From Sulfobacillus sp. (GTDB lineage: Bacteria > Bacillota > Sulfobacillia > Sulfobacillales > Sulfobacillaceae): a stretch of 64,000 nucleotides of DNA. Shown here piece by piece: positions 1-64,000 of the stretch. The notes beneath the pieces are model-generated. The model made no database searches, had not been told where the DNA came from, and worked only from the letters and a program-made list of their open reading frames with translations. Location of the stretch: NCBI GenBank assembly GCA_027309085.1, contig DAIDDL010000012.1, forward strand, positions 1 through 64,000, written 5' to 3'. Numbering within the stretch: the stretch's first letter is position 1; every line of letters starts with the position of its first letter. The translations under genes were made by a program, and so were the position numbers.

Positions 1-84
1 AAAGGCCCGCAAGACGGGCGGCCACGGCGCTCTGCGCGGCGCGGGCGCCCCCGACAATTCCGGCCTGGTGATTGCTTGTGCCAC
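1..84 (-). CDS. Start of a cox-operon gene, probably cytochrome c oxidase subunit I (partial)
   Basis: Only the first 28 codons lie in the window; the gene runs off the left edge. A GTG start at 84 follows an AAGGAGGG Shine-Dalgarno site with a 6-nt gap and opens MAQAITRPELSG, rich in Pro, Ala and Arg. No domain is visible yet. It lies 62 nt downstream of the CoxB stop on the same strand. In most oxidase operons subunit I follows subunit II, so that identity is inferred from position alone. Confidence 0.5.
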   Translation of the reverse strand, partial: MAQAITRPELSGAPAPRRAPWPPVLRAF

Positions 85-146
85 AGTGTTCCCTCCTTAT
101 CAGGTCAGCCGGCTGCTAGCCGGGCCGCCTGCTCTCCATACCGCCG

Positions 147-959
147 TTAACCATTGGCCAAGGCTTTCTCATATTTCACCCACGCCGCAAATTTGCCCGC
201 CGACACGACGGCCAGCGGCGCTTCCATCCACGGGTGGCCCGGCCCGCACACCTCGGCGCACTGCACCCGCACCATGGGATTCACCGCGTAGGAGGTAATC
301 GCCGTCGGGGTCAGGTATTCATACCGGGTTTCCCCCGGAATCACATCTTCCTTAATCCCGAACGCCGGAATCCAGAAACTGTGGATCACGTCGGCGTACT
401 GGTCGTAGGTGTGATACGGGTCATACGAGCGCAGCACGAACTTGACCGGCTGGTTCACCGGCAGTTCCAGCATGTTCTGCCCGTTGGCCGTCACCGTTTC
501 GGTCAGCCCATACTGCGGGTAGCTGAAAATCCACTCCCACTGCCGCGCCGTCACATCCACGACCAAGTCGTGGGTATTGGCCGTCGGCTGGTCCAATGCG
601 AACATCTGCTGCATGGCCGACGTGGTCGGGTGCAGAAAGAACAGCAGGTTGATGACAATGCTGCCGCCCACCCAGATCATGACGAAGGCTTTGTTGTCAA
701 TCGCAAACCGCCGGTGCGCCGGCGGCATCTCGCCCCGGTTGGTGGTGAACCGGACCATCGTGAACAGCAAGAACAGCACCACAAACACGAAGATCGGGGT
801 CAGCACCACCAACAGGAAGTTAAAGGCCTGCAACGCCAGCTGGCCTTGATTGGACACAATGTAATACATCGGATTATGCCGGATCAGCACGCGGTCCCCG
901 ATCTCCCCCAGCACGCTGAAGACGACCCAGAGCACTGCAAACACTACATTCTCCCCCAT
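147..959 (-). CDS. coxB: Cytochrome c oxidase subunit II (CuA protein)
   Basis: Membrane-anchored subunit that takes electrons from a soluble or tethered donor through the binuclear CuA centre and passes them to subunit I. The 270-residue product has hydrophobic segments at about 1-20, 43-70 and 92-110, followed by a cupredoxin domain. The CuA ligands are complete: His193 in DVIHSFWIP, then Cys234, Glu236, Cys238, His242 and Met245 (C-x3-C-x3-H-x2-M). No cytochrome c domain is fused at the C-terminus. The ATG at 959 follows AAGGAGGAGGTG. It lies 31 nt downstream of a blue copper protein gene, its likely electron donor, and just upstream of another cox gene. The three amphipathic or hydrophobic N-terminal segments, against the usual two, are slightly unusual. 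Confidence 0.95.
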   Translation of the reverse strand: MGENVVFAVLWVVFSVLGEIGDRVLIRHNPMYYIVSNQGQLALQAFNFLLVVLTPIFVFVVLFLLFTMVRFTTNRGEMPPAHRRFAIDNKAFVMIWVGGSIVINLLFFLHPTTSAMQQMFALDQPTANTHDLVVDVTARQWEWIFSYPQYGLTETVTANGQNMLELPVNQPVKFVLRSYDPYHTYDQYADVIHSFWIPAFGIKEDVIPGETRYEYLTPTAITSYAVNPMVRVQCAEVCGPGHPWMEAPLAVVSAGKFAAWVKYEKALANG

Positions 960-990
960 GCGGGCACCTCCTCCTTTTTCTGTGCAGCCT

Positions 991-1644
991 CTAGGCCGGC
1001 AGGATCATCACCTGGCCCCGCATCCCCGTGCGGTAGTGGATATACTGCTGCACAAAGCAGCCAAAATCCCACAAGCCCGGCTTGTTGGGCACGGTAAACG
1101 ACAAGTGCACGCTGCCGCCGGGTTTCAGCGTCGGGCTGAAATCGCCGCCCGACGATATGTTGTAGGCCGCCTTGGGCCCAACGTAGGTCACAACGGCCTC
1201 ATTGGGCACAAAGTTGTCGATCCCATAGGGGTCGCTCAGCGTCACCGGCACCCCGTCCCAGAAATCTTCCTGCCAGGCGTCGGCCGGCAGGTTGCCGAAG
1301 GCCTGAAAATAGGCTTCGTTCACATGCCGGCCGATCGTCCATTCATGCCAGTGGGTGTGGCTCTGGTTCTGGAAAATGACTTCCATCCGGTCCCCCACCC
1401 GCCAGGTCATGTAATTGGGAATGTAATAGTAGTCATAGGCATACAGATGCACGGTGCCCGTGCTGACGGGAGACCCAAACACGCTCCGGGCCGCATTCAC
1501 CAGCGTCTGCCGGCCAAACAGGGTCACCGCCCCGGCGACCCCAATGGCGGCGCTGCCCACCAGGAACTGGCGGCGGCTCCACTGATTTTCTTCACTATTT
1601 GCAGTATTCATGGTTTTTTCTTCTCTTGCGGGGTCCTTCTCCAC
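991..1644 (-). CDS. Tat-exported blue copper (cupredoxin) protein
   Basis: Probable type 1 copper electron carrier outside the membrane, feeding the oxidase encoded next to it. A twin-arginine signal is visible (SRRQFLVG, Arg24-Arg25, then a hydrophobic stretch to about residue 43), as expected for a cofactor protein folded before export. The C-terminal ligand loop is Cys196-x6-His203-x4-Met208. The N-terminal His is one of His96, His98 or His100 in SHTHWHEW. The Cys-His spacing is longer than in plastocyanin and nearer that of sulfocyanin or rusticyanin-like proteins. The GTG at 1644 has GGAGG 7 nt upstream; an ATG at 1611 would shorten the signal peptide but has a poor Shine-Dalgarno site. 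It could be fused functionally to the oxidase as a donor subunit. Confidence 0.85.
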   Translation of the reverse strand: MEKDPAREEKTMNTANSEENQWSRRQFLVGSAAIGVAGAVTLFGRQTLVNAARSVFGSPVSTGTVHLYAYDYYYIPNYMTWRVGDRMEVIFQNQSHTHWHEWTIGRHVNEAYFQAFGNLPADAWQEDFWDGVPVTLSDPYGIDNFVPNEAVVTYVGPKAAYNISSGGDFSPTLKPGGSVHLSFTVPNKPGLWDFGCFVQQYIHYRTGMRGQVMILPA

Positions 1645-2086
1645 CCTTGCCCCTCCTTCACCCCACCACGGTCATGCACCGGATTGGGTCACTTAATGCC
1701 TCGATACCACGAGGTTATAAAACTTGACTTTCCTGCAGCAGCACCGGTTAGAAGAAGTCCACGCGCTACCGCGATGGCCTATAATGCCTAGCCTTTCTGA
1801 GCTGTTAAAAACCGTTCAATAGTACTAGCAAATTGTAACATGCTTGAAGGACAATTGATCCCTCGAATATTGTAGGAGCTGCTCGTTTCTGGCAAGACAA
1901 AAACGGCTTAGCGTCAAGTTATAGTATTTGCGCTGTACACACCCCTAGGGATAAGGGGAGTCCCATCCCCAGCACCTGAAAGGCTTTGTCCACAAATCAG
2001 CCCAAGGGGGGCGGCAAAGGCGGAGGCACTCGCCCCCGCCTTTGCCGCCCCCCTGTTCTACGCGGTATCCTTTGTTGCCCTGCCTG
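1645..2086. other. Intergenic region upstream of the blue copper gene
   Basis: A 442-base stretch without a convincing gene. It should hold the minus-strand promoter of the copper protein/cox operon. Several A+T-rich candidates occur between 1720 and 1960, but none has both a good -35 and -10, so I do not assign one. The region closes at 2006-2053 with a long hairpin downstream of the peptidoglycan-binding protein gene. The plus-strand reading frame crossing it is an antisense shadow of the copper protein gene. Confidence 0.6.
2006..2053. terminator. Perfect 18-bp hairpin downstream of the peptidoglycan-binding protein
   Basis: The arms 2006-2023 and 2036-2053 are perfect reverse complements around a 12-base loop, with G-only runs at the base. 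It lies 33 nt past the stop codon of the 2087-3283 gene. No T-run follows on either strand, so it may be a factor-assisted terminator or an mRNA 3' stabiliser. Confidence 0.6.
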
Positions 2087-3283
2087 TCAGGAGCACTGCT
2101 GGAGATTCGCGCTTAGCACCGCTGGTCCGCGGACTCCTGTTGGGGTCTGCGCATAAACCGTCACCACGCCGTGAGGAATCGTGGACACCCCTGGGGAATA
2201 GGTGCCGGCCCAATCTTCAGGTTCTGTAGCCTGGGAGGTCAGGAACATCGGCGACGTCGCCACAGTCCTGCCGCTGATGGGGTCGGTCAGGGAAAAGCCA
2301 TACAGGCTGTACTCCGCTCCAAATGCCGAGGGATCAGGCAGAAAGTTGCCGACCACATCAAGGCTCTCGAATCCCTCCAGTTGGTTGATGACCACGGAGG
2401 CCTCGCCGTAGGGATGAAGGTCGGCCGAGACCGTCGTCAGGCCAACGCTGCAGACAGTGACCTTAGGGATAACCGCAGGCGGCCATGCCAGTTCGAGAGG
2501 AACCGGGGCGGGAACATTATTAGCCAGACCCAACTGGTAAAACGTTTCCGGCCCCACCACGCCGTCCACGGCAATGTGCATCGCCTCCTGGAACTTTTTC
2601 ACGGCGGTCACGGTGGCGGCATTGTAATACCCCGTGACATGGCCGGAATACAGGCCCAGTTCCAGCAGCACCACCTGCACAAACACCACGTCAAAGCCAT
2701 TGCGGCCGTCGCTCAGTGACCGCCCGCCCGCCAGCGCGTACAGCCAGGTGGCGTCATAAAATCCGAACCCGGCGATCCCGTTGGACGGGAATCCGGTATC
2801 CCCGTTGCTGACCGCATCGCGCTTCAATGCCGCCACCGCTTGAGCCGTGTGGACACTGAAAGCGCTGGCCGGGCCATGCGTGATAGAAGCGTAGCGGAAA
2901 CAGTTGAGGCGGTTGTGCAACACCGCCACATCGCCTCCGGACATCCCTTCTGACAGCTGGCGGCTGCCATAGACAGGCCCGCCGTAGGTGGTGAATGGCC
3001 CCACCCCCTGCCCGTAAGCAAAAAATGTCGCCGGACCGACGATCCCGTCCACGGCTAAACCGAAGTACGCCTGAATATTTTTCACCGCCAGGGTGGTGGG
3101 GCCATCGAAGCGGCCGTTGATGCCAATGGGCGTCCCCATCGGCCCCTGCGGAGGATTCATTGTCTCCAGCATCAAATCGTAAACCGCTTGCACGACTGCC
3201 ACATCTGTTCCCAAACTTCCCGCCGACAGCGAGCGGCTGCCAAAGGGCACATAAGGTGCAAAGGTTTCCTCAAACAAAGCCAT
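2087..3283 (-). CDS. Peptidoglycan-binding repeat protein, possibly sporulation-related
   Basis: 398 residues with at least two clear PG_binding_1-type modules (about 20-90 and 186-252; each has a GxxGxxV...Q...L start and a DGxxGPxTxxA/Q end) and a degenerate middle copy at about 105-180. A C-terminal beta-rich segment of about 130 residues resembles no family I can name. No signal peptide or catalytic domain is seen, so it probably binds wall or cortex glycan from inside a compartment rather than cutting it. The ATG at 3283 has an AAGGAAGTG Shine-Dalgarno site 8 nt upstream. A sigma-K-like promoter precedes it, which suggests expression in the mother cell and a spore-coat or cortex role. 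This is inference. Confidence 0.75.
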   Translation of the reverse strand: MALFEETFAPYVPFGSRSLSAGSLGTDVAVVQAVYDLMLETMNPPQGPMGTPIGINGRFDGPTTLAVKNIQAYFGLAVDGIVGPATFFAYGQGVGPFTTYGGPVYGSRQLSEGMSGGDVAVLHNRLNCFRYASITHGPASAFSVHTAQAVAALKRDAVSNGDTGFPSNGIAGFGFYDATWLYALAGGRSLSDGRNGFDVVFVQVVLLELGLYSGHVTGYYNAATVTAVKKFQEAMHIAVDGVVGPETFYQLGLANNVPAPVPLELAWPPAVIPKVTVCSVGLTTVSADLHPYGEASVVINQLEGFESLDVVGNFLPDPSAFGAEYSLYGFSLTDPISGRTVATSPMFLTSQATEPEDWAGTYSPGVSTIPHGVVTVYAQTPTGVRGPAVLSANLQQCS

Positions 3284-3316
3284 GGTTGCGTCACTTCCTT
3301 ATTTTTAGTGTCGGCG

Positions 3317-3343
3317 TACCTTATGACGGAGCACGGCAATTGT
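3317..3343 (-). promoter_or_regulatory. Candidate sigma-K-type promoter of the peptidoglycan-binding gene
   Basis: On the minus strand CATAAGGTA fits the sigma-K -10 consensus CATANNNTA, and an AC dinucleotide lies 16 bases upstream, the usual -35 core. It is 34 bases upstream of the start codon. The match is to short consensus elements and could be chance. Confidence 0.35.
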
Positions 3344-3395
3344 TGCCAAATTATTTAATATCAGGAAGGGACTCGGGCGCTTCCGGCCCGGGTCG

Positions 3396-3435
3396 CCCAA
3401 GAGACCGCACCCTATAGCGGGTGCGGTCTCTTGGG
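3396..3435. terminator. Perfect 17-bp hairpin downstream of purK
   Basis: Arms 3396-3412 and 3419-3435 pair perfectly around the loop TATAGC. It lies 42 nt downstream of the purK stop codon and separates purEK from the next minus-strand gene. No T-run follows on the minus strand. Confidence 0.7.
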
Positions 3436-3476
3436 TGACACATATCAGCGCAGTTCTTGCCAGGGAACCCCTCACA

Positions 3477-4619
3477 TCAGTGAGGCGCTGTCAGCGCCTT
3501 GCGCGCCTGGTCGGCCCGCCTCAGGGCAGTCGTGGGAGATTCCGCCAGAACAGTCAGGTGCCCCATCTTGCGTCCTGCCCGCGCCACCCTCTTCCCATAC
3601 AGGTGGAGGTGGGTCGCCGGAACAGCCAGCGCCGCCGAAAAATCAGGCAGGGCGCTGTGATCTGTCCAGATATCCCCGAGGAGGTTGGCCATCGCCGCTG
3701 CGCTCAGCTGGTGATGGTTCCCCAGCGGCAGGCCGGCTACGGCACGGATATGCTGGGCAAATTGGGAAAACTCGAAGGCCTCAATGGTGAGATGCCCGGA
3801 GTTGTGAGGCCTGGGCGCCATCTCATTTACGAGCACCTCCTCACCCGCGACAAAAAATTCCACGGCCATCGTGCCGACCAAGCCAAGCTCCACGGCTAGC
3901 CGGTAAGCGTACGACACAGCCCGGTCACGAATGGAGTCGGGTACGGCCGCAGGAGACACCGAAAAATCGAGGATCCCGTTCTGGTGATGGTTCTCTATCG
4001 CACCGAAATCAACTAGGTGACCGTGTTGGTCCCTTGTCAGCACTACCGAAATTTCCTTGTCAAACGGCACGTACTGCTCAATCACCAGCGGAATGTCATG
4101 CCATTCATCCATGACACTTTGCAATTCCCCGGAATTGGCGCAGCGGCGTTGGCCGTGGCCATCATAGCCGCCGCGGGCGGTTTTCACAATGACCGGATAG
4201 CGCTCGACCTGATTTAATGGTTCGCGGACCGCCGCCGGGTCCACGGCCAGATATCCAGCCGTTTTCAGCCCCAGCCGCCGGAACGCGGCCTTTTCCTGAA
4301 TGCGGTCCTGCGATATGGCCAGCAGGCGGGCATTGGGAAAGAGCCTCCCCTCCCTGTCCAGTTCAGCCAGGACCCCGGCGTCCACATTTTCAAATTCATA
4401 GGTGACAGCTGACGCCACCCGTCCCAATTCCGCAATAGCGTGCGGGTCGCTGTAATCGGCAATAATGCGCTCATCCGCAATCTGGCATAGAGGGGCCTGG
4501 GGGTCTGGGTCCAGCACGGCTATTTTAAATCCCAGCTGGTAGGCCTCCACCGCCATCATGCGCCCGAGTTGGCCACCGCCAATGATTCCAATGCAATCGC
4601 CTGGGTTCAAAATCTTCAA
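3477..4619 (-). CDS. purK: N5-carboxyaminoimidazole ribonucleotide synthase
   Basis: ATP-grasp enzyme of de novo purine synthesis: AIR + bicarbonate + ATP gives N5-CAIR, which PurE then rearranges. At 380 residues it has the family length. Visible features are the N-terminal GIIGGGQLGRMM nucleotide-binding-like fold, the ATP-grasp loop KTARGGYDGHGQ near 145-156, and the metal/phosphate region EVLVNEMAPRPHNSGH. The start is TTG at 4619, overlapping the purE stop as TTGA, with AGGAGG 9 nt upstream inside purE, so the two are translationally coupled. No other pur genes adjoin. Confidence 0.95.
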   Translation of the reverse strand: MKILNPGDCIGIIGGGQLGRMMAVEAYQLGFKIAVLDPDPQAPLCQIADERIIADYSDPHAIAELGRVASAVTYEFENVDAGVLAELDREGRLFPNARLLAISQDRIQEKAAFRRLGLKTAGYLAVDPAAVREPLNQVERYPVIVKTARGGYDGHGQRRCANSGELQSVMDEWHDIPLVIEQYVPFDKEISVVLTRDQHGHLVDFGAIENHHQNGILDFSVSPAAVPDSIRDRAVSYAYRLAVELGLVGTMAVEFFVAGEEVLVNEMAPRPHNSGHLTIEAFEFSQFAQHIRAVAGLPLGNHHQLSAAAMANLLGDIWTDHSALPDFSAALAVPATHLHLYGKRVARAGRKMGHLTVLAESPTTALRRADQARKALTAPH

Positions 4620-5128
4620 GCGTTTGAACCTCCTGTCCCGCCCGCAGCGGGCGGCTGCACCGCCTCTTCGCTGCGCTGAACCTCCGTACGCAGACGTTCA
4701 CGGTAGTCATGGAGTTTGGTCCGGAGTGAAGGATCCGAAACGGCCAGAATTTCTGCTGCCAGAATGGCCGCGTTCTTAGCCTGTCCGACCGCAACGGTGG
4801 CTACAGGGATCCCCCCGGGCATCTGCACAATCGACAGCAGAGAGTCCATGCCGCCTAAGTGCTTGGTGGGAATCGGCACTCCAATCACGGGCACTGTTGT
4901 ATAAGCGGCCGTCATCCCCGGCAAGTGAGCAGCTCCGCCTGCCCCCGCGATAATCGCGCCGTATCCACGGTCCTCCGCATTCCGGGCAAATTCCGCCATG
5001 CGCTCTGGCGTCCGGTGAGCGGACAGCACATGGACATCGGCCGCTATTCCCATCGCATCTAGAAATTCGACCGCATCATGCATGACGGCCCAGTCAGACT
5101 GACTGCCCATGATGACAGCAACTGGCAT
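4616..5128 (-). CDS. purE: N5-carboxyaminoimidazole ribonucleotide mutase
   Basis: Class I PurE, converting N5-CAIR to CAIR in purine biosynthesis; the pairing with PurK confirms the class. The substrate motifs MGSQSDW, SAHRTPE and GAGGAAHLPGM are intact. I start it at the ATG at 5128, which has GGGGGAAA about 5 nt upstream and gives MPVAVIMGS; the in-frame ATG at 5143 lacks a Shine-Dalgarno site. A minus-strand TATAAT lies at 5173-5178. The C-terminal tail (about 20 residues, Pro/Gly/Ala-rich) goes slightly beyond the usual end and overlaps the purK ribosome-binding region. Confidence 0.95.
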   Translation of the reverse strand: MPVAVIMGSQSDWAVMHDAVEFLDAMGIAADVHVLSAHRTPERMAEFARNAEDRGYGAIIAGAGGAAHLPGMTAAYTTVPVIGVPIPTKHLGGMDSLLSIVQMPGGIPVATVAVGQAKNAAILAAEILAVSDPSLRTKLHDYRERLRTEVQRSEEAVQPPAAGGTGGSNA

Positions 5129-5172
5129 CCGGCTTTCCCCCATTCTTGGTATCGTACACCCTATCCTTCCTG

Positions 5173-5178
5173 ATTATA
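5173..5178 (-). promoter_or_regulatory. -10 element upstream of purE
   Basis: A perfect TATAAT on the minus strand, 44 bases before the purE start and just past the stop of the preceding gene. No good -35 hexamer is seen at 17 bp. Confidence 0.4.
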
Positions 5179-5197
5179 GCAATATGCAAGCAGTCCT

Positions 5198-5614
5198 TCA
5201 GCCGTGGGAATGGACAAGGGGAGAAATGCGGAGCCAGTGAATTTCTTGCTTTTCCTGAGACCACTGCAGGCCGAATTTTTTTGCAGGCTGGGAGATCACG
5301 GCGATTGCCGCAAATCGCACCGGGGGCCAGTGCATCAACTGAAGGTTGGTGGGCTTGTCGGGCGTGCGGGCTAAAAACAGGGCAACGGTACCTCCCGCAT
5401 TCAGGTCCACCCCATAGACCATGCCCTGGGACGTCATCGTGCGCAGTTCTGACAAGCTGATGGAAGGCAGCGGCTCCAGCCCTTTTACACTGACGGCAGG
5501 GCGACGGGCAAAATTAGGCTGTTGGGGAGCATGGCCGAGAGGATCGTGATACTTCACCCACGCAAAAGAAGCTACCACCGCCATCATAATAATGGCGAAA
5601 AATTTCGCACGCAT
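5198..5614 (-). CDS. Small membrane-anchored protein of unknown function
   Basis: 138 residues. The first 20 form a single hydrophobic anchor (MRAKFFAIIMMAVVASFAW). The rest is soluble and contains no family I recognise; a segment around 68-100 looks beta-rich. I choose the ATG at 5614, with GGAG 8 nt upstream, over the in-frame GTG at 5623, whose Shine-Dalgarno site would overlap the start. It sits between cydB and purE on the same strand, but the purE -10 element after its stop suggests it is a separate unit. Confidence 0.6.
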   Translation of the reverse strand: MRAKFFAIIMMAVVASFAWVKYHDPLGHAPQQPNFARRPAVSVKGLEPLPSISLSELRTMTSQGMVYGVDLNAGGTVALFLARTPDKPTNLQLMHWPPVRFAAIAVISQPAKKFGLQWSQEKQEIHWLRISPLVHSHG

Positions 5615-5756
5615 ACCGCTCACTCCCGAGCCCTTTACCTAGCATAACGCCGAAGAATTCCCGTAGGTCACGACCGGTTCCAGGTTTCTTTGCTGGATTA
5701 CAGAATACCATATTCCGGGAAAGGCGCAGGACTTCGGCTTACAGGAATTTTATGGG

Positions 5757-5800
5757 AAAAGCCTGCAGCGGCCGTAGGCTATAAGCGGCCCGCTGCAGGC
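5757..5800 (-). terminator. Rho-independent terminator of cydAB
   Basis: A GC-rich stem (5786-5800 with 5761-5774, one bulged base) lies 5 nt past the cydB stop and is followed on the minus strand by TTTT. Confidence 0.85.
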
Positions 5801-5805
5801 TGCGG

Positions 5806-6816
5806 TCAATATTCCAGTTTCATATTGTCCGTCAGGCGCCTGCGGAAGATCCAGTAACTCCAGGCCTGGTAGGCCACAATGATCGGCAACATGACTACGG
5901 CCATGATCGTCATCACTTTGAGACTGTAGGGATTGGACGATGCGTTATAGATGGTGAGGCTCCAGCGGGGATTTAGGCTGCTGATCATGACATCAGGAAA
6001 CATGGCCAGGAACATCGAGGCGGTCCCCAGCACAATCGCCAGACCCGACGAGACAAACGCCCACTTGTCATGGCCCCTTCTGACAAAAATCCCGGCTCCG
6101 AGAATGCTCAGCCAGGCCAGGACTGGAACAGGGCCGGGGTCAAGTCCCAGCCGGCGCACCACGTCGGTCTGGTAGTACATCATCAGAATGAATATAAAGA
6201 AGACCCCAATAACGGCTGGCGCGACTTTAAAGGCCACGTGCTTCGCCCGTTCATAGAGTTCCCCCGTTGTCCGCAGCATTAGGAAAGCGGCTCCGTGCAA
6301 TATAAACACCGCCACCACGGTTAGACCCCCTACCAGGGCAAACGGGTTTAGGAGCTGCAATAGCGTCCCCACGTAATTTCCTTGGGCGTTGATGGGGATC
6401 CCTTTCACCAGGTTGGCCAGGGCCACCCCCCAGATGAGCGGGGGGAGGATGCTGCCGATAAAAAACAGCGTGTCCCACCATCTCCGCCAGCGCAGTCCCT
6501 CCATCCGGCTTCTGAACTCTATCGAGACCCCACGCAGAATCAGGCCGCCCAGAAGCAGGAAAATCGCCAAGTAAAAACCGCTCAGCATCGACGCATACCA
6601 GTCGGGAAAGGCTGCAAAAATCGCCCCTCCAGCAGCGATCAGCCACACTTCGTTTCCGTCCCAGAACGGCCCTATGGTGGTGAGCACCACCCGCCTTTCA
6701 TGGTCCGTGCGACCCATGAAGGGGAGGAGCATGCCAACTCCGTAATCAAATCCCTCCAGAAAGAAATAGCCCACAAATATCACTGCCACCAACACAAACC
6801 ATGTGATGTTGAGCAT
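5806..6816 (-). CDS. cydB: Cytochrome bd quinol oxidase subunit II
   Basis: Integral membrane partner of CydA in the high-affinity quinol:O2 oxidoreductase. The 336-residue product has the family length and the N-terminal signature with FxLEGFDYGVGMLLPF, followed by ETW-like motif region WDGNEVWLI, and about eight to nine hydrophobic helices. The ATG at 6816 has AAGGAGG 8 nt upstream. It follows cydA by 21 nt and is closed by the terminator at 5757-5800. No cydC/cydD assembly transporter genes adjoin. Confidence 0.95.
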   Translation of the reverse strand: MLNITWFVLVAVIFVGYFFLEGFDYGVGMLLPFMGRTDHERRVVLTTIGPFWDGNEVWLIAAGGAIFAAFPDWYASMLSGFYLAIFLLLGGLILRGVSIEFRSRMEGLRWRRWWDTLFFIGSILPPLIWGVALANLVKGIPINAQGNYVGTLLQLLNPFALVGGLTVVAVFILHGAAFLMLRTTGELYERAKHVAFKVAPAVIGVFFIFILMMYYQTDVVRRLGLDPGPVPVLAWLSILGAGIFVRRGHDKWAFVSSGLAIVLGTASMFLAMFPDVMISSLNPRWSLTIYNASSNPYSLKVMTIMAVVMLPIIVAYQAWSYWIFRRRLTDNMKLEY

Positions 6817-6837
6817 CGCTGCAGCCTCCTTGTAGAA

Positions 6838-8274
6838 TCAGCTGAGGTCCGGGATGACCGGATCGCCAGTTCCCTCCGCATGGCGTTCCTGGGTCGGGAC
6901 AAAGAGCTGGGCCGGCGGCTTGTCCCCAACGTCCTGGCCCTGCTCAGACTGCGGTCCGGCATGAATAATATGGACAAACAGGTAGACGACCGCTACTCCC
7001 ACGCTCAGGTAGACAATTCCGAACGCGATCACCGTCGTCCACAATTCGGCAATGCTGACGAGAGGGGAATTGGCTTTGGCAGTCAGCATCAGCCCAAACA
7101 CAATCCAAGGCTGCCGCCCCACTTCAGTCATCAACCATCCTGACGTGGTAGCCATATAGGGCAGGATCAACGTCCACTCCATCATCACCAAAAACCATCG
7201 TGGCCTTTTCCGGCGCCACATCAGGTACCCTCCATACAAAGCAATCAGCATCATGCTGGTGCCCACAAAAATCATGACCCGAAAACTCCAGAAAGTGGGA
7301 TTCACCGGAGGCACGTAGCTGCCCATGCCAAATTTCTGCTGATATAGATGATTAAGTTCCATGATGCCCGTCACGCGCCCACTCAGCCGGTTGTACGCCA
7401 AAATGCTGAGCATGTCGGGAATCTGCAGGACAAGTGGAGTCGAATGGCGAGCCACGTCAATCCACCCGATGAGGGTCCAGGGGGCGTGCAGGGGACTGGT
7501 ATGCCACAGCGCCTCCGATGCCGCCATTTTCATGGGTTGCGCGACAATCAGGTGCTGCGCCTGCTCGTGTCCCAGAATAAACACCAAGACGCTGAAAATC
7601 ATCGCACTGGCCACCGCCAGCCGGTAGCTGGGCTCAAACACGTCATCATGGGTATGGCGCAGGAGATGGTAAGCGCTAATCGCCGCCATAAAAAATGAGC
7701 TCAGAGCCATAGCCCCAAAGACCGTGTGGGGAAACTCCAGCCACAGCTGCGGATTGCCGAGCAAGGCAAAGAAATTGACCATCTCGGCGCGGCCATTGCG
7801 GACCAGGTACCCGACCGGCTCCTGCATAAACGAGTTGGCGGTCAAAATCCAGAAAGCCGACACCAAAGACGCCAAGGAGGTCAGCCAGATAGACAGCAGG
7901 TGCACACGCGGGGAAAGGTAATCCCACCCGAAGATCCAAATGCCCAGAAAGGTCGATTCCAAAAAGAACGCCATCAGCACCTCAATCGCCAGGGGGGCAC
8001 CGAAAATATCCCCCACGTACCGAGAAAATTCTGACCAGTTGGTGCCAAACTGAAATTCCTGGATGATTCCCGTCACCACTCCGACTGCAAAATTCACCAG
8101 GTAAATTTTCATCCAGAATTTCACCGCGGTCTTATAAGCGGGAGATTTTGTCCGCACATAAAACGTTTCCAGCACCGCTATTAAAATTCCCAGCCCAATG
8201 GTTAGAGGCACAAAGAGAAAGTGAAACAGCAGTGTGCCCCCAAACTGCAAGCGTGCCAGTCCTACCGATGTCAT
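6838..8274 (-). CDS. cydA: Cytochrome bd quinol oxidase subunit I
   Basis: Haem-carrying subunit oxidising quinol and reducing O2. The N-terminus RLQFGGTLLFHFLFVPLT carries the conserved haem-ligand His at residue 18, and the GRQPW motif occurs near residue 388. Between the mid-protein helices the periplasmic Q-loop is short, the form usual in Firmicutes and in cyanide-insensitive oxidases. At 478 residues it has the normal length for the short-loop type. The ATG at 8274 follows GGAGGAGGTG by 10 nt. It forms a two-gene operon with cydB. In a sulfide oxidiser this oxidase may help because bd enzymes resist sulfide; that is inference. Confidence 0.95.
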   Translation of the reverse strand: MTSVGLARLQFGGTLLFHFLFVPLTIGLGILIAVLETFYVRTKSPAYKTAVKFWMKIYLVNFAVGVVTGIIQEFQFGTNWSEFSRYVGDIFGAPLAIEVLMAFFLESTFLGIWIFGWDYLSPRVHLLSIWLTSLASLVSAFWILTANSFMQEPVGYLVRNGRAEMVNFFALLGNPQLWLEFPHTVFGAMALSSFFMAAISAYHLLRHTHDDVFEPSYRLAVASAMIFSVLVFILGHEQAQHLIVAQPMKMAASEALWHTSPLHAPWTLIGWIDVARHSTPLVLQIPDMLSILAYNRLSGRVTGIMELNHLYQQKFGMGSYVPPVNPTFWSFRVMIFVGTSMMLIALYGGYLMWRRKRPRWFLVMMEWTLILPYMATTSGWLMTEVGRQPWIVFGLMLTAKANSPLVSIAELWTTVIAFGIVYLSVGVAVVYLFVHIIHAGPQSEQGQDVGDKPPAQLFVPTQERHAEGTGDPVIPDLS

Positions 8275-8421
8275 GGCTTTATATCACCTCCTCCGGCAGT
8301 ATGCCTTGCCACTGTGCCAATTATGTGGAGTTTTAGGGAAATACCGCTAGCCATCCGTTCCGGCACGGGAATTCCTTGTACTCCGCGCAAAATGCCGGCA
8401 GGCATTCCCCGCTGGGCGCGT

Positions 8422-8427
8422 TATAAT
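8422..8427 (+). promoter_or_regulatory. -10 element upstream of moaA
   Basis: TATAAT, 51 bases before the moaA start in the divergent cydA-moaA region. The -35 hexamer is not convincing. Confidence 0.45.
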
Positions 8428-8478
8428 GTCAATATGTGCAAATGGCCTCATAGGCCGGGACACGGCAAGGAGCGGGTG

Positions 8479-9504
8479 ATGGATATGCCCCAGGCAATAA
8501 CTGACAAGAGGCAGCGTCCTTTGCGGGACCTGCGTCTGTCTGTCACAGACCGTTGCAATTTTCGGTGTGTCTACTGCATGCCCAAAGAAGTATACGGGGC
8601 AAAATTCCATTTTCTGCCCCGGCATGACTTGCTGAGTTTCGATGAACTCGAGCGGGTGGTGCGGCTGTTTGCCCCTCTGGGAGTGGAGAAAATCCGCCTC
8701 ACGGGAGGCGAGCCGCTTCTGCGGCAAAATGTGGAACAGCTCGTCCGGCAACTGGCAGCTGTCCCCGGGATCTCCGACATTGCCATGACCACCAACGGCT
8801 ACTTTCTTTCCAGAGACAAGGCCAAGGCCCTGAAGGACGCTGGACTGCACCGCATTACGGTCAGTTTGGATGCCCTTGACGACGCGACCTTCGGGAGCAT
8901 CAATGATGTCGGTGCCCCGGTCGAACGTGTGCTGAGCGCGATCCGCTCTGCATCGGCAGCGGGGCTGACGCCGGTCAAAATCAACATGGTGGTCAAACGG
9001 GGAGTCAATGACAAGGCAGTCATTGCCATGGCCCGCCATTTCCGCTTCACGGGACACATCTTGCGGTTTATTGAGTACATGGACGTGGGCAACACCAATG
9101 GCTGGCGGCTTGACGATGTCGTGCCCGCCTCTGAAATCCTGCGCCAGATTCAGACCCACTGGGATGTCGAGCCGATCGCGTCCCATCACACAGGCGAAGT
9201 GGCGCGACGGTTCCGTTACCGAGACGGGGGGGGCGAATTCGGCATCATCTCATCAGTCAGCCAGCCTTTTTGCCAGTCCTGCGGGCGCATCCGCCTCTCC
9301 CCGGAGGGGCGGCTGTATACCTGTCTCTTTGGCAGTGAAGGCTATGACCTGCGTGCCCTGATCCGGGATGGCAACCTTTCCGACCCCGCTGTCTCCGAAG
9401 CCCTGAGTGCGCTGTGGGGACGGCGGACCGACCAGTACTCGCTGGAAAGAACCTCTCAAACCAGCCCCCACTCTAAAGTGGAAATGTCACATATTGGGGG
9501 GTAA
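8479..9504 (+). CDS. moaA: GTP 3',8-cyclase, molybdenum cofactor biosynthesis
   Basis: Radical-SAM enzyme that, with MoaC, makes cyclic pyranopterin from GTP. The N-terminal cluster motif C-x3-C-x2-C is in RCNFRCVYCMP, the SAM-binding GGEP follows (LTGGEPLLR), and the C-terminal cluster cysteines are in CQSCGRIRLSPEG...YTC. The protein ends in Gly-Gly (SHIGG), the functional C-terminal tail of MoaA. I start it at the ATG at 8479, six bases after AAGGAG; a GTG directly before is also possible. The open frame extends 86 codons further upstream without a plausible start. No other moa gene adjoins. Length is 341 residues. Confidence 0.95.
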   Translation: MDMPQAITDKRQRPLRDLRLSVTDRCNFRCVYCMPKEVYGAKFHFLPRHDLLSFDELERVVRLFAPLGVEKIRLTGGEPLLRQNVEQLVRQLAAVPGISDIAMTTNGYFLSRDKAKALKDAGLHRITVSLDALDDATFGSINDVGAPVERVLSAIRSASAAGLTPVKINMVVKRGVNDKAVIAMARHFRFTGHILRFIEYMDVGNTNGWRLDDVVPASEILRQIQTHWDVEPIASHHTGEVARRFRYRDGGGEFGIISSVSQPFCQSCGRIRLSPEGRLYTCLFGSEGYDLRALIRDGNLSDPAVSEALSALWGRRTDQYSLERTSQTSPHSKVEMSHIGG

Positions 9505-9645
9505 TACGGGATCTTCCTGATCCTCCATTACTTGCTCCCTGCATTATTCTCACGCCCCCCTCAACGCCGCATAAGGTAGTCTCGTGATTCGGCCTGCGGA
9601 TCGCGAGACACAGCACCGCGGCTGATATTGAGGAGGGATCTTTAT

Positions 9646-11490
9646 ATGTGCGGCATTGCAGGATGGATCGATTGGCAGCAGGATATCCGTCAGCGGCAAT
9701 CTTCATTGGAAGCCATGGTATCTCCCCTGGCGTGCAGGGGTCCAGACGGCAGCGGGACCTGGGTTACACAGCATGCCGGGATGGGCCACCGGCGGCTGAT
9801 TGTGATTGATCCCGAAGGCGGCATGCAGCCGATGTCCCGCAGAGAGGGGCACAAGGCCTTCACTATTGTCTATAATGGCGAATTATATAACTACCGCGAG
9901 CTGCGGCTCCAGCTTCAAGACCTCGGATATCAGTTTCACAGCCAGTCAGACACAGAAGTGCTGCTGACCTCCTATATTGCCTGGGGCGCTGACTGTTTAG
10001 GTCATTTCAACGGCATCTTTGCCTTTGCGATCTGGGATTCTGCAGACCAGACACTATTTATGGCCCGGGACCGGTTGGGCGTCAAACCCTTATTTTATTC
10101 CCAGATGCCTCACGGGCTGCTGTTTGGATCGGAAATGAAGGCGATTTTGGCGCACCCCCAAATGCCACATACTGTAGACAGCGACGGGCTTGCCGAAATT
10201 TTTGCCCTGGGACCGGCCCACACGCCGGGACACGGTGTTTTTAAAGGGCTGCAGGAATTGACAGCGGGGCAGTTTCTCCTCTACTCCCCCAGCGGACTGC
10301 GGGTGCGGTCCTACTGGCGGCTGGAGTCCCACGAACATCCTGATGACCTCAAAACTACCCAGGACACCGTGCGGTCGCTGCTGGACGATACAGTTCAGAG
10401 GCAGTTGATTGCCGATGTCCCCGTCATCACTCTGCTTTCAGGCGGATTGGATTCCAGTGCGGTCACGGCCCTGGCAGCGAGGCATTTCCAGCAGGAAGGC
10501 CGCGGTCCTCTCAACACCTACTCTGTGGATTTCGTCGACATGGAGAAACACTTTAAGGCGACAAAATTCCAGACCAACCTGGATGCGCCATGGGCCCGGC
10601 GCGTGTCAGACGCCCTGCATACCCGCCACCACCGCATCCTCCTGGATACCCCGGACCTGGTTGACAACCTCCTGGCCTCCATGCGCGCCAGAGATTTACC
10701 CGGAATGGCAGACGTCGACACGTCCTTGCTCGTTTTTGCCCGGGAGATAAAAAAAGACGCAACGGTTGGGCTGTCGGGTGAAGCGGCTGATGAAATATTT
10801 GGCGGGTATCCCTGGTTCCACCATCCCGACGCAATCCGCGCTGACACGTTTCCGTGGGCCCGGCGCTTGAAGGACCGCGTCTCCATCCTCTCCGGGGATT
10901 TCACATCCTACATTAGACCCTTTGAGTATGTGGAGGAGCGCTACCAGGAAGCGCTGGAAGAGGTGCCGCGCCTCAAGGGGGAAACGCCATTTGCCGCCCG
11001 CATCCGCGAAATCGGCTACTTGACCCTTACTCGTTTTCTACCCACCCTGCTGGACCGCAAAGACCGCATGACCATGGCCGTCGGTCTGGAGGTGCGGGTG
11101 CCCTTCTGTGACCACCGGCTCGTCGAATACGTCTGGAACATTCCCTGGGCTATGAAAACTGAGGGAGACCAGCGGAAAGTCATTCTGCGCCAGGCCATGC
11201 GCGGACTGCTGTCCGATGACGTGCTCTGGCGCCAGAAAAGCCCCTATCCGTCGACTCCCAACCCGTCCTACTTCGCGGCCATGCGCTCCGGTCTGGAAGA
11301 GATTCTTCATGACAGCACGTCGCCCTTGCACCAGGTGGTCGATGTAGAGCGGGTCAAAGACGTGATGCGCCAAGGTCCCCAAGCCGAACAGATCCCCTGG
11401 TTTGGCCAGCTGATGGGCAACGCCCAGTTGTTTGCCTTCCTGATTCAGGCGCATCACTGGTTTAAAGAATATCAGGTGCATATCGTATAG
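9646..11490 (+). CDS. asnB: Asparagine synthase (glutamine-hydrolysing)
   Basis: Makes asparagine from aspartate, ATP and glutamine. The start must be the ATG at 9646, because Cys2 is the glutaminase nucleophile after Met removal (MCGIAGW); AGGAGG is 9 nt upstream. The glutaminase domain covers about 1-200, including the RGPDGSG region and YNGELYNY. The synthase domain has the ATP-pyrophosphatase P-loop LLSGGLDSSAV near residue 265 and GLSGEAADEIFGGYPW. At 614 residues it is the Bacillus AsnB/AsnO type. It is transcribed alone and ends at a shared hairpin facing dapA. Confidence 0.95.
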   Translation: MCGIAGWIDWQQDIRQRQSSLEAMVSPLACRGPDGSGTWVTQHAGMGHRRLIVIDPEGGMQPMSRREGHKAFTIVYNGELYNYRELRLQLQDLGYQFHSQSDTEVLLTSYIAWGADCLGHFNGIFAFAIWDSADQTLFMARDRLGVKPLFYSQMPHGLLFGSEMKAILAHPQMPHTVDSDGLAEIFALGPAHTPGHGVFKGLQELTAGQFLLYSPSGLRVRSYWRLESHEHPDDLKTTQDTVRSLLDDTVQRQLIADVPVITLLSGGLDSSAVTALAARHFQQEGRGPLNTYSVDFVDMEKHFKATKFQTNLDAPWARRVSDALHTRHHRILLDTPDLVDNLLASMRARDLPGMADVDTSLLVFAREIKKDATVGLSGEAADEIFGGYPWFHHPDAIRADTFPWARRLKDRVSILSGDFTSYIRPFEYVEERYQEALEEVPRLKGETPFAARIREIGYLTLTRFLPTLLDRKDRMTMAVGLEVRVPFCDHRLVEYVWNIPWAMKTEGDQRKVILRQAMRGLLSDDVLWRQKSPYPSTPNPSYFAAMRSGLEEILHDSTSPLHQVVDVERVKDVMRQGPQAEQIPWFGQLMGNAQLFAFLIQAHHWFKEYQVHIV

Positions 11491-11493
11491 GCT

Positions 11494-11522
11494 CTAGGAG
11501 GGCGGCGCTCCCGCCCTCCTAG
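11494..11522. terminator. Bidirectional hairpin between asnB and dapA
   Basis: Perfect 12-bp arms at 11494-11505 and 11511-11522 lie between the two convergent stop codons, so one structure can serve both transcripts. Confidence 0.75.
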
Positions 11523-11523
11523 C

Positions 11524-12426
11524 TCAGCTGGCCCGAGGCCACGTCGCCTGGGGCACCAGTTGATCCACCAGAGCCCTCAGCTCTTCAAAAGCCCGCGGGT
11601 CACCGGGCGTCGCCAGCGGCAGACGCACGTCGCCTGCATGAAATCCCAGATAATTCATGGCCCATTTCACACTGATCGGATTGGTGTGGCGGAAGAGTTC
11701 TTGAAAGAGTGGCATAAGGGTCGCATTGATCCGCCGTCCCTCTTGCAGATTGCCCTGATTCACGGCCTGGGTCATCCCCTCAATCGCCGGTCCCACCAAG
11801 TGGGAGGCGACACTGACGACACCGTGAGCTCCCAAAGTCAACGCCGTGAAATACATGGCATCATCTCCCGCATAGACGTAGGTTGCCGGAGACACCAGGT
11901 TGATCAGTTCCTGCATTTGGGGGAGGGATCCTGCCGCTTCTTTGATCGCGACGACATTGGGGCACTCCTGAATAATCGTGCGGGCCGTGGCGGGAAGCAA
12001 GTTTACCCCCGTGCGTCCGGGAATATTGTAGAGCATGGCCGGCACTGGCAAGCCTGACGAGATTTCCACAAAATGCCGGATTAATCCTTCCTGAGGGGGT
12101 TTATTGTAATAGGGGCACACCAGAAGCACTCCGTCCGCTCCACCTTCCGCGGCCTGCCATGAAAGCTCACGGCTGTGCCGCGTATTATTCGTGCCGGTGC
12201 CCATCCATAGCGGCACGCTGCAGCCAACTCCATCGCGAACGGCGCGCAGCAGATCCATGCGCTCCCGGTCAGTGAGCGCCGGGGACTCCCCGGTCGTGCC
12301 GGAAAGAATTATACCGCCGCTGCCGTGGGCCACAAGCCAAGCAGCCATCGTAGCCGCTTCTTCATAATCAATTTCTCCGGCAGTGTTAAAGGGGGTAATC
12401 ATCGCAGTGAATATACGGGGTAACAT
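11524..12426 (-). CDS. dapA: 4-hydroxy-tetrahydrodipicolinate synthase
   Basis: Condenses pyruvate with aspartate semialdehyde, the first committed step of DAP/lysine synthesis. The Schiff-base lysine is in VVAIKEAAGSL, the catalytic Tyr in MLYNIPGRTGVNL, and the GTTGESPALT loop near residue 43 binds the substrate. The start is the ATG at 12426 with AAGGAGG 8 nt upstream, giving 300 residues; the frame extends 14 codons further without support. A promoter and a short leader ORF lie upstream. DAP is also needed for the peptidoglycan of spore formers. Confidence 0.95.
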   Translation of the reverse strand: MLPRIFTAMITPFNTAGEIDYEEAATMAAWLVAHGSGGIILSGTTGESPALTDRERMDLLRAVRDGVGCSVPLWMGTGTNNTRHSRELSWQAAEGGADGVLLVCPYYNKPPQEGLIRHFVEISSGLPVPAMLYNIPGRTGVNLLPATARTIIQECPNVVAIKEAAGSLPQMQELINLVSPATYVYAGDDAMYFTALTLGAHGVVSVASHLVGPAIEGMTQAVNQGNLQEGRRINATLMPLFQELFRHTNPISVKWAMNYLGFHAGDVRLPLATPGDPRAFEELRALVDQLVPQATWPRAS

Positions 12427-12489
12427 AAATTTAGCCTCCTTGGAGTAGTGGATAGATTGCCTAGACACGGACGCCGGACCGCGCGAAAT

Positions 12490-12600
12490 TTACGCACGAA
12501 CCGGCCAGGTCTTAACGCCCGGCTTCTTCCACGACTTCTCAGAGACAGCGGCTACACACGAAAATGCGGAAAATTCCCATGACTGTAAAGATCCGGTCAT
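12490..12600 (-). CDS. Short ORF (36 codons) in the dapA leader, possible leader peptide
   Basis: Lies between the dapA promoter and dapA on the same transcript. The ATG at 12600 has an excellent Shine-Dalgarno site (AAGGGAGGAG, 7 nt away). Its C-terminal half contains EKSWKKPGVKTW, four lysines within nine residues, an arrangement reminiscent of amino-acid leader peptides used in attenuation. The reading frame ends 63 bases before dapA. GC-rich complementary segments follow the lysine codons, but I cannot show a terminator/antiterminator pair. It might also be a chance ORF. Confidence 0.4.
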   Translation of the reverse strand: MTGSLQSWEFSAFSCVAAVSEKSWKKPGVKTWPVRA

Positions 12601-12636
12601 GACAATTCTCCTCCCTTCGCAGTGCGCTTTTGTTGC

Positions 12637-12665
12637 ACTATACCACGTTGCCATTCTCGCGTCAA
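12637..12665 (-). promoter_or_regulatory. Promoter of the dapA transcript
   Basis: TTGACG and TATAGT on the minus strand are separated by exactly 17 bases. The predicted start lies about 30 bases before the leader ORF and about 200 before dapA, leaving a long leader. Confidence 0.7.
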
Positions 12666-12987
12666 ATAATCATTCACTCGCCTGCATAGTGCACTGAACA
12701 TAGGGCGGCCTGTGGGCAGGGACGGTCAACTGGCCAGGGAAATGGAGAACATTTGCGGTTTGGCCCCGCTTATGGCATAAAATGATTGGCGAGGGCACAA
12801 TGGCCGCACTCTTGGCTCGACGGACGGACAGATGTGCGGCAGCATACCCTTTCCCTCGTGAAGGGGACTTCATGTCCTGAGACTGTTCCGGGCAGCACAG
12901 GCACTTCGCTCAGCGCCTTTGTTCAGGAGACAAGGTGACCGTCCTGGACACAGGGCGGACGGTTTAGAAAGGCAGGGGAATTCTTAT
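12666..12987. other. Divergent region between the dapA promoter and the aminotransferase gene
   Basis: About 320 bases with no convincing gene. It contains a short dyad TGCATAGTGCA at 12683-12693, a weak plus-strand promoter candidate (TTGCGG at 12753, 17-base gap, CATAAA at 12776), and then roughly 200 bases of leader before the aminotransferase start. I recognise no known riboswitch in that leader; in particular the lysine-riboswitch conserved blocks are absent. Confidence 0.5.
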
Positions 12988-14166
12988 ATGCAATGGGCGT
13001 CTCGGATGGAAAAGATTCCTCCATATCTCTTTTTGGAGCTGGACAACATCATCGCGCAAGAACGGGCTCAGGGCCGCGATATTATCAGTCTGGGCATCGG
13101 CGATCCCGACCGCCCTACGATTCCCGTCGCGGTCGAGGCCCTAAAGCATGCGGTGGACAACCCCGCGACTCACCGCTATCCCAATTATCTGGGCAGCTTG
13201 GAGTTCCGGCAAGCTGTTGCCAATTGGTATGAGCGGCGGTTCCATGTCAGCCTGGACCCCATCCACGAAGTTGTGGGCCTGATCGGGTCTAAAGAAGGGA
13301 TTGCCCACCTGATTTGGGCAATGGCTGAACCGGGTGACATCGTGCTATTGCCCGACCCCGCCTACCCGGTTTATTATACCCAGACGATATTAGCAGGCGC
13401 TGAGCCCTATGCGATGCCCCTGACCGCGGAACACGGCTTTCTTCCGGACCTGCGCGCAATTCCCGACGCGGTCTGGGCACGGGCCAAAATGCTTTGGCTC
13501 AACTATCCCAACAATCCCACCGGCGCGGTGGCTTCCCGCGAATTCTACCAGGAAGCCGTTGACCTGTGCGGACAGCATGACGTATTGCTGTGCAGCGACG
13601 GCGCCTACTTGGAAATGGGCTTTGACGGGTATCTGGCTCCTTCCGTGCTGGAGATCCCCGGGGCAAAAGAGACAGCCATTGAGTTTTATTCCCTGTCAAA
13701 ACCCTTCAACATGACGGGCTGGCGCATTGCTGCAGCCGTGGGCAACGCCTCCGCGGTCCAAGCATTAGGCACCCTGAAGAGCAATCTGGACTCTGGTCCA
13801 TTCACGGCCGTGCAAGATGCCGCTGTCGCGGCGTTGCAGTCAGGCCCCGCCCCGTTCTTCACGGCGATGAACGCCCTGTACCAAGAACGGCGCAATATCG
13901 CCGTGCGCGCCCTGACCTCCATGGGCATTCCCCTTCAGGCTCCGGAGGCCACTTTTTACCTCTGGTTCCAGGCGCCTTTTGGCATGACATCGGCCGAAGC
14001 CACGACGTACTTTATCCGCGAGGCCGGAGTCCTTTTGACCCCGGGAGAAGCTTACGGAACCCATGGCCAAGGGTGGATGCGCATCTCTCTGACCATTGAT
14101 ACGGCCCGGCTGCAAGAGGGCCTGGAAAGGATGGCGGCAGCCATTCAGAAGCGTCCCCCAGTCTAA
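12988..14166 (+). CDS. Class I/II aminotransferase, DapL-like (LL-diaminopimelate aminotransferase candidate)
   Basis: PLP-dependent fold-type I aminotransferase of 393 residues. The substrate-binding N-terminal part contains GIGDPDRPT, NYPNNPTG lies near residue 172, and the PLP lysine is Lys238 in YSLSKPFNMTGWRIA. Those motifs and their spacing match the aminotransferase group that includes Firmicute DapL/PatA-like enzymes. The position divergent from dapA supports a role converting tetrahydrodipicolinate to LL-DAP, but related enzymes act on other substrates. The ATG at 12988 has AGGGGAA about 8 nt upstream. No dapB, lysA or dapF is in the window. Confidence 0.75.
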   Translation: MQWASRMEKIPPYLFLELDNIIAQERAQGRDIISLGIGDPDRPTIPVAVEALKHAVDNPATHRYPNYLGSLEFRQAVANWYERRFHVSLDPIHEVVGLIGSKEGIAHLIWAMAEPGDIVLLPDPAYPVYYTQTILAGAEPYAMPLTAEHGFLPDLRAIPDAVWARAKMLWLNYPNNPTGAVASREFYQEAVDLCGQHDVLLCSDGAYLEMGFDGYLAPSVLEIPGAKETAIEFYSLSKPFNMTGWRIAAAVGNASAVQALGTLKSNLDSGPFTAVQDAAVAALQSGPAPFFTAMNALYQERRNIAVRALTSMGIPLQAPEATFYLWFQAPFGMTSAEATTYFIREAGVLLTPGEAYGTHGQGWMRISLTIDTARLQEGLERMAAAIQKRPPV

Positions 14167-14178
14167 TCCGGCATTCTC

Positions 14179-14898
14179 TCACAGCACCGTGACCAGCGTC
14201 TTCAGATAGCGGACCACACGGCCTGGCCGGCTGTTCAAAACCCGCAGCCCTCCGGGGCCCAGGGGCACAGGCACCACGTCTTCCAGCTCATGGTCGGCGA
14301 GAGGATGGCGGGCATGCTCTCTGAACGCCCGGACCACTTCGTCGGCCGTGTCTGGAACCCGCATCTCGACAGCAATAGCCACACGCCCCGCCCCGTCCTG
14401 GGTATAGCCCCTGACGCGGCAGGCCGCCTCCGCTACGTCCAGCCCCACTTCCTCACGGGCTTCGCGGCGGGCTGAGACCACCGGCAAAAACCGGCCGCCA
14501 ACAATATCCCCCGCGTCAGCCGAGCCGCCGACAGCCTGAATCCAGCCGGGCCGCGATGTTTGGGCGCTCATGACCCCGGCTATCAGACAGTGGTCGCAAG
14601 TGCATAGACAGGCCGCGGCAAACAGCACCCGCACCTGATAAGGGTCGCCCTCAGGCAGATTTCTGCCATAGAGATAGTGCGCATAGTCTGTGACGGCAGC
14701 ATAAATCCGGCTCCCCCCCGTGCGCTCCTCGACACGCTGCACCGAAAGCACGGGCCCCCGGAAAAAATGCGGGGACACTGCGGTCTCCCGCGTCCAGCAC
14801 TCCTCGACCGCCTTCTGCACCTCATCTGGAAGCCACAGTGGAAGAGCATCCACGAACACTTCGACGGCGCCGTCTTCCACCCACCGGGGCAAGTCCAT
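14179..14898 (-). CDS. Nudix-like protein with a degenerate Nudix box
   Basis: 239 residues. The C-terminal half of the Nudix box is good (RREAREEVGLD, supplying the REUXEEXGU metal-binding helix), but the upstream GX5E part is not: Phe stands where the conserved Glu should be, in GGRFLPVVSA. An N-terminal region of about 110 residues precedes the domain. The product may be an atypical hydrolase of nucleotide or sugar diphosphates, with no substrate predicted. The start is ATG 14898 with GGAAGGGAGG about 10 nt upstream. It is 49 nt downstream of the DUF4149 gene and probably co-transcribed. It is convergent with the aminotransferase, 12 nt away. Confidence 0.65.
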   Translation of the reverse strand: MDLPRWVEDGAVEVFVDALPLWLPDEVQKAVEECWTRETAVSPHFFRGPVLSVQRVEERTGGSRIYAAVTDYAHYLYGRNLPEGDPYQVRVLFAAACLCTCDHCLIAGVMSAQTSRPGWIQAVGGSADAGDIVGGRFLPVVSARREAREEVGLDVAEAACRVRGYTQDGAGRVAIAVEMRVPDTADEVVRAFREHARHPLADHELEDVVPVPLGPGGLRVLNSRPGRVVRYLKTLVTVL

Positions 14899-14947
14899 GT
14901 GTTTCTTGCCTCCCTTCCTGACTAGCGCGGCCACAGGTTCCTGGCCT

Positions 14948-15382
14948 TTAGTCTTTGATAAACCACACCTCAATAACAAATCCGACAATCAAAAGGATTC
15001 CAATGACCGTATTAATCATGACCGACTGCCCATGCAGCTGAGCAAATTGACTGGACGTGCTGTGGATATCATTCATCACCCGCAGCAAGCTGTTGGCGTA
15101 CAGCAGTAAAATCCACGAGATCAGCGCCTCCGCGAATAGCACCCAGCCCATCTTCCGGGGGGAAAACCACGCCACGATGAGGGCGCCCACCATAGCGGCG
15201 CCCCCTGCCCACAATCCTATGTCATAATAGGCTGGGAAAATTTGCACCAGCAGCTTTCCCGCGTCCTCCATGGGCAGCACTCTGAACACCGCTTCCGCCA
15301 CCACCAGCGAGAAGAAAATGATGGTCCCTAGCCAAATCCCACTGCCCATGCTCCACAATAGCCGGCCGATCTTGCGCGTCAC
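14948..15382 (-). CDS. DUF4149-type four-helix membrane protein
   Basis: 144 residues with four hydrophobic helices (about 8-32, 48-72, 78-100, 121-142) and the family's typical features: an N-terminal WxGxxxF helix and a mid-protein helix ending FPAYYDIG. The family function is unknown. The start is at 15382. Downstream it continues into the Nudix-like gene. Nothing in the sequence shows a binding site or cofactor. Confidence 0.75.
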   Translation of the reverse strand: MTRKIGRLLWSMGSGIWLGTIIFFSLVVAEAVFRVLPMEDAGKLLVQIFPAYYDIGLWAGGAAMVGALIVAWFSPRKMGWVLFAEALISWILLLYANSLLRVMNDIHSTSSQFAQLHGQSVMINTVIGILLIVGFVIEVWFIKD

Positions 15383-15541
15383 GCTTCCGCCTCCGCTCTC
15401 TAGTCTCTTAAGAATAAATTATGCCCGGCGGACAACACAAGACCTGCCATTTTCTTTCCGGCGGGTTTGGTTGCTCCCAGCGCTCCTTTAAAGTACCATG
15501 AACAAGGACAGCATCTGAGGGCTCACCTGAAAGGATACCGT

Positions 15542-16360
15542 ATGCACGACAAGGTTTCTGCGCGGTTTATCGATATACAGGCATCGCTCGGTCCCGGCCT
15601 CTTCCGGCTTTCGCCCGTGCTTGCGGAAGTTCTCGGGCAGTTTTCCGCCAAGACGGGCGAGTGGGGGGTCATGGTCCGGGAGCACGACCCTTATCTCCTG
15701 CTCGGTCCCAAGGACCGGCGGCTGCCCCATCTAGAGGAGGCCACCCGCTGGGCTTGGCAGCAAGGCTATCCTGTCTTTATGCGCGTCGGCGGGGGCTCCG
15801 TCGTCCTTCTCGACCGGACCTGCCTGAGTTTTGCTGTCTCCATGCCGTGCCGCGACCTGACCGTATGGGAACAAAACTTCCGGGTGATGGCCCAGCCGGT
15901 AATCGACGGTCTCACTATGCTGGGCATTCCCTGCCGTTTTGGCCGCGCCGAAGGCTCCTATTGCGAGGGGCCCTTTGATCTGGTTACCAGCGGCAGCGGC
16001 CAGAAAATTTCCGGAATTGCCCAGGCTATCCGGGGAGGGTCGGCCCTGGTGTCTGGAATGATCCTCGTGGAGCAGGATCCCGTCCGCACCACTCACTTTA
16101 TCCAGGAGTTTTACCGGCGGGCCGGGAGCGGCCAGGTCCTCCGTGAATCCGTGGTGACAGCGCTCAACCGCCTGCCCGGATTTGAAACGGTCACGATAAG
16201 CGCGGTGCGTGATGCTCTGGTGAGAGGATTCGCTGAGACCTTCGACATGCGTCCGGACATCTTGTCTCCACAGGAATGGGCCACCGCCCAAAAACTTGCT
16301 GAAGCCCGCCTGATAGCGGACCCCACAATAAAGGAGAACTGCGATGCATACCACCATTGA
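15542..16360 (+). CDS. Lipoate/octanoate protein transferase family (LipM/LplA-like)
   Basis: 272 residues of the BPL/LplA/LipB fold. The acyl-binding region [20 protein letters not shown] (residues about 79-98) corresponds to the family's RxxGGGxVxHD motif. The invariant lysine is in [10 protein letters not shown] cysteine in [10 protein letters not shown] sits near the position of the LipM/LipL acyl-thioester cysteine, so an octanoyltransferase or amidotransferase is more likely than an ATP-dependent ligase. The ATG at 15542 follows AAAGGA by 7 nt. The 3' end overlaps the cyclophilin start by 17 bases. No lipA or dehydrogenase E2 genes are nearby. Confidence 0.75.
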
Positions 16361-16772
16361 AACAGACAAGGGCACGATGATTCTCGAACTGTATCCGGAG
16401 GAAGCCCCCGGGACCGTGGCCAATTTTGCGAAGCTGGCCCAGTCAGGATTCTACGATGGCCTGACCTTTCACCGGGTCATACCCAACTTTGTGATCCAGG
16501 GGGGAGATCCCAATGGAAACGGCAGCGGGGGCCCGGGATACACGATCAAATGCGAGACGGAAGGCAACCCGCACAAGCATTTGAGAGGATCCATGTCGAT
16601 GGCTCACCGCGGGAAGGACACCGGGGGCAGCCAGTTTTTCATCTGCCACAGCCCCCAGCCGCATCTTGATGGCATCCACACGGTGTTTGGCCGCGTGACC
16701 GAAGGCCTGGATGTGTTGGACAGCATCCGTCAGGGAGACCGCATGACCCACGTCACCATTCAGGAAGACTAA
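16344..16772 (+). CDS. ppiB: Cyclophilin-type peptidyl-prolyl cis-trans isomerase
   Basis: Cytoplasmic single-domain cyclophilin of 142 residues that speeds proline isomerisation during folding. Canonical motifs are all present: [33 protein letters not shown] and [12 protein letters not shown]. There is no signal peptide. The ATG at 16344 has AAAGGAG about 6 nt upstream, inside the end of the preceding gene, so it is translationally coupled to it. Confidence 0.95.
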
Positions 16773-16782
16773 TCGCACCAAT

Positions 16783-16824
16783 GCTGAGGCGCCTCCTCCC
16801 GCAGAGCGGAGGGGGCGCCTCAGC
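16783..16824. terminator. Hairpin between ppiB and the S9 peptidase
   Basis: GCTGAGGCGCC (16783-16793) pairs with GGCGCCTCAGC (16814-16824). It separates two convergent genes. A-rich bases follow on the plus strand rather than a T-run, so the type is uncertain. Confidence 0.6.
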
Positions 16825-16834
16825 AAAAACATCT

Positions 16835-18820
16835 TCAGGAATTCAGGTGCTGGTCCAGCCAGCCAGCAATCTGGTCCAGCCGGAAGACGCGGTGCCATGG
16901 ACGGCCCCCCCGGCTCATTCCGTGGGACTCATCCGGATACAGCACCAGCTTGACTTCCCGGCCCAAATATTTCAGAGCGCGGTACAATTGCTCCGCCTGT
17001 TCCACGGGGAGGCGAAAATCATTCAGCTGATGTTCAATCAAAAGCGGCGTGGCAATGTTCGAGGCATATTGCAAAGGCGACTGCTGCCAGTACGGCTCCG
17101 GTTCTTCCCACCACGGCCCCGTGCCATATTGGGGCACGCGGAGCCAGCCCAGGTCACTGGTCCCCATCGCGCTGAGCCGGTTGACGACGGAGCGCATGGT
17201 CACAGCGCAGCGGAACCGTGACGTGTGGGAGATGGCCCAGTTCACCATAAATCCCCCATAGCTCCCGCCCATGATGCCCAAGCGGTCACGGTCAATCACC
17301 GCGGAATATGGACTGGCCAGCGCCGCGTCCATAATCGCCGTCACATCCTCGTAATCCTTGTCTCCCCAATGCCCCATAATGCTGCGGCAAAAGTCGCGCC
17401 CATACCCTGCGGATCCGCGCGGATTGCCGTAGACCACCGCGTATCCTCGGGACCGCAGCCACTGCATCTCAAAGAAGAACCGGTGCCCGTAAAGCGCCAT
17501 GGGGCCCCCGTGAATCTCCAGAACGGCCGGCACCGGGGCGTTCAAATCATCGGGGAGCAGGATCCAGGCGGGAATTTCCGTCCCGTCAGCGCTGACGGCA
17601 TGAAGCGGCCGGGGCTCCGCGATTTCTGATGCGGGCCACGGCATCTCCACCCGCAGCGCCGGCTCCACCCCAGGGCTGCCCGTCACCACCGCCATGACCG
17701 AAGGGCAGCGGTCGTCTGCCCAGAGCGCCACAATGCCTGCCGGGTGCCGCGCATAACTGTAGACCGTTTTCTCGCCCTGGGTCAGCATGCGGGGCGCGCG
17801 GCCATCCCACCCGAATTCCCACAGATTGACCGATCCCTCCCGCGACACGCTCATGACCACAGTGTCGCCGCCGGGCATCACCAGGGGATCATCCTGGGCA
17901 AGGCCTGCCGTATCCGTCAGGGTATGGTCTCCTGCCGGCCGGTCGAGGCCCGCCGACAGCGAACGCAACTGCTTCGATGCCTCCTCAAACAGGTACAGCT
18001 CTTCGTTGCCGTATCCGTAGTCCATGGGATCCGCCGCCGTCAACACAATGCGGTCCCCGCCCGCAGGCGCTATCCGCGTCACATGCAGGGATAGGTCGGT
18101 GACCCGCATCATCTCCTTGGTGTCCAGACGGTACCGGAAGACGTCTTTGATGCCTGGATCTGAATCGGCCGTCAGGTGCGGGCGCTGGAGATAGTAGATG
18201 CTGAGGCCGTCGCCCGAAAAAGCAATGTGAGATGCACTGTAGAGCCCTGGCGTCAGCACCTCAAAGAAGGACGAGTCCAGGTCCACCAGAATGATGCGGT
18301 GAATCGCTTTGTCCAAATAGCCCAGGCCGTCGTGCTTGTAGTACTGGTCAGTGATCACCATGACATCCCGCGTCGCCCGGTATCGGGCTGGCGCGCGGAC
18401 CTCTGCATGGACCCCCTCGTATTCCACGAGCCCGTGAAACATAGAGGCCACCACAGCAATTTTACGGGAGGAAGGGTCCCACGTGAATTCACTGACCCCG
18501 CCTTTAAACCACGTCACTTGCTCCGCTTCCCCGCCAGCCGTGGCCATCACCCAGACCTGCCTGACTCCTGACCGCTTTGAAAGGAACCCCAGCCACTGCC
18601 CATCGGGAGAAATTTTGGGGCTCACATCGGAAGATCCCCCGGTAAAAGGCTGAACAGGGGCCCACGCGGCCGCATTATCCGTATGCTCCGCCTGCATAAT
18701 CCGGTGCACAGCTTGGTTCTTTTCACGGTCTATGCTTGACTCCACAAAATACACCCGGCCGTCCGGACCCGCCACAGCCTGTCCCCATATTTTCAGCAAA
18801 AGCAGATCATCACTGTGCAT
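16835..18820 (-). CDS. S9 family serine peptidase (acylaminoacyl/prolyl oligopeptidase type)
   Basis: 661 residues. An N-terminal seven-bladed beta-propeller (to about 400) is followed by an alpha/beta-hydrolase domain. The triad is Ser520 in GGSYGGF, Asp601 in LNDFRLP and His633 in ESHGMSR. No signal peptide is present, so it is probably cytoplasmic and degrades short peptides. The ATG at 18820 is chosen; upstream in-frame starts lack a good Shine-Dalgarno site. A minus-strand TATAAT lies at 18871-18876. The gene appears monocistronic. Confidence 0.9.
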   Translation of the reverse strand: MHSDDLLLLKIWGQAVAGPDGRVYFVESSIDREKNQAVHRIMQAEHTDNAAAWAPVQPFTGGSSDVSPKISPDGQWLGFLSKRSGVRQVWVMATAGGEAEQVTWFKGGVSEFTWDPSSRKIAVVASMFHGLVEYEGVHAEVRAPARYRATRDVMVITDQYYKHDGLGYLDKAIHRIILVDLDSSFFEVLTPGLYSASHIAFSGDGLSIYYLQRPHLTADSDPGIKDVFRYRLDTKEMMRVTDLSLHVTRIAPAGGDRIVLTAADPMDYGYGNEELYLFEEASKQLRSLSAGLDRPAGDHTLTDTAGLAQDDPLVMPGGDTVVMSVSREGSVNLWEFGWDGRAPRMLTQGEKTVYSYARHPAGIVALWADDRCPSVMAVVTGSPGVEPALRVEMPWPASEIAEPRPLHAVSADGTEIPAWILLPDDLNAPVPAVLEIHGGPMALYGHRFFFEMQWLRSRGYAVVYGNPRGSAGYGRDFCRSIMGHWGDKDYEDVTAIMDAALASPYSAVIDRDRLGIMGGSYGGFMVNWAISHTSRFRCAVTMRSVVNRLSAMGTSDLGWLRVPQYGTGPWWEEPEPYWQQSPLQYASNIATPLLIEHQLNDFRLPVEQAEQLYRALKYLGREVKLVLYPDESHGMSRGGRPWHRVFRLDQIAGWLDQHLNS

Positions 18821-18870
18821 CCGCCATCCCCCTACCCGGTGCGGACTCAACACCCCGCATCTCTCTCCCG

Positions 18871-18876
18871 ATTATA
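18871..18876 (-). promoter_or_regulatory. -10 element upstream of the S9 peptidase gene
   Basis: A perfect TATAAT on the minus strand, 51 bases before the start codon; no clear -35 element. Confidence 0.4.
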
Positions 18877-18923
18877 GCAATCCCTGGCCATAAGGAAATG
18901 ATGAGGCACACCCGTACTGACTA

Positions 18924-18952
18924 TTGCATTGTCCGATAACTTTTAGTATGGT
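18924..18952 (+). promoter_or_regulatory. Promoter of the DHA2 transporter
   Basis: TTGCAT and TATGGT separated by 17 bases, 64 bases upstream of the start codon of the transporter. Confidence 0.55.
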
Positions 18953-19015
18953 CAGGGAATACTTTGCAGGATTTGTTGCATCCTGTCATTAACCGCACCA
19001 TATAGGGAGGTCACT

Positions 19016-20476
19016 ATGGCTGTCTCGTCTCACACAAGCCGGCAGCATCCCCTAACCGGCCGTGCCTTGTGGCTCAGCTTTGCTGCGGCCACCACCGGCA
19101 CGTTCATGGTCAACGTCGACTCCAGTGTCGTCAACGTCGCGCTCCCGGTCATGCAGCACCAGTTCGCGCTGCCCATCGCGACCCTGCAGTGGGTTGTGAC
19201 AGCGTACCTTCTGGCCATCACGGGTGTGCTGCCGGTGATGGGGCAGTTGGCCGACCGCCTGGGCCGGCGCGAGGTCTTTGTCGTCGGCACCGCGACATTC
19301 ATTGTGGGTTCTCTGCTGTGCGCCTTGTCCCCGGACTTTGAGTGGCTGGTGATGGCCCGCGTGTTCCAAGGTCTGGGCGGCGCCATCATCATGGCGAATG
19401 TTATGGCGATTATTGCTCTCATCTTTGCGCCCGACCAGCGGGGAAAGGCCTTGGGGCTTATCGGGTCGGTCGTCGCCGCCGGCACTTTGGCAGGGCCGCC
19501 TTTAGGCGGCATATTAACGGCAGCATTCGGGTGGCAAAGCATCTTCTGGATCAATATTCCCTTTGGCCTGTGGGGATTGTGGGGGTCTTACCATTACCTG
19601 CCCCACTTTCCGCGCGACCAGACGCTCCGCGCCCAGCGCTTTGACTGGCAGGGCGCGGTGGCGTTCCTGCTGACGACATCCTTTTTGCAGTTTGGCTTGG
19701 CCAACCTCCACAACTGGTACGGCGTCGCGCTTTTGGTCCTGACGGCTGCCGCCCTTTACCTATTTATCAGAGTGGAGTCCCGTGGAGAGCACCCGCTTGT
19801 CCCGCTGCGGCTCTTTAAGGTGTGGCCCTTCTCGATGAATATGATCGCGGGAATTTTCTATTGGATACTGATGATGTTTCCAGCCTTTTTAATCCCATTT
19901 TTCTTGCGGGATGAGCTCAAACTGTCTGTGGGCGTCATCGGCGTCTCCCTGTTCCCCCAAGCCCTGACCATGATTGTTGTCTCTCCCTGGGGGGGCACCT
20001 TGGCAGACAGGTACGGCATATTGCTCCCCGCGCGTCTGGGGCTAGCCATCTTCGCCCTCGTCAACCTGGGCTTGGCGTTGGTACCGGGAACCGCCCCCTT
20101 ATGGTGGATCTGGATCTTGCTGGCTGGCCAGGGAATCGCCGCCGGTTTGTTTTCCTCGCCCAACAGCGCAGCCATTCTGAACTCGGTCAAAAAGAGGGAT
20201 ACCGGTCTTGCCTCCAGCCTCATGGCCACCGAAAGAAATCTCGGCCGTGCGATCGGCGTCGGCCTGGCCACAGAAATCCTCTCCGTACTCTGGATTCTGG
20301 CAGGACTCGGCCCCTCCCCTTCCCACACCAATCCCCATTACGCCTCATGGTTTCTGATGGGATTCCACGGGGTATTCTGGATTGCCATTGGCTTTGCCGT
20401 ATTGGCGTTTCTGACCACCGTGAATCCCGGAGCCGAGAAATCCCCACCACTTCCCGGCCGGGGTGGCCGTCTCTGA
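19016..20476 (+). CDS. MFS multidrug transporter, DHA2 (EmrB/QacA) family
   Basis: 486 residues with the hydrophobicity expected for 14 helices. Helix 1 carries the DHA2 signature TFMVNVDSSVVNVALPVMQ (residue region 22-40). The cytoplasmic loop 2-3 motif GQLADRLGRREVF is the MFS motif A, and GPPLGGIL is the antiporter motif C. It is expected to export toxic organic molecules with proton antiport. It is not accompanied by a membrane-fusion protein. The ATG at 19016 has GGGAGG 5 nt upstream. No TetR/MarR regulator is adjacent. Confidence 0.9.
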   Translation: MAVSSHTSRQHPLTGRALWLSFAAATTGTFMVNVDSSVVNVALPVMQHQFALPIATLQWVVTAYLLAITGVLPVMGQLADRLGRREVFVVGTATFIVGSLLCALSPDFEWLVMARVFQGLGGAIIMANVMAIIALIFAPDQRGKALGLIGSVVAAGTLAGPPLGGILTAAFGWQSIFWINIPFGLWGLWGSYHYLPHFPRDQTLRAQRFDWQGAVAFLLTTSFLQFGLANLHNWYGVALLVLTAAALYLFIRVESRGEHPLVPLRLFKVWPFSMNMIAGIFYWILMMFPAFLIPFFLRDELKLSVGVIGVSLFPQALTMIVVSPWGGTLADRYGILLPARLGLAIFALVNLGLALVPGTAPLWWIWILLAGQGIAAGLFSSPNSAAILNSVKKRDTGLASSLMATERNLGRAIGVGLATEILSVLWILAGLGPSPSHTNPHYASWFLMGFHGVFWIAIGFAVLAFLTTVNPGAEKSPPLPGRGGRL

Positions 20477-20522
20477 GCAGCAGGAGGGCCACAGGATTGA
20501 GAGGACTGCGGTGCGGTCAACG

Positions 20523-20780
20523 CTAGTCCGCGCGCCGCGCCTTATGGTGCCGCAGCCGCCTCCGGGTTTGCAGGCGGTTCCGCCGGGATTCGGTAAGGAG
20601 GCGGATGCCTGGCGGGTACAGGCGAACCAGCACCGACTGCGGCACCATCACCTGCAAGTTCCCGCACAAGGTGCATTGCCATCCGTGGACGACGGTAATG
20701 GACGCCCGCTGTCCTTCCACCGTTAAAGGACCTGTTGTCACCATTTCTTCTGACCCGCACACCGCGCACCGATCATCCAC
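20523..20780 (-). CDS. Small zinc-ribbon protein of unknown function
   Basis: 85 residues. Two CxxC knuckles (CAVCG near residue 5 and CTLCG near residue 36) can form one zinc ribbon; the C-terminal 25 residues are very Arg-rich (RRNRLQTRRRLRHHKARR), which suggests nucleic-acid binding. A GTG start at 20780 with GGGAGG 7 nt upstream is better than the TTG at 20795. It is convergent with the transporter gene. No family name can be given. Confidence 0.6.
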   Translation of the reverse strand: MDDRCAVCGSEEMVTTGPLTVEGQRASITVVHGWQCTLCGNLQVMVPQSVLVRLYPPGIRLLTESRRNRLQTRRRLRHHKARRAD

Positions 20781-20912
20781 ACTATTCCCTCCCAAGTCCT
20801 GTAAGTCATTTTAGTTATTCACAGTAAACTTCCACGGCCAGACAGCATTTTCCTGCTTTGAACATTCTCCTGTCCACAGTTTTTTCACAACTTTATCCCC
20901 ACTATATTCACA
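20773..20912 (+). promoter_or_regulatory. Cluster of six DnaA-box-like 9-mers
   Basis: All in the same orientation: TCATCCACA (20773), TTATTCACA (20815, fits TTATNCACA), CTGTCCACA (20870), TTTTTCACA (20881), TTATCCCCA (20893) and ATATTCACA (20904). The region is A+T-richer than its surroundings and lies in the gap upstream of the zinc-ribbon gene. No dnaA or dnaN is near, so it looks like a DnaA-titration or regulatory cluster rather than oriC, if it is functional at all. Confidence 0.4.
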
Positions 20913-21068
20913 GCCTTCGACAAACGGGCTGCCTGCGCTCATTTTGCCGGCAAAAATAATGCGTTATTCTGACAATAATTCCTTTCTCGTGAGCTGTGGG
21001 CGGACCTGGAAGGGGATGCTGGTGATAGGATTCGACAAAGCCAGAAGGTGGCGCCGGGAGCGCAGGAT

Positions 21069-21857
21069 TCAGGCCAGGCCCCGGTGGGCTCCGCCATCAA
21101 TGTCAATGCTCGTCCCGGTGATGTACTGCGCCTGCTCGGACATGAGAAACACCACCAGCTGCGCGACATCAGCCGCCGCTGGCAAACTGCCGAAAGGGGA
21201 GCCGCTGCGCATTTCTGAGAGCACTTCAGTGCGGTCGCGCTGAACCCTCTCGGCCATTTGGCCAGCCATCTGGGTCAGCAAACTGGTGTCCGTCGCTCCG
21301 GGATTGACATTCACCAGTCTCACTCGGGAGCTCCTGGCCTCGTCAGCCATTACCTTGGTCACCGCCCGCAGCGCCCCGTTCACGGCACTGGCAATGGCCA
21401 AATTGGGATTGGGGTCTTTTCCCGCCACGCCCACCAGGTTCACGATGACCCCGCGCTGACGCGCCATCATTCCTGGCAGAACCGCCCGCATCATCGCCAG
21501 GTACCCCCAAAACTTCAGCGTGAAATCTTGCTGCCAAAGCTCCCACGGCGCGTCCAGGGCGCCCGCAATGGAAGCCCCGCCCGCGCCGTTCAGAAGCAGT
21601 GTCGGCTCGCCTATCGATGCTTGGGCATACTGCGCCACCCTGTTGGCGGCATCTGGCTGGTCGGCCATATCGCACGCGTACCAGAATGCATGGCCAGGAC
21701 CCGCCTGATTCAGCTCACCCGCCCTCTGGGCAAGCGCCTGCCCATCTCTCGCAACCAAAAGGACGTCGCTGCCCTGCGCCACCAGCTGCTCTGCCACCGC
21801 GCGGCCAATCCCCCGGCTTCCCCCCGTGATAATCGCCCGGTCCTTGGAATGTCCCAT
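21069..21857 (-). CDS. Short-chain dehydrogenase/reductase homologue lacking the catalytic tetrad
   Basis: 262-residue Rossmann protein. The cofactor motif TGGSRGIG (residues 11-18) and the LLNGAGG strand (N90) are intact. At the catalytic positions Ser becomes Gly143 (NLVGVAG), Tyr becomes Ala156 and Lys becomes Asn160 (AIASAVNGALRAVTK), and the helix-4 Asn appears to be Lys. The C-terminal GTSIDIDGG is normal for the family. So it probably binds NAD(P) but cannot work by the usual mechanism. It is the last gene of a minus-strand run, 36 nt after the lipoprotein gene. A divergent enzyme or a regulatory/structural protein are both possible. Confidence 0.8.
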   Translation of the reverse strand: MGHSKDRAIITGGSRGIGRAVAEQLVAQGSDVLLVARDGQALAQRAGELNQAGPGHAFWYACDMADQPDAANRVAQYAQASIGEPTLLLNGAGGASIAGALDAPWELWQQDFTLKFWGYLAMMRAVLPGMMARQRGVIVNLVGVAGKDPNPNLAIASAVNGALRAVTKVMADEARSSRVRLVNVNPGATDTSLLTQMAGQMAERVQRDRTEVLSEMRSGSPFGSLPAAADVAQLVVFLMSEQAQYITGTSIDIDGGAHRGLA

Positions 21858-21893
21858 CCGTCCGCCGCCCCCTGTTTCTTGTGATAAAACACT

Positions 21894-23039
21894 CTATGAC
21901 ACAGGGCTTGACTTTATGAACTGGGACCAGGAAGCTCTTGTGGGAATATAAAACGCGAGTCCAAAGCCTTGGCCCACCACCACGACACCCGCAGGCGTCT
22001 GCGTCAGGGGGAAAACTGGGGGTTGCCCGTTGAGCAGGGCCGGAGAGAAATTGCTGCGCGGGAGAATCGCCATGGCTCCTGTCGCGAGATTCACCCGGGC
22101 GACAGACACCTGATTCAAACCAGAATCCCACAGCGTCACCAAGGCAAGCTGAGCACTTACCCAGTCGGCGCGGCTAACGCCCCCCGCGTAATGCTGAACG
22201 CCTGGAGGAACGAGCCAGCTGCCGGCCAGAGAGGTTGCAATAGTTTGAGATGGCGTGATCCGCACCAGACTGTCTGCCGTTTCGGGAAATGAGCCAGGAC
22301 CCGACACCAAGGCCATAACCGCGCCGCCCGCACCGGCAAATTGCGGCGGCGTCAAGTCCATCACAGTTCCCGTGAGCGGCACCTGTTTTTGCACAGCGCC
22401 ATTTTGCCACAGCATCACCGCATCAGGATCATCCTCCGCCAGCCACACCCCGTCCTCCGGGCCCGGCTGCACCGCCACAATCCTGCCCTTCACCTGGGGA
22501 AGCGGCGACAGTGACACCCGGCCTCCCCGCATTTCAGCTAATTCCCACCCGCCAGCGGCCAGGGGGACCGCCGCGAAGACCTCCGCCGGGCCTCCTGCAA
22601 CCGCCGCCGGTGCCAGCTCAGAGGGCGCGGACCATGTCTGCCGACCTTGCGCATCCTCCAAAAAATTTTTGGACCCTACTCTCCCGGCTGCCGCAGGCCG
22701 CCCGTTGGCATTCAGGGCGGCCGCCCCCACCGCAGGATAAGGACTCACCTGAACATGAGCCGAACCCGGCTGCCATGACAGCAGGGACGCGGCATCAGGC
22801 ACATTGCTCCACAACACCTCCGTCTCCAGCACTCCCGAAGGCGATACCGCCAGGTGTGCAACGTATCCTTCAAGCTCAGGGCTGACCGCTCGCAGGGAAA
22901 GGCCAGCCACCCCAGGGAAAACAGCCGGCAGGCTCACCGATAAGGGTGCCGGCTGCGCCGCCAGCGAGCCGCAGCCCGCCAGCGTGAGTGTTAATCCCGC
23001 TGCTCCCAGTCTCCTGACCCACCGTATCATCACCCGCAT
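21894..23039 (-). CDS. Putative lipoprotein, unknown function
   Basis: 381 residues from the ATG at 23039. The N-terminus has a positively charged stretch, a hydrophobic core and a lipobox LAGC at Cys23, so the mature protein should be tethered outside the membrane. The rest is Ala/Gly/Pro-rich with repeated short beta-type segments, suggesting a beta-propeller-like fold, but I recognise no domain. The start is uncertain: the ATG has a weak Shine-Dalgarno site and a TTG at 23078 lies only 4 nt from the previous stop. It lies between a Nudix hydrolase and the SDR. Confidence 0.65.
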   Translation of the reverse strand: MRVMIRWVRRLGAAGLTLTLAGCGSLAAQPAPLSVSLPAVFPGVAGLSLRAVSPELEGYVAHLAVSPSGVLETEVLWSNVPDAASLLSWQPGSAHVQVSPYPAVGAAALNANGRPAAAGRVGSKNFLEDAQGRQTWSAPSELAPAAVAGGPAEVFAAVPLAAGGWELAEMRGGRVSLSPLPQVKGRIVAVQPGPEDGVWLAEDDPDAVMLWQNGAVQKQVPLTGTVMDLTPPQFAGAGGAVMALVSGPGSFPETADSLVRITPSQTIATSLAGSWLVPPGVQHYAGGVSRADWVSAQLALVTLWDSGLNQVSVARVNLATGAMAILPRSNFSPALLNGQPPVFPLTQTPAGVVVVGQGFGLAFYIPTRASWSQFIKSSPVS

Positions 23040-23082
23040 CACCCACGTTATTGTGCGATGTTTCGACACCGATCGCAAGGGA

Positions 23083-23592
23083 CTAGGAGAATTCCCGCGA
23101 CTGGCGGCGGGATGCTTGAATCAGGGGGCGCTGCGCCGGCAACAGGAGATCGGGCAGGGCATCGGCTGCAAACCAGCGCAGTTCTGTAATTTCCCCATCA
23201 GCCGATGCTGGCAGCTGGTCCTGGCTGGCCACATCCGCCCAATACCCTATCTCCATGTGGCGGCGGTGCGCAGCGCCCGAATAGAAATAATGGAATTGTG
23301 AAATGGTAAGGCCGGTTTCTTCAAAAACTTCGCGGGAAGCGGCCTGCTCGGGACTTTCGCCAGCATTGACCCAGCCCGTGAGAAGACCCCAGGGATAGCG
23401 CGGCCGGTAGCTGTGCCGCAGCAGCAGTATCTCATCGCCATGCCACAGGACTACGACCACCGCCACCAGAAACTTCGTCTGCGTCAGGTACATGATGCCC
23501 TGCACCATGCGCTTCGGCAGGACGCGCCCTATCAGGAAAAAGCGCAGGCGCCGCCACATTGTACTACATGCCACGGCCACCTGTCTTCCCAC
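23083..23592 (-). CDS. Nudix hydrolase
   Basis: 169 residues. A complete Nudix box is present, GX5EX7REUXEEXGU, in the segment GWVNAGESPEQAASREVF followed by EETGL (around residues 73-95). It is expected to hydrolyse a nucleoside- or CoA-type diphosphate. The substrate is not predictable, although position 12 nt after an acyl-CoA mutase gene makes a CoA or flavin-nucleotide housekeeping role conceivable. The GTG at 23592 is the longest start; an ATG at 23559 would remove 11 residues. Confidence 0.85.
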   Translation of the reverse strand: MGRQVAVACSTMWRRLRFFLIGRVLPKRMVQGIMYLTQTKFLVAVVVVLWHGDEILLLRHSYRPRYPWGLLTGWVNAGESPEQAASREVFEETGLTISQFHYFYSGAAHRRHMEIGYWADVASQDQLPASADGEITELRWFAADALPDLLLPAQRPLIQASRRQSREFS

Positions 23593-23604
23593 CTCGCCGC
23601 CCCA

Positions 23605-25257
23605 TCAAAAGACGGGACGTTCCCGCCATGTTCCGAATACTGCCTTCATCACTTCCACAATTTCGCCTTCTGTGCACCCAGCCCGAACCGCCTCAATAAT
23701 GGCGGGCATGAGGGGTGCATCATCCTGGGCGCAAGCCTCCCCCAGGTCGCGCAAGGTGTCTTGAACACGCGACTCCAGGCGGCTGGCCCGCCACCGCCTG
23801 AGGGAATCCACCTGCTCCCTCTCCACCGACGGGTCAATCCGCAAGAGCGGGATCGACTCCCCGTCCTGCGGCTCTACAAAGGCATTGATGCCCACCATAA
23901 TCTGTTCGTGACTCTCCAGTTCCTTTTGGTAGATATAGGCGGCATCGGCAATCTCGCGCTGCAGAAATCCGTTTTCAATGCATTCCAACACGCCACCCTG
24001 TTCGTTAATGCGCCGGAAATAATCCTCAGCCATCTGCTCCATCTGGTCTGTCAGCGCTTCCACATAATAGGAACCGGCCAGGGGGTCGACCGTGTTGGGG
24101 ACGCCCGTCTCATAAGCCAGGATTTGCTGGGTGCGCAGAGCAATCTTGACGGCTTTTTCGGTGGGCAGGGAGAGGACCTCATCCATCGAATTGGTGTGCA
24201 GAGACTGGGTCCCGCCCAGTACAGCCGCCATGGCCTCATAAGCGGTGCGGACAATGTTGTTCTCAGGCTGCTGGGCGGTCAGAGAGCAGCCCGCCGTCTG
24301 CGTGTGGAAGCGCATGGTCCACGACTTGGGACTTTTTGCCCCATAGACTTCTTTAAGGTGCCGGGCCCAGATGCGGCGCGCCGCCCGGAACTTTGCAATT
24401 TCCTCGAAGAAGTCGATGTGGGAATTGAAGAAGAACGAGAGTCTGGGAGCAAATGCGTCAACATCCAGCCCCGCCTGGATGCCCGCCTCCACATACGCAA
24501 AACCGTCCGCCAGGGTAAATGCCAGTTCCTGCGCCGCAGTCGACCCCGCCTCCCGGATGTGGTAGCCGCTGATGCTGATGGAATTCCACTGGGGCACATA
24601 GCGTGTGGCATAAGCCATCATATCCACAATTACCCGCATCGACGGCTTCGGAGGGAAAATCCATTCTTTCTGTGCGATATACTCTTTCAAAATATCCGCC
24701 TGCAAGGTGCCCCGGAGGTTGTCCCACGACACTCCCTGACGTTCCGCCGCCACCAGGTACATCGCCCAGATAATCGGGCCCGGGCCATTGATAGTCATAG
24801 ACGTAGACACCTTTTCGAGAGGAATACCCTCGAACAGCCGTTCCATGTCTCCGACATGGTCAATAGCAACCCCCTCGCGGCCGACCTCCCCCAGACTATG
24901 CGCGTCGTCCGAGTCGTAGCCCATGAGGCTCGGCATGTCAAATGCGACAGACAGCCCCGTCTGCCCCTGGTCCAGCAGGTAGTGGAACCGCTCATTGGTT
25001 TCGCGCGCCGTACCGAACCCGGCGAACTGCCGCATCGTCCACAGCCGTCCGCGGTACATCGTCGGGTGGATCCCCCGGGTAAAGGGATAGGCGCCCGGTG
25101 TTTCCGGACTTGTTGCCTGTGACACATCATCTGCGTCATAGACCTCTTTGACGGGCAAGCCCGACAGCGTGCGAAAATTGCGGTGCCCCTGGTACGGATC
25201 TCCCGACGGCGAGGAACGCAACGCTGCAGAATGATGGTGAAATGCCTCGGTTGCCAT
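23605..25257 (-). CDS. Acyl-CoA mutase large subunit, isobutyryl-CoA-mutase-like
   Basis: Adenosylcobalamin-dependent carbon-skeleton mutase, catalytic TIM-barrel subunit, 550 residues. It lacks the C-terminal B12-binding domain, so it needs a separate small subunit, which is not in this window. In methylmalonyl-CoA mutase, Tyr89 and Arg207 hold the substrate carboxylate. Here these positions are Phe78 (WTMRQFAGFG) and Gln196 (EYIAQKEWIFPP), the pair found in isobutyryl-CoA mutase. A butyryl/isobutyryl interconversion is therefore more likely than succinyl/methylmalonyl. The ATG at 25257 has AAAGGAG 6 nt upstream. The leucine-dehydrogenase-like gene upstream fits branched-chain metabolism; a PduO-type adenosyltransferase occurs at 33 kb. 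Confidence 0.9.
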   Translation of the reverse strand: MATEAFHHHSAALRSSPSGDPYQGHRNFRTLSGLPVKEVYDADDVSQATSPETPGAYPFTRGIHPTMYRGRLWTMRQFAGFGTARETNERFHYLLDQGQTGLSVAFDMPSLMGYDSDDAHSLGEVGREGVAIDHVGDMERLFEGIPLEKVSTSMTINGPGPIIWAMYLVAAERQGVSWDNLRGTLQADILKEYIAQKEWIFPPKPSMRVIVDMMAYATRYVPQWNSISISGYHIREAGSTAAQELAFTLADGFAYVEAGIQAGLDVDAFAPRLSFFFNSHIDFFEEIAKFRAARRIWARHLKEVYGAKSPKSWTMRFHTQTAGCSLTAQQPENNIVRTAYEAMAAVLGGTQSLHTNSMDEVLSLPTEKAVKIALRTQQILAYETGVPNTVDPLAGSYYVEALTDQMEQMAEDYFRRINEQGGVLECIENGFLQREIADAAYIYQKELESHEQIMVGINAFVEPQDGESIPLLRIDPSVEREQVDSLRRWRASRLESRVQDTLRDLGEACAQDDAPLMPAIIEAVRAGCTEGEIVEVMKAVFGTWRERPVF

Positions 25258-25495
25258 ACGCAACTCCTTTCACGATAGAAATTCACCGGGTCCGAAAAAT
25301 GCGACCTCTCCAGCACTTCCTGATAAACTCGCGCAGCGCCAGACCGCCGCGGTCACAGACGTTCACCGGCTCCCGGTCCGGCCCTCATCTATTGTTTTCA
25401 TCATACACGGGGGTCCGGGGCTATTCAACGCTTCCTAATTGTCGTATTATTTCCTCTTAATCAAAGTTCCCCGGTCTTTATGCGACCGGCGATTG
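25258..25495. other. Intergenic region between the mutase and the leucine-dehydrogenase-like gene
   Basis: A 238-base gap with no gene. It contains no hairpin I would call a terminator and no clear promoter, so I cannot say whether the two genes share a transcript. Confidence 0.4.
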
Positions 25496-26584
25496 CTACT
25501 GGGCGGTTTTCGGATGATCTGGCGAAAAAATCCGGCGGATCGAATGCAGCAGGTCAATGCGCTCCTCAACCATGGCCATGGCGACGTCCACCGTGGACAG
25601 CCCTGTCTCATCTGCGCGCCGGAACACGTCTCCCAGCAGCTGATAGATATTCTCTACCTGGCGCCGCGCCCGTTCATCATTGTAGCCGTGAATTTCCGTG
25701 GCCCCTTGGATGAGGCCGCCCGCATTGGTCATAAAGTCGGGCGCATACAGTATTTGGCGGTCGCGGAGGGCATTTCCCATTGAAGGATCTTCCAGCTGGT
25801 TGTTGGCCGACCCGGCAATAATTTGGCAGGCCAGCTTGTCAATGGATCCCCGGTTGACCACATTGCCGAGGGCGCAGGGCGCCAGCACATCGCACGCGGT
25901 CTCGAGAATCGTCCACGGGTCCGCCGGCTCAATGTTGATCTCCGCGGCTGCTTTCCCGACCACATGGGGATTAATGTCGGCGGCGATGACATAGGCTCCC
26001 TCCTGCGCCGCCCGCCGCGCCAATTGATAACCCACCTTGCCCAACCCCTGAATGGCCAGTCTCCGGCCCTTGAGAGATGCGGAGCCAAACCGGTGGGACA
26101 GGGACGCGCGGATCGCCGCGATGACACCCTGTGCAGTCATGTCCCCGGTGTCTCCGGACCCGCCGTAGGCTTTAGGCAGCCCAATCAGGTAGCCGGTTTC
26201 CTTAGAAATCTGCACTAAGTCCCCTTCGCCAGTTCCCACATCCTCACCGGTAATGTAGCGGCCCTGCAAAGTTTCCACATACCGCCCAAACGCCCGGAAC
26301 AATTCTGCCGAGGGTTTCGCGGCGGGATCTTCGAGGATCACCGCCTGTCCCCCGCCAAAGTCAATTCCCGCCGCCGCGGCCTTATAGGTCATCCCTTCCG
26401 ACAACCGCAGGACATCTTCAATGGCAGCATCCTCTGACCCGTAGGGAAACAGGCGGCATCCCCCCAGGGCGGGTCCCAGTGTTGTGTCGTGGATCGCAAT
26501 AATCGCCCGCAACCCCGTAGTGTGGTCGAAATTGAAAATCACCTGCTCATGTCCCCGCTGAGCCATAGCCTTGAAGATGTCCAT
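25496..26584 (-). CDS. Leu/Val/Phe dehydrogenase family protein lacking the catalytic lysine
   Basis: 362 residues aligning over the full length with leucine dehydrogenase. The substrate-binding Lys68 (GMTYKAAAAG), Asp115 (ITGEDVGT) and the Rossmann GLGKVG motif are present. The catalytic lysine, Lys80 of leucine dehydrogenase (GGGK), is Gln80 here (FGGGQAVIL; the codon is CAG). In characterised homologues this lysine is required for catalysis, so the protein may be inactive, have changed chemistry or serve another role. The ATG at 26584 has AAGGGGG 6 nt upstream. It lies upstream of the mutase gene and 96 nt downstream of the CofE-like gene. Confidence 0.85.
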   Translation of the reverse strand: MDIFKAMAQRGHEQVIFNFDHTTGLRAIIAIHDTTLGPALGGCRLFPYGSEDAAIEDVLRLSEGMTYKAAAAGIDFGGGQAVILEDPAAKPSAELFRAFGRYVETLQGRYITGEDVGTGEGDLVQISKETGYLIGLPKAYGGSGDTGDMTAQGVIAAIRASLSHRFGSASLKGRRLAIQGLGKVGYQLARRAAQEGAYVIAADINPHVVGKAAAEINIEPADPWTILETACDVLAPCALGNVVNRGSIDKLACQIIAGSANNQLEDPSMGNALRDRQILYAPDFMTNAGGLIQGATEIHGYNDERARRQVENIYQLLGDVFRRADETGLSTVDVAMAMVEERIDLLHSIRRIFSPDHPKTAQ

Positions 26585-26680
26585 AGAATTCCCCCTTGTC
26601 TGCGACCAGTCTTATGAGAAAGTTCGCATTCCTCCCTATGACTTTAGCGGCAATGGCCACGCTTTGCAATGCCAGTGGGG

Positions 26681-27532
26681 TTAGGGTTTGGACTGGGTCG
26701 AGGCGACTTCGTCCCCCGCCCACACCAGGCCTCCGGCCCCTTCTCCCGGAACCATTCCCACCAGTCCGCCCTCTTGGCCGCCTAACGACACTGCAGGCCA
26801 TGCCGTATGCCGCGACGTCTCTGCCTGGGGTCTGAGAACCGCTAGCGGCGTCCGCTGGGCGCCTTGCCCCATGGGGTTGTCGCGCAGCAGAGTCCGCACC
26901 AGCTCTATGTCCACCCGTGACGAAGCGGCTAGAACTTCGGCGCCAATATCATTCACATCCACAATCGCCACTGGCGCGCGCAAGACCTTCGCCAGCCGCT
27001 CAGCGGTTTCCTTGGCGCGTTCGGGAGCCAGCACAATGTATTCATTATACGGGGGAATCGTCGTTGGTCCGGGGCCGTCAATAGCCGCAACCTTCCTTCC
27101 GGCAATGCGGTAGAAATCTCCCGACCGTCCCGTAATGCGGTCCATGGCCCCTGCCGATGCGGCAGCGAGAATTCTTGGCAGGCCAGCCTGGCGGATCGCC
27201 ATTTCCATTGTTTCCGGGCGGGCGAGACCCAGACCGTATCCCAGCTGGCGCACATGCCGCGCCAGCCAGCGAGCTGACCACCGCGGCTTGACTTGATTGA
27301 GCAGCACTGCGCGGCCCTCGGCGATCGCCACGACTTTTTCACCGATCACCACAATGTCGCGCGGGGTGACTTTTCCCTGAAAATACGGCACTACCGTCTT
27401 CAGCAGATCTTCTCCGGGCACTACCAGATGGCTGCGGACAACAAATCGGCAGAACTGCTGGTTGCCTGCTGTCCGTGCGGGCTTTTCAATCCAAGTGCCG
27501 TTGCCTTCGGAGTTGTTGACAGGACTCGCCAT
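26681..27532 (-). CDS. CofE-like (coenzyme F420-0:L-glutamate ligase family) protein
   Basis: 283 residues. The central part has the family's pattern: DIVVIGEKVVAIAEGR near 62-77, RPETMEMAIRQAG, GRSGDFYRIAGR, and PPYNEYIVLAP. Characterised CofE adds glutamate residues to F420-0. No other F420 gene is visible here, and many Firmicutes have such ligases without F420, so the substrate is unknown. I start it at ATG 27532, with GGGAG 8 nt upstream. The C-terminus is variable. It precedes the leucine-dehydrogenase-like gene and may share its transcript. Confidence 0.7.
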   Translation of the reverse strand: MASPVNNSEGNGTWIEKPARTAGNQQFCRFVVRSHLVVPGEDLLKTVVPYFQGKVTPRDIVVIGEKVVAIAEGRAVLLNQVKPRWSARWLARHVRQLGYGLGLARPETMEMAIRQAGLPRILAAASAGAMDRITGRSGDFYRIAGRKVAAIDGPGPTTIPPYNEYIVLAPERAKETAERLAKVLRAPVAIVDVNDIGAEVLAASSRVDIELVRTLLRDNPMGQGAQRTPLAVLRPQAETSRHTAWPAVSLGGQEGGLVGMVPGEGAGGLVWAGDEVASTQSKP

Positions 27533-27832
27533 GATCATCTCTCCCTTGCTGCATTGATACCATCTAGAGTATGCGGCCCGGGCGGCCGGGACACTTCACC
27601 CGCAGCGTCAGGTTCTTCCAGTGCGGCATCTTTTTCCCGTTCCGTTCAAATGATCCCAGCAGACTGCCCGCTCCACGACACTGGTATTGGCCCAGAACGG
27701 GCCTGCCTGAGCGGCAAAAAGCCCATGCCTAAAGATGTTGTCTTTGGCCCTAGGGCCTGAAGCCTCAGAGATGAGCGCATAAAAAAAGATGCTGGCCTGA
27801 AGAGGCCAGCATCAAAATATGCCCAGTTCCCA
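27533..27832. other. Intergenic region between fba terminator and CofE-like gene
   Basis: 300 bases without a gene. It carries the fba terminator at 27781-27813. The rest should contain the minus-strand promoter of the CofE-like gene; I see no good match. Confidence 0.5.
27781..27813 (-). terminator. Rho-independent terminator of the aldolase gene
   Basis: An 11-bp stem (27788-27798 with 27803-27813) with a four-base loop, followed on the minus strand by seven T residues, 20 nt past the stop codon. Confidence 0.95.
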
Positions 27833-28735
27833 CTATCCCGGGTAATTGGCTAAAAGCTGGTGAATATCTTCAGCCAACGTGATGGCTTCATGATACGACT
27901 GCTGCCAGACATTGCGGCCGAAAATCAGTCCCGTTGCACCGTTCTCCATACACAGCCGGGCCTTCCCCATGGTATCTTGCTCCGAAGCCTTCTCACCCCC
28001 AGCAAAAATCACCAAGGAGCGGCCGCCGGAGCGGATAATCTGCGCTAACGCCTCGGGCATGGTCCACTGCCGCTGGTAAACCTTGGGCGCATCAGTCAAA
28101 TCGGCGTCAACGTTGGGCACGTTGACCTTGATCACGTCGGCTCCCAGTTCCTGAGCAGTCCGGGCCGCATAATCAATAGCGTACACACTGTCCTTCCCGC
28201 CTTTGGCCTCAACTGCTGAGCCGCGGGGATAGCTCCACACCACTACCGGGAGCCCGAAGCGGTTGGCATCCTCGCGGACTTGGCGGAACTGCGCAAAGTC
28301 TTCCGCCTGCCGGGGGGACCCCACATAGAGCGTGTATCCCACGGCATCCGCTCCCATCCGGACAGCATCTTCAACCGAGGCATTCAGAGAGGAAAATGGT
28401 GCATCATCCGCGGGAATTTCGGTTTTGCCATTCAATTTCAGAATCAGCGGCACCTGTCCAGCATATTCTGGGTAGTACTTCTCTGCCAGCCCGATTTGGC
28501 AGGCAATAGCAGAAAAATGACCATCCAGCGCAATGCGAAATTGAAATGCGGGATCCTGACTTTCGGGCGCCTCCAGAAAATCACGGGGTCCATGCTCCAA
28601 TCCCTGGTCAATCGGCAGAATCATCAACGTCCCGTTGGCTGGTCCCGCCCCATATAAAAGCCGGTAAAGGCGTGCTTTTTTTCCGGCATTCAAACTTAAT
28701 TGATCGAGGTGCGTACGAGTCTCTAGACCTGCCAT
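27833..28735 (-). CDS. Class I fructose-bisphosphate aldolase (DhnA type)
   Basis: Schiff-base aldolase of the DhnA/archaeal class I type, about 300 residues. The catalytic lysine is in DVIKVNVPN; other family motifs are LPIDQGLEHGP (substrate phosphate region), YTLYVGS, WSYPRG and AGGEKASE. It acts in glycolysis/gluconeogenesis. The ATG at 28735 (MAGLETRT) is preferred, with AAGGGA 14 bases upstream; the frame stays open another 22 codons. The promoter lies upstream and a strong terminator downstream, so the unit is monocistronic. Confidence 0.9.
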   Translation of the reverse strand: MAGLETRTHLDQLSLNAGKKARLYRLLYGAGPANGTLMILPIDQGLEHGPRDFLEAPESQDPAFQFRIALDGHFSAIACQIGLAEKYYPEYAGQVPLILKLNGKTEIPADDAPFSSLNASVEDAVRMGADAVGYTLYVGSPRQAEDFAQFRQVREDANRFGLPVVVWSYPRGSAVEAKGGKDSVYAIDYAARTAQELGADVIKVNVPNVDADLTDAPKVYQRQWTMPEALAQIIRSGGRSLVIFAGGEKASEQDTMGKARLCMENGATGLIFGRNVWQQSYHEAITLAEDIHQLLANYPG

Positions 28736-28803
28736 AATGAATGCGTCATTCCCTTCGTTTTTCGGTTCGTTTTCTGTTCCCATCATAACAGACATTGTCA
28801 AAT

Positions 28804-28809
28804 TATAGA
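28804..28809 (-). promoter_or_regulatory. -10 element upstream of the aldolase gene
   Basis: TATAAT on the minus strand, about 70 bases before the chosen start. The -35 hexamer is weak. Confidence 0.4.
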
Positions 28810-29085
28810 ATCGGCACCTGTCGGAAATGGAGCTTCAGGGTCTCCAATGACGCAGGCCGTCCGGCTCTGATAGCGTGCCCAAAAGGCCGTGTCTTTCCGC
28901 ATAGCGGCAGTTTCACGGATGCAGTCTTGCGGTTCGCCGGCAGGATTCCGTAGTGATGTCTGGTATCATCAAAAGAAGGGCGCGTCCCTTTGGGATGCGC
29001 CAGCATGGAGCCTGAGCCTGTGGTCAATCCCTAAAACTGACAGCATGGCCGGGCCCATCAGTTGCGGGTCAAGGAGGACAAGCGC
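28810..29085. other. Divergent region between aldolase and M61 peptidase genes
   Basis: No gene or RNA recognised. The plus side contains a TATCAT near 28966 that could be a -10 for the M61 gene, without a -35. Confidence 0.4.
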
Positions 29086-30831
29086 ATGCATGTTTCATCT
29101 ACCCTGCATTACCGGATTGCCATGATGCATCCGGGCAGCCACCGTTTCCAGGTGCGGATCAAGTGGTCTGGGCCTGGGGAATTTCCTGAGCAGTGGGCGT
29201 TGCCCGTGTGGACACCCGGCTCTTATCTCGTCAGAGAATTCTCCAAACATGTCGGACCCGTCCGGGCAGCATCTCCCAGCAAGCCGCTGGCGGTGCGCAA
29301 GACGGGCAAGTCCACGTGGAGCGTGGACTTGCCCGAGCCGGATGCGCCTGTAACCCTAGAATATGAAGTCTATGCGTTTGAGTTGAGCGTGCGCACCAGC
29401 TACCTCGATGCCGTGCGGGGCTATTTCAACGGCGCCAACGTCTTTCTCTATCCACAGACCGCCGCGCCTTATACTATCGAGCTGGAAGTTGTCCCCGCGC
29501 CGGGCTGGGACGTGGCCACAGCTTTAGACCGGCTCCCACAGCCAGGATTTGTCTATGCCGCGCCCGACTACGACACGTTGGTGGACAGCCCAGTGGAATG
29601 CGGCATGCTGCGCCGTGAAACATTTACGGTCGGCGGCACCGTGCATGAATTGGTTTTGACAGGTCTGGACCAGATTGATGTCTCCCCCCTCCTCCGCGAC
29701 CTTCCGCCCATCATTCAGGCGGCTCAAGACGTGTTTGGAGGCCCGCTGCCCTATGACCGCTACGTCTTTCTCGTGCACGGGGCTCAGGGGACCGGAGGCG
29801 GCTTGGAGCACCGCAATTCAGCCAGCATCATTTTTGACCGGTTTATGCTCCACAATCCAGACCAGTACCCCAGAGTGCTGGCGCTGTTCGCTCACGAATA
29901 CTTCCATGTCTGGAATGTGAAACGGCTGCACCCGCATAACCTCGGGCCCTTCGATTATCAGCATGAAGTCTTCACGACTCTCTTGTGGGTGCTCGAAGGC
30001 TGGACCGACTATTATGCCTGGATCCTCCTGGCCCGCGCCGGTGCCGTGGAGCCCACCGTGGTGCTGAAGCACTTTGCCGAGTCCCTGCGGATTTTGGATG
30101 GCACCCCGGGACGCGCTGTGCAAAGCGTGGCAGAGGCGTCGTGGGACACGTGGATCAAGTTTTACCGACCAGACGGCGATTCTCCCAATAGTACCGTCAG
30201 CTACTATCTGAAAGGCGCCTTGGTTGCCCTCTTTTTGGACTTGTCCCTGCGCCGCGCCACCGCAGGCCAGTCCAGTCTCGACGCCGTCATGCGTGATCTG
30301 TGGGACCAGTACGGCGACCGGGGCTACGGAGACGGAGCCGTCGAAGAGGCCCTCATCAAGGCAGGCGGCCCCATCGTGCGGCAGTGGCTTGAGGGCTGGG
30401 CCTACGGAACAGCGGAATGGGACAGCCAGATTTGGGCAGATTTTGGTCTCACCCTGACCCGAGACTTCAAAAATCCGCAACAAGCCGGCGTGTTCACAGG
30501 AATCATTCCGGAACGTATGGAAAATGGCGGGATTCTCATCAAGCATGTGCTGCGGGGAAGTCCCGCAGAGGCAGCGGGACTTGGACCGGGAGATGAGTGG
30601 ATTGCCCTGGACACTGCCCGCATCCGCTTCCAGGATCTCGAGACCCGTCTGGCCCAGTGCGCCACGGGGCAGGAGATCACACTGAGCATTTTCCGCAATA
30701 ACCAACTGCAGACATACGGGGTGGTGCCAGAGCCCCCGCGGCCCAGCCAGTGGGCTCTCACCCGGCTGTCCGCCAGCACAGAAAAGGCCCGCCAACAATT
30801 TCGCGAATGGTTGGGAGCCCCTCTGCCTTAA
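29086..30831 (+). CDS. M61 family metallopeptidase with C-terminal PDZ
   Basis: 581 residues: an N-terminal beta domain (about 1-160), a catalytic thermolysin-like domain with His270-Glu271-x2-His274 (HEYFH) and the third zinc-ligand segment EGWTDYY near 305, and a PDZ domain at about 470-560 (GGILIKHVLRGSPAEAAGLGPGD). M61 enzymes are glycyl aminopeptidase-type. No signal peptide is seen, so it is cytoplasmic. ATG 29086 has AAGGAGG 8 nt upstream. It converges with the reductase gene with only 4 bases between stops. Confidence 0.9.
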   Translation: MHVSSTLHYRIAMMHPGSHRFQVRIKWSGPGEFPEQWALPVWTPGSYLVREFSKHVGPVRAASPSKPLAVRKTGKSTWSVDLPEPDAPVTLEYEVYAFELSVRTSYLDAVRGYFNGANVFLYPQTAAPYTIELEVVPAPGWDVATALDRLPQPGFVYAAPDYDTLVDSPVECGMLRRETFTVGGTVHELVLTGLDQIDVSPLLRDLPPIIQAAQDVFGGPLPYDRYVFLVHGAQGTGGGLEHRNSASIIFDRFMLHNPDQYPRVLALFAHEYFHVWNVKRLHPHNLGPFDYQHEVFTTLLWVLEGWTDYYAWILLARAGAVEPTVVLKHFAESLRILDGTPGRAVQSVAEASWDTWIKFYRPDGDSPNSTVSYYLKGALVALFLDLSLRRATAGQSSLDAVMRDLWDQYGDRGYGDGAVEEALIKAGGPIVRQWLEGWAYGTAEWDSQIWADFGLTLTRDFKNPQQAGVFTGIIPERMENGGILIKHVLRGSPAEAAGLGPGDEWIALDTARIRFQDLETRLAQCATGQEITLSIFRNNQLQTYGVVPEPPRPSQWALTRLSASTEKARQQFREWLGAPLP

Positions 30832-30835
30832 CTGA

Positions 30836-31810
30836 TTACGAGTGCGACATTTCCAGTGCGGGAGCGGTGAGGAGATAATGGCGGGCTGATTCCACCGCTG
30901 TGGCCACCTCGCCGAACCCTGCGGAAATCAGCTTGACTTTGCCGGGATAGCTTACGATATCCCCGGCCGCGAATACACCGGGAAGATTAGTGTGCATCGC
31001 CGAATTCACCGCAATCTCATGGCCGTTCAGGGTGAGGTTCCAGTCATGAAAAATCGTGGTCCCCGGCACCAGACCGATGGCCACGATCACCCGGCTGACG
31101 TCCAGGCGGGTGATCCCCTGAGTCTGATTGTGCTGCAGGTGCGCCACCGACAGCATCTCCTGGTCTCCGTCAAGCCCAACCAGCTCGTGGCGCGGCAGCA
31201 ATTCCACATTCGGCAGCGCCTGAAGTTTCGCCAGACTGTCTTCATGACACTGGAATTGGTCCCGCCGGTGAATCATCCAGACTTTTTTGGCAACCGGAGC
31301 CACGGCCATCGCCCAGTCGGCGGCCGAATCCCCGCCACCCACAACCAGGACGGGCTGGTCCCGGAAGACACTCAGATCCCTAACCACGTAATGCAAACCG
31401 CGGCCTTCGAACCGGTCTATCGCGTCCTGGTTAAAGCGCCGCGGGATGAACTCCCCGATCCCGGCTGTGATAATGACCGCACGCCCAGCAAACCGGCCGT
31501 GGTCGGTCTCGATATGCCACAGCCCGCCCTTCGCCTCCAAAGTCCTGGCCGTGGTCCCCAAGAGAATCTGGGAAGGATATTGCTGCGCCTGCCGCTTAAG
31601 CTGCTCCACCAGGTCATGCCCCGTCACCGCCGGAAACCCGCCCACATCATAAATCGGCTTCTGTGGATATAAGTGCTCCAACTGCCCGCCTAGACTGGAC
31701 AGCCGTTCAATCATCGTTGTTTTCAGATGGTGCAAGCCTGTGAGATACAAGCCGTACAAACCAACCGGACCCCCGCCAACTACAAGCACATCGGCTGAGC
31801 TCTCTCCCAT
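30836..31810 (-). CDS. Ferredoxin--NADP reductase (thioredoxin-reductase-like type)
   Basis: 324-residue flavoprotein of the YumC type. The FAD-binding GGGPVGLYGLYL starts at residue 12, the second nucleotide motif VVGGGDSAADWA lies near 155, and the C-terminal FAD motif GVFAAGDI near 280. It has no CxxC redox motif, which separates it from thioredoxin reductase. It should exchange electrons between NADPH and ferredoxin. The ATG at 31810 has GAGGGA 5 nt upstream. The gene appears monocistronic. Confidence 0.9.
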   Translation of the reverse strand: MGESSADVLVVGGGPVGLYGLYLTGLHHLKTTMIERLSSLGGQLEHLYPQKPIYDVGGFPAVTGHDLVEQLKRQAQQYPSQILLGTTARTLEAKGGLWHIETDHGRFAGRAVIITAGIGEFIPRRFNQDAIDRFEGRGLHYVVRDLSVFRDQPVLVVGGGDSAADWAMAVAPVAKKVWMIHRRDQFQCHEDSLAKLQALPNVELLPRHELVGLDGDQEMLSVAHLQHNQTQGITRLDVSRVIVAIGLVPGTTIFHDWNLTLNGHEIAVNSAMHTNLPGVFAAGDIVSYPGKVKLISAGFGEVATAVESARHYLLTAPALEMSHS

Positions 31811-31955
31811 GGTGTTCCCTCACTGTCCTCGTTCTCCATTGGGAATCCGCAAGAATTCCTTTCTCAGTGTAGCCAATAAATTTTCGTCTTGTCAAAAATC
31901 GCATTTCGCAGTATCGTCGTCTGAAAACTTCTATTTGATCTAAGGTGGTGCTCAA

Positions 31956-32534
31956 ATGCCGTTGTCGTCTCCAATTCCTGACCGTGACACAAGCTGGGAC
32001 TTACTCAACCGCTATACCGCAAATCCTTCCCTGATCAAACACGCGCTCGCCGTCGAGGCCGTGATGCGGGCCCTGGCAGAGCGTTACGGGGAAGATCCTG
32101 ATCTTTTCGGCACGGTTGGCCTGCTGCATGACTTCGATTATGAAGCATTCCCCAACATTGGCGAACATACGGTGGAAGGGGCAAAAATTTTAGCCCAAGC
32201 AGACTTCCCCCCAATTATTATTGAGGCTATCTCCTCGCACGTCACCGAAAATGGGATAGCGCGCGACACCGTTCTCAAACGCGCCATTTATGCCGCGGAT
32301 GAACTGACCGGGTTTGTGGTGGCTGTCACTCTGGTGCGCCCCAGCAAGAGCCTCAAAGATGTTGCTCCCCGGTCCGTGATAAAGAAGTTGAAAGACAAGA
32401 GCTTTGCCAAAGGGGTCAATCGCGACGACGTCTACCAGGGGGCCGAAGGGCTGGAGATCCCCCTGGACGCCCTCATCCAGTTCGTGGTTGACGCGCTGGC
32501 GCCGCACGCCGAATCTTTGGGCCTCAACGCCTAG
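31956..32534 (+). CDS. HD-domain protein
   Basis: 192 residues with an HD phosphohydrolase-type metal site: His29 in LIKHALAV, His-Asp in GLLHDFDYE, later Asp in YAADEL. Most relatives are annotated as predicted phosphohydrolases without assigned substrate. ATG 31956 has AAGGTGG 7 nt upstream. The stop codon lies inside the stem at 32529-32553, opposite the DUF2203 gene. Confidence 0.8.
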   Translation: MPLSSPIPDRDTSWDLLNRYTANPSLIKHALAVEAVMRALAERYGEDPDLFGTVGLLHDFDYEAFPNIGEHTVEGAKILAQADFPPIIIEAISSHVTENGIARDTVLKRAIYAADELTGFVVAVTLVRPSKSLKDVAPRSVIKKLKDKSFAKGVNRDDVYQGAEGLEIPLDALIQFVVDALAPHAESLGLNA

Positions 32535-32553
32535 AGCCCGACCGGCTCTAGGC
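32529..32553. terminator. Bidirectional hairpin
   Basis: Ten-base arms 32529-32538 and 32544-32553 are perfect complements and overlap both convergent stop codons. Confidence 0.7.
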
Positions 32554-32973
32554 GCTCCCCTCCGGGGAATTTCCTATAGGCTTGCGCCCCGAAAAGCCTT
32601 CGTCCAGACCGTGATAGTACAACACTGCAGGTTCATCCATCCTCCAGCACAGGTAAACCGGCTCACCGTTTATTTCGCTGGGAAAATCGACCAGCCCCAT
32701 TTCCACATCGGTGACCCGGCATCCCAGCTGATTAATCTCGGCCAGCACATGGTTGGCTTCGCTGACCACGTGGTCAAATTCCTGTTTCGCCAGCTGATAG
32801 TCGCTCAGCATAATCAGGTTGCCATCCTTGCGGTAGCCAACCTCCCGGATGTCGCGCATCTCCTCATACTTGGCCCGCGCCTGGCCCTGGAGCGACCGCA
32901 AATTCCTGAGAAGTTCGCGCAGTGGCGGGAGCAGCTGATTGGCTTCACCGACTGTAAATTGTCTCGCCGTCAT
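32548..32973 (-). CDS. DUF2203 domain protein
   Basis: 141 residues, mostly helical in its first 90 residues, then a short beta part ending in DEPAVLYYHGLDEGFSGRKPI, a highly characteristic DUF2203 C-terminus. The function is unknown. ATG 32973 with GGGAGG about 7 nt upstream. It is the last gene of a four-gene minus-strand run (VanW, EamA-like, PduO, DUF2203), 18 nt from the PduO stop. Confidence 0.85.
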   Translation of the reverse strand: MTARQFTVGEANQLLPPLRELLRNLRSLQGQARAKYEEMRDIREVGYRKDGNLIMLSDYQLAKQEFDHVVSEANHVLAEINQLGCRVTDVEMGLVDFPSEINGEPVYLCWRMDEPAVLYYHGLDEGFSGRKPIGNSPEGSA

Positions 32974-32991
32974 AACACATCCTCCCTGGGC

Positions 32992-33534
32992 CTAGAATTG
33001 CGCGTCCGTGTCTTCCACGCCGGCCGCGCGGTTGGCCGCGCGCGCCGCCACAAACAAAAAGTCGGACAGCCGGTTGAGGTATTTCAGCTGCAGCCCATAG
33101 GACCCGTCCTCTTGCGCAAGGGCAACCAAACGCCTTTCCGCGCGCCGCGCCACCGTGCGGGCCTGCTGCAGAAACGCGGCGGCCGGAGTTCCCGCCGGCA
33201 AAATAAACTGGCGCAAGACGGGAAGGTCTTTTTCCATAGCGTCGATCCCCTGTTCTAAAGAATCAACGGCGCCGGAGTCCAAGCGGTCCGTCCGGTCAGG
33301 ACTGATATTGGAGAGGTCAGCCCCCACAGCAAACAGATGATTTTGGACAGCGAGCAGCGCAGCATCAAGCCCGCCCGGCTGCAGGTAGGCGCGCGCCACC
33401 CCAATCACCGCATTGGCTTCGTCGACGGCACCATACGATTCTACCCGCAAACTATCTTTCGTCACCCGCTTCATGCCGCCATGGCCCCACAAGCTGGTCA
33501 TGCCCGTATCTCCCGTTTTTGTGTAAATTTTCAC
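32992..33534 (-). CDS. Cob(I)alamin adenosyltransferase, PduO type
   Basis: Transfers adenosyl from ATP to cob(I)alamin, producing the coenzyme of mutases such as the one at 23.6-25.3 kb. The N-terminal KIYTKTGDTG motif binds ATP, SYGAVDEANAVIG and RRAERRLVAL (about 135-145) are the active-site helices, and YLNRLSDFLF is conserved. The correct start is GTG 33534 with GGGAGGA 5 nt upstream, giving 180 residues; the frame upstream of it overlaps the EamA-like gene. It is third in its run. Confidence 0.9.
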   Translation of the reverse strand: MKIYTKTGDTGMTSLWGHGGMKRVTKDSLRVESYGAVDEANAVIGVARAYLQPGGLDAALLAVQNHLFAVGADLSNISPDRTDRLDSGAVDSLEQGIDAMEKDLPVLRQFILPAGTPAAAFLQQARTVARRAERRLVALAQEDGSYGLQLKYLNRLSDFLFVAARAANRAAGVEDTDAQF

Positions 33535-33581
33535 CGAGTTCCTCCCAATTCCATTCCCTGTCCCCTGTACTTGCCCGCTCC

Positions 33582-34421
33582 CTACGAAAAACGCCAGCCG
33601 CTGTGCAGCCCCGTGCGGTGGTAATCCCACAGGAGCAACACCGCGCTGAGGGTCATGAGAACCGCTCCCCCTATTCTACGGGAAGTCGCGCGTTCCTGAA
33701 ACAGAAAGGGCGCAATCACCGCCGCCGCTAGAGCCGCGACGGCAGAACTGGCCTCCACTAAAGTTGCTGGCCAGCTCTCAAGCAGCACCACCACGCTCAC
33801 GTACGACACGGCGTTCAGCAGCCCTGTGGCCGCACTGGCAAGGGGGTAGGCGGCCATGACCCGGAGCACGGCGGGAAGCTCCCCCCTGGCGGCAATAGCC
33901 AGTCCCATCCACACGGCGACAAAGGTCATGAGGCTAGCCCCGTACGTCCAAGGGTTCCCCATTGCGGCATGGACATCTCCCAGCCGCCCCACCACCAGCA
34001 GCATGTCGCTCGCCACCATCATCAAGACAGGCCATGAGGGTCGTCCCTGAACCTGGCACCAGGCTCCCATCCCAAAGAGTCCCATGAATAGCCACGAAAC
34101 TCCCCGCCAGTCTGCAGGATGGAGGATGAAGAGCATCATGGCCGTCGCATTGGACCACGGGCTGACCTGGCTGGCCTGCCCCGTGACCAGAGAGGAGGTG
34201 TACAGGCCAAACGCGGCTGCGTAAGCCAGGCTCGGCCAAAAAGCCTGCCAGTCGACCCCCCAGTGCCCCTGGGCGCCGGCAGCTGCCCACAAGAAAAGCG
34301 CTGCCCCTATATAAGCAGCGCCCATGACAGGCCAAGGGCTGGCCTGCCGGCGCCCGAAGAGCCGGTAAGCCAGCCTTTCGCCGGTTAGGCTTGCCACCCT
34401 GACCGCGAGCCATATGTCCAC
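33582..34421 (-). CDS. EamA/DMT-like membrane transporter
   Basis: 279 residues with about nine to ten hydrophobic helices arranged as two repeats, typical of the EamA drug/metabolite family; the last helix pair (LLESWPATLVEASSAVAALAA and PFLFQERATSRRIGGAVLM, each within 280 residues of the start) matches the repeat end. The substrate is unknown. The GTG at 34421 has AGGGGGG 7 nt upstream. It lies 51 nt after VanW and 47 nt before PduO. Confidence 0.75.
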   Translation of the reverse strand: MDIWLAVRVASLTGERLAYRLFGRRQASPWPVMGAAYIGAALFLWAAAGAQGHWGVDWQAFWPSLAYAAAFGLYTSSLVTGQASQVSPWSNATAMMLFILHPADWRGVSWLFMGLFGMGAWCQVQGRPSWPVLMMVASDMLLVVGRLGDVHAAMGNPWTYGASLMTFVAVWMGLAIAARGELPAVLRVMAAYPLASAATGLLNAVSYVSVVVLLESWPATLVEASSAVAALAAAVIAPFLFQERATSRRIGGAVLMTLSAVLLLWDYHRTGLHSGWRFS

Positions 34422-34472
34422 ATCCTGTCCCCCCTATCCCACAGTCTATGGGACGAGGAAGCCAACTAGTCT

Positions 34473-35339
34473 TCAGGAACCTGCAGCTGGACCTTTTTCA
34501 ATAATGCGCGGGCTGGGGCGGTAGCGGTCAATTCCCATGTTTTTTGTCTCTATTTTGCCAGGGCGTTTGATTTCCAGCCAGGTTTCCACGCGGACACCTG
34601 GCTGGCCCGGCGCCAGAATTTTTTCCTCTCCGGGTTTCAGACGCGGATTGTCGCGCACAATGGTGCTGAAGGGGTAAGTGGCCAGTATCTTATGGTGCAC
34701 GGTGACTTCCGGCCCGGGGGTAGCGCCCCAGATCTTAACCGTCATATGGCGGTTGGCGGCCTCTGCGGTTAGCAGCACCGGTGTGGTGCGGTTGTTGCGA
34801 AACTGAAAGTTGAGGTAGTCGCTGGCCACAGTGGCATCCTCGCCAGCAGGCAAGTAGGGTACCGTCAGTCCGTGGTTGTGGCGTTCTGTCACCGGGAGCC
34901 CCGTGCGCAGCACGGCCGAATATAATGTTGATGAACCCTGGCAGACGCCTCCCCCCACAGAAGGCACAATGCGGTCGCCCACAAACGCCCGTCCCCAGCC
35001 GTACCCGTTTTCCGCCGTATAGGGCCCCACCACCGCATAATAAGAAAACCCCTGGCCGGGCTGCACGACTGTGCCGTTAATCCGGCTCGCCGCCAATTCA
35101 ATATTTTTGGCCTGACTGGGAGTCGCGTGAAAGTAGTTGGTGGTCTGCTGCCCCAATACGTAATGCAGCTTGAGTGCAGTCCGGGAGCCCCCAGGCGGTG
35201 TCTTTGCAGCCACCACCGGAGCTTGCGCGCGGTATTCCAGCCGGGCCCACAAAGGTCCCCCGTGAGGCGCTATCACAGCTGGCGCGGCGACATTCGGAAA
35301 CAGCCCGAGCCACGCCGTCAAAAGCCACAAACGAATCAT
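34473..35339 (-). CDS. VanW family protein with a C-terminal G5-like region
   Basis: 288 residues. An N-terminal hydrophobic signal (about 1-20) suggests export. The VanW core (about 85-215) contains GQGFSYYAVVGPYTAENGYG, SVGGGVCQGSSTLYSAV and RHNHGLTVPY. The last 70 residues have the repetitive beta pattern of G5 domains (GPEVTVHHKI, PGVRVETWLEI). It is probably a cell-surface glycan-binding protein; VanW was first seen in vancomycin-resistance clusters but its function is unknown. The ATG at 35339 is 12 nt after AGGAGG; frame upstream is open but unsupported. Confidence 0.8.
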   Translation of the reverse strand: MIRLWLLTAWLGLFPNVAAPAVIAPHGGPLWARLEYRAQAPVVAAKTPPGGSRTALKLHYVLGQQTTNYFHATPSQAKNIELAASRINGTVVQPGQGFSYYAVVGPYTAENGYGWGRAFVGDRIVPSVGGGVCQGSSTLYSAVLRTGLPVTERHNHGLTVPYLPAGEDATVASDYLNFQFRNNRTTPVLLTAEAANRHMTVKIWGATPGPEVTVHHKILATYPFSTIVRDNPRLKPGEEKILAPGQPGVRVETWLEIKRPGKIETKNMGIDRYRPSPRIIEKGPAAGS

Positions 35340-35648
35340 CTTGTTATATTCCCTCCTGCCATGACATTCTTTGTCGGTATCATGCCCCCCGCGCAAAATT
35401 TCCACTCACCCCGGCCGCCTTCATAATCTGCCATGTCTTCCCCCCTGCAGCCACTTTGTGCACAATTCGCCAAGTTGTGGCACACTAGAAGGAGAAGACA
35501 GGCATCCGCAATGCACACGCCTAACGGAGCATGGCTTTCCCTGTGGATACCTGACTAGACGCAAAAGCGCCTTCGGGTCGGGTTCCATACGGGGGACGGC
35601 CGAGGCTTCCCGGGCGAATGGATGAATATTGAACTTAGGGGCAATTTG
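35340..35648. other. Divergent region between vanW-like gene and hom
   Basis: 309 bases. A 15-codon ORF starting at 35511 has no proper Shine-Dalgarno spacing. I see no SAM riboswitch or T-box motif upstream of hom and no strong promoter. Confidence 0.4.
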
Positions 35649-36767
35649 ATGGAAAAGACACAGATCGGCCTATTGGGGTTTGGCACCGTCGGACAGGGAG
35701 TGTTGCAGATTTTGCAGTCCCGCGAGGACCTGCACATTGCCAAAGTGTTGGTACGTCATCTTGAAAATTATCAGGGTGTAAAGGCACCCCTCACGGACAA
35801 TGCGGATGAGATTCTTTCGGATCCCGACATTGACGTCGTCGTGGAAGTCATGGGAGGGCTGCATCCAGCATTCGACTTCATCACCAGAGCTCTCGAGCAG
35901 CGCAAGTCCGTGGTAACCGCGAATAAGGCAGTCGTCGCCCGCTACGGCCCGGAATTGCTGGCTCTGGCGCGAGAAGTCCGCCAAAGTTTCCTATTTGAAG
36001 CCAGTGTAGGCGGGGGCATTCCCGTGCTAGATGCTCTGGCCAACCACCTGAGCACCGTACCCATCCACTCCGTGGAAGGTGTTGTCAACGGGACCACCAA
36101 TTTCATTCTCGACCAGATGGACCAGGGCATGAGCTTTGCGCAAGCTCTGGAGAGAGCGCAGCGACTGGGATTCGCCGAACAGGATCCCTCCGCCGACATC
36201 GATGGCTGGGACAGCGCCCGCAAGCTGACGATACTCACGGGCCTCGCGTTTCATTCCTGGGTGGCAGCAGAAGATGGTGTGGTAGAGGGCATCAGCCGCG
36301 TGGACGCGTCCCATATACACCGTATGCGTGAGATGGGTCTAGGCCTCCGGCTGGTCGCGCGCGCGGAGCGGCATCCTGACAGTATCGGATTTGTGGTAGC
36401 GCCGGCCGCCTACCCGCTCAGCCACCGCTATCTGGCCCTGCACGGCTCTCAGAATGCGATAGGATTCCTGTCGGAGGCGGGCGCCACCTGGCTTGAAGGT
36501 CCGGGGGCAGGCGGAGTCGCCACGGCCACCAGCATTGTGTCCGATATCCAGCGAATTCGGCGGTCGGTCCCTGACCGTGAGCCCATAACTCTTCTGCCAT
36601 CCTTTGTGGATAGCGTCGACGATACCTACGTGGTATTCATGCATGACCCGGAAAGGCCGCTGCCCGAGGTGCCCCATATCCTGCGGAGCGGGCCGGGATT
36701 CATGGTGGTTCCCCATAAGCTGGCGGAATTGGAAGGAATGGTCCAATACCGGTACCGCGCTAAATGA
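35649..36767 (+). CDS. hom: Homoserine dehydrogenase without ACT domain
   Basis: Reduces aspartate semialdehyde to homoserine on the way to threonine and methionine. The NAD(P)-binding GFGTVGQGV lies at residue 10, the catalytic lysine is in TANKAVVARYG, and the substrate motif GVVNGTTNFIL and GFAEQDPSADIDGWD are intact. At 372 residues it stops shortly after the catalytic domain. The ACT domain that gives threonine feedback in the usual 420-430-residue enzyme is missing. ATG 35649 has an AGGGG Shine-Dalgarno site. No thrB, thrC or lysC adjoins. Confidence 0.9.
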   Translation: MEKTQIGLLGFGTVGQGVLQILQSREDLHIAKVLVRHLENYQGVKAPLTDNADEILSDPDIDVVVEVMGGLHPAFDFITRALEQRKSVVTANKAVVARYGPELLALAREVRQSFLFEASVGGGIPVLDALANHLSTVPIHSVEGVVNGTTNFILDQMDQGMSFAQALERAQRLGFAEQDPSADIDGWDSARKLTILTGLAFHSWVAAEDGVVEGISRVDASHIHRMREMGLGLRLVARAERHPDSIGFVVAPAAYPLSHRYLALHGSQNAIGFLSEAGATWLEGPGAGGVATATSIVSDIQRIRRSVPDREPITLLPSFVDSVDDTYVVFMHDPERPLPEVPHILRSGPGFMVVPHKLAELEGMVQYRYRAK

Positions 36768-36789
36768 GGGCGGCTTGGAGCCGCCCTCA
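36765..36789. terminator. Bidirectional hairpin between hom and the SASP gene
   Basis: Perfect 10-bp arms at 36765-36774 and 36780-36789, starting in the hom stop codon and ending 7 nt from the SASP stop. Confidence 0.75.
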
Positions 36790-36796
36790 CGGGGCT

Positions 36797-36961
36797 CTAT
36801 TGATGTTGAAGCTGTTCCTCCGCCATGCGGATGGCTTCCCGGACCAAATTGCCGCATTCTCTCGCAGGCACTCCGCCCCATCCCTCACGGCGAACGATGT
36901 CGTCGACACCCAACCGTTCACCCAATTTCATTTTTGTGGCCTCTGACAATATTTTTGCCAA
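36797..36961 (-). CDS. Small acid-soluble spore protein, alpha/beta type (SspF-like)
   Basis: 54 residues. The second half, WGGVPARECGNLVREAIRMA and the following EEQLQ, matches the conserved DNA-binding helix region of minor alpha/beta SASPs such as SspF; the first part carries KLGERLG. These proteins coat spore DNA and protect it from UV and heat. The start is TTG 36961 with a GGGGGGTG site just upstream; an ATG at 36931 would cut into the conserved N-terminal helix. A sigma-G/F-type promoter lies immediately upstream, overlapping the end of the lytic transglycosylase gene. Confidence 0.85.
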   Translation of the reverse strand: MAKILSEATKMKLGERLGVDDIVRREGWGGVPARECGNLVREAIRMAEEQLQHQ

Positions 36962-36979
36962 GATACCACCCCCCGGCTC

Positions 36980-37008
36980 TAGTATGGCCGGCATGCGCCG
37001 TTTCATGC
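36980..37008 (-). promoter_or_regulatory. Forespore (sigma-G/sigma-F type) promoter of the SASP gene
   Basis: On the minus strand GCATG and CATACTA are separated by 17 bases; CATACTA is preceded by GGC, the typical extended -10 of forespore promoters. It overlaps the stop codon of the slt gene and lies 19 bases before the TTG start. Confidence 0.7.
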
Positions 37009-37644
37009 ATGGGGCGCAATGCGGTGCCACAGCTTGAAACCCCCTGCCCAGTAACGGCCAATCGGCGCGGCCAGCGCGGGAAATGACCCATACAGCGCAT
37101 GGTAGACTTTCTGGTAGAACAGTACCCGGTTGACAAAGTTCTTGGTTTCTGGAAACGGTATATTCTCCGGTGTCGTCGAGGAAGCCGTCAGCTTGCCCTC
37201 GGCCATCCAGTCCGCCACGTTGCGCGCCCCCGCGTTGTAGGCAGCGAGGCCCAGTACCTGATTGCCATTGAAATCTTTCAACAACTGGGTCAAGTACCAC
37301 GTGCCCAGGTGAATGTTCACCGCAGGGTTATAGAGTTCCTGGGGCTGAATCGTCCTCTTGTCTGCTTTCTGGCTGGCCCACTGGGCGGTAGACGGTATCA
37401 GCTGCATCAGCCCCACCGCCCCCTTGGCGCTCACGGCATCTGGCCGGTAACTGCTTTCCACGCGGATCACAGCCGCAACCAGGTACGGGTTGACCGCATT
37501 GGCTCTGGCCTCTTTCCAGACAATGGCGCGGTAAGGCAGAGGAGCCACATAACGGTATGCGCCGAAAATCAAAAGCAAGAGCAGGACAATCCACAGTCCT
37601 GTGCTGCGCCGGGGATTCAGCCGGTAGTGCGTGCGTTGTGCCAT
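37003..37644 (-). CDS. Lytic transglycosylase (SLT family)
   Basis: 213 residues. One N-terminal membrane anchor (about 16-34) precedes an SLT domain. The catalytic acid is Glu63 in RVESSYRPDA; AKGAVGLMQLIPSTAQ and GLAAYNAG complete the family motifs. It cleaves peptidoglycan glycan strands from the outer face of the membrane. It overlaps coaE by 28 bases, and its Shine-Dalgarno site lies inside coaE. It is a possible source of wall turnover during sporulation given the next gene is a SASP, but the transcripts are probably separate. Confidence 0.9.
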   Translation of the reverse strand: MAQRTHYRLNPRRSTGLWIVLLLLLIFGAYRYVAPLPYRAIVWKEARANAVNPYLVAAVIRVESSYRPDAVSAKGAVGLMQLIPSTAQWASQKADKRTIQPQELYNPAVNIHLGTWYLTQLLKDFNGNQVLGLAAYNAGARNVADWMAEGKLTASSTTPENIPFPETKNFVNRVLFYQKVYHALYGSFPALAAPIGRYWAGGFKLWHRIAPHA

Positions 37645-38216
37645 AGTTGCTTCACCTGTTCTCTTAAAGAAGACAATGACCCTTGGTTGTCAATGACATG
37701 GTCGGCATAACGAATCTTGTCGGCCAGGGGAATTTGCGCCGCAATCCGCCTTTGCGCTTCCTCAGACCCCAGGTGATCGCGCTGCATCACCCGGGCGAGC
37801 TGCTGGTCAGGGTCCGAATACACCACCCATATCTCATCGACCCCTTCCCGCCAGTCTCCCTCCAGCAGCAAGGGAATATCGAGCACCACCACACGGTGGC
37901 CGAGGACCGTGAGGTCATTCAGGCGGTCACGTATTTTCTGCCTGACGGCTGGATGGACGATCTGATTCAGCGCTTCGCGTTCGGCAGCATCCCGGAAAAT
38001 GACATGGCCCAGCTTGCGCCGCAAGAGCTCTCCGTCCTGACTTAAAACCCCCCACCCGTAGCGTCTCCACACGGCCCGCCACACGTCCTCTCCCCGTTCC
38101 TGGCACTGGTGCGTCAACGCATCGGCATCAATCACCGGGGCGCCCAATTCACGCAGGATCCGGCTGACCTCCGACTTCCCGCTGCCAATGCCGCCGGTGA
38201 GACCAACCACCCGCAC
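37617..38216 (-). CDS. coaE: Dephospho-CoA kinase
   Basis: Last step of CoA synthesis, phosphorylating dephospho-CoA. The P-loop GLTGGIGSGKS begins at residue 5, followed by IDADALTHQ and the lid region RMQRD-like VMQRDHLGSEEAQRRI. The length of 199 residues is normal. I start at GTG 38216, 5 nt after AGGAGGTG; the longer frame to 38270 overlaps the preceding stop. Firmicutes commonly have coaE downstream of polA-mutM, as here. Confidence 0.95.
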   Translation of the reverse strand: MRVVGLTGGIGSGKSEVSRILRELGAPVIDADALTHQCQERGEDVWRAVWRRYGWGVLSQDGELLRRKLGHVIFRDAAEREALNQIVHPAVRQKIRDRLNDLTVLGHRVVVLDIPLLLEGDWREGVDEIWVVYSDPDQQLARVMQRDHLGSEEAQRRIAAQIPLADKIRYADHVIDNQGSLSSLREQVKQLWHNARTTG

Positions 38217-38266
38217 ATGACCACCTCCTCGTCCACCGCTTCTGATATCTAGATTATGGTCTGTCT

Positions 38267-39538
38267 TCACTCTACAGAATGCCAGGAGAGAACCTGGTGG
38301 GGAAATAGCACGGCCTGGGGCATAGGCTCCGCAAAGAGCCAGAACGCCTCTGCGGGGACAAGCGCCACCGAGACGCTGTGGGCAAACTCCGACTTTTCTC
38401 CCAGATACGCGCCGATCCCGCCAGACTTGGCCATAGCCGCCAAATTGCCTGGCGTCGCGGTGCGGATGGTCACGGTGCCGTGGGACAGGACGGCGAGGCT
38501 TTGGGCCAGCTGCACCGCCTCCAAATTAGACTGATCCACCCATACCACGGCCGATTTGGCTGTGGCGCCTCTCAGCTGGGGATAATGTCCGGACAGGGCA
38601 GACACCCGGCCGCGGAATGCGGCTTTCACCCAGCGTTGAATATTAACCCGGGGTAGCGCGTGAACGGTCTGATTCTGGTTGATGTACAGGGAGATCACCC
38701 CCGGCTCGCCCAAAGTCTGCACGTGGCTCAGCTCAGCGGAAGTCAACCGGGACAGACCGGCCGGGTCCAGCGGCACGGCATCCACGAGTCCATTCTGATA
38801 GGCCAAAAGCGCCCGGTTCAAGTGCGAGTAGATGACAAGATCCACCGCCTGAGGCCCGGAACCCGATAATTTTTCGAAACTCAGGTGGTCACCGGGAGTC
38901 CACTGCGTCAGGATGTAGCCGCTGGTGCCAATCAGGTTGGTGAACTGCCAGTTCTGCCCTCCCTGGGTCTGGTCCGCCACCGGGACCACAGCTAAGGCTG
39001 GGTTGGCCAGATTTCGGAGGAAGGCTGCGGTGGCAGGAGTTTTCAAAGTCAGCTGCAGCCGGTCCGGCGCGAGCACCCGAATTCCGGCAACGTAATGAGA
39101 TTTTCCGCTCTCAAACCGTGTGGTGCCCACAATCCCGGCCATCAGGCTCTTCGCGGCGGGCGAGCTGACGGGGGCCACCAGCGGCCTCGCCAGAGCCTCA
39201 GCCACCATATCTGCGGTCACCCGCTGGCCGTTCGCCAGGCGCGCCTCGCGCAACTGAATCGTCACGGTGCGCCCCTGATAGCTGGCCGAACTGGCCAAGC
39301 CGGGCACAATGGCGCCGCTAGGCGACAGGTCCAGCAACGTCTGAAACAGATTGCCCGCCACCTGCCAATCCGCTGGGCTCGACGCCAGGGCAGGATCAAG
39401 GTTGCCGGGGTTTTGGAACACCACTTCTGTAAACACATGATTGGTATCCGCAGCAAGTTTCGGCTGTGGCTGGTGAATCAAGAGCGCGGGGAGAAAGGCC
39501 AGCACGAGCAGAAACCAAGGCCAGATCCGTCCCCGCAT
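38267..39538 (-). CDS. Family 5 solute-binding protein homologue (ABC-type), short
   Basis: 423 residues. An N-terminal hydrophobic signal/anchor (about 5-24, no lipobox Cys) is followed by the family 5 substrate-binding fold; NPGNLDPALASSPADWQVA and LANGQRVTADMVAEAL correspond to its conserved first blocks. It is about 100 residues shorter than typical peptide-binding proteins and has no permease or ATPase genes beside it. It starts as TGATG overlap with the small gene upstream, so it belongs to the polA-mutM-coaE operon rather than to a transporter. Confidence 0.75.
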   Translation of the reverse strand: MRGRIWPWFLLVLAFLPALLIHQPQPKLAADTNHVFTEVVFQNPGNLDPALASSPADWQVAGNLFQTLLDLSPSGAIVPGLASSASYQGRTVTIQLREARLANGQRVTADMVAEALARPLVAPVSSPAAKSLMAGIVGTTRFESGKSHYVAGIRVLAPDRLQLTLKTPATAAFLRNLANPALAVVPVADQTQGGQNWQFTNLIGTSGYILTQWTPGDHLSFEKLSGSGPQAVDLVIYSHLNRALLAYQNGLVDAVPLDPAGLSRLTSAELSHVQTLGEPGVISLYINQNQTVHALPRVNIQRWVKAAFRGRVSALSGHYPQLRGATAKSAVVWVDQSNLEAVQLAQSLAVLSHGTVTIRTATPGNLAAMAKSGGIGAYLGEKSEFAHSVSVALVPAEAFWLFAEPMPQAVLFPHQVLSWHSVE

Positions 39539-39732
39539 CAGCCCTGTTTCCCGGGAAGCTTCTCAAGCTGCACAGGGGTTAAATCCTTTTCGGAAATGAC
39601 GTTCACGCGGTACTTGGAGTGTTCCTGAGGAATCAATTCCACCTCTCCCCGCACGCGGTAGGTATCCCACAAAATGTCCTTGAGCTGGTTGGCCTCCTCC
39701 AGAGAGTCCACGCCAAATGTCAGATGTTGCAA
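39538..39732 (-). CDS. Small protein of unknown function in the polA operon
   Basis: 64 residues, no membrane segment, mixed alpha/beta appearance with a charged N-terminal helix (SLEEANQLKDIL). TTG start at 39732, 8 nt after AGGAGG; the stop overlaps the next start (TGATG). It lies 22 nt after mutM. I recognise no family. Confidence 0.7.
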   Translation of the reverse strand: MQHLTFGVDSLEEANQLKDILWDTYRVRGEVELIPQEHSKYRVNVISEKDLTPVQLEKLPGKQG

Positions 39733-39754
39733 AAAAGGTTCCTCCTCATCCTTC

Positions 39755-40570
39755 TCAAGATTGGCAGCGCGCGCAAAAATGGGTAGTCCGGCCAGAAATC
39801 ACCTGAGTGGTCAGGGGATGTCCGCAGCGCATGCAATCTTCAGCTTCCCGTCCGTAAACCCACAGGTAATCCTGATTTTCACCGGGGTGTCCTAGCGCAT
39901 CCACATAGTCCGAAAAGGTAGTGCCGCGGTGCGCAATAGCTTGTCTCAGCACAGAGCGAATGGCACGGGTCAGCCTGGCCACCTCTGCAAACTGCAGACC
40001 GCCTCCTGGCCGGTCCGGCCGTATCCCCGCCCGAAATAGGGATTCATCTACATAAATATTCCCCAGCCCCGCAATAATCCTCTGGTCCAGCAACAGCGCT
40101 TTGATAGGCGCCGTCCGGCCCTCGAGGCGGCCAGCCAGAAACCTGCTTGTCATCTGCCGGCCCAGAGGCTCAACGCCCAGCAGGGCCCCCGGGATTTCTC
40201 CCGCCGCCAGCCAGCCAACCCGCCCGAAACGCCGCGGGTCGCTAAGGCGCAGGTCGAACAGGCCAAACCCCAGCACCATATGCGTGTGCATCACCCGGGG
40301 GACATCTTTGGGAATCCAGATCAGGCGGCCCGTCATCCCCAGATGCACCAGCAGGTGCTCGCCGCTATCCCATTCGAGAAAAAGAAACTTCCCCCGCCGC
40401 TTTATGGATTTTACCATGCGCCCCGGCAAACGGCGAGTGATTTCCTCGCCGCTGGCCACCCCACTTTTAACCATCCGCGGATCCAGGTGCTTCACTTCCT
40501 GCACGCGCTGGCCCAGCACGACACCATTTAAGTAGTAGCGGATTGTCTCAACTTCCGGAAGTTCTGGCAT
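39755..40570 (-). CDS. mutM: Formamidopyrimidine-DNA glycosylase
   Basis: Base-excision repair of 8-oxoguanine and ring-opened purines. The N-terminal catalytic MPELPEVE (Pro2 after Met removal, Glu3) fixes the start at 40570. Other features are Lys57 region KRRGKFL, and a C-terminal zinc finger C-x2-C-x16-C-x2-C in CMRCGHPL...FCARCQS. 271 residues is normal. The start overlaps the polA stop by one base (TAATG). Confidence 0.95.
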   Translation of the reverse strand: MPELPEVETIRYYLNGVVLGQRVQEVKHLDPRMVKSGVASGEEITRRLPGRMVKSIKRRGKFLFLEWDSGEHLLVHLGMTGRLIWIPKDVPRVMHTHMVLGFGLFDLRLSDPRRFGRVGWLAAGEIPGALLGVEPLGRQMTSRFLAGRLEGRTAPIKALLLDQRIIAGLGNIYVDESLFRAGIRPDRPGGGLQFAEVARLTRAIRSVLRQAIAHRGTTFSDYVDALGHPGENQDYLWVYGREAEDCMRCGHPLTTQVISGRTTHFCARCQS

Positions 40571-43122
40571 TACCGCGCTTCCAGCTCCCATGGCGCCAGA
40601 CTTTCCCACGTCAGTCCCTGTTTGAATTCCACTTCCAAAGGCACCTTCAGGTGCATAGCCTGAGTCATATACTCTCTGGCCAGCTGCGCCAGATCCTGTT
40701 TCTCCTCTGCAATGGCATCCCATATCAGTTCATCGTGGACTTGAAGAACCAACTGGCTGTGGAAGTTGTCGCTCTTCAGGCGCCTGTCCAAATTGACCAT
40801 GGCAATTTTAATCAAGTCCGCCGCACTGCCCTGAATCGCGGTGTTCATGGCCATGCGCTCCGCATACTGGCGCCTGGCGCGGTTCTTGGCCTGAATATCT
40901 TTCAGGGGCCGGATCCTGCCCATAATCGTGCGGACCAGCCCCTCGTCCCGCGCAGATTCAATGACCCGGTCAAAGTATTCCTTGAGCTGGGGGTAGCGGG
41001 CAAAATAGCGGGCTATGTACTCTTTCGCTTCTTTTTGGCTGACTCCGGTGTCACGAGCCAGTCCAAAATCCGAAATGCCGTACACAATCCCAAAATTCAC
41101 CGCCTTAGCCCGGTTGCGCCAGGTGCTGTCGACATCCTCAAAGGGAATGCCGAAAATCTCCGCCGCAGTACGGCGGTGAATGTCCTCGCCGTGCCAGAAA
41201 GCTTGGATGAGGTTCTCATCTCCGGAAAGATGAGCCAGGATGCGCAGCTCGATCTGGGAGTAATCCGCTGCCACCAGCAGCCGGTCCGGACTGGGCACAA
41301 AAACGCTGCGGACCCGGCGCCCGAGCGGCAGCCGCACCGGGATGTTCTGCAAGTTGGGGTCGCTGGACGAGAGGCGCCCGGTAGCCGTTCCCGTCTGGTT
41401 GAAGGTCGTGTGAACCCGGGCGTCCGGCCCAATCAGCGGCAGCAGTCCGTCCACATAAGTGCCCTTGACTTTCATCAGTTGGCGGTATACCAGCACGTCT
41501 TCCACCACCGGATGCAGGGGCGCGATTTTTTCCAGGGTATCCGCGTCCGTAGCATAGCTCCCCGACTTGGTTCGCTTGCCGCTGGGCAGCCCGAGTTTGC
41601 CAAAGAGCACCTCCCCGAGCCGCTGCGGGGAATTGATATTGAATTCCGTTCCGACCATGTTGAAGATTTCGTTTTGAATCTGCGCCAGGGACCCATCCAG
41701 TTCCTGCCCCAGGCTCGCCAGCTGGTCCCGGTCGACCCGCATCCCCACCGCTTCCATCTCCGCCAAGACTCTGCTCAAGGGCACCTCCACCTCATAGTAG
41801 AGAGTGGACAGTCCCTGAGCCGCGATAGCTCCTTTCTGTTCCGACACCAATTTCTCAATAACCGCCAGTGCCTCATCCACGGTCGCGGGCGCGGCGATCC
41901 GCCATTGCTTGGCGATAGCCGCCAGCTCGTAGTGCCCGTGTTCCGCATCCAGAAGATAGGCCTGCAGCTGGCCATCTTCCGAAAAGTCGGGGCACGCGCT
42001 GCCCAGCTCTATGACGCGCCGGTACACGGCTTTGCTGTCCCATCCCCACAGCGGGCAGGGAGGCCACGGCCCATTGTCCCACCGGGCCACATGGCCTTGT
42101 GAATCCATGACCCACACGTCCTGCGCGTCCCGGTGCACAACCAGGTAGCCGCCCCCGGGGCTAAGCTGCTGCCACGGCACCTGCTCTTGGTGGCGCTGCA
42201 CCGCCACCAACTCCTCGGCGCTCTCCAGTCCCCCGCCGTCTGCAGTTTGGGAGTCTTTGGCGAGCCGCTTTTTAATCGAGTGCAGTTCCAGGCGCTCCAT
42301 CAGTTGCACCGCCTCAGCGTCCGGCGCCACCGCCAACGGTTCCGCTACCGGCGGCCACGTGAGGGGAACATCACGGACAATGGTCGCCAGGTCCCGGCTC
42401 GTGCGCGCATCGGCTGCGTGGCCCGTCAGCGCTTTAATCCAGCGGGTGTTATCCAGTGAAGGCAAATGGTCCAGCACCCCCTCAATCGACCCGTATCGCT
42501 GGATGAGCAGTTTCGCGGACTGTTCTCCGATGCCCTTCACTCCGGGAATATTGTCCGAAGCGTCCCCCATCAACCCTTTGAGGTCAGGCACCTGGTCAGG
42601 CCGCACTCCCAGTTTTTCCTCCACTTTGAGAGCGTCCATGCGGTCCATGTCGCTGATTCCTGTGCGGGACGTGAGCAGCACACTGACATCGCCATTCACC
42701 AGCTGCAGCAAGTCCCGGTCACCTGTCACAATCAGCGTCCGGTAGTGTCTAGCCTCTCCCATAGCCGTCAGGGTCCCGATCACATCATCGGCTTCGTAAC
42801 CGTCAACCATCAGCGTAGGAATCCCCAAATGGCGCACAATCTCCAAGGCTAACGGCACCTGCTCGCGGAAATCTTCGGGAGCTTCTTTGCGTGTGCCCTT
42901 GTAATCCGGGTACTGCTCGTGGCGGAAAGTTTTGTGTGGACCGTCATACGCGATAACCACGCGGTCAGGATGCTCCTGCCCGACCACTTTCAGCACCATG
43001 GCGAGAAATCCGTGAATCGCTCCCGTGGGTGTCCCGTCGCTGGCCTGGAGATTCTGGAATGATAAAGCATGATAGGCCCTAAACAACAGGCTGTGGCCGT
43101 CAATCAAGAGTTGGGTGGGCAT
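40570..43122 (-). CDS. polA: DNA polymerase I
   Basis: 850 residues: 5'-3' exonuclease domain (about 1-285, with LIDGHSLLFRAYHA, GYEADDVIGT and TGDRDLLQLV), a central 3'-5'-exonuclease-like domain (about 300-470), and the polymerase (about 475-850). Motif A is ADYSQIELRILAHL, the O-helix RRTAAEIFG...AKAVNFGIVYG, and motif C QVHDELIWD. The central domain lacks the acidic DxE residues of proofreading enzymes, as in Bacillus stearothermophilus Pol I. The ATG at 43122 lies 13 nt after AAGGAG, a long gap. It heads the operon. Confidence 0.95.
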   Translation of the reverse strand: MPTQLLIDGHSLLFRAYHALSFQNLQASDGTPTGAIHGFLAMVLKVVGQEHPDRVVIAYDGPHKTFRHEQYPDYKGTRKEAPEDFREQVPLALEIVRHLGIPTLMVDGYEADDVIGTLTAMGEARHYRTLIVTGDRDLLQLVNGDVSVLLTSRTGISDMDRMDALKVEEKLGVRPDQVPDLKGLMGDASDNIPGVKGIGEQSAKLLIQRYGSIEGVLDHLPSLDNTRWIKALTGHAADARTSRDLATIVRDVPLTWPPVAEPLAVAPDAEAVQLMERLELHSIKKRLAKDSQTADGGGLESAEELVAVQRHQEQVPWQQLSPGGGYLVVHRDAQDVWVMDSQGHVARWDNGPWPPCPLWGWDSKAVYRRVIELGSACPDFSEDGQLQAYLLDAEHGHYELAAIAKQWRIAAPATVDEALAVIEKLVSEQKGAIAAQGLSTLYYEVEVPLSRVLAEMEAVGMRVDRDQLASLGQELDGSLAQIQNEIFNMVGTEFNINSPQRLGEVLFGKLGLPSGKRTKSGSYATDADTLEKIAPLHPVVEDVLVYRQLMKVKGTYVDGLLPLIGPDARVHTTFNQTGTATGRLSSSDPNLQNIPVRLPLGRRVRSVFVPSPDRLLVAADYSQIELRILAHLSGDENLIQAFWHGEDIHRRTAAEIFGIPFEDVDSTWRNRAKAVNFGIVYGISDFGLARDTGVSQKEAKEYIARYFARYPQLKEYFDRVIESARDEGLVRTIMGRIRPLKDIQAKNRARRQYAERMAMNTAIQGSAADLIKIAMVNLDRRLKSDNFHSQLVLQVHDELIWDAIAEEKQDLAQLAREYMTQAMHLKVPLEVEFKQGLTWESLAPWELEAR

Positions 43123-43430
43123 AAGTTCGCTGCGGCTCCTTCATCACAAAATTCCGCGGAAAATCCCGGACCTGTCCCCGACCGGGCCAGGCGCGCGGGA
43201 TTCCGTCTTCCAAGCGGAAATGTTCCAGCCGGAGAATTGGCTGCCCTTCGGGCACGGCGCAAATTCTCCAGCATGCCGGTGCCGAGCCTGGTTCATTGCG
43301 GGGCGGGTTTGCCACCGCACCCCGAAACGCCTCTCCGCCGGTCAAACTGATCTATACTATACTAACTGATATAGCCTATGGTAACAAACAGCACGCACGC
43401 CAACAAGAGAAGTGAAGGAGTGGTCGGCCT
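43123..43430. other. Divergent region between polA and an alpha/beta hydrolase
   Basis: 308 bases. A minus-strand promoter candidate (TTGTTA, 17 bases, TAGTAT) lies around 43357-43385. An imperfect inverted repeat at 43231-43269 (8-bp outer arms GGAGAATT/AATTCTCC, inner TGCCC/GGGCA) lies in the polA leader. An 81-codon minus-strand ORF (43100-43345) crosses the region, but its TTG start lacks a Shine-Dalgarno site and I do not call it. Confidence 0.45.
43231..43269 (-). repeat. Imperfect inverted repeat in the polA leader
   Basis: Outer arms 43231-43238 and 43262-43269, inner arms 43242-43246 and 43250-43254, closed by a three-base loop. It could form an mRNA hairpin about 110 bases upstream of the polA start. 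There is no T-run. Confidence 0.45.
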
Positions 43431-44120
43431 TTGACAACGCCTTGGATTTTCATACACGGAGCGGGGTCTACAGCGCGCACCTGGTCCCGGCAGAACCACC
43501 TGCCGTGGCCTGCCACATTTGTGGAGCTGCCGGGCAAACCCCAGATCATCCCGGAGCACTTAATCGCATCCCTAGCCCAATGGACCTTGCAGCAAATTCA
43601 CGAACCGTCAGTCATTGTAGGGCACTCCATGGGCGGGGCCATAGCCCAGACTATGGCTCTGATGGCGCCGGACATGGTGGCGGCGCTCGTACTGGTGGGC
43701 ACAGGACCCCGGCTGCCCGTCAATCCCGAGTTGCTGCGCCAGCTGGCCCTAAACCCCGGACAAGCGCGGGCGGACATTGCCCGCTGGTCGTTGGCGCGCC
43801 ATTACGATCCGGCGCTGTATGAAGCCAATCTACGGCTGCTCAACGACATTCCTGCTGACCGCATTCTCCACGAAATGACCGCCTGCAGTCTCTTCGACGT
43901 CAGGAGCCGCCTCCATTTATATCCGGGCCCAGCGTTCTTGGTGCGTGGCGGCGAAGACCGGATGACACCCCAAAGCTTGTCGGATGAGTTTTTGGCCATA
44001 TGGCCCCACATGCCCGTGTTCACCCTTCCCCAGGCGGGCCACCTGCTGATGATCGAGACTCCTGACGCCTTCAATGCGGCTTTGCAGTCCATTGCCGTGG
44101 AGCTCGCGGATGAAGCTTAG
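43431..44120 (+). CDS. Alpha/beta-hydrolase
   Basis: 229 residues of the alpha/beta-hydrolase fold. The oxyanion region is IFIHGAGSTARTW, the nucleophile is Ser in VGHSMGGA (near residue 66), and the His is in AGHLLMIE (near 206). Asp in RGGEDRM supplies the acid. The substrate is unknown; the size and motifs are those of small esterase or hydrolase relatives. The TTG at 43431 has AAGGAG 10 nt upstream. Confidence 0.8.
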   Translation: MTTPWIFIHGAGSTARTWSRQNHLPWPATFVELPGKPQIIPEHLIASLAQWTLQQIHEPSVIVGHSMGGAIAQTMALMAPDMVAALVLVGTGPRLPVNPELLRQLALNPGQARADIARWSLARHYDPALYEANLRLLNDIPADRILHEMTACSLFDVRSRLHLYPGPAFLVRGGEDRMTPQSLSDEFLAIWPHMPVFTLPQAGHLLMIETPDAFNAALQSIAVELADEA

Positions 44121-44417
44121 CTTGTGCCATCCATATTGAACATAACGCCCGCGCATTCCCCTTCTTAGGCGATAGCCAAGAGGGGGTCAAGCGGGCCAGC
44201 CCGCAGGGCCAGACAGCCCTAAATTTTTGTTCTACTATAAGGGCATAGGGCCGGAACGGTCCGAATCGACGCATGGGGAGATCCAGCATAAGACGCACGC
44301 AGCCTAACGGCTCGGCGCAGCGGTCGTAGAACCAGGAACTTCCGGGAGTGATCCCAGAAACCCCTGCCTCAACCCGTATGGGTTAGGCGGCGGGAGAGTT
44401 CATACAACAATATAAAA
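44121..44417. other. Intergenic region between the hydrolase and tRNA-Leu
   Basis: About 300 bases with no ORF of interest. It contains a weak hairpin (44205-44220) followed by T5, possibly terminating the hydrolase gene, a TATAAG at 44236, and several short self-complementary segments (GGGAGTGATCCC at 44354-44365; CCTCAACCC and GGGTTAGG near 44372-44392). I cannot match it to a known RNA family. Confidence 0.35.
44205..44228 (+). terminator. Weak terminator candidate after the hydrolase gene
   Basis: A five-base stem AGGGC/GCCCT with a six-base loop, followed three bases later by five T residues. The stem is short. Confidence 0.35.
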
Positions 44418-44441
44418 ATAACGGCCTGAAAAGGCCGTTAT
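44418..44441 (-). terminator. Rho-independent terminator of tRNA-Leu
   Basis: On the minus strand a 10-bp stem (ATAACGGCCT with AGGCCGTTAT) and four-base loop lead directly into a run of T residues, 6 nt past the tRNA 3' end. Confidence 0.95.
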
Positions 44442-44447
44442 ACACTT

Positions 44448-44534
44448 TGGTGCCGAAGGCCGGACTTGAACCGGCACGAGGGTTACCTCATACGATTTTG
44501 AGTCGCACGCGTCTGCCAATTCCGCCACTCCGGC
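44448..44534 (-). tRNA. tRNA-Leu(CAA)
   Basis: An 87-base class II tRNA. The acceptor arm pairs GCCGGAG with CTTCGGC (one G-T pair) and CCA is encoded after discriminator A. The anticodon loop CTCAAAA gives CAA, reading UUG. A long variable arm with complementary GAGGTAACCCTC is present. The T-arm carries GGTTCAAGTCC. A standard promoter and a terminator flank it. Confidence 0.95.
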
Positions 44535-44547
44535 AACGACATCTGCA

Positions 44548-44576
44548 ATTATAGCATCTTTCGTGTTCCAATACAA
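44548..44576 (-). promoter_or_regulatory. Promoter of tRNA-Leu
   Basis: TTGTAT and TATAAT on the minus strand are separated by 17 bases, 13 bases before the tRNA 5' end. Confidence 0.8.
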
Positions 44577-44595
44577 TCCCCGGAGCGGAAGTCCG

Positions 44596-44632
44596 CTGGA
44601 AGCCAAAGCCGGTCCGCGACTTTGGCTTCCAG
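44596..44632. terminator. Hairpin downstream of glnA
   Basis: Arms 44596-44608 and 44620-44632 (13 bp) pair perfectly around an 11-base loop, 9 nt past the glnA stop. No T-run follows on the minus strand. Confidence 0.65.
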
Positions 44633-44640
44633 CCCCGTTC

Positions 44641-46062
44641 TCAGCTGTTGAAATACAGCTCAAACTCCATGGGGTGAGGTCGGAGATTGACCACGTTGAC
44701 TTCATTAACCCGTTTGAACTCAATCCATGTCTGAATCAAATCCTCGCTGAACACATCGCCCTGCAGGAGAAATTCGTGATCCTGCTCCAGAGCATCAAGC
44801 GCTTCCCCGAGAGATCCCGGCACGCTTTGAATCGTGGCCAGCTCCGCCTCGCTGAGAGCGTAAATGTTTTTGTCCATGGGGCCAAACCCTTCTTTGACCG
44901 GGTCCAGTCCCCGGCGGATTCCGTCGAGACCAGCCATGAGCAGGGCCGCGAAAGCCAGATATGGGTTGGACGTCGCATCCGGTGTGCGGAATTCAATCCG
45001 GCTGGCCTTGGCGTGGTCTGTCACCGGAATCCGGATGGCCGCCGAGCGGTTGCCATGGGAGAAAACGATATTGACGGGTGCTTCGAATCCCGGCACCAAG
45101 CGGCGGTAGCTGTTCGTGGAAGGATTGGTGAAAGCTAAAATGGCCCGCGCATGCTTCAAGACTCCCGCAATGTAGCTTAAAGCCATCGGCGACATGTGGG
45201 CATACGCGTCGGGCGCTTCGGAATAAAACAGGGGCTGGCTGTCCTTCCATAACGACTGGTGCACATGCATGCCATTGCCGTTGTCGCCAAAAATAGGCTT
45301 GGGCATGAACGTCACCGTCTTGCCATGCTGCTGTGCCACGTTGCGCAGAATATATTTATACATCATGACCGTGTCGGCTTGTTTGGTCAGGGTGTTGAAG
45401 CGGAGGTCGATCTCACCCTGACCCGCGGTAGCCACTTCGTGGTGATGCATTTCCACACGGATGCCCACGCTCTGGAGGGTTTTGACCATGGCCGTGCGCA
45501 GGGCCGCTGTGCTGTCAATAGGCGGCACGGGGAAGTAGCCTTCCTTGGTCCGGATGGTATGGCCGAGACTCCCTTCCTCAAAGGAATTCCAGAAACCCTC
45601 CCCAGAGTCGACCATATAGGCCGCATGGTGGCCCTGATTGATGTAGCGCACACTGTCAAAGATGAAAAACTCCAGTTCCGGGCCCCAAAAAGACGTGTCG
45701 GCAATCCCGGAGGCGGCTAAATATGCCTCGGCATTGAGTGCAATGCGGCGGGGATCCCTCTGATAGGCCACGTGTTTCGGATCAAAAATATTGGCGACCA
45801 GGCTGAGCGTTGGAACGGCTGCGAACGGGTCGAGGACCGCGGTATCCGGATCGGGAACCATCAGCATATCGCTTTCCTCAATCCCGCGGAATCCGCGCAG
45901 ACTCGAACCGTCGAAGGGAATCCCATGCGAGAAGGTTTCTTCATCGACCTCGCTCACAGGGATGCTGACGTGCTGCCATATGCCCGGCATATCAATAATA
46001 TGCACATCTATCATTTCGATCTTCTTTTCACGAATGGTGCGCAACACGTCCTCAGCTTTCAC
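44641..46062 (-). CDS. glnA: Glutamine synthetase, type I
   Basis: Assimilates ammonia: glutamate + NH3 + ATP gives glutamine. 473 residues. Metal/substrate motifs are FDGSSLRGF near 50, WGPELEFFIFD, GQGEIDLRF, GNGMHVHQSLW and NPYLAFAALLMAG. KNIYALSE near residue 407 keeps the Tyr that is adenylylated in GSI-beta enzymes, although modification cannot be shown here. GTG 46062 with GGGGGA about 6 nt upstream. A strong promoter lies at 46128-46157. I see no GlnR box. Confidence 0.95.
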   Translation of the reverse strand: MKAEDVLRTIREKKIEMIDVHIIDMPGIWQHVSIPVSEVDEETFSHGIPFDGSSLRGFRGIEESDMLMVPDPDTAVLDPFAAVPTLSLVANIFDPKHVAYQRDPRRIALNAEAYLAASGIADTSFWGPELEFFIFDSVRYINQGHHAAYMVDSGEGFWNSFEEGSLGHTIRTKEGYFPVPPIDSTAALRTAMVKTLQSVGIRVEMHHHEVATAGQGEIDLRFNTLTKQADTVMMYKYILRNVAQQHGKTVTFMPKPIFGDNGNGMHVHQSLWKDSQPLFYSEAPDAYAHMSPMALSYIAGVLKHARAILAFTNPSTNSYRRLVPGFEAPVNIVFSHGNRSAAIRIPVTDHAKASRIEFRTPDATSNPYLAFAALLMAGLDGIRRGLDPVKEGFGPMDKNIYALSEAELATIQSVPGSLGEALDALEQDHEFLLQGDVFSEDLIQTWIEFKRVNEVNVVNLRPHPMEFELYFNS

Positions 46063-46127
46063 CCTAAATCCCCCTCTAAATTTACAAAAAATGTTCTCTT
46101 TGACGAAAAGGTGTCAATACGATGTTA

Positions 46128-46157
46128 AGTATATGAATGCTCCCGCCAATATGTCAA
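46128..46157 (-). promoter_or_regulatory. Promoter of glnA
   Basis: Perfect TTGACA and TATACT on the minus strand, separated by 18 bases, 66 bases upstream of the start codon. Confidence 0.8.
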
Positions 46158-46227
46158 TATAGCTTGTGAGGTTTTTGCAGAAATCTTACAGCCGTACTTA
46201 CTGTGCTCCGCTATCGCCATGACTATG

Positions 46228-46256
46228 CAAAAAAAGCCCAGAATATTTCTGGGCTT
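46228..46256 (-). terminator. Rho-independent terminator of the superoxide dismutase gene
   Basis: An 11-bp stem with three-base loop (46232-46256) followed on the minus strand by a T7 run, 20 nt past the stop. Confidence 0.9.
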
Positions 46257-46275
46257 TATCGGAATGCACTGCAGA

Positions 46276-46875
46276 TTAGATGTGATACTTGGCGAGACGG
46301 GCGTTCACTTCTTCCCAGTCCACGTTCTTCATGAACGCTTCTATGTAAGGAGCCCGCTTCACTCCATAGTCCAGTCCGTACGAATGCTCGTAGACGTCCA
46401 TGACAAACAGAGGGTAAGCTCCCCACGGCACTCCGACATTGTGGGCATCCTGGCCAACGATGTGCAGCTTTTCATCATCGAGGTCATAAGCGAGAACAAC
46501 CCAGCCGCGCACAGCAAGCCCTGTCGCCTTAAACTCGGCTTCAAAGTTCTTGTACGAACCGAAGTCGCGGTCAATCAGTTCCCTGGCCCGGCCTTGAGCC
46601 TCCCCGCCCTTGCCGCCCATGTTGTCAAAGTACCACTCGTGAAGTTTGCTGCCGTTGAGGCAAAAGCTCTCCTCCGTTTTCAAAGCCCGCAGTTCACTGT
46701 AGGACTGGTTTGCCGTAGCCAAGTCTACAGATTGCATCTTGTTTCGGATTTCGTTGAGCTTATTGACGTACCCTTTGTAAAGAATCCCGTAGTGCTGCTC
46801 GATTTCTTCTTTGCTGATGCCTTGCATGGTCAAGCAACTTTCTTTGAGATCGCGGAACTTACGCTCTTCTGCCAT
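46276..46875 (-). CDS. Fe/Mn superoxide dismutase, divergent
   Basis: 199 residues, converting superoxide to peroxide and oxygen. The four metal ligands can be placed: His in IEQHYGIL, His in KLHEWYF, and Asp and His in DVYEHSY. The gateway Tyr is kept (YKGYV), but the second-sphere His of the normal HHxxHH motif is Leu (HYGILYKGY), and the second-ligand motif is far from the usual NHxxFW. No signal peptide. ATG 46875 with AGGAGG 8 nt upstream, TATACT at 46958-46963. Confidence 0.85.
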   Translation of the reverse strand: MAEERKFRDLKESCLTMQGISKEEIEQHYGILYKGYVNKLNEIRNKMQSVDLATANQSYSELRALKTEESFCLNGSKLHEWYFDNMGGKGGEAQGRARELIDRDFGSYKNFEAEFKATGLAVRGWVVLAYDLDDEKLHIVGQDAHNVGVPWGAYPLFVMDVYEHSYGLDYGVKRAPYIEAFMKNVDWEEVNARLAKYHI

Positions 46876-46957
46876 TCAATATCCTCCTGTCAATTGGGAA
46901 ATGCCGCAATTGGCGGCTGTGCAAACCCTGCTTTTCTCGGCTTTCTCGGCCATTTCC

Positions 46958-46963
46958 AGTATA
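46958..46963 (-). promoter_or_regulatory. -10 element of the superoxide dismutase gene
   Basis: TATACT on the minus strand, about 83 bases upstream of the start; the -35 is unclear. Confidence 0.4.
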
Positions 46964-47093
46964 ACAGAATTTGGGCAGCTTGCCCCTAAGGGGCTACAAG
47001 GCCTATTCTGAAATAAAGGATGAGGAACATTCCGCCTGGCTCTTTTGACTACCCCATCCCCACTTTCTTAAAGAGAGAGAGAGGCACAAAGCA

Positions 47094-48188
47094 ATGATCT
47101 CACCTAAACCCAGCCTGAAGACTTTGACACCCTATGTCCCCGGGAGATCCCTGGAATCAGTTCTGAAGGACACCGGAGTCTCCGCCCTGGTCAAACTCGC
47201 CTCCAACGAAAGCCTGTGGGGCCCTTCGCCGCTGGCTGTGGACGCCGCCCAACACGCTGTGGCCTCCGGCCTGACCTTCTACCCGCAAAGTGACCCGGAA
47301 AGCCTCTACAACACTTTGGCTAGAATTCACCACCTGCATCCCGACCAAGTTATTGCTGGCAATGGCGCCGACGAATTGCTGGAGCTGATTGCCCTGACCT
47401 ATGCAGGAGAGGGCGATGACATTATCTACCCGGCCCCGAGCTTTTCGGCCTACCGTCACGGCGCCCTCATGACAGGGGCGCGAGGCATTGCCGCGGAACT
47501 GACGCCCGAAGGCGCCGTTGACCTGCAAGACGTGCTCCGGCGCCTGACCCCTGAGACCCGCATCATCTTTTTATGCAGCCCCAACAACCCCACTGGCGGC
47601 ATTATCCGCCAGGACGAGTGGGACCAGTTTCTCGCCCGCGTGCCTGACAGCGTCCTCGTCGCCGTCGACCAAGCCTACTTCGAGTTTGCCACCGACCCGC
47701 TGTATGCCCACACTGACCAGGCGATCGCCAGCGGAAAGCCGGTGATTATGCTGCGCACCCTGTCAAAAATCTATGCGCTGGCGGGTCTGCGTATCGGCTG
47801 GGCTGCCGCGCCCTCCGGGATCATCCGCACATTGAAAACAGCCCGCCAGCCATTTTCTGTCAATAGCGTGGCGCTGGCAGCCGCCCAGGCCGCCCTGGAC
47901 GATCAGCATTACATCCGGCAGGTGCTCACCGAGACAGCCGCGGCCCGCGACTACATGGCGGCCCAATGGCAGGCAAGAGGGTATCAATTCTGGACCTCGC
48001 ACGCCAATTTCATCACCGTTGACCTGCGCTCTCCCGCGCGGAATTGGGCGGGACAGCTCGAGCGCGCCGGATTCATCACGCGCCCTGGCGACTCTTTCGG
48101 ACTGCCCCGCCACCTCCGGATTACAGTGGCCCCCATCCCCATTTTGGAGAAATTCTTCGCGGCCTTCGACTCTTTGTCTAGTGGTTGA
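47094..48188 (+). CDS. hisC: Histidinol-phosphate aminotransferase
   Basis: PLP enzyme making histidinol phosphate from imidazole acetol phosphate. 364 residues. SNESLWGPSP and NGADELLELI lie in the N-terminal half, FLCSPNNPTGG near residue 157, and the PLP lysine in LRTLSKIYALAGLRIGW near residue 224. HisC and other class II aminotransferases are similar, but position at the head of the his cluster supports the assignment. ATG 47094 follows an AGAGAGAGAG stretch, a modest Shine-Dalgarno site. Confidence 0.9.
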   Translation: MISPKPSLKTLTPYVPGRSLESVLKDTGVSALVKLASNESLWGPSPLAVDAAQHAVASGLTFYPQSDPESLYNTLARIHHLHPDQVIAGNGADELLELIALTYAGEGDDIIYPAPSFSAYRHGALMTGARGIAAELTPEGAVDLQDVLRRLTPETRIIFLCSPNNPTGGIIRQDEWDQFLARVPDSVLVAVDQAYFEFATDPLYAHTDQAIASGKPVIMLRTLSKIYALAGLRIGWAAAPSGIIRTLKTARQPFSVNSVALAAAQAALDDQHYIRQVLTETAAARDYMAAQWQARGYQFWTSHANFITVDLRSPARNWAGQLERAGFITRPGDSFGLPRHLRITVAPIPILEKFFAAFDSLSSG

Positions 48189-48213
48189 CAATTCCCCGCG
48201 GATTCGATATCTT
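48185..48213 (+). promoter_or_regulatory. Internal promoter before hisZ
   Basis: TTGACA (overlapping the hisC stop codon) and TATCTT are separated by 17 bases, 50 bases before the hisZ start. It could express hisZGDBHAFIE apart from hisC. Confidence 0.55.
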
Positions 48214-48262
48214 GAAACCTATACTTTAGTTCGATGAATCGCTAATGTGATGAGGTGCTGGC

Positions 48263-49105
48263 GTGGACGAATGGCTTAAACAGAACCGCAGTGAATACGA
48301 ACTGATGATGATGGTCATGAATCAGTTTCTGGCGCAAAGCTTTTATCCCGTGCCGACGGCTCCTGCCCAGTCCGGCCATTACCGGGAAGACCACACGCAA
48401 TCCATCCTCGAGCTGCTGAGCTCATTTCCCGAAAGCCATCTCAGCCTGCCGCTCAAGGTGTTTTCACTGGGCCCCGTGTATGACCCGGGCCACGGGCGCT
48501 GGGCCGAGACCGTTGATGTGGAAATCCTGGGGGAAGGCGGCCCGCAGCACGAGGTGATGGCCATCGAACTGATTATGCAGCTGGTCAGCCGCTGGCCCAA
48601 TCTCGCTGAGCGAAGTCTCATGGTCCTGGGCCACCTCGGCCTGCTGGACCAGGCCATGGCGTCGGAGTCAGTGCTCCCGGGGGTGCGGCAGCAAGTGCGC
48701 CAGGCTCTGAGCTCGGGCCATCTGGTGCAGGCCGAATCGCTGCTGGCCCATGCCTCCCCGAAAACGCGCAGACTTTTGCTCCCTCAAACTTACGGGAACT
48801 TCGTCGACGCGCTTGGGGATACCGTGCCTGAAGCCGATTTCGACCATCTGTCCCGGTTGGAAGGCGCCATCAGCCGGCACATGGGAACCCGCTGGGACCT
48901 TTCTCTGACGGGCAACTGGCCTTATTACACCGACCTGGTGTTTTCGCTCTACCTGGAGAACATCGGCCAGCCCCTCTTGAACGGCGGGCGCTTTCTCGCT
49001 GACGTACAGGGGAGAGCCTGGCATGGGGTCGGCTTTACCCTATACCTGGACCCGCTCTATCAGGCCGTCCAGCAAGAAACGGAGTGGACCAGCCATGACC
49101 TTTAG
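48263..49105 (+). CDS. hisZ: ATP phosphoribosyltransferase regulatory subunit
   Basis: Histidyl-tRNA-synthetase-like protein that pairs with short-form HisG and mediates histidine feedback. At 280 residues it is shorter than most HisZ (about 390) and keeps only part of the catalytic-like core; DLVFSLYLENIGQPLLNGGRF (split in two over 228-247) corresponds to the class II synthetase motif 3 region. Assignment leans on the adjacent short HisG. The GTG at 48263 is the only start with a plausible Shine-Dalgarno site (GAGGTG). The stop overlaps hisG. Confidence 0.8.
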   Translation: MDEWLKQNRSEYELMMMVMNQFLAQSFYPVPTAPAQSGHYREDHTQSILELLSSFPESHLSLPLKVFSLGPVYDPGHGRWAETVDVEILGEGGPQHEVMAIELIMQLVSRWPNLAERSLMVLGHLGLLDQAMASESVLPGVRQQVRQALSSGHLVQAESLLAHASPKTRRLLLPQTYGNFVDALGDTVPEADFDHLSRLEGAISRHMGTRWDLSLTGNWPYYTDLVFSLYLENIGQPLLNGGRFLADVQGRAWHGVGFTLYLDPLYQAVQQETEWTSHDL

Positions 49106-49709
49106 CAATGTGACAGTCGCCGTGGCCAAAGGGCGGATTCTCGAGGGCACCCGGGCGCTGTGGGTGCAGCGCGGACTGACTTGGCCAGTCGATGCCGAGT
49201 CGCGCAAATTGTGGTTTTCCCCGAATGCATTGCGCCCGGGCATGCTCATCGCCCGCGCCCGGGACATTCCTACCCTGGTAGCCATGGGCATAGCCGATTT
49301 GGGTGTCGTCGGACTCGATGTGCTGGAAGAGCACCCCAACAGCCAGATTCTCCAGGTCGCCGACCTCAAGTTCGGCGCTTGCCGCATTGTGCTGGCGGGC
49401 AGGGAGCGGCAGTGGCCGGCTGGCCCCACCCGCATCGCCACCAAATACCAAAGAATCGCCCAAGCGTATTTCAGCCTGCATCACCACCCTGTCGAGCTTG
49501 TCCCGCTGTCAGGCAGCCTGGAGCTCGCTCCCGTCATTGGCTTGGCGCCGTACATTGTGGATATTGTGGATACAGGAAACACCTTGCGCCAGCACCAGCT
49601 CGTGGAAATTGCCACGGTCATGGAGTCGAGCGCCCGGCTTATTGCCAACCCTTCCCACTGGCGCACCAAGCCCTCTTTGGAAGCGGTCCGGCAAATTCTC
49701 ACGGCATGA
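49095..49709 (+). CDS. hisG: ATP phosphoribosyltransferase, short form catalytic subunit
   Basis: First step of histidine synthesis. 204 residues, the length of the short HisG that needs HisZ. VAVAKGRILE is the N-terminal ATP/PRPP region; the PRPP loop is in VDIVDTGNTLR, and ADLGVVGLDVLEE is conserved. ATG 49095 lies in the end of hisZ, with GGAG about 9 nt upstream, giving an 11-base overlap and probable coupling. Confidence 0.95.
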   Translation: MTFSNVTVAVAKGRILEGTRALWVQRGLTWPVDAESRKLWFSPNALRPGMLIARARDIPTLVAMGIADLGVVGLDVLEEHPNSQILQVADLKFGACRIVLAGRERQWPAGPTRIATKYQRIAQAYFSLHHHPVELVPLSGSLELAPVIGLAPYIVDIVDTGNTLRQHQLVEIATVMESSARLIANPSHWRTKPSLEAVRQILTA

Positions 49710-49738
49710 TGCGCCATGACAACTAAGGAGGGATATCG

Positions 49739-50962
49739 GTGGACTCTGTAGCTGCCACTGTCAATCAAATTCTGGATGATATCCGCGACCACGGCTTGGC
49801 CAAGGCATTGGAATACACGGCTCGGTACGACGGCATAAGCCTTAGCCCCGAAGAGGTGCTATGGGACGTGGGGGCTGAACCTCCGGCCAAAGTTCCGGCC
49901 GCGCAAAAAGATGCAATGGATTTCGCCGCACGGCAGATCCGGCAGTTTCACGAATCCACCCAGCCAGTTTCCGTGAGGGTGGAGCAGGCTCCAGGCCTCA
50001 CCCTCACGGAGCGCATGGTGCCATTGGACCGGGTTGGAATCTATGTACCCAATGGGCAGTATCCCCTGATTTCCAGCCTCTTCATGACAGCCATTCCCGC
50101 TCAGGTGGCAGGGGTCAGGGACTTGGCAGTGGCCATCGCACCCAAAGCGCTGGGCAAGACAGACCCGCTATGGATTTATGCCCTGCAGTCCCTGGGCATC
50201 AACACTGTGCTGCGGCTGGGAGGAGCGCAGGCTATTGCGGCTTTAGGCTATGGATTTGAAGGGTTCCAAGGGGTCGACCTGATTGCTGGCCCCGGCAATC
50301 AATATGTTGCCGAGGCCAAGCAGGAACTGTTCCGGCGCAAGGTGGCCGGCATTGATGTCGTCGCCGGCCCGTCCGAAGTTCTGGTGATTGCCTCCGCCGG
50401 AGCCCCAGCCGAGGTGGTCGCCATGGACCTTCTGGCCCAGGCGGAACACGCGGCCGACGCCCATGCCTACCTGGTTTCATGGGACCAAGACCTCATGGGG
50501 CAGGTGGAACAGTATGTCACAGCCGCCCGCGAAAAGACTTCAGCGCCACTCGGGCCAACCGAGTGGGTCCTGGTGTCTTCTCCAGAGCAGGCGGTAGCGT
50601 TCGCCAACCGCACAGCCCCCGAGCACTTAGGCCTGATTGGGAGGGAGGCGGAGGCTTTGGCTCCCCAAATCCGCACGGCCGGCGCGCTGTTTGTCGGCTG
50701 GCTGGCCGGGCAGGCTCTCGGTGACTACGTAGCCGGGCCCAGCCACGTTCTGCCGACAGGAGGCACGGGACGTTTTCTGCCGGGCCTCTCCACCCGCACA
50801 TTCACCCGGCGCATGTCAGTCATTGAAGCCCGCGAAGACCTGCCCGACGAATTTCTGGCGGCAGGCCAGGTGCTGGCCGCACTGGAAGGGCTGCAGTTTC
50901 ATGAACGCTCTCTGCAGTGCCGGCAGCAGCAGCGCACAGCAGCCAGGCAGGTGCCGTCATGA
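49739..50962 (+). CDS. hisD: Histidinol dehydrogenase
   Basis: Two-step NAD-dependent oxidation of histidinol to histidine. 407 residues. GPGNQYVAEAKQELF, the zinc ligands in LLAQAEHAADA (Gln, His), Asp in GDYVAGPSHVLPT and the final His in LQFHERS are all present, as is RTAPEHLGL. GTG 49739 has AAGGAGGG about 6 nt upstream. It is separated by 29 nt from hisG and overlaps hisB by four bases. Confidence 0.95.
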   Translation: MDSVAATVNQILDDIRDHGLAKALEYTARYDGISLSPEEVLWDVGAEPPAKVPAAQKDAMDFAARQIRQFHESTQPVSVRVEQAPGLTLTERMVPLDRVGIYVPNGQYPLISSLFMTAIPAQVAGVRDLAVAIAPKALGKTDPLWIYALQSLGINTVLRLGGAQAIAALGYGFEGFQGVDLIAGPGNQYVAEAKQELFRRKVAGIDVVAGPSEVLVIASAGAPAEVVAMDLLAQAEHAADAHAYLVSWDQDLMGQVEQYVTAAREKTSAPLGPTEWVLVSSPEQAVAFANRTAPEHLGLIGREAEALAPQIRTAGALFVGWLAGQALGDYVAGPSHVLPTGGTGRFLPGLSTRTFTRRMSVIEAREDLPDEFLAAGQVLAALEGLQFHERSLQCRQQQRTAARQVPS

Positions 50963-51540
50963 GGGAGAGCCAGCGCACCCGCACCACTTTGGAGACCGAC
51001 ATTACCGCCGCCGTGAACCTCGACACTGACGGGCCTGTGGACATCGTCACCAATCTTCCGCTCTTCACGCATTTTCTGGGCGCCATGGCCAAGCATGGCC
51101 ATGTCAGCTGGCGCATTCATGCCCTGGGCGACACGGAAGTCGACCCCCACCACTTGATAGAAGACGTGGGCATCCTCATGGGCCAGGTGTTCCGCGAAGC
51201 CATCGGAGACGGCCAGGGGATCACCCGCTACGGCCAGCGCTACCTGCCAATGGACGATGCGCTGGTGCTGTGCGCCCTCGATATCTCAGGGCGTGGCCAG
51301 CTGTACTGGTCGGGGGACTTTCCCGACCGGGACATCAATGGGGTGAATGCGGAGGTCTGGCCGGAATTTTTCAAGGCGTTCGCCGCCCACGGCGGCATTA
51401 CCCTGCACCTGGTGTGCCAGGCGGGCCGAAATGCCCACCATGTGTACGAGGCATCTTTCAAGGCTCTCGGCCAGGCTCTGTTTGAAGCCGTTCAGGTTCA
51501 TCCCCGCTGGGATGTTCCCTCAACCAAAGGAGTGTTGTAG
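50959..51540 (+). CDS. hisB: Imidazoleglycerol-phosphate dehydratase
   Basis: 193-residue monofunctional dehydratase without a fused histidinol-phosphatase. Both Mn-binding HHxxE motifs occur: DPHHLIED near 64 and NAHHVYEA near 162. The ATG overlaps the hisD stop (ATGA). Start 50959 gives the normal MRESQRTRTT N-terminus. Confidence 0.95.
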   Translation: MRESQRTRTTLETDITAAVNLDTDGPVDIVTNLPLFTHFLGAMAKHGHVSWRIHALGDTEVDPHHLIEDVGILMGQVFREAIGDGQGITRYGQRYLPMDDALVLCALDISGRGQLYWSGDFPDRDINGVNAEVWPEFFKAFAAHGGITLHLVCQAGRNAHHVYEASFKALGQALFEAVQVHPRWDVPSTKGVL

Positions 51541-51541
51541 C

Positions 51542-52177
51542 ATGGAACTGGCGGTCATTGATTATGGCAATGGAAATCTTGGCAGCCTTCTCGCCGCCTT
51601 GCGGAGACTCCGCCAGGAGCCGGTGGTCATCAGCGGGGCTGCTGGGATCCAAAAAGTCGACGCCGTCATATTTCCTGGCGTCGGCTCTCTCGAAGACGTC
51701 GTCAGCCGGCTGCGCCAGAATGGAGTGCTGCCATGGCTGAACGATCTGCATGCCGCGGGCACCCCGATTTTGGGCATTTGCTTAGGCATGCAGCTGTTCT
51801 TCGAACAGGGTGAAGAGGGGGGCGAGGGACTGGGCTGGCTGGCAGGCACGGTCCCTGAAATCCATGCACCCGTGCTGCCCCATATTGGCTGGAACTCCGT
51901 AGACACCACCTCTGAACCATTTTTGTGGCAGCAGATAAAAAATCCTCCGACTTTTTATTTTGTGCATACCTACCGCATCCGTCCCGCAGATCCTGCTATC
52001 ATCAGAGGGCGCACGGAGTACTACGAGTCGTTCCCCGCCGCCATTGAAGCGCCCCCGCTCTACGGGGTGCAGTTTCACCCGGAACTCAGCGGCCCGAGCG
52101 GGGCCCAGTTCCTCCAAAACTTTTTAGAAATGGTGGAGAAGCCGCATGGAAATCTGGCCAGCCGTCGATTGGCTTGA
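51542..52177 (+). CDS. hisH: Imidazole glycerol phosphate synthase, glutaminase subunit
   Basis: Releases ammonia from glutamine for HisF. 211 residues. The triad is Cys80 (GICLGMQLFF), His179 and Glu181 (QFHPE), and the oxyanion strand has PGVGS. The start ATG 51542 lies one base after the hisB stop. The end overlaps hisA by 32 bases. Confidence 0.95.
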   Translation: MELAVIDYGNGNLGSLLAALRRLRQEPVVISGAAGIQKVDAVIFPGVGSLEDVVSRLRQNGVLPWLNDLHAAGTPILGICLGMQLFFEQGEEGGEGLGWLAGTVPEIHAPVLPHIGWNSVDTTSEPFLWQQIKNPPTFYFVHTYRIRPADPAIIRGRTEYYESFPAAIEAPPLYGVQFHPELSGPSGAQFLQNFLEMVEKPHGNLASRRLA

Positions 52178-52850
52178 CGGACAGATGGTTCGTTTGGAGC
52201 AAGGCCTGTATGACCGCGTGACCACTTATACGGATGACCCTCTTGCGCTGTTCCGCCGCCGCTACGGCGGCGTTCCCCAAAGAATTCACCTGGTGGACCT
52301 CCAAGGCGCCCAACAAGGGGTATTTTCTGCATGGGCGCTTCTCGGGTCCCTGGTCAGTGCAGGAATCCAAGTGGAAGTGGGAGGCGGGTTTCGGGACAGT
52401 GCGGCTGTCAGGCAGGCGCTCGAGGCCGGAGCGCAGCGGGTTGTGCTGGGCACACGACTGCTGGAAGACACGGCTTGGGCCCAAGGCCTGCTGGAGCGGT
52501 TCCAGCCTGAACAGCTGGTGGCTAGCATTGACATCCGCCGGGGCCAGGCCATGGTCCGGGGATGGACACAGGACGGTCCTAGAGCCGACGCAGCCTGGCG
52601 CCAGCTTGCCGCCTGGGGATACACCCTGTGCAACGTTACCGACATCTCCCGGGACGGCACACTGATCGGCCTGAACCCGGTGTTTTGGGAAACGGTAGGC
52701 AAATATCCGGGCCGTCTCGGCGCGGGCGGCGGTATCGCCCACTATGAGGACCTGACTCTGCTTCAGGCCATGGGCATCAGACGCGCCGTCATCGGCAAAG
52801 CCTGGATTTCTGGCCAGATTGACCTGGCCCAATGCAAAGGGGTGTTTTAG
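52146..52850 (+). CDS. hisA: ProFAR isomerase
   Basis: Amadori isomerase of the TIM-barrel type, 234 residues. The first-strand Asp is in PAVDWLDGQMVRL, replacing the usual IDL(K)xG pattern slightly, and the second Asp in TDISRDGTL near residue 166. ATG 52146 has GGTGGAGAAGCC upstream within hisH. Confidence 0.9.
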   Translation: MEIWPAVDWLDGQMVRLEQGLYDRVTTYTDDPLALFRRRYGGVPQRIHLVDLQGAQQGVFSAWALLGSLVSAGIQVEVGGGFRDSAAVRQALEAGAQRVVLGTRLLEDTAWAQGLLERFQPEQLVASIDIRRGQAMVRGWTQDGPRADAAWRQLAAWGYTLCNVTDISRDGTLIGLNPVFWETVGKYPGRLGAGGGIAHYEDLTLLQAMGIRRAVIGKAWISGQIDLAQCKGVF

Positions 52851-53609
52851 ATGGTGAAGCCGCGCATTATTCCCTGCCTGGACGTGAAACACGGGCGTGT
52901 GGTGAAAGGCGTGCACTTCAACGACCTCCAGGACGCTGGCGACCCAGTGGCCCTCGCCGTCAAGTACTGCGAGGATGGCGCCGATGAGTTGGTGTGGCTC
53001 GATATCACCGCAACGATTGAGGACGAGGAACTGGGCCTCGAGCTGCTGCGGCGGGCCCGCGAAGCTCTGACCATTCCCCTGACGGTGGGTGGGGGAATCC
53101 GCTCCATCCGGCACGTCGAGGAACTGCTCGGACACGGAGCCGACAAAGTCTCCATCAACACGTACGGCCTCGACCATCCGGAAATTTTGAGTCAGGTCTC
53201 CCGCCGCTGGGGCGCGCAGTGCCTCGTCGCAGCGGTGGACGCCAAGTGGGAAGGCGACCACTATCAAGTCTATAGTCACGGCGGGCGCACCCGCACTGCA
53301 CGGGAGCTGGGGGAGTGGCTGACTCTCGCGGAAGATCTGGGGGCGGGCGAGTTTCTCCTGACAAGCATTGACTGCGACGGCACCCAACTCGGCTATGACC
53401 TTCCCATGCTCCGTTACGCTAGAAGCCGCGTCACCCGCCCTGTCATCGCATCCGGCGGCGCGGGCCAGATCAGCCACTTATCCAGCGCCATCCGCGAGGG
53501 ACAGCAAGCCGTGCTGCTCGCCTCCTTGCTGCACCAGAATCAGATGACTGTCGGACAAATTAAGAGCTCTCTAGCTGAGGAAGGAATTGATGTGCGTTGG
53601 CCCCTTTAG
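52851..53609 (+). CDS. hisF: Imidazole glycerol phosphate synthase, cyclase subunit
   Basis: 252-residue TIM barrel that uses HisH ammonia to make IGP and AICAR. The catalytic Asp11 is in IPCLDVKHGR, the second in LTSIDCDGTQLGYD; phosphate-binding GGGIRS and SGGAGQISH are intact. It starts directly after the hisA stop and overlaps hisIE by 13 bases. Confidence 0.95.
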   Translation: MVKPRIIPCLDVKHGRVVKGVHFNDLQDAGDPVALAVKYCEDGADELVWLDITATIEDEELGLELLRRAREALTIPLTVGGGIRSIRHVEELLGHGADKVSINTYGLDHPEILSQVSRRWGAQCLVAAVDAKWEGDHYQVYSHGGRTRTARELGEWLTLAEDLGAGEFLLTSIDCDGTQLGYDLPMLRYARSRVTRPVIASGGAGQISHLSSAIREGQQAVLLASLLHQNQMTVGQIKSSLAEEGIDVRWPL

Positions 53610-54226
53610 TCGAACATGGAAAAACTCTTTACCCCGTGGTGGTTCAGCACGCCCGGTCCCTGCAAATTCTCATGGCCGCTTACGCGGACGGTGATGCCTT
53701 GGCGCTGACCCGCACCACAGGACGGGCGCATTTCTACAGCCGGTCTCGGCAAGCCCTGTGGGACAAAGGACTGACCTCAGGCAATGTGCTGCATGTCACC
53801 GAAATTATCCCCGACTGCGACAGCGACAGTTTCATTTACCTTGTTGAGGGGGACAACCCTGCCTGCCACCGGGGCACCGTTTCATGTTTTGACAACACTC
53901 CTTTTGCCGGGCCCAATCCTCTAGCCCGTCTCCATGAGTATATCGCACAGCGCCGTGACGCCAGTCCCGACACTTCCTATACCGCCCAGCTGCTGCAAGC
54001 CCCACTGGAGAAGCTGCTGAAAAAGGTCGGGGAAGAAGCTATCGAAGTCATCGTCGCCGCGGCTGCCGACACGCAAACTCCAGGGGCGGACCTGCTCTGG
54101 GAAAGTTGCGACCTTCTCTATCATCTCAGCGTGCTCCTCGCCCGCTCAGGAATTTCCCTGACTGACGTGGACCAGGAACTCAAGCGCCGCCATGAATCAC
54201 CAGAGCTGGCCGCGCCTGCGCCATAA
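53597..54226 (+). CDS. hisIE: Bifunctional PR-AMP cyclohydrolase / PR-ATP pyrophosphohydrolase
   Basis: 209 residues. HisI half (about 1-105): GRAHFYSRSRQALWDKG and the metal-binding DCDSDS with Cys in NPACHRGTVSC. HisE half (about 110-200): LLKKVGEEAIEVIVAA and SCDLLYHL. It catalyses steps 2 and 3 of the pathway. A stop lies 3 codons upstream in frame, and TTG 53597 is the first start, without a strong Shine-Dalgarno site, so coupling with hisF is likely. Its 3' end overlaps the convergent gene by 47 bases. Confidence 0.9.
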   Translation: MAPLVEHGKTLYPVVVQHARSLQILMAAYADGDALALTRTTGRAHFYSRSRQALWDKGLTSGNVLHVTEIIPDCDSDSFIYLVEGDNPACHRGTVSCFDNTPFAGPNPLARLHEYIAQRRDASPDTSYTAQLLQAPLEKLLKKVGEEAIEVIVAAAADTQTPGADLLWESCDLLYHLSVLLARSGISLTDVDQELKRRHESPELAAPAP

Positions 54227-55490
54227 TACGGATCACGGCCGGAAGCAGACTGGCCCGGAATGGCGACTCCTGAAGCCACGGCTTGTAAGCCCAAATCATG
54301 CGCAAGGCTTCAGGGGCGGCCATCACTGACGCTTCATCTTCGACATCTTCCCAGATCTCGCCCACATCCCCGACAGCGGCTGCCCGGGCGACCGCTTCCT
54401 CGGCGTCGCCCTCTTGCAGAGCCGACCACAGGATGCGCTCATCCCTTTCGTCAAACGGAGCCGCCACCGTGAGGATGTCCCCGTCGGCCGGCAAAAAAGC
54501 GAGCGCCACCGCAAAAAACCATCCCCACGCCGCCCAGATGGCCGCCCGCTCATCCGGCGCCGAGGGGGCAAATTGGGACAGGCGGAGCCAGTCCATGACC
54601 GCTAGGAGATGCCGCGAAACCTGGTCGGCCTCGGTGAACCGGGTAGCGGTCACGGCCAGAGCCGACGCTTCTACCAACAGGGCCGCCAGGCGGCGGTTGC
54701 TCCAGTTGCCAGACCCTTGCGCCATCTGCTCCAGAAGGGCGCCCGCCCCGCCGGGCGCATAGCATGCCCCGATGTCCTGGGGCGGATTCAGTTTCTGCCT
54801 TGCTGTCCGGATCAAGTCCATGATATAAGCCGTGTCGTTCCATGACCGGAAATCCGCGTGCTCCTCCGCGGGAAGCAGCACGGGCGGTTTGTGCTGGGAG
54901 ACTGTCCACGAAGCCTGGGCGCGAGTCACCAAGCGGAATCCGGCCCACGGCTCGACCGCTGGCCACCACTCCTGCAAGAGTGCGCTGATATGCCACAAAG
55001 ACGGAAGGAAAGTCAGGACAGGAGCCGGCATGCCGGGAGATGCCAGCTGGGGGAACAGCGCGCGGGCGCCAAACTGGCGCAGCAATTGCGCTGTCCTCAA
55101 TTCCGCATGGTCCCGCTGGCCTTCTCGCCAGGCATCCTGCACTGATCCTGCACCGCTGCCGGTTTCCCGGGCCAGGGGAATACAGTCTCCGCCCAGCATC
55201 ACCAGAAGCCGCTGCAAGAGGCGCGTGGCGACCGGCCAACCGGCCGCGCTGTTCCGGCCGGTCAATGTCCGTATGCCGCAGCCTGCATCCACCCGCTCGT
55301 AAAAGACCCGCTCGTTTTCACGAAGGCGCGGTGTATTGGCGAATTGCCACACAGCCCGCAGGAATTCTTTCAGGGGCAGGTTCCGTTTCCGCCACTCCCT
55401 GACCCAGTCATCCGCTTCGTAGGGCATCAAGCTGCGCATTTGCTCAACCAGCTCGGGTCCCAGTGCCCTCCAGCTCTGGCTAGTTGCCAT
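54180..55490 (-). CDS. Conserved-looking protein of unknown function
   Basis: 436 residues, Trp- and Ala-rich, predicted largely helical, without signal peptide, membrane helix or motif I recognise. ATG 55490 follows AAGGGGG by 9 nt. It runs convergent to the his operon and overlaps hisIE by 47 bases. The long, well-started open frame makes it a real gene, but no function can be stated. Confidence 0.7.
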   Translation of the reverse strand: MATSQSWRALGPELVEQMRSLMPYEADDWVREWRKRNLPLKEFLRAVWQFANTPRLRENERVFYERVDAGCGIRTLTGRNSAAGWPVATRLLQRLLVMLGGDCIPLARETGSGAGSVQDAWREGQRDHAELRTAQLLRQFGARALFPQLASPGMPAPVLTFLPSLWHISALLQEWWPAVEPWAGFRLVTRAQASWTVSQHKPPVLLPAEEHADFRSWNDTAYIMDLIRTARQKLNPPQDIGACYAPGGAGALLEQMAQGSGNWSNRRLAALLVEASALAVTATRFTEADQVSRHLLAVMDWLRLSQFAPSAPDERAAIWAAWGWFFAVALAFLPADGDILTVAAPFDERDERILWSALQEGDAEEAVARAAAVGDVGEIWEDVEDEASVMAAPEALRMIWAYKPWLQESPFRASLLPAVIRIMAQARPALVIHGGA

Positions 55491-55659
55491 AGTGCTTGAC
55501 CCCCTTGTGTATCGGCCCGCTCTTGTCTATTGTAATGGGAATTATTCCGCGTTGGGAAATTTCCGTGAAGAAATCTAGACACTTTCGCGGCGACAGGGCA
55601 CAATATCGGTAATAGTGTGAGCACATTGCTGCTCGGAATGTGGGAAGGATGAGATAACA

Positions 55660-56061
55660 ATGGCATTTTTGCGATCATGGGGCTACGCCAAAGACCGGCC
55701 TCTCACCTCGTATCAGGAACAGCATTTGAACGGACTGGTGGACCGCTATCACGACGTGCAGCATCAAAACTTTGTAGATGAACTTGACATCACCGAGGCC
55801 ATCATCGGGCGCAAGATCCCCTTCAGTGAATTGAATGTTGCGGAGGCCAATAAGGTTGCGGCGCATCTCAACGTGCGGATTGCCCTGCACACCTACTTCG
55901 CCCAGGAACTGCCGTCCCCTGCCCCCAGTTTTGCCGAAGAGACCCAGTGGCTCAACCAGGACCGCCAATTTCTCAACCGGGTCATCGCACGCGCAGGATG
56001 GGACACAGGAGAATACTTCCTGTCTCCGCATCCTCTTGACAAGGAGCTCGTGAAAAAATAA
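55660..56061 (+). CDS. Unknown protein ahead of a two-component system
   Basis: 133 residues, helical and charged, without membrane segments or a family I recognise. ATG 55660 has GGAAGG about 10 nt upstream. Its stop abuts the response-regulator start (TAA-ATG), so the three genes are co-transcribed and it probably works with, or is controlled by, the system. Confidence 0.7.
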   Translation: MAFLRSWGYAKDRPLTSYQEQHLNGLVDRYHDVQHQNFVDELDITEAIIGRKIPFSELNVAEANKVAAHLNVRIALHTYFAQELPSPAPSFAEETQWLNQDRQFLNRVIARAGWDTGEYFLSPHPLDKELVKK

Positions 56062-56733
56062 ATGGATTCCTTTCGGGTTCTGGTAGTGGACGACGAAGAA
56101 GTCATCCGCGACGTCTTGAAAATCGGCCTGTCGCACCGGGGGTTCGATGTGCTCACCTGTCAGGACAGTCAGGAAGCCATGGAGGCCGTCGGCGCATTTC
56201 AGCCTCATGCTGCCATTATCGACGTCATGATGCCTGGTGAGGACGGGTTTCAGCTGAGCCGGCGCCTGCGGCAGAATCCCGATCTGTTCATCTTGATGCT
56301 GACGGCTAGGGACGCGGTGTCTGACCGTATTCAGGGCTTGGAGGGGGGCGCGGACGATTATGTCATCAAGCCCTTTGACTTTGACGAGCTGGTGGCGAGG
56401 CTCCGGGCTGGGTTGCGCCGCGTTCACCACGATGACCGCCCGGCGCTCCAGTTCGGCGATCTCCTAATGGATGATGCCGCGCATAAAGTGTCGCTGCAGT
56501 CGGCGCCTGTTGCCCTGACAGCCAAGGAGTATGAGCTCTTGCGCTACTTGCTCCTCAACCCGGGCATTGTGCTGTCCAAAGTGCAGATTCTGCAGCACGT
56601 GTGGGGCTATGATTACCCAGGTGATGACAATTTGGTGGAAGTGCACATTTCCAGTTTGCGGGACAAATTGCAGGACCGGTCCCGCCAACTGATTCAGACC
56701 GTACGCGGCTTCGGCTACCGCCTGGGTAGTTGA
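56062..56733 (+). CDS. OmpR-family response regulator
   Basis: 223 residues. Receiver domain 1-120 with the acidic pair Asp10-Asp11, phosphoacceptor Asp54 (IIDVMMPGEDGF), Thr in MLTARD and Lys in VIKPFD. A winged-helix DNA-binding domain follows (about 130-223; LTAKEYELLRYLL and TVRGFGYRLG). It abuts the kinase gene. Confidence 0.95.
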   Translation: MDSFRVLVVDDEEVIRDVLKIGLSHRGFDVLTCQDSQEAMEAVGAFQPHAAIIDVMMPGEDGFQLSRRLRQNPDLFILMLTARDAVSDRIQGLEGGADDYVIKPFDFDELVARLRAGLRRVHHDDRPALQFGDLLMDDAAHKVSLQSAPVALTAKEYELLRYLLLNPGIVLSKVQILQHVWGYDYPGDDNLVEVHISSLRDKLQDRSRQLIQTVRGFGYRLGS

Positions 56734-58167
56734 ATGGCTCAAAAAACCCTGACAGACGAGTTGATCGGCCGCCAAATTCTGCTGCTCGCCATTCTGCTGG
56801 TCGTGATCGGAGTAAGCCAGTACCTAACCCTGCGCATTGTCCTGTTTCATTCCGAGGCCCGTTCGCTGCATCAGGAAATTTCGGTGCTGGCCCCCATCAT
56901 CCACCGCGCTATGGTCAAGCACAGCGCGGCGCACTTCCACTCTCTGGCTACGCTTCTGGTCAGCCGTCTCAAGGCTCCGGGTGTCGAGGTGCTGATTACC
57001 AACCGTTTCGGGGTGATCATTGCCAACTCTTCCACTCTGGTGCCCCAGGTTCCCCCTATTGACTTCTCTCAAAGCTACTTCCTGTGGCATGAGCACGTTG
57101 TCGTGGACGCTCCCTTGGGATCTTCCCTGCACCCTTCAGGATATGTCTGGCTGATGGCTCAGTCCCATGCACTGAACCGAATTTTGCTGCGCGATATCGA
57201 GTTTTTCTCATTCCTCGGCTTTCTCTCTCTGGCCATCACCGGCTGGCTGGGTTCCATCTCCGTAAAAAACAGCCTGGCTCCTCTGCAGCAAATCCGGGAC
57301 GGGACCGCCCGAATTGCCCATGGCGACATCGGCCACATCACCACCCTCAAGAACCCTCCCAAAGAGCTGGCCGAACTGGGTGATGCCATCAATGTGATGT
57401 CCCTGTCCATCAAGGATCTTCTGGATCAGGAGAAAATGCTGTCGGAGCAGATGCGCCGCTTTGTCGCAGACGCCTCGCATGAGCTCCGCACCCCGCTGAC
57501 CGCTCTCAACGGCTTTTTGACGCTCATTTCAGAAGATAACCTGACAGATGCGGAAGTCAAGCAGGGGTTTCATGCCATGCGCCAGGAGGGGCAGCGCATG
57601 GCCCGGCTGGTCAATCAGCTGCTGACCCTCTCGCGGCTCGACAGCGCCCAGGAAATTGCCTCCCGGATCACCCCCATTGACCTGGGCGAGTGGATTGCAG
57701 CCGTGCGTCCCTTGCTGGAACCCCTGACACGCGACCACACCTTGGAAATCGTCCCCGCCTCCGTCATGGTGAGTGCTGACCGCGACCGGCTGACAGAAAT
57801 GCTGTTCAATTTGGTGGAGAATGCAGCCCGCTACACCCCCTTAGGGTCTTGCATCACCGTGCGCATCGGACAGGAACGGGGCGCTGGCCTCATTGAGGTC
57901 TCCGATAATGGGCCCGGTTTCAATGATAGTGACTTGCCTCATATTTTCGATAGATTTTACCGGGGAGACCGGTCCCGCACGTCGAAATCGGGCGGCAGCG
58001 GCCTCGGGCTGGCCATTGTGCAGGGGCTGGCCAAGGCCTTTAAGGGCACCGTCACCGCCTCCAATGCGGCGCCCCCGCAACATGGGGCGATATTAGCCAT
58101 CCGTCTCCCCTTATGCTCTCCAGGCCGCCCCTCTCCTGAAGCCTCTTTACACCAAGGCGCGGACTAG
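56734..58167 (+). CDS. Sensor histidine kinase
   Basis: 477 residues. TM1 about 14-38, an extracytoplasmic sensor segment of about 110 residues, TM2 about 155-176, HAMP (about 176-230), then HisKA with His249 (DASHELRTPLT) and the ATPase domain with VENAARYT, DNGPGF and GGSGLGLAIVQG. The sensor part matches no domain I know, so the signal is unknown. The start directly follows the regulator stop. The secreted protein downstream, 92 nt away, is a plausible target. Confidence 0.95.
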   Translation: MAQKTLTDELIGRQILLLAILLVVIGVSQYLTLRIVLFHSEARSLHQEISVLAPIIHRAMVKHSAAHFHSLATLLVSRLKAPGVEVLITNRFGVIIANSSTLVPQVPPIDFSQSYFLWHEHVVVDAPLGSSLHPSGYVWLMAQSHALNRILLRDIEFFSFLGFLSLAITGWLGSISVKNSLAPLQQIRDGTARIAHGDIGHITTLKNPPKELAELGDAINVMSLSIKDLLDQEKMLSEQMRRFVADASHELRTPLTALNGFLTLISEDNLTDAEVKQGFHAMRQEGQRMARLVNQLLTLSRLDSAQEIASRITPIDLGEWIAAVRPLLEPLTRDHTLEIVPASVMVSADRDRLTEMLFNLVENAARYTPLGSCITVRIGQERGAGLIEVSDNGPGFNDSDLPHIFDRFYRGDRSRTSKSGGSGLGLAIVQGLAKAFKGTVTASNAAPPQHGAILAIRLPLCSPGRPSPEASLHQGAD

Positions 58168-58259
58168 CAGCCGCCGGCCCTCACCCGCTGATTTTTTAGG
58201 ATAATATTCCGACTTTTGGAGGATATTGAAGATGTCACCGCCAAGAGGAGGAAATCACC

Positions 58260-59264
58260 ATGAATAAACTGCTGAAATATGCTGTACCCGGCATTGGCCT
58301 GCTGTCCCTGCTTGTACCCAGCAGCGCCCTGGCACAAAGTCCGCCTGTGGCCTCCACGCCACTAGCCATGACCGCCATGCGCCATGCCTGTGCCGCCTGG
58401 GAAGGACATATTGCCACCCTGACACCTGCCGTGGCCACCGTCACGATGGCGGAGTCCCACAAAACTGCCGCCATCGACTTATTGCACGCCGCCGTACAGG
58501 CAGGATTGTACCCCGCGTCGTCCGCCATCTTGCGCCAGGGCGAGCGGGTCCTGACCTGGACCGACAACCTAGGCCAGGTCCACCTCATGGCGCTGCCGGT
58601 GGCCCGCGGCCATCTCCACCAGGCGGCGGGCGGCCGCTGGACCCTGATTTCCGCAAAGCACGGCACGGATGTCCCCCTGCCCACCGCGGGCGTTCCCATA
58701 GCGGGCACCAGCCAGCTCGCCCAAGGCCAGCGTGTGATGGTCTTCGGCACCGGGGATTCTTCGCACCTGCATCCGTCCCTGATTGCCGCAGTGCCCACCC
58801 GCCTTGCCGCCACGGTCCAGTCCGTCAAAGCCGGCAGGGTGACCCTGCAGACGGTGCGCGACGGCGTCTTCACGTCTGCGGCGGGCGCCGCGTTTCCATT
58901 CCCCCACACCGGGGCTGCCCCTGGCTTGCAGGAGGCGCAGCAGGTGAAAATCTTCGTCAATCCCGGAACACGCCAAGTCCTGGCGATTATGCCTATGCAC
59001 CACCGGGGGCGCCGGATGCACATTTTGCAGCATAATGCCTACGGGCAGCTGATAGCCGCCACTTCCGACAAACTGCGGCTGAAAACGGCTTGGGGAGAAG
59101 AGACGATATCCCTCAAAGGCATAACCCCGACCGTTGTCTGGCCAGGACACCCAGGCGCCACAGTGGCCCAGATTTCCGTAGGCCTGCCGGTATTGGTCCA
59201 CTTCTTGGCCAAGTCCCCCGATGTGGTGGTCCGGGTCCTGCCCCCTGTTCCTTCTTCATCCTGA
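58260..59264 (+). CDS. Secreted protein of unknown function
   Basis: 334 residues. A classic Sec signal peptide ends near residue 26 (SSALAQSPP). The mature part holds three or four repeated beta units (for example ATVQSVKAGRVTLQT and QLIAATSDKLRLKT) of the DUF5666/OB-like kind, seen outside cells in many bacteria. There is no anchor. ATG 58260 has AAGAGGAGG about 8 nt upstream. A location after the two-component genes suggests regulation by them. Confidence 0.7.
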   Translation: MNKLLKYAVPGIGLLSLLVPSSALAQSPPVASTPLAMTAMRHACAAWEGHIATLTPAVATVTMAESHKTAAIDLLHAAVQAGLYPASSAILRQGERVLTWTDNLGQVHLMALPVARGHLHQAAGGRWTLISAKHGTDVPLPTAGVPIAGTSQLAQGQRVMVFGTGDSSHLHPSLIAAVPTRLAATVQSVKAGRVTLQTVRDGVFTSAAGAAFPFPHTGAAPGLQEAQQVKIFVNPGTRQVLAIMPMHHRGRRMHILQHNAYGQLIAATSDKLRLKTAWGEETISLKGITPTVVWPGHPGATVAQISVGLPVLVHFLAKSPDVVVRVLPPVPSSS

Positions 59265-59276
59265 GTCAGAGCCAAC

Positions 59277-59320
59277 TCGGCAAAGGGGCGCCGTCCCCGC
59301 GGACAGCGCCCCTTTGCCGA
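59277..59320. terminator. Bidirectional hairpin
   Basis: Perfect 15-bp arms 59277-59291 and 59306-59320 between convergent genes; no T-run. Confidence 0.7.
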
Positions 59321-59333
59321 CTCCCTAAGCCAA

Positions 59334-60584
59334 TCATCCCGCCATCGTTCCTGAATGCCCTACCCGTCTTGCCATGGCGGATTCCCGGCGGGTCTCCGCA
59401 GCCAAAATAGCCATCCCCAGAAACTGGAAGACTCCAATCAGCCAAAAGCCCCACCCGATATTGCCGCGGCTGATAATGACAGCAAGCAGCAGCGGGCCAA
59501 ACGTCCCCGACAGGTCGAAGGACGACTGCGCCACGGTATTCGCCGCTACCAGCAGATGGCGTTCCACACTGCTGGCTATGCGCATGGATACCAGCGGGAA
59601 CAGGACAGCATGCGGCCATGCCAGAAGCCAGAAGCCGACGAGAAACACCGTGAGGGAAGGGGCCCAGCCCATGAGACCCAGCCCGATTCCCCCCACTCCC
59701 AAAGACCAGAACATCCAGGTCGCCTTGCGCTCCAGTTTTTTCTTGCGCACCGCCCGCGACACCACCAGCCGCCCTAGAAGAGACGCCACAAAAAAACTCG
59801 TCAAAACCAGTTCAACGCCACTGTAGGGCAGGCCAAACCGGTCCTTGATATCAAGCCCGCCATAAGACATCGCGGCGGCAAATGACAGATTGAAGAGAAA
59901 CAGCGCAGCAAAACTTCTGGTATAAGTGCCATTATGACCCAGGGTCGAGAGCGCCCGCCGCAGCTGGAACGCCGGCGCTTTGGCATCTGCCGCCAGCCTG
60001 TCCCGCAACCGCCCGTAGTTGGCCACTATCACGCCCAAACCAATCAGAGAAAAAGCCAAGAGCAGGCCGTAGATCCCGCCCAACGCAAAATGTGTCAGCA
60101 CCAGAGTCCCCAAGACAGGGGCCGCAACCAGGCTGGTGGAGAGAGCCAGAGAATAGTAACTCAGATTTTTCTCGCGCTCGTCGACCGGCGACAGCGCTCC
60201 CATAAGGGAGAGCAGGTGGGGCATAATGAGGGCTGTGGACACGCCAGCCACCGCCACGGCCACCAGAAACTCTACAAACGTGTGGCTGACCAACACACCG
60301 CCAATCGACAAGGTGAGCAGCACAAAACCCACCGTCATCACCCGCGGCACCTGGTGCAAATTCACCCGCGCACTATAGCCGAACCGGACAATCATCGTCA
60401 CCACGGCATACACCGATGTAGTCAGTCCCACCTCCGCCAGGCGCGCGCCCAGGGTATGCGCATACAGCGGGTTGTTCGCCTGCATCATGGACGAGTTGGC
60501 CCTCGCCATGAATGTCAGAATCAAAATAAGGTAAATTAAGATCGAACTCTGGGACATCACCGTCCGCACCAATTTCTGTCTCAC
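59334..60584 (-). CDS. MFS transporter
   Basis: 416 residues with about 12 hydrophobic helices. Motif-A-like loop residues are poorly conserved (FGYSARVNLHQVPRV), but the two-half MFS arrangement is clear. The substrate is unknown. The GTG at 60584, 8 nt after AAGGGG, is preferred over upstream frame. It is divergent from SQR. Confidence 0.8.
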   Translation of the reverse strand: MRQKLVRTVMSQSSILIYLILILTFMARANSSMMQANNPLYAHTLGARLAEVGLTTSVYAVVTMIVRFGYSARVNLHQVPRVMTVGFVLLTLSIGGVLVSHTFVEFLVAVAVAGVSTALIMPHLLSLMGALSPVDEREKNLSYYSLALSTSLVAAPVLGTLVLTHFALGGIYGLLLAFSLIGLGVIVANYGRLRDRLAADAKAPAFQLRRALSTLGHNGTYTRSFAALFLFNLSFAAAMSYGGLDIKDRFGLPYSGVELVLTSFFVASLLGRLVVSRAVRKKKLERKATWMFWSLGVGGIGLGLMGWAPSLTVFLVGFWLLAWPHAVLFPLVSMRIASSVERHLLVAANTVAQSSFDLSGTFGPLLLAVIISRGNIGWGFWLIGVFQFLGMAILAAETRRESAMARRVGHSGTMAG

Positions 60585-60900
60585 CGGCTCATCCCCTTCT
60601 AAATATAGCGGCCCATACGTTACGGGCAAAGTACCATTAATAGCATTATACTGCATTTTACATTGTTATAGCACTAGGAAAAGCATCCCAGCCATTTGTA
60701 AAACATTTCACCAATTATTCCGTGAGGCTCTATTATACATGCCGCAATAGCCCTTATTGACTAGTTGCATAGTGCATGAGACACTGGAACTGGTTGACAA
60801 CATTCCCCCGAAAGTACGATAGAGGTTGCTAAGATGACAGGATTACCATTACAAGTGTTCTGACACCCCGGTCAAACCGGAAAGCAAGGAGGATTCATCC
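60585..60900. other. Divergent region between the MFS transporter and SQR genes
   Basis: 316 bases, A+T-rich. It contains the SQR promoter (60794-60820) and the dyad TGCATAGTGCA at 60766-60776, the same 11 bases as at 12683. No gene is seen. Confidence 0.5.
60794..60820 (+). promoter_or_regulatory. Promoter of the SQR gene
   Basis: TTGACA, a 15-base spacer and TACGAT, 80 bases upstream of the start; the short spacer lowers confidence. Confidence 0.5.
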
Positions 60901-62163
60901 ATGGGAAAACCCCAAGTTCTTGTTCTGGGCGCGAACTTTGCCGGACTAGGCGCCGCACAGAAGATTCGCGAATACGCCAGGGACACCGTTGAGATTACCG
61001 TGATTGACCGCAAGCCCTACCTCCTATTCGTCCCCAACATTCCTTATGAAGTTTTTGAAAACCGCAATCCCGCGCTAACCATGCAAATGCCAGTGGTGGA
61101 CGTGTTGCACGAAGACAATATCCGATTTATTCAGGGCGAAGTCAAGGCCCTTGACCCCGACGCGCAGAGCGTCGAGTATGTTCCCAGCGAACGTATCGGG
61201 GCAGCCTCGGAGACCATCCACTATGATTACGTCGTGGTCGCCATTGGCGCCCGCTTGGCTTTTGACGACATCGAGGGATTCGCTGAGTACGGCCAGACCG
61301 TCAGCGACACCTTTTACGGGGAGAAACTCCGCCTGTTCTTGGAAAACGAGTACAAGGGCGGCCCCGTTGCCGTAGGCTCGGCCCGCTTCCACCAAGGTAC
61401 GATGTCTACCGATCTCGTCCCGACGGCAGAAGCGGCTTGTGAAGGCCCGCCCGTCGAAGTGATGCTGTCATTTGGCCACTGGCTCCAGAGCCACGGCTTG
61501 GGTGGCCCGGACAAAGTCACCGTCTTCACCCCCGCTGCGGTCATTGCTGAAGATGCCGGCATCGGGGTGGTAAACGCTTTGCTTGCCGCAGCCAGCTCCA
61601 TGGGTTACCACTACATGAACAACACCAAGGACATCAAGAGACTGACCAAAGACGGGATTGAGTTTGCCAACGGCCAGTCGGTCGAGGCTGAACTGAAGAT
61701 TGTCTTCCCGGACTGGCAAGCCCACAGCTTTATGAAAGGGTTGCCGATTTCTGACGACCAAGGGTATGTGCTGACCGACATGACTACCCGCAACCCGAAG
61801 TACCGCAACGTGTTTGCCTGCGGCGATGCCGCAGCCGTCACTGTACCCAAGCTGGGCATTCTCGCTCATATGGGTGCCGAGGCGGTGGGCAAGCAAATTG
61901 CCATGGACATGGGCCGCATGGCTCCGGAAAAGGCCAATGTTCCCATGCATTTCGTAGTGAACTGTCTGGGCGACATGGGCGGGAATCAAGGATTCGCCAT
62001 CAACTCCGACACCTGGTATGGCGGGACGAAGTCCGACCTGAAAATGGGCCATATCCCGTTCCTCATGAAGATGCAGTACAAAGAAATGTTTTTCCGGACC
62101 CGCGGCAAAGTGCCTGACTGGGGCATTCCCGCAGCTGATTTTCTCATCGACAAACTCAGCTAA
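60901..62163 (+). CDS. Sulfide:quinone oxidoreductase
   Basis: 420-residue FAD enzyme oxidising sulfide and reducing membrane quinone. GANFAGLGAAQ near 10 binds FAD. It aligns well with the Acidianus ambivalens enzyme: EAACEGPP (Cys180, that enzyme's Cys178) and VVNCLGDMG (Cys355, its Cys350), followed by SDTWYGGT. The catalytic cysteine pair is kept, but the third, FAD-bound Cys129 is Ser135 here (QTVSDTFYG). ATG 60901 follows AAGGAGG by 8 nt. The DUF1641 gene follows 31 nt later. Confidence 0.85.
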   Translation: MGKPQVLVLGANFAGLGAAQKIREYARDTVEITVIDRKPYLLFVPNIPYEVFENRNPALTMQMPVVDVLHEDNIRFIQGEVKALDPDAQSVEYVPSERIGAASETIHYDYVVVAIGARLAFDDIEGFAEYGQTVSDTFYGEKLRLFLENEYKGGPVAVGSARFHQGTMSTDLVPTAEAACEGPPVEVMLSFGHWLQSHGLGGPDKVTVFTPAAVIAEDAGIGVVNALLAAASSMGYHYMNNTKDIKRLTKDGIEFANGQSVEAELKIVFPDWQAHSFMKGLPISDDQGYVLTDMTTRNPKYRNVFACGDAAAVTVPKLGILAHMGAEAVGKQIAMDMGRMAPEKANVPMHFVVNCLGDMGGNQGFAINSDTWYGGTKSDLKMGHIPFLMKMQYKEMFFRTRGKVPDWGIPAADFLIDKLS

Positions 62164-62194
62164 AATACGCAGTCTGAGATAAGGAGCGCTTGCG

Positions 62195-63403
62195 ATGGCC
62201 GTAAATGAAATGGCGAACAACAACGACGCGTCTATGCCCATTGTCCTGACTGCAGAACAGTGGCAGGGGCTGGCACGCCTCGGTGAACTCATCCAAGCCG
62301 TCGATCAAGGCCTCAAAGGAGACTTTGGTTCCGCCATCACAGAAAACGTCCTGACGCTGAGTCAGGCTCTTCCGACCGACCTGCCGGCCTCTATCAGAGC
62401 CGCGACGGAAACACTGACCGTCTTGCACCGTTCCGGTCTGCTGAATCAGTTGGACATGCTCTTGCAGATGGCCGGCCAGCTCCCGGAATTCTGGCAGGAG
62501 GTCGTGCCCGAACAGTTGCTGAAAGCAGCCGAAGAAGTCAGCCATGTCGATTTTAAAGGTGCCATGTCTCTGGGCGAAGAAGCCAGTAAAACACGTGCTC
62601 TGCGTTCGGCGTTGACATTGTTGCGGTATGTCACCGAGGAAGCTCCCGCGGATTTCCTCAGCGACGTCACGGCTTTTGTCAACCAGGCGGCTCCGGTCCT
62701 GAACAACCCTGACCTGCTGAAAATCTTGCCCGTCTACACGGATTTTATGGTAAAACTTCAGCAGAGCGGGTTGCTTGACCGCCTGCTCGACATCGTGGCC
62801 TATTACCAGGCCCTGGTCCCAATGCTTGACGTCGGGCCGGTGATTAAGAGCATGCTGGAATATCTCAATTCCAGCCGCCTGATAGAGAACGTGAAGCAGA
62901 TCCGCCCTGACAATCTGGCCCTGCTGGCTGCCGAGGCGACAGACCCTGAAACCACAGCGGTGCTGGTCGATGCTCTGCGTCTGGCCAGGCTCCTGCGCAA
63001 CGGCGATCTGGCCAACGAGTTCATGTCGGACTTTATCAAAGTCACCGGGATCATGTTCGACAAGCAATTTCTGGACACGTTGCCTGACCTGCTCAATACC
63101 GTGGTTATGCTCCGCCAGACGGGGCTTATCAAGGCCGCGCAAAATGTCCTGATTGCCTATCCCAATCTGGTGAGTCTGCCGTGGAATGAGTACATTAAAG
63201 CTCTGGTCAGCAAGGCTGAACAGCTCGACATCTCCGGCGTCATGGCTAAAGTCAAAGAGGCGTCAGAAGAGACGGAACAAAAGGCCCCGCACCTAGGCGG
63301 TCTTGGCGGCTTGATGCGGATCATGAAAGATAAAGAGGTTCAGCGCCTCCTGCAGTTTACCCTCACTCTGGGCACCAAGTTTCTGCCTCCGAAAGCAAAC
63401 TGA
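62195..63403 (+). CDS. Enlarged DUF1641 protein, SQR partner
   Basis: 402 residues, almost all helical, no membrane helix. Three related units recur about 110 residues apart: HRSGLLNQLDMLL (near 78), QQSGLLDRLLDIV (near 189) and RQTGLIKAAQNVL (near 297), each followed by a P-containing turn. The C-terminal GGLGGLMRIMKDKEVQRLL resembles the end of DUF1641. Usual members are about 150-180 residues, so this looks like an internal expansion. DUF1641 genes commonly sit beside SQR or formate dehydrogenase, role unknown. ATG 62195, AAGGAG 8 nt upstream. Confidence 0.8.
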   Translation: MAVNEMANNNDASMPIVLTAEQWQGLARLGELIQAVDQGLKGDFGSAITENVLTLSQALPTDLPASIRAATETLTVLHRSGLLNQLDMLLQMAGQLPEFWQEVVPEQLLKAAEEVSHVDFKGAMSLGEEASKTRALRSALTLLRYVTEEAPADFLSDVTAFVNQAAPVLNNPDLLKILPVYTDFMVKLQQSGLLDRLLDIVAYYQALVPMLDVGPVIKSMLEYLNSSRLIENVKQIRPDNLALLAAEATDPETTAVLVDALRLARLLRNGDLANEFMSDFIKVTGIMFDKQFLDTLPDLLNTVVMLRQTGLIKAAQNVLIAYPNLVSLPWNEYIKALVSKAEQLDISGVMAKVKEASEETEQKAPHLGGLGGLMRIMKDKEVQRLLQFTLTLGTKFLPPKAN

Positions 63404-63419
63404 CAGGCTGACACTTCTG

Positions 63420-63454
63420 CACCAGCCGTAACATCCACGGCTGGTGATTTTTTT
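63420..63454 (+). terminator. Rho-independent terminator of the SQR-DUF1641 operon
   Basis: A 9-bp stem (63420-63428 with 63438-63446) followed by A then seven T residues, 17 nt past the stop codon. Confidence 0.95.
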
Positions 63455-63551
63455 GCCTGAAATTGGAACCACCCCTTAAGAACGAAATGCGGCTAAACTC
63501 TCACAACCGCGGCAATAATACCTCCATGTTAGAAAGACGGAGGTGAACAGC

Positions 63552-63770
63552 ATGGCTCGTGGAAGCAACACTGGAAACCGGGCCCTGGTGCAGGGTGCGG
63601 CAAGGGCTCTGGACCAATTCAAATATGAAGTCGCCAGGGAACTCGGTTTGCAAGGTGTCGAGGATGGCTACTGGGGTGAAATCCCGTCACGGCAGTGTGG
63701 GGCAGTCGGTGGCCACATGGTCCGCAAGATGATCGAAATGGCCGAGCAGCAGATGGCAGGACGCCGCTAA
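63552..63770 (+). CDS. Small acid-soluble spore protein, alpha/beta type
   Basis: 72 residues. FKYEVARELGLQG and WGEIPSRQCGAVGGHMVRKM with the final EMAEQQM match the alpha/beta SASP DNA-binding consensus closely. It coats spore DNA. ATG 63552 follows ACGGAGGTG by about 6 nt. A weak forespore-like -10 (AATAATA at 63514) lacks a good -35. Confidence 0.95.
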   Translation: MARGSNTGNRALVQGAARALDQFKYEVARELGLQGVEDGYWGEIPSRQCGAVGGHMVRKMIEMAEQQMAGRR

Positions 63771-63786
63771 CCTTACCGCAATGTTC

Positions 63787-63814
63787 AAAAGGGCTTGCCG
63801 CAATTGGCAAGCCC
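63787..63814 (-). terminator. Rho-independent terminator of the MDR dehydrogenase gene
   Basis: On the minus strand a 9-bp GC-rich stem (GGGCTTGCC with GGCAAGCCC) is followed by TTTT, 17 nt past the stop. Confidence 0.8.
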
Positions 63815-63831
63815 TATTAGCCAGGGCACTC

Positions 63832-64000
63832 TTAAATATCCAGAACGATATTCCCAAACAGCCCGTGCTCTTCCATCCGCCGGTGGGCGTCATCCGCACG
63901 CTCCAGCAGAAATGTCCGGTCAATAATGGGAATCAGCACCCCGCGGGCAAAGAGCGGCAAAATTCTGGGCAGGACAGAGGACGAGCCCATATAGGCTCCC
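63832..64000 (-). CDS. C-terminal end of an MDR-family (zinc-type alcohol dehydrogenase/quinone reductase) protein, partial
   Basis: Only the last 56 codons are in the window. The ending RADDAHRRMEEHGLFGNIVL with a final DI is typical of MDR quinone oxidoreductases, where the HxxME helix precedes a GKIVL-type strand. Upstream GAYMGSSSVLPRIL fits the segment with the nucleotide-side helix. Substrate and cofactor cannot be judged from the fragment. Confidence 0.75.
   Translation of the reverse strand, partial: GAYMGSSSVLPRILPLFARGVLIPIIDRTFLLERADDAHRRMEEHGLFGNIVLDI

Follow-up and report, generated by a model that had tools for sequence, protein, structure and literature searches.

A leucine dehydrogenase paralogue of Sulfobacillus with a rare, evolutionarily maintained glutamine at catalytic position 80

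Introduction

Lys80 is the general base of leucine dehydrogenase (LeuDH), where it helps water to attack the alpha-carbon of the substrate. What becomes of such an enzyme when this lysine is replaced in nature? The question is raised by a gene, here called LDH2, which lies at 25496..26584 on the minus strand of the window, that is, the whole stretch of 64,000 nucleotides of Sulfobacillus DNA analysed here. An earlier note had read Gln at position 80 of its product, and the open reading frame, the strand, the coordinates and the codon (CAG) are all as described there. We have therefore asked how rare this glutamine is, when it arose, what has changed along with it, and which role the protein may have taken.

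LDH2 as a leucine dehydrogenase-type protein

LDH2 encodes a paralogue of the Glu/Leu/Phe/Val dehydrogenase family with 362 residues and an ATG start, ahead of which a ribosome-binding-site-like sequence, AAGGGGGAATTCT, can be read directly (26585..26597, minus strand). Its residue numbering is identical to that of the Geobacillus/Bacillus leucine dehydrogenases, and codon 80, counted from the ORF start at 26584, occupies 26345..26347 (minus strand). The protein belongs to the Glu/Leu/Phe/Val dehydrogenase superfamily, as both domains lie above their Pfam gathering scores (ELFV_dehydrog_N, 90.2 bits against a cut-off of 25.3; ELFV_dehydrog, 77.8 bits against 23.4). It is about 46% identical to the leucine dehydrogenase 6acf, and the best Foldseek matches of its AF2 model (pLDDT 92.6) are LeuDH structures with TM values of 0.85–0.90, for example 8gxd at 0.90.

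Compared with the LeuDHs of Geobacillus stearothermophilus (6acf/6ach) and Bacillus sphaericus (1leh), LDH2 is alike in fold, length, K68, D115 and NAD motif, but differs in having Gln for K80 and Gly for V294; it further has Gly for A113 and Leu for V291, two residues shared with most LDH2-clade members. According to the alignment, the Lys that binds the substrate carboxylate is encoded by codon 68 (26381..26383, minus strand) and the catalytic Asp by codon 115 (26240..26242, minus strand). LDH2 also retains D203 and the glycines of the Rossmann motif (G180/G182/G185), so that the NAD site is intact, and the view that the remaining active site had been spared holds in every residue named. That is, LDH2 has the fold, the sequence kinship, K68 and D115 of a LeuDH, but not its general base. 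A profile match would name LDH2 leucine dehydrogenase despite the missing key residue, and annotators should be cautious here. As for other family names, the best NCBIfam profile is the tryptophan dehydrogenase ScyB (NF035922; 5b37), which we rejected since its 341 bits are far below the equivalog cut-off of 600.

Rarity and origin of Gln80

We have aligned 120 distinct homologues, drawn from 41 related genomes and the GTDB species genomes. While K68 and D115 are invariant (120/120), position 80 is Lys in 118 proteins and Gln in two, namely the window LDH2 and its nearest relative, the LDH2 of S. thermotolerans Kr1, which is 83% identical (17% of residues differ). The alignment thus answers the earlier note's question whether close relatives share the Gln. 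The codon is CAA in S. thermotolerans rather than CAG. As Gln80 appears with different codons in two independently sequenced genomes, one of them complete, we reject a sequencing or assembly error, to which we give a practically negligible probability. Both species are acid-loving.

A DNA-pattern scan for MTYK...GG(G/A) followed by a codon starting with C, G or T, and so not by the A-initial codons of residues such as Thr, Asn, Ser and Met, found the window as the sole match among 398 genomes of the phylum; the Lys version of the motif occurred 23 times in 61 genomes of the phylum. Within the order (42 genomes), the non-A-codon motif was matched only in the window genome and S. thermotolerans. 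In the tree, the two Gln80 proteins form one clade (SH-aLRT 100) nested among LDH2 proteins from the genus and family that carry Lys80. Lys is therefore ancestral, and K80Q arose in a single event before the window species and S. thermotolerans diverged.

Apart from LDH2, the window genome encodes a single LeuDH homologue, LDH1 (L002, contig C150), which carries the canonical Lys80 and lies near a Spo0A-like gene; it also encodes one glutamate dehydrogenase. Since a canonical LeuDH is found elsewhere in the genome, the loss of Lys80 in LDH2 is affordable. The main text of the genome and proteome papers on S. thermotolerans does not name leucine dehydrogenase, and these papers describe branched-chain keto-acid dehydrogenase as upregulated under stress.

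Expected effect on catalysis

In LeuDH, the K80A, K80Q and K80R mutants (Sekimoto et al. 1993) are severely impaired in catalysis (PMC12018205), in agreement with the earlier claim that this residue drives the reaction. According to the review, a K80 mutant has 1.5% activity, which 1 M ammonia raises to 20% of the wild-type level, and ammonia rescues K80Q less than K80A (PMC12018205). The laboratory K80Q protein (Sekimoto et al. 1993, via PMC12018205) is identical to LDH2 in substitution and residue; on the other hand, it is engineered and otherwise wild type, whereas LDH2 is natural, carries pocket changes and is maintained by selection. Judging from these mutants, LDH2 is probably a poor dehydrogenase that has lost normal catalysis. 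When water attacks the iminium intermediate, Gln80 would be unable to take up its proton, so that both oxidative deamination and reductive amination would be severely reduced.

Changes accompanying Gln80

At 12 positions (45, 46, 80, 85, 94, 134, 152, 161, 176, 246, 294 and 308), the Gln80 pair has a common residue that is absent from all 34 Lys80 LDH2 orthologues; among them, 80 alone is near-invariant across the whole homologue set. The earlier note had considered that another lysine could fill the site. None of the 12 changes brings in a Lys, and a replacement elsewhere in LDH2 was likewise rejected, as the pair shares no new lysine.

Codon 294 (GGG, 25703..25705, minus strand, located by alignment) specifies Gly in the pair versus Val, Met or Leu in the Lys80 LDH2 orthologues, and Gly294 is also absent from the remaining aligned homologues. 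L40, A113, V291 and V294 are reported to be the four residues that set the side-chain specificity of LeuDH (PMC2723916; also PMC8766677). Of the other changes occurring together with K80Q, V134I is at a pocket position, and L/W46F is also seen. With the published literature list of active-site and pocket positions, to which K80 was added (30 positions in all), three of the 12 changes fall on the list; this enrichment does not reach significance (p = 0.07, or 0.22 when position 80 is left out). Clustering in the pocket is thus suggestive only.

Active-site changes are also seen elsewhere in the LDH2 lineage. The members of another sub-lineage (L025 and L027, from genomes G010 and G019) have three near-invariant active-site positions changed (G41A, A113T and N261S), N261 being the site altered in engineered amine dehydrogenases, and L028/L033 have T150A, also at a near-invariant position.

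These observations bear on the possibility that LDH2 has become a new catalyst, in which Gln80 and a pocket enlarged by Gly294 would carry out an NAD(H) reaction needing no lysine base, for instance by reducing an imine that is already formed or the keto group of a bulkier substrate. K68, D115 and the NAD site are kept, V294G, V134I and L/W46F stand alongside K80Q, and the changes in the other LDH2 lineages suggest that the paralogue explores new substrates. Against this, the pocket enrichment is not significant, and a natural ELFV enzyme without the K80-equivalent lysine was not found in the literature searched. We consider this possibility unlikely, though worth keeping in mind.

Gene neighbourhood

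Downstream of LDH2 lies the gene for an acyl-CoA mutase large subunit (23605..25263, minus strand), identified by profile match and alignments, so the adjacent mutase of the earlier note is the right one. In the alignments, the positions which separate methylmalonyl-, isobutyryl- and 2-hydroxyisobutyryl-CoA mutases are occupied by F, A and Q, a substrate signature that, in terms of the MCM/ICM/HCM families, we take to be of the isobutyryl-CoA mutase type. The neighbour is accordingly predicted from its residues to be an isobutyryl-CoA mutase, which would fit the catabolism of branched-chain amino acids. No B12-binding subunit is adjacent to this large subunit, and the two B12-binding-domain proteins of the genome are encoded on other contigs (G000:C99 and C115).

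Upstream, profile match and synteny identify two conserved neighbours, an F420-0:gamma-glutamyl ligase-domain protein (26681..27538, minus strand) and a DeoC/FbaB-type aldolase (27833..28801, minus strand). The family models match only the N-terminal part of the former, with a score well below the CofE cut-off, and this protein stands beside LDH2 across the order. The order aldolase, F420-ligase-like gene, LDH2 and acyl-CoA mutase is kept in most of the bacterial order where contigs reach, and the block often continues with nudix, secreted protein and SDR genes. LDH2 is thus a full-length gene in a conserved position, as the earlier note had it.

This context hints at no substrate beyond branched-chain acyl-CoA metabolism, which weighs against new chemistry. 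It rather suits a weak leucine/valine dehydrogenase, in which residual activity of the Gln80 protein, with D115 and a bound water, would serve a low-flux role beside LDH1: a location by a predicted isobutyryl-CoA mutase is appropriate for valine catabolism, the remainder of the active site is intact, and a K80 mutant of LeuDH keeps about 1.5% activity (PMC12018205). However, selection for dehydrogenase activity should have brought Lys back, for which a single transversion suffices, and Gln has nevertheless outlasted saturated synonymous divergence; Gly294, unseen in other homologues, is not expected either. We regard a weak dehydrogenase as rather improbable.

Evolutionary constraint and gene retention

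We have calculated dN between the two Gln80 species for LDH2 (0.120) and for the mutase (0.080), F420-ligase-like (0.125) and aldolase (0.108) genes. As dS is saturated in this pair, no dN/dS figure is obtainable. Since the dN of LDH2 is like that of its neighbours despite saturated synonymous sites, amino-acid change has stayed under strong constraint since Lys80 was lost. On the stem before the species split the picture is different: the stem-to-later-branch ratio is 1.03 for LDH2 against 0.30–0.67 in five neighbour genes. By approximate substitution counts, this excess is significant versus the pooled neighbours and most of them singly, the exception being the F420-ligase-like gene (p = 0.11). 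A burst that then gives way to normal constraint would be the pattern expected from a change of role, and it speaks for a new catalyst as well.

On the other hand, LDH2 is missing from two congeners (G001 and G006) although the mutase and nudix genes are still there, and in one of them the genes upstream of the LDH2 site also remain. LDH2 is therefore dispensable. This raises the possibility of relaxed constraint, that is, of a gene dispensable in the genus that has lost its catalytic residue and is gradually disappearing. We think this quite improbable, because the dN of LDH2 is no higher than its neighbours reach, K80 is the sole near-invariant column lost in both species, and each of them still has an intact ORF. 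Continued constraint and an intact ORF likewise led us to reject a decaying pseudogene as the main reading.

In the two congeners without LDH2, unrelated SDR-family genes are found 5' of the mutase gene (L142:6709-7413 (+) and L141:6228-6965 (+)); that of G006 is flanked by the F420-ligase-like gene and the mutase gene, at the expected place of LDH2.

LDH2 and its catalytic paralogue

LDH2 is an ancient LeuDH paralogue, present through most of the bacterial order. An LDH2-type gene adjoins an LDH1-type gene at L137, L138 and L139, in three genomes of the class that are more distantly related, and from this adjacency LDH1 and LDH2 are an old pair. Adjacent products of this kind could form a hetero-oligomer, for which adjacency is only suggestive.

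The superfamily has a precedent for an inactive partner: GdhA of Thermus thermophilus is an inactive regulatory subunit which acts with GdhB (PMC9570180). Thermus (3aoe) resembles the present case in the superfamily and in the presence of an inactive and an active paralogue in one organism (PMC9570180), the inactivity of LDH2 being presumed, and a paralogue with intact catalytic residues, LDH1, is indeed encoded in the same genome. GdhA/GdhB, however, are of the glutamate family, form a hexamer and are a proven complex, whereas LDH2 is of the leucine dehydrogenase type and a candidate partner of LDH1.

The reading we prefer, tentatively and at somewhat less than even confidence, is that LDH2 is a near-inactive pseudo-enzyme which would still bind NAD(H) together with an amino acid or keto acid, and which plausibly acts as a regulatory partner of LDH1. 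K80 changed to Gln once in the common ancestor, V294G arose on that branch too, and selection has kept K68, D115, the NAD site and the fold; as LDH2 is conserved and its binding sites are retained, a pseudo-enzyme role is judged the most likely. More speculatively, LDH2 might then serve as a regulatory subunit of the catalytic LDH1, like GdhA for GdhB in Thermus.

Several observations count against a pseudo-enzyme partner. If some catalysis persisted, one would likewise expect to find K68, D115 and the NAD site intact; the pocket enrichment is weak, and the stem excess does not reach significance versus the F420-ligase-like gene alone. In addition, LDH1 and LDH2 are on different contigs in the window genome, and the two congeners without LDH2 still have LDH1, which therefore does not need LDH2. 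Overall, the single K80Q event, the lack of a new Lys, V294G, the constraint and the published K80 mutagenesis are consistent with the loss or change of function that the earlier note had suggested, though they do not split a dead from an altered or a low-activity protein. In the open literature searched, with its limited coverage, no natural family member without K80 and no pseudo-enzyme of the family was found.

Implications

Gln80 in LDH2 is a rare and evolutionarily maintained substitution, whose functional meaning we infer. It is conceivable, if on balance doubtful, that LDH2 is the first natural pseudo-enzyme of the LeuDH fold, a selected K80Q ligand-sensing subunit that would form mixed oligomers with a Lys80 LeuDH and tune branched-chain amino-acid catabolism. 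A close Lys80 orthologue and the intact paralogue LDH1 are built-in controls for LDH2, and the Gln80 lineage, with its conserved gene, offers a natural test of what the LeuDH fold may do without its base, be it regulation, sensing or new chemistry.
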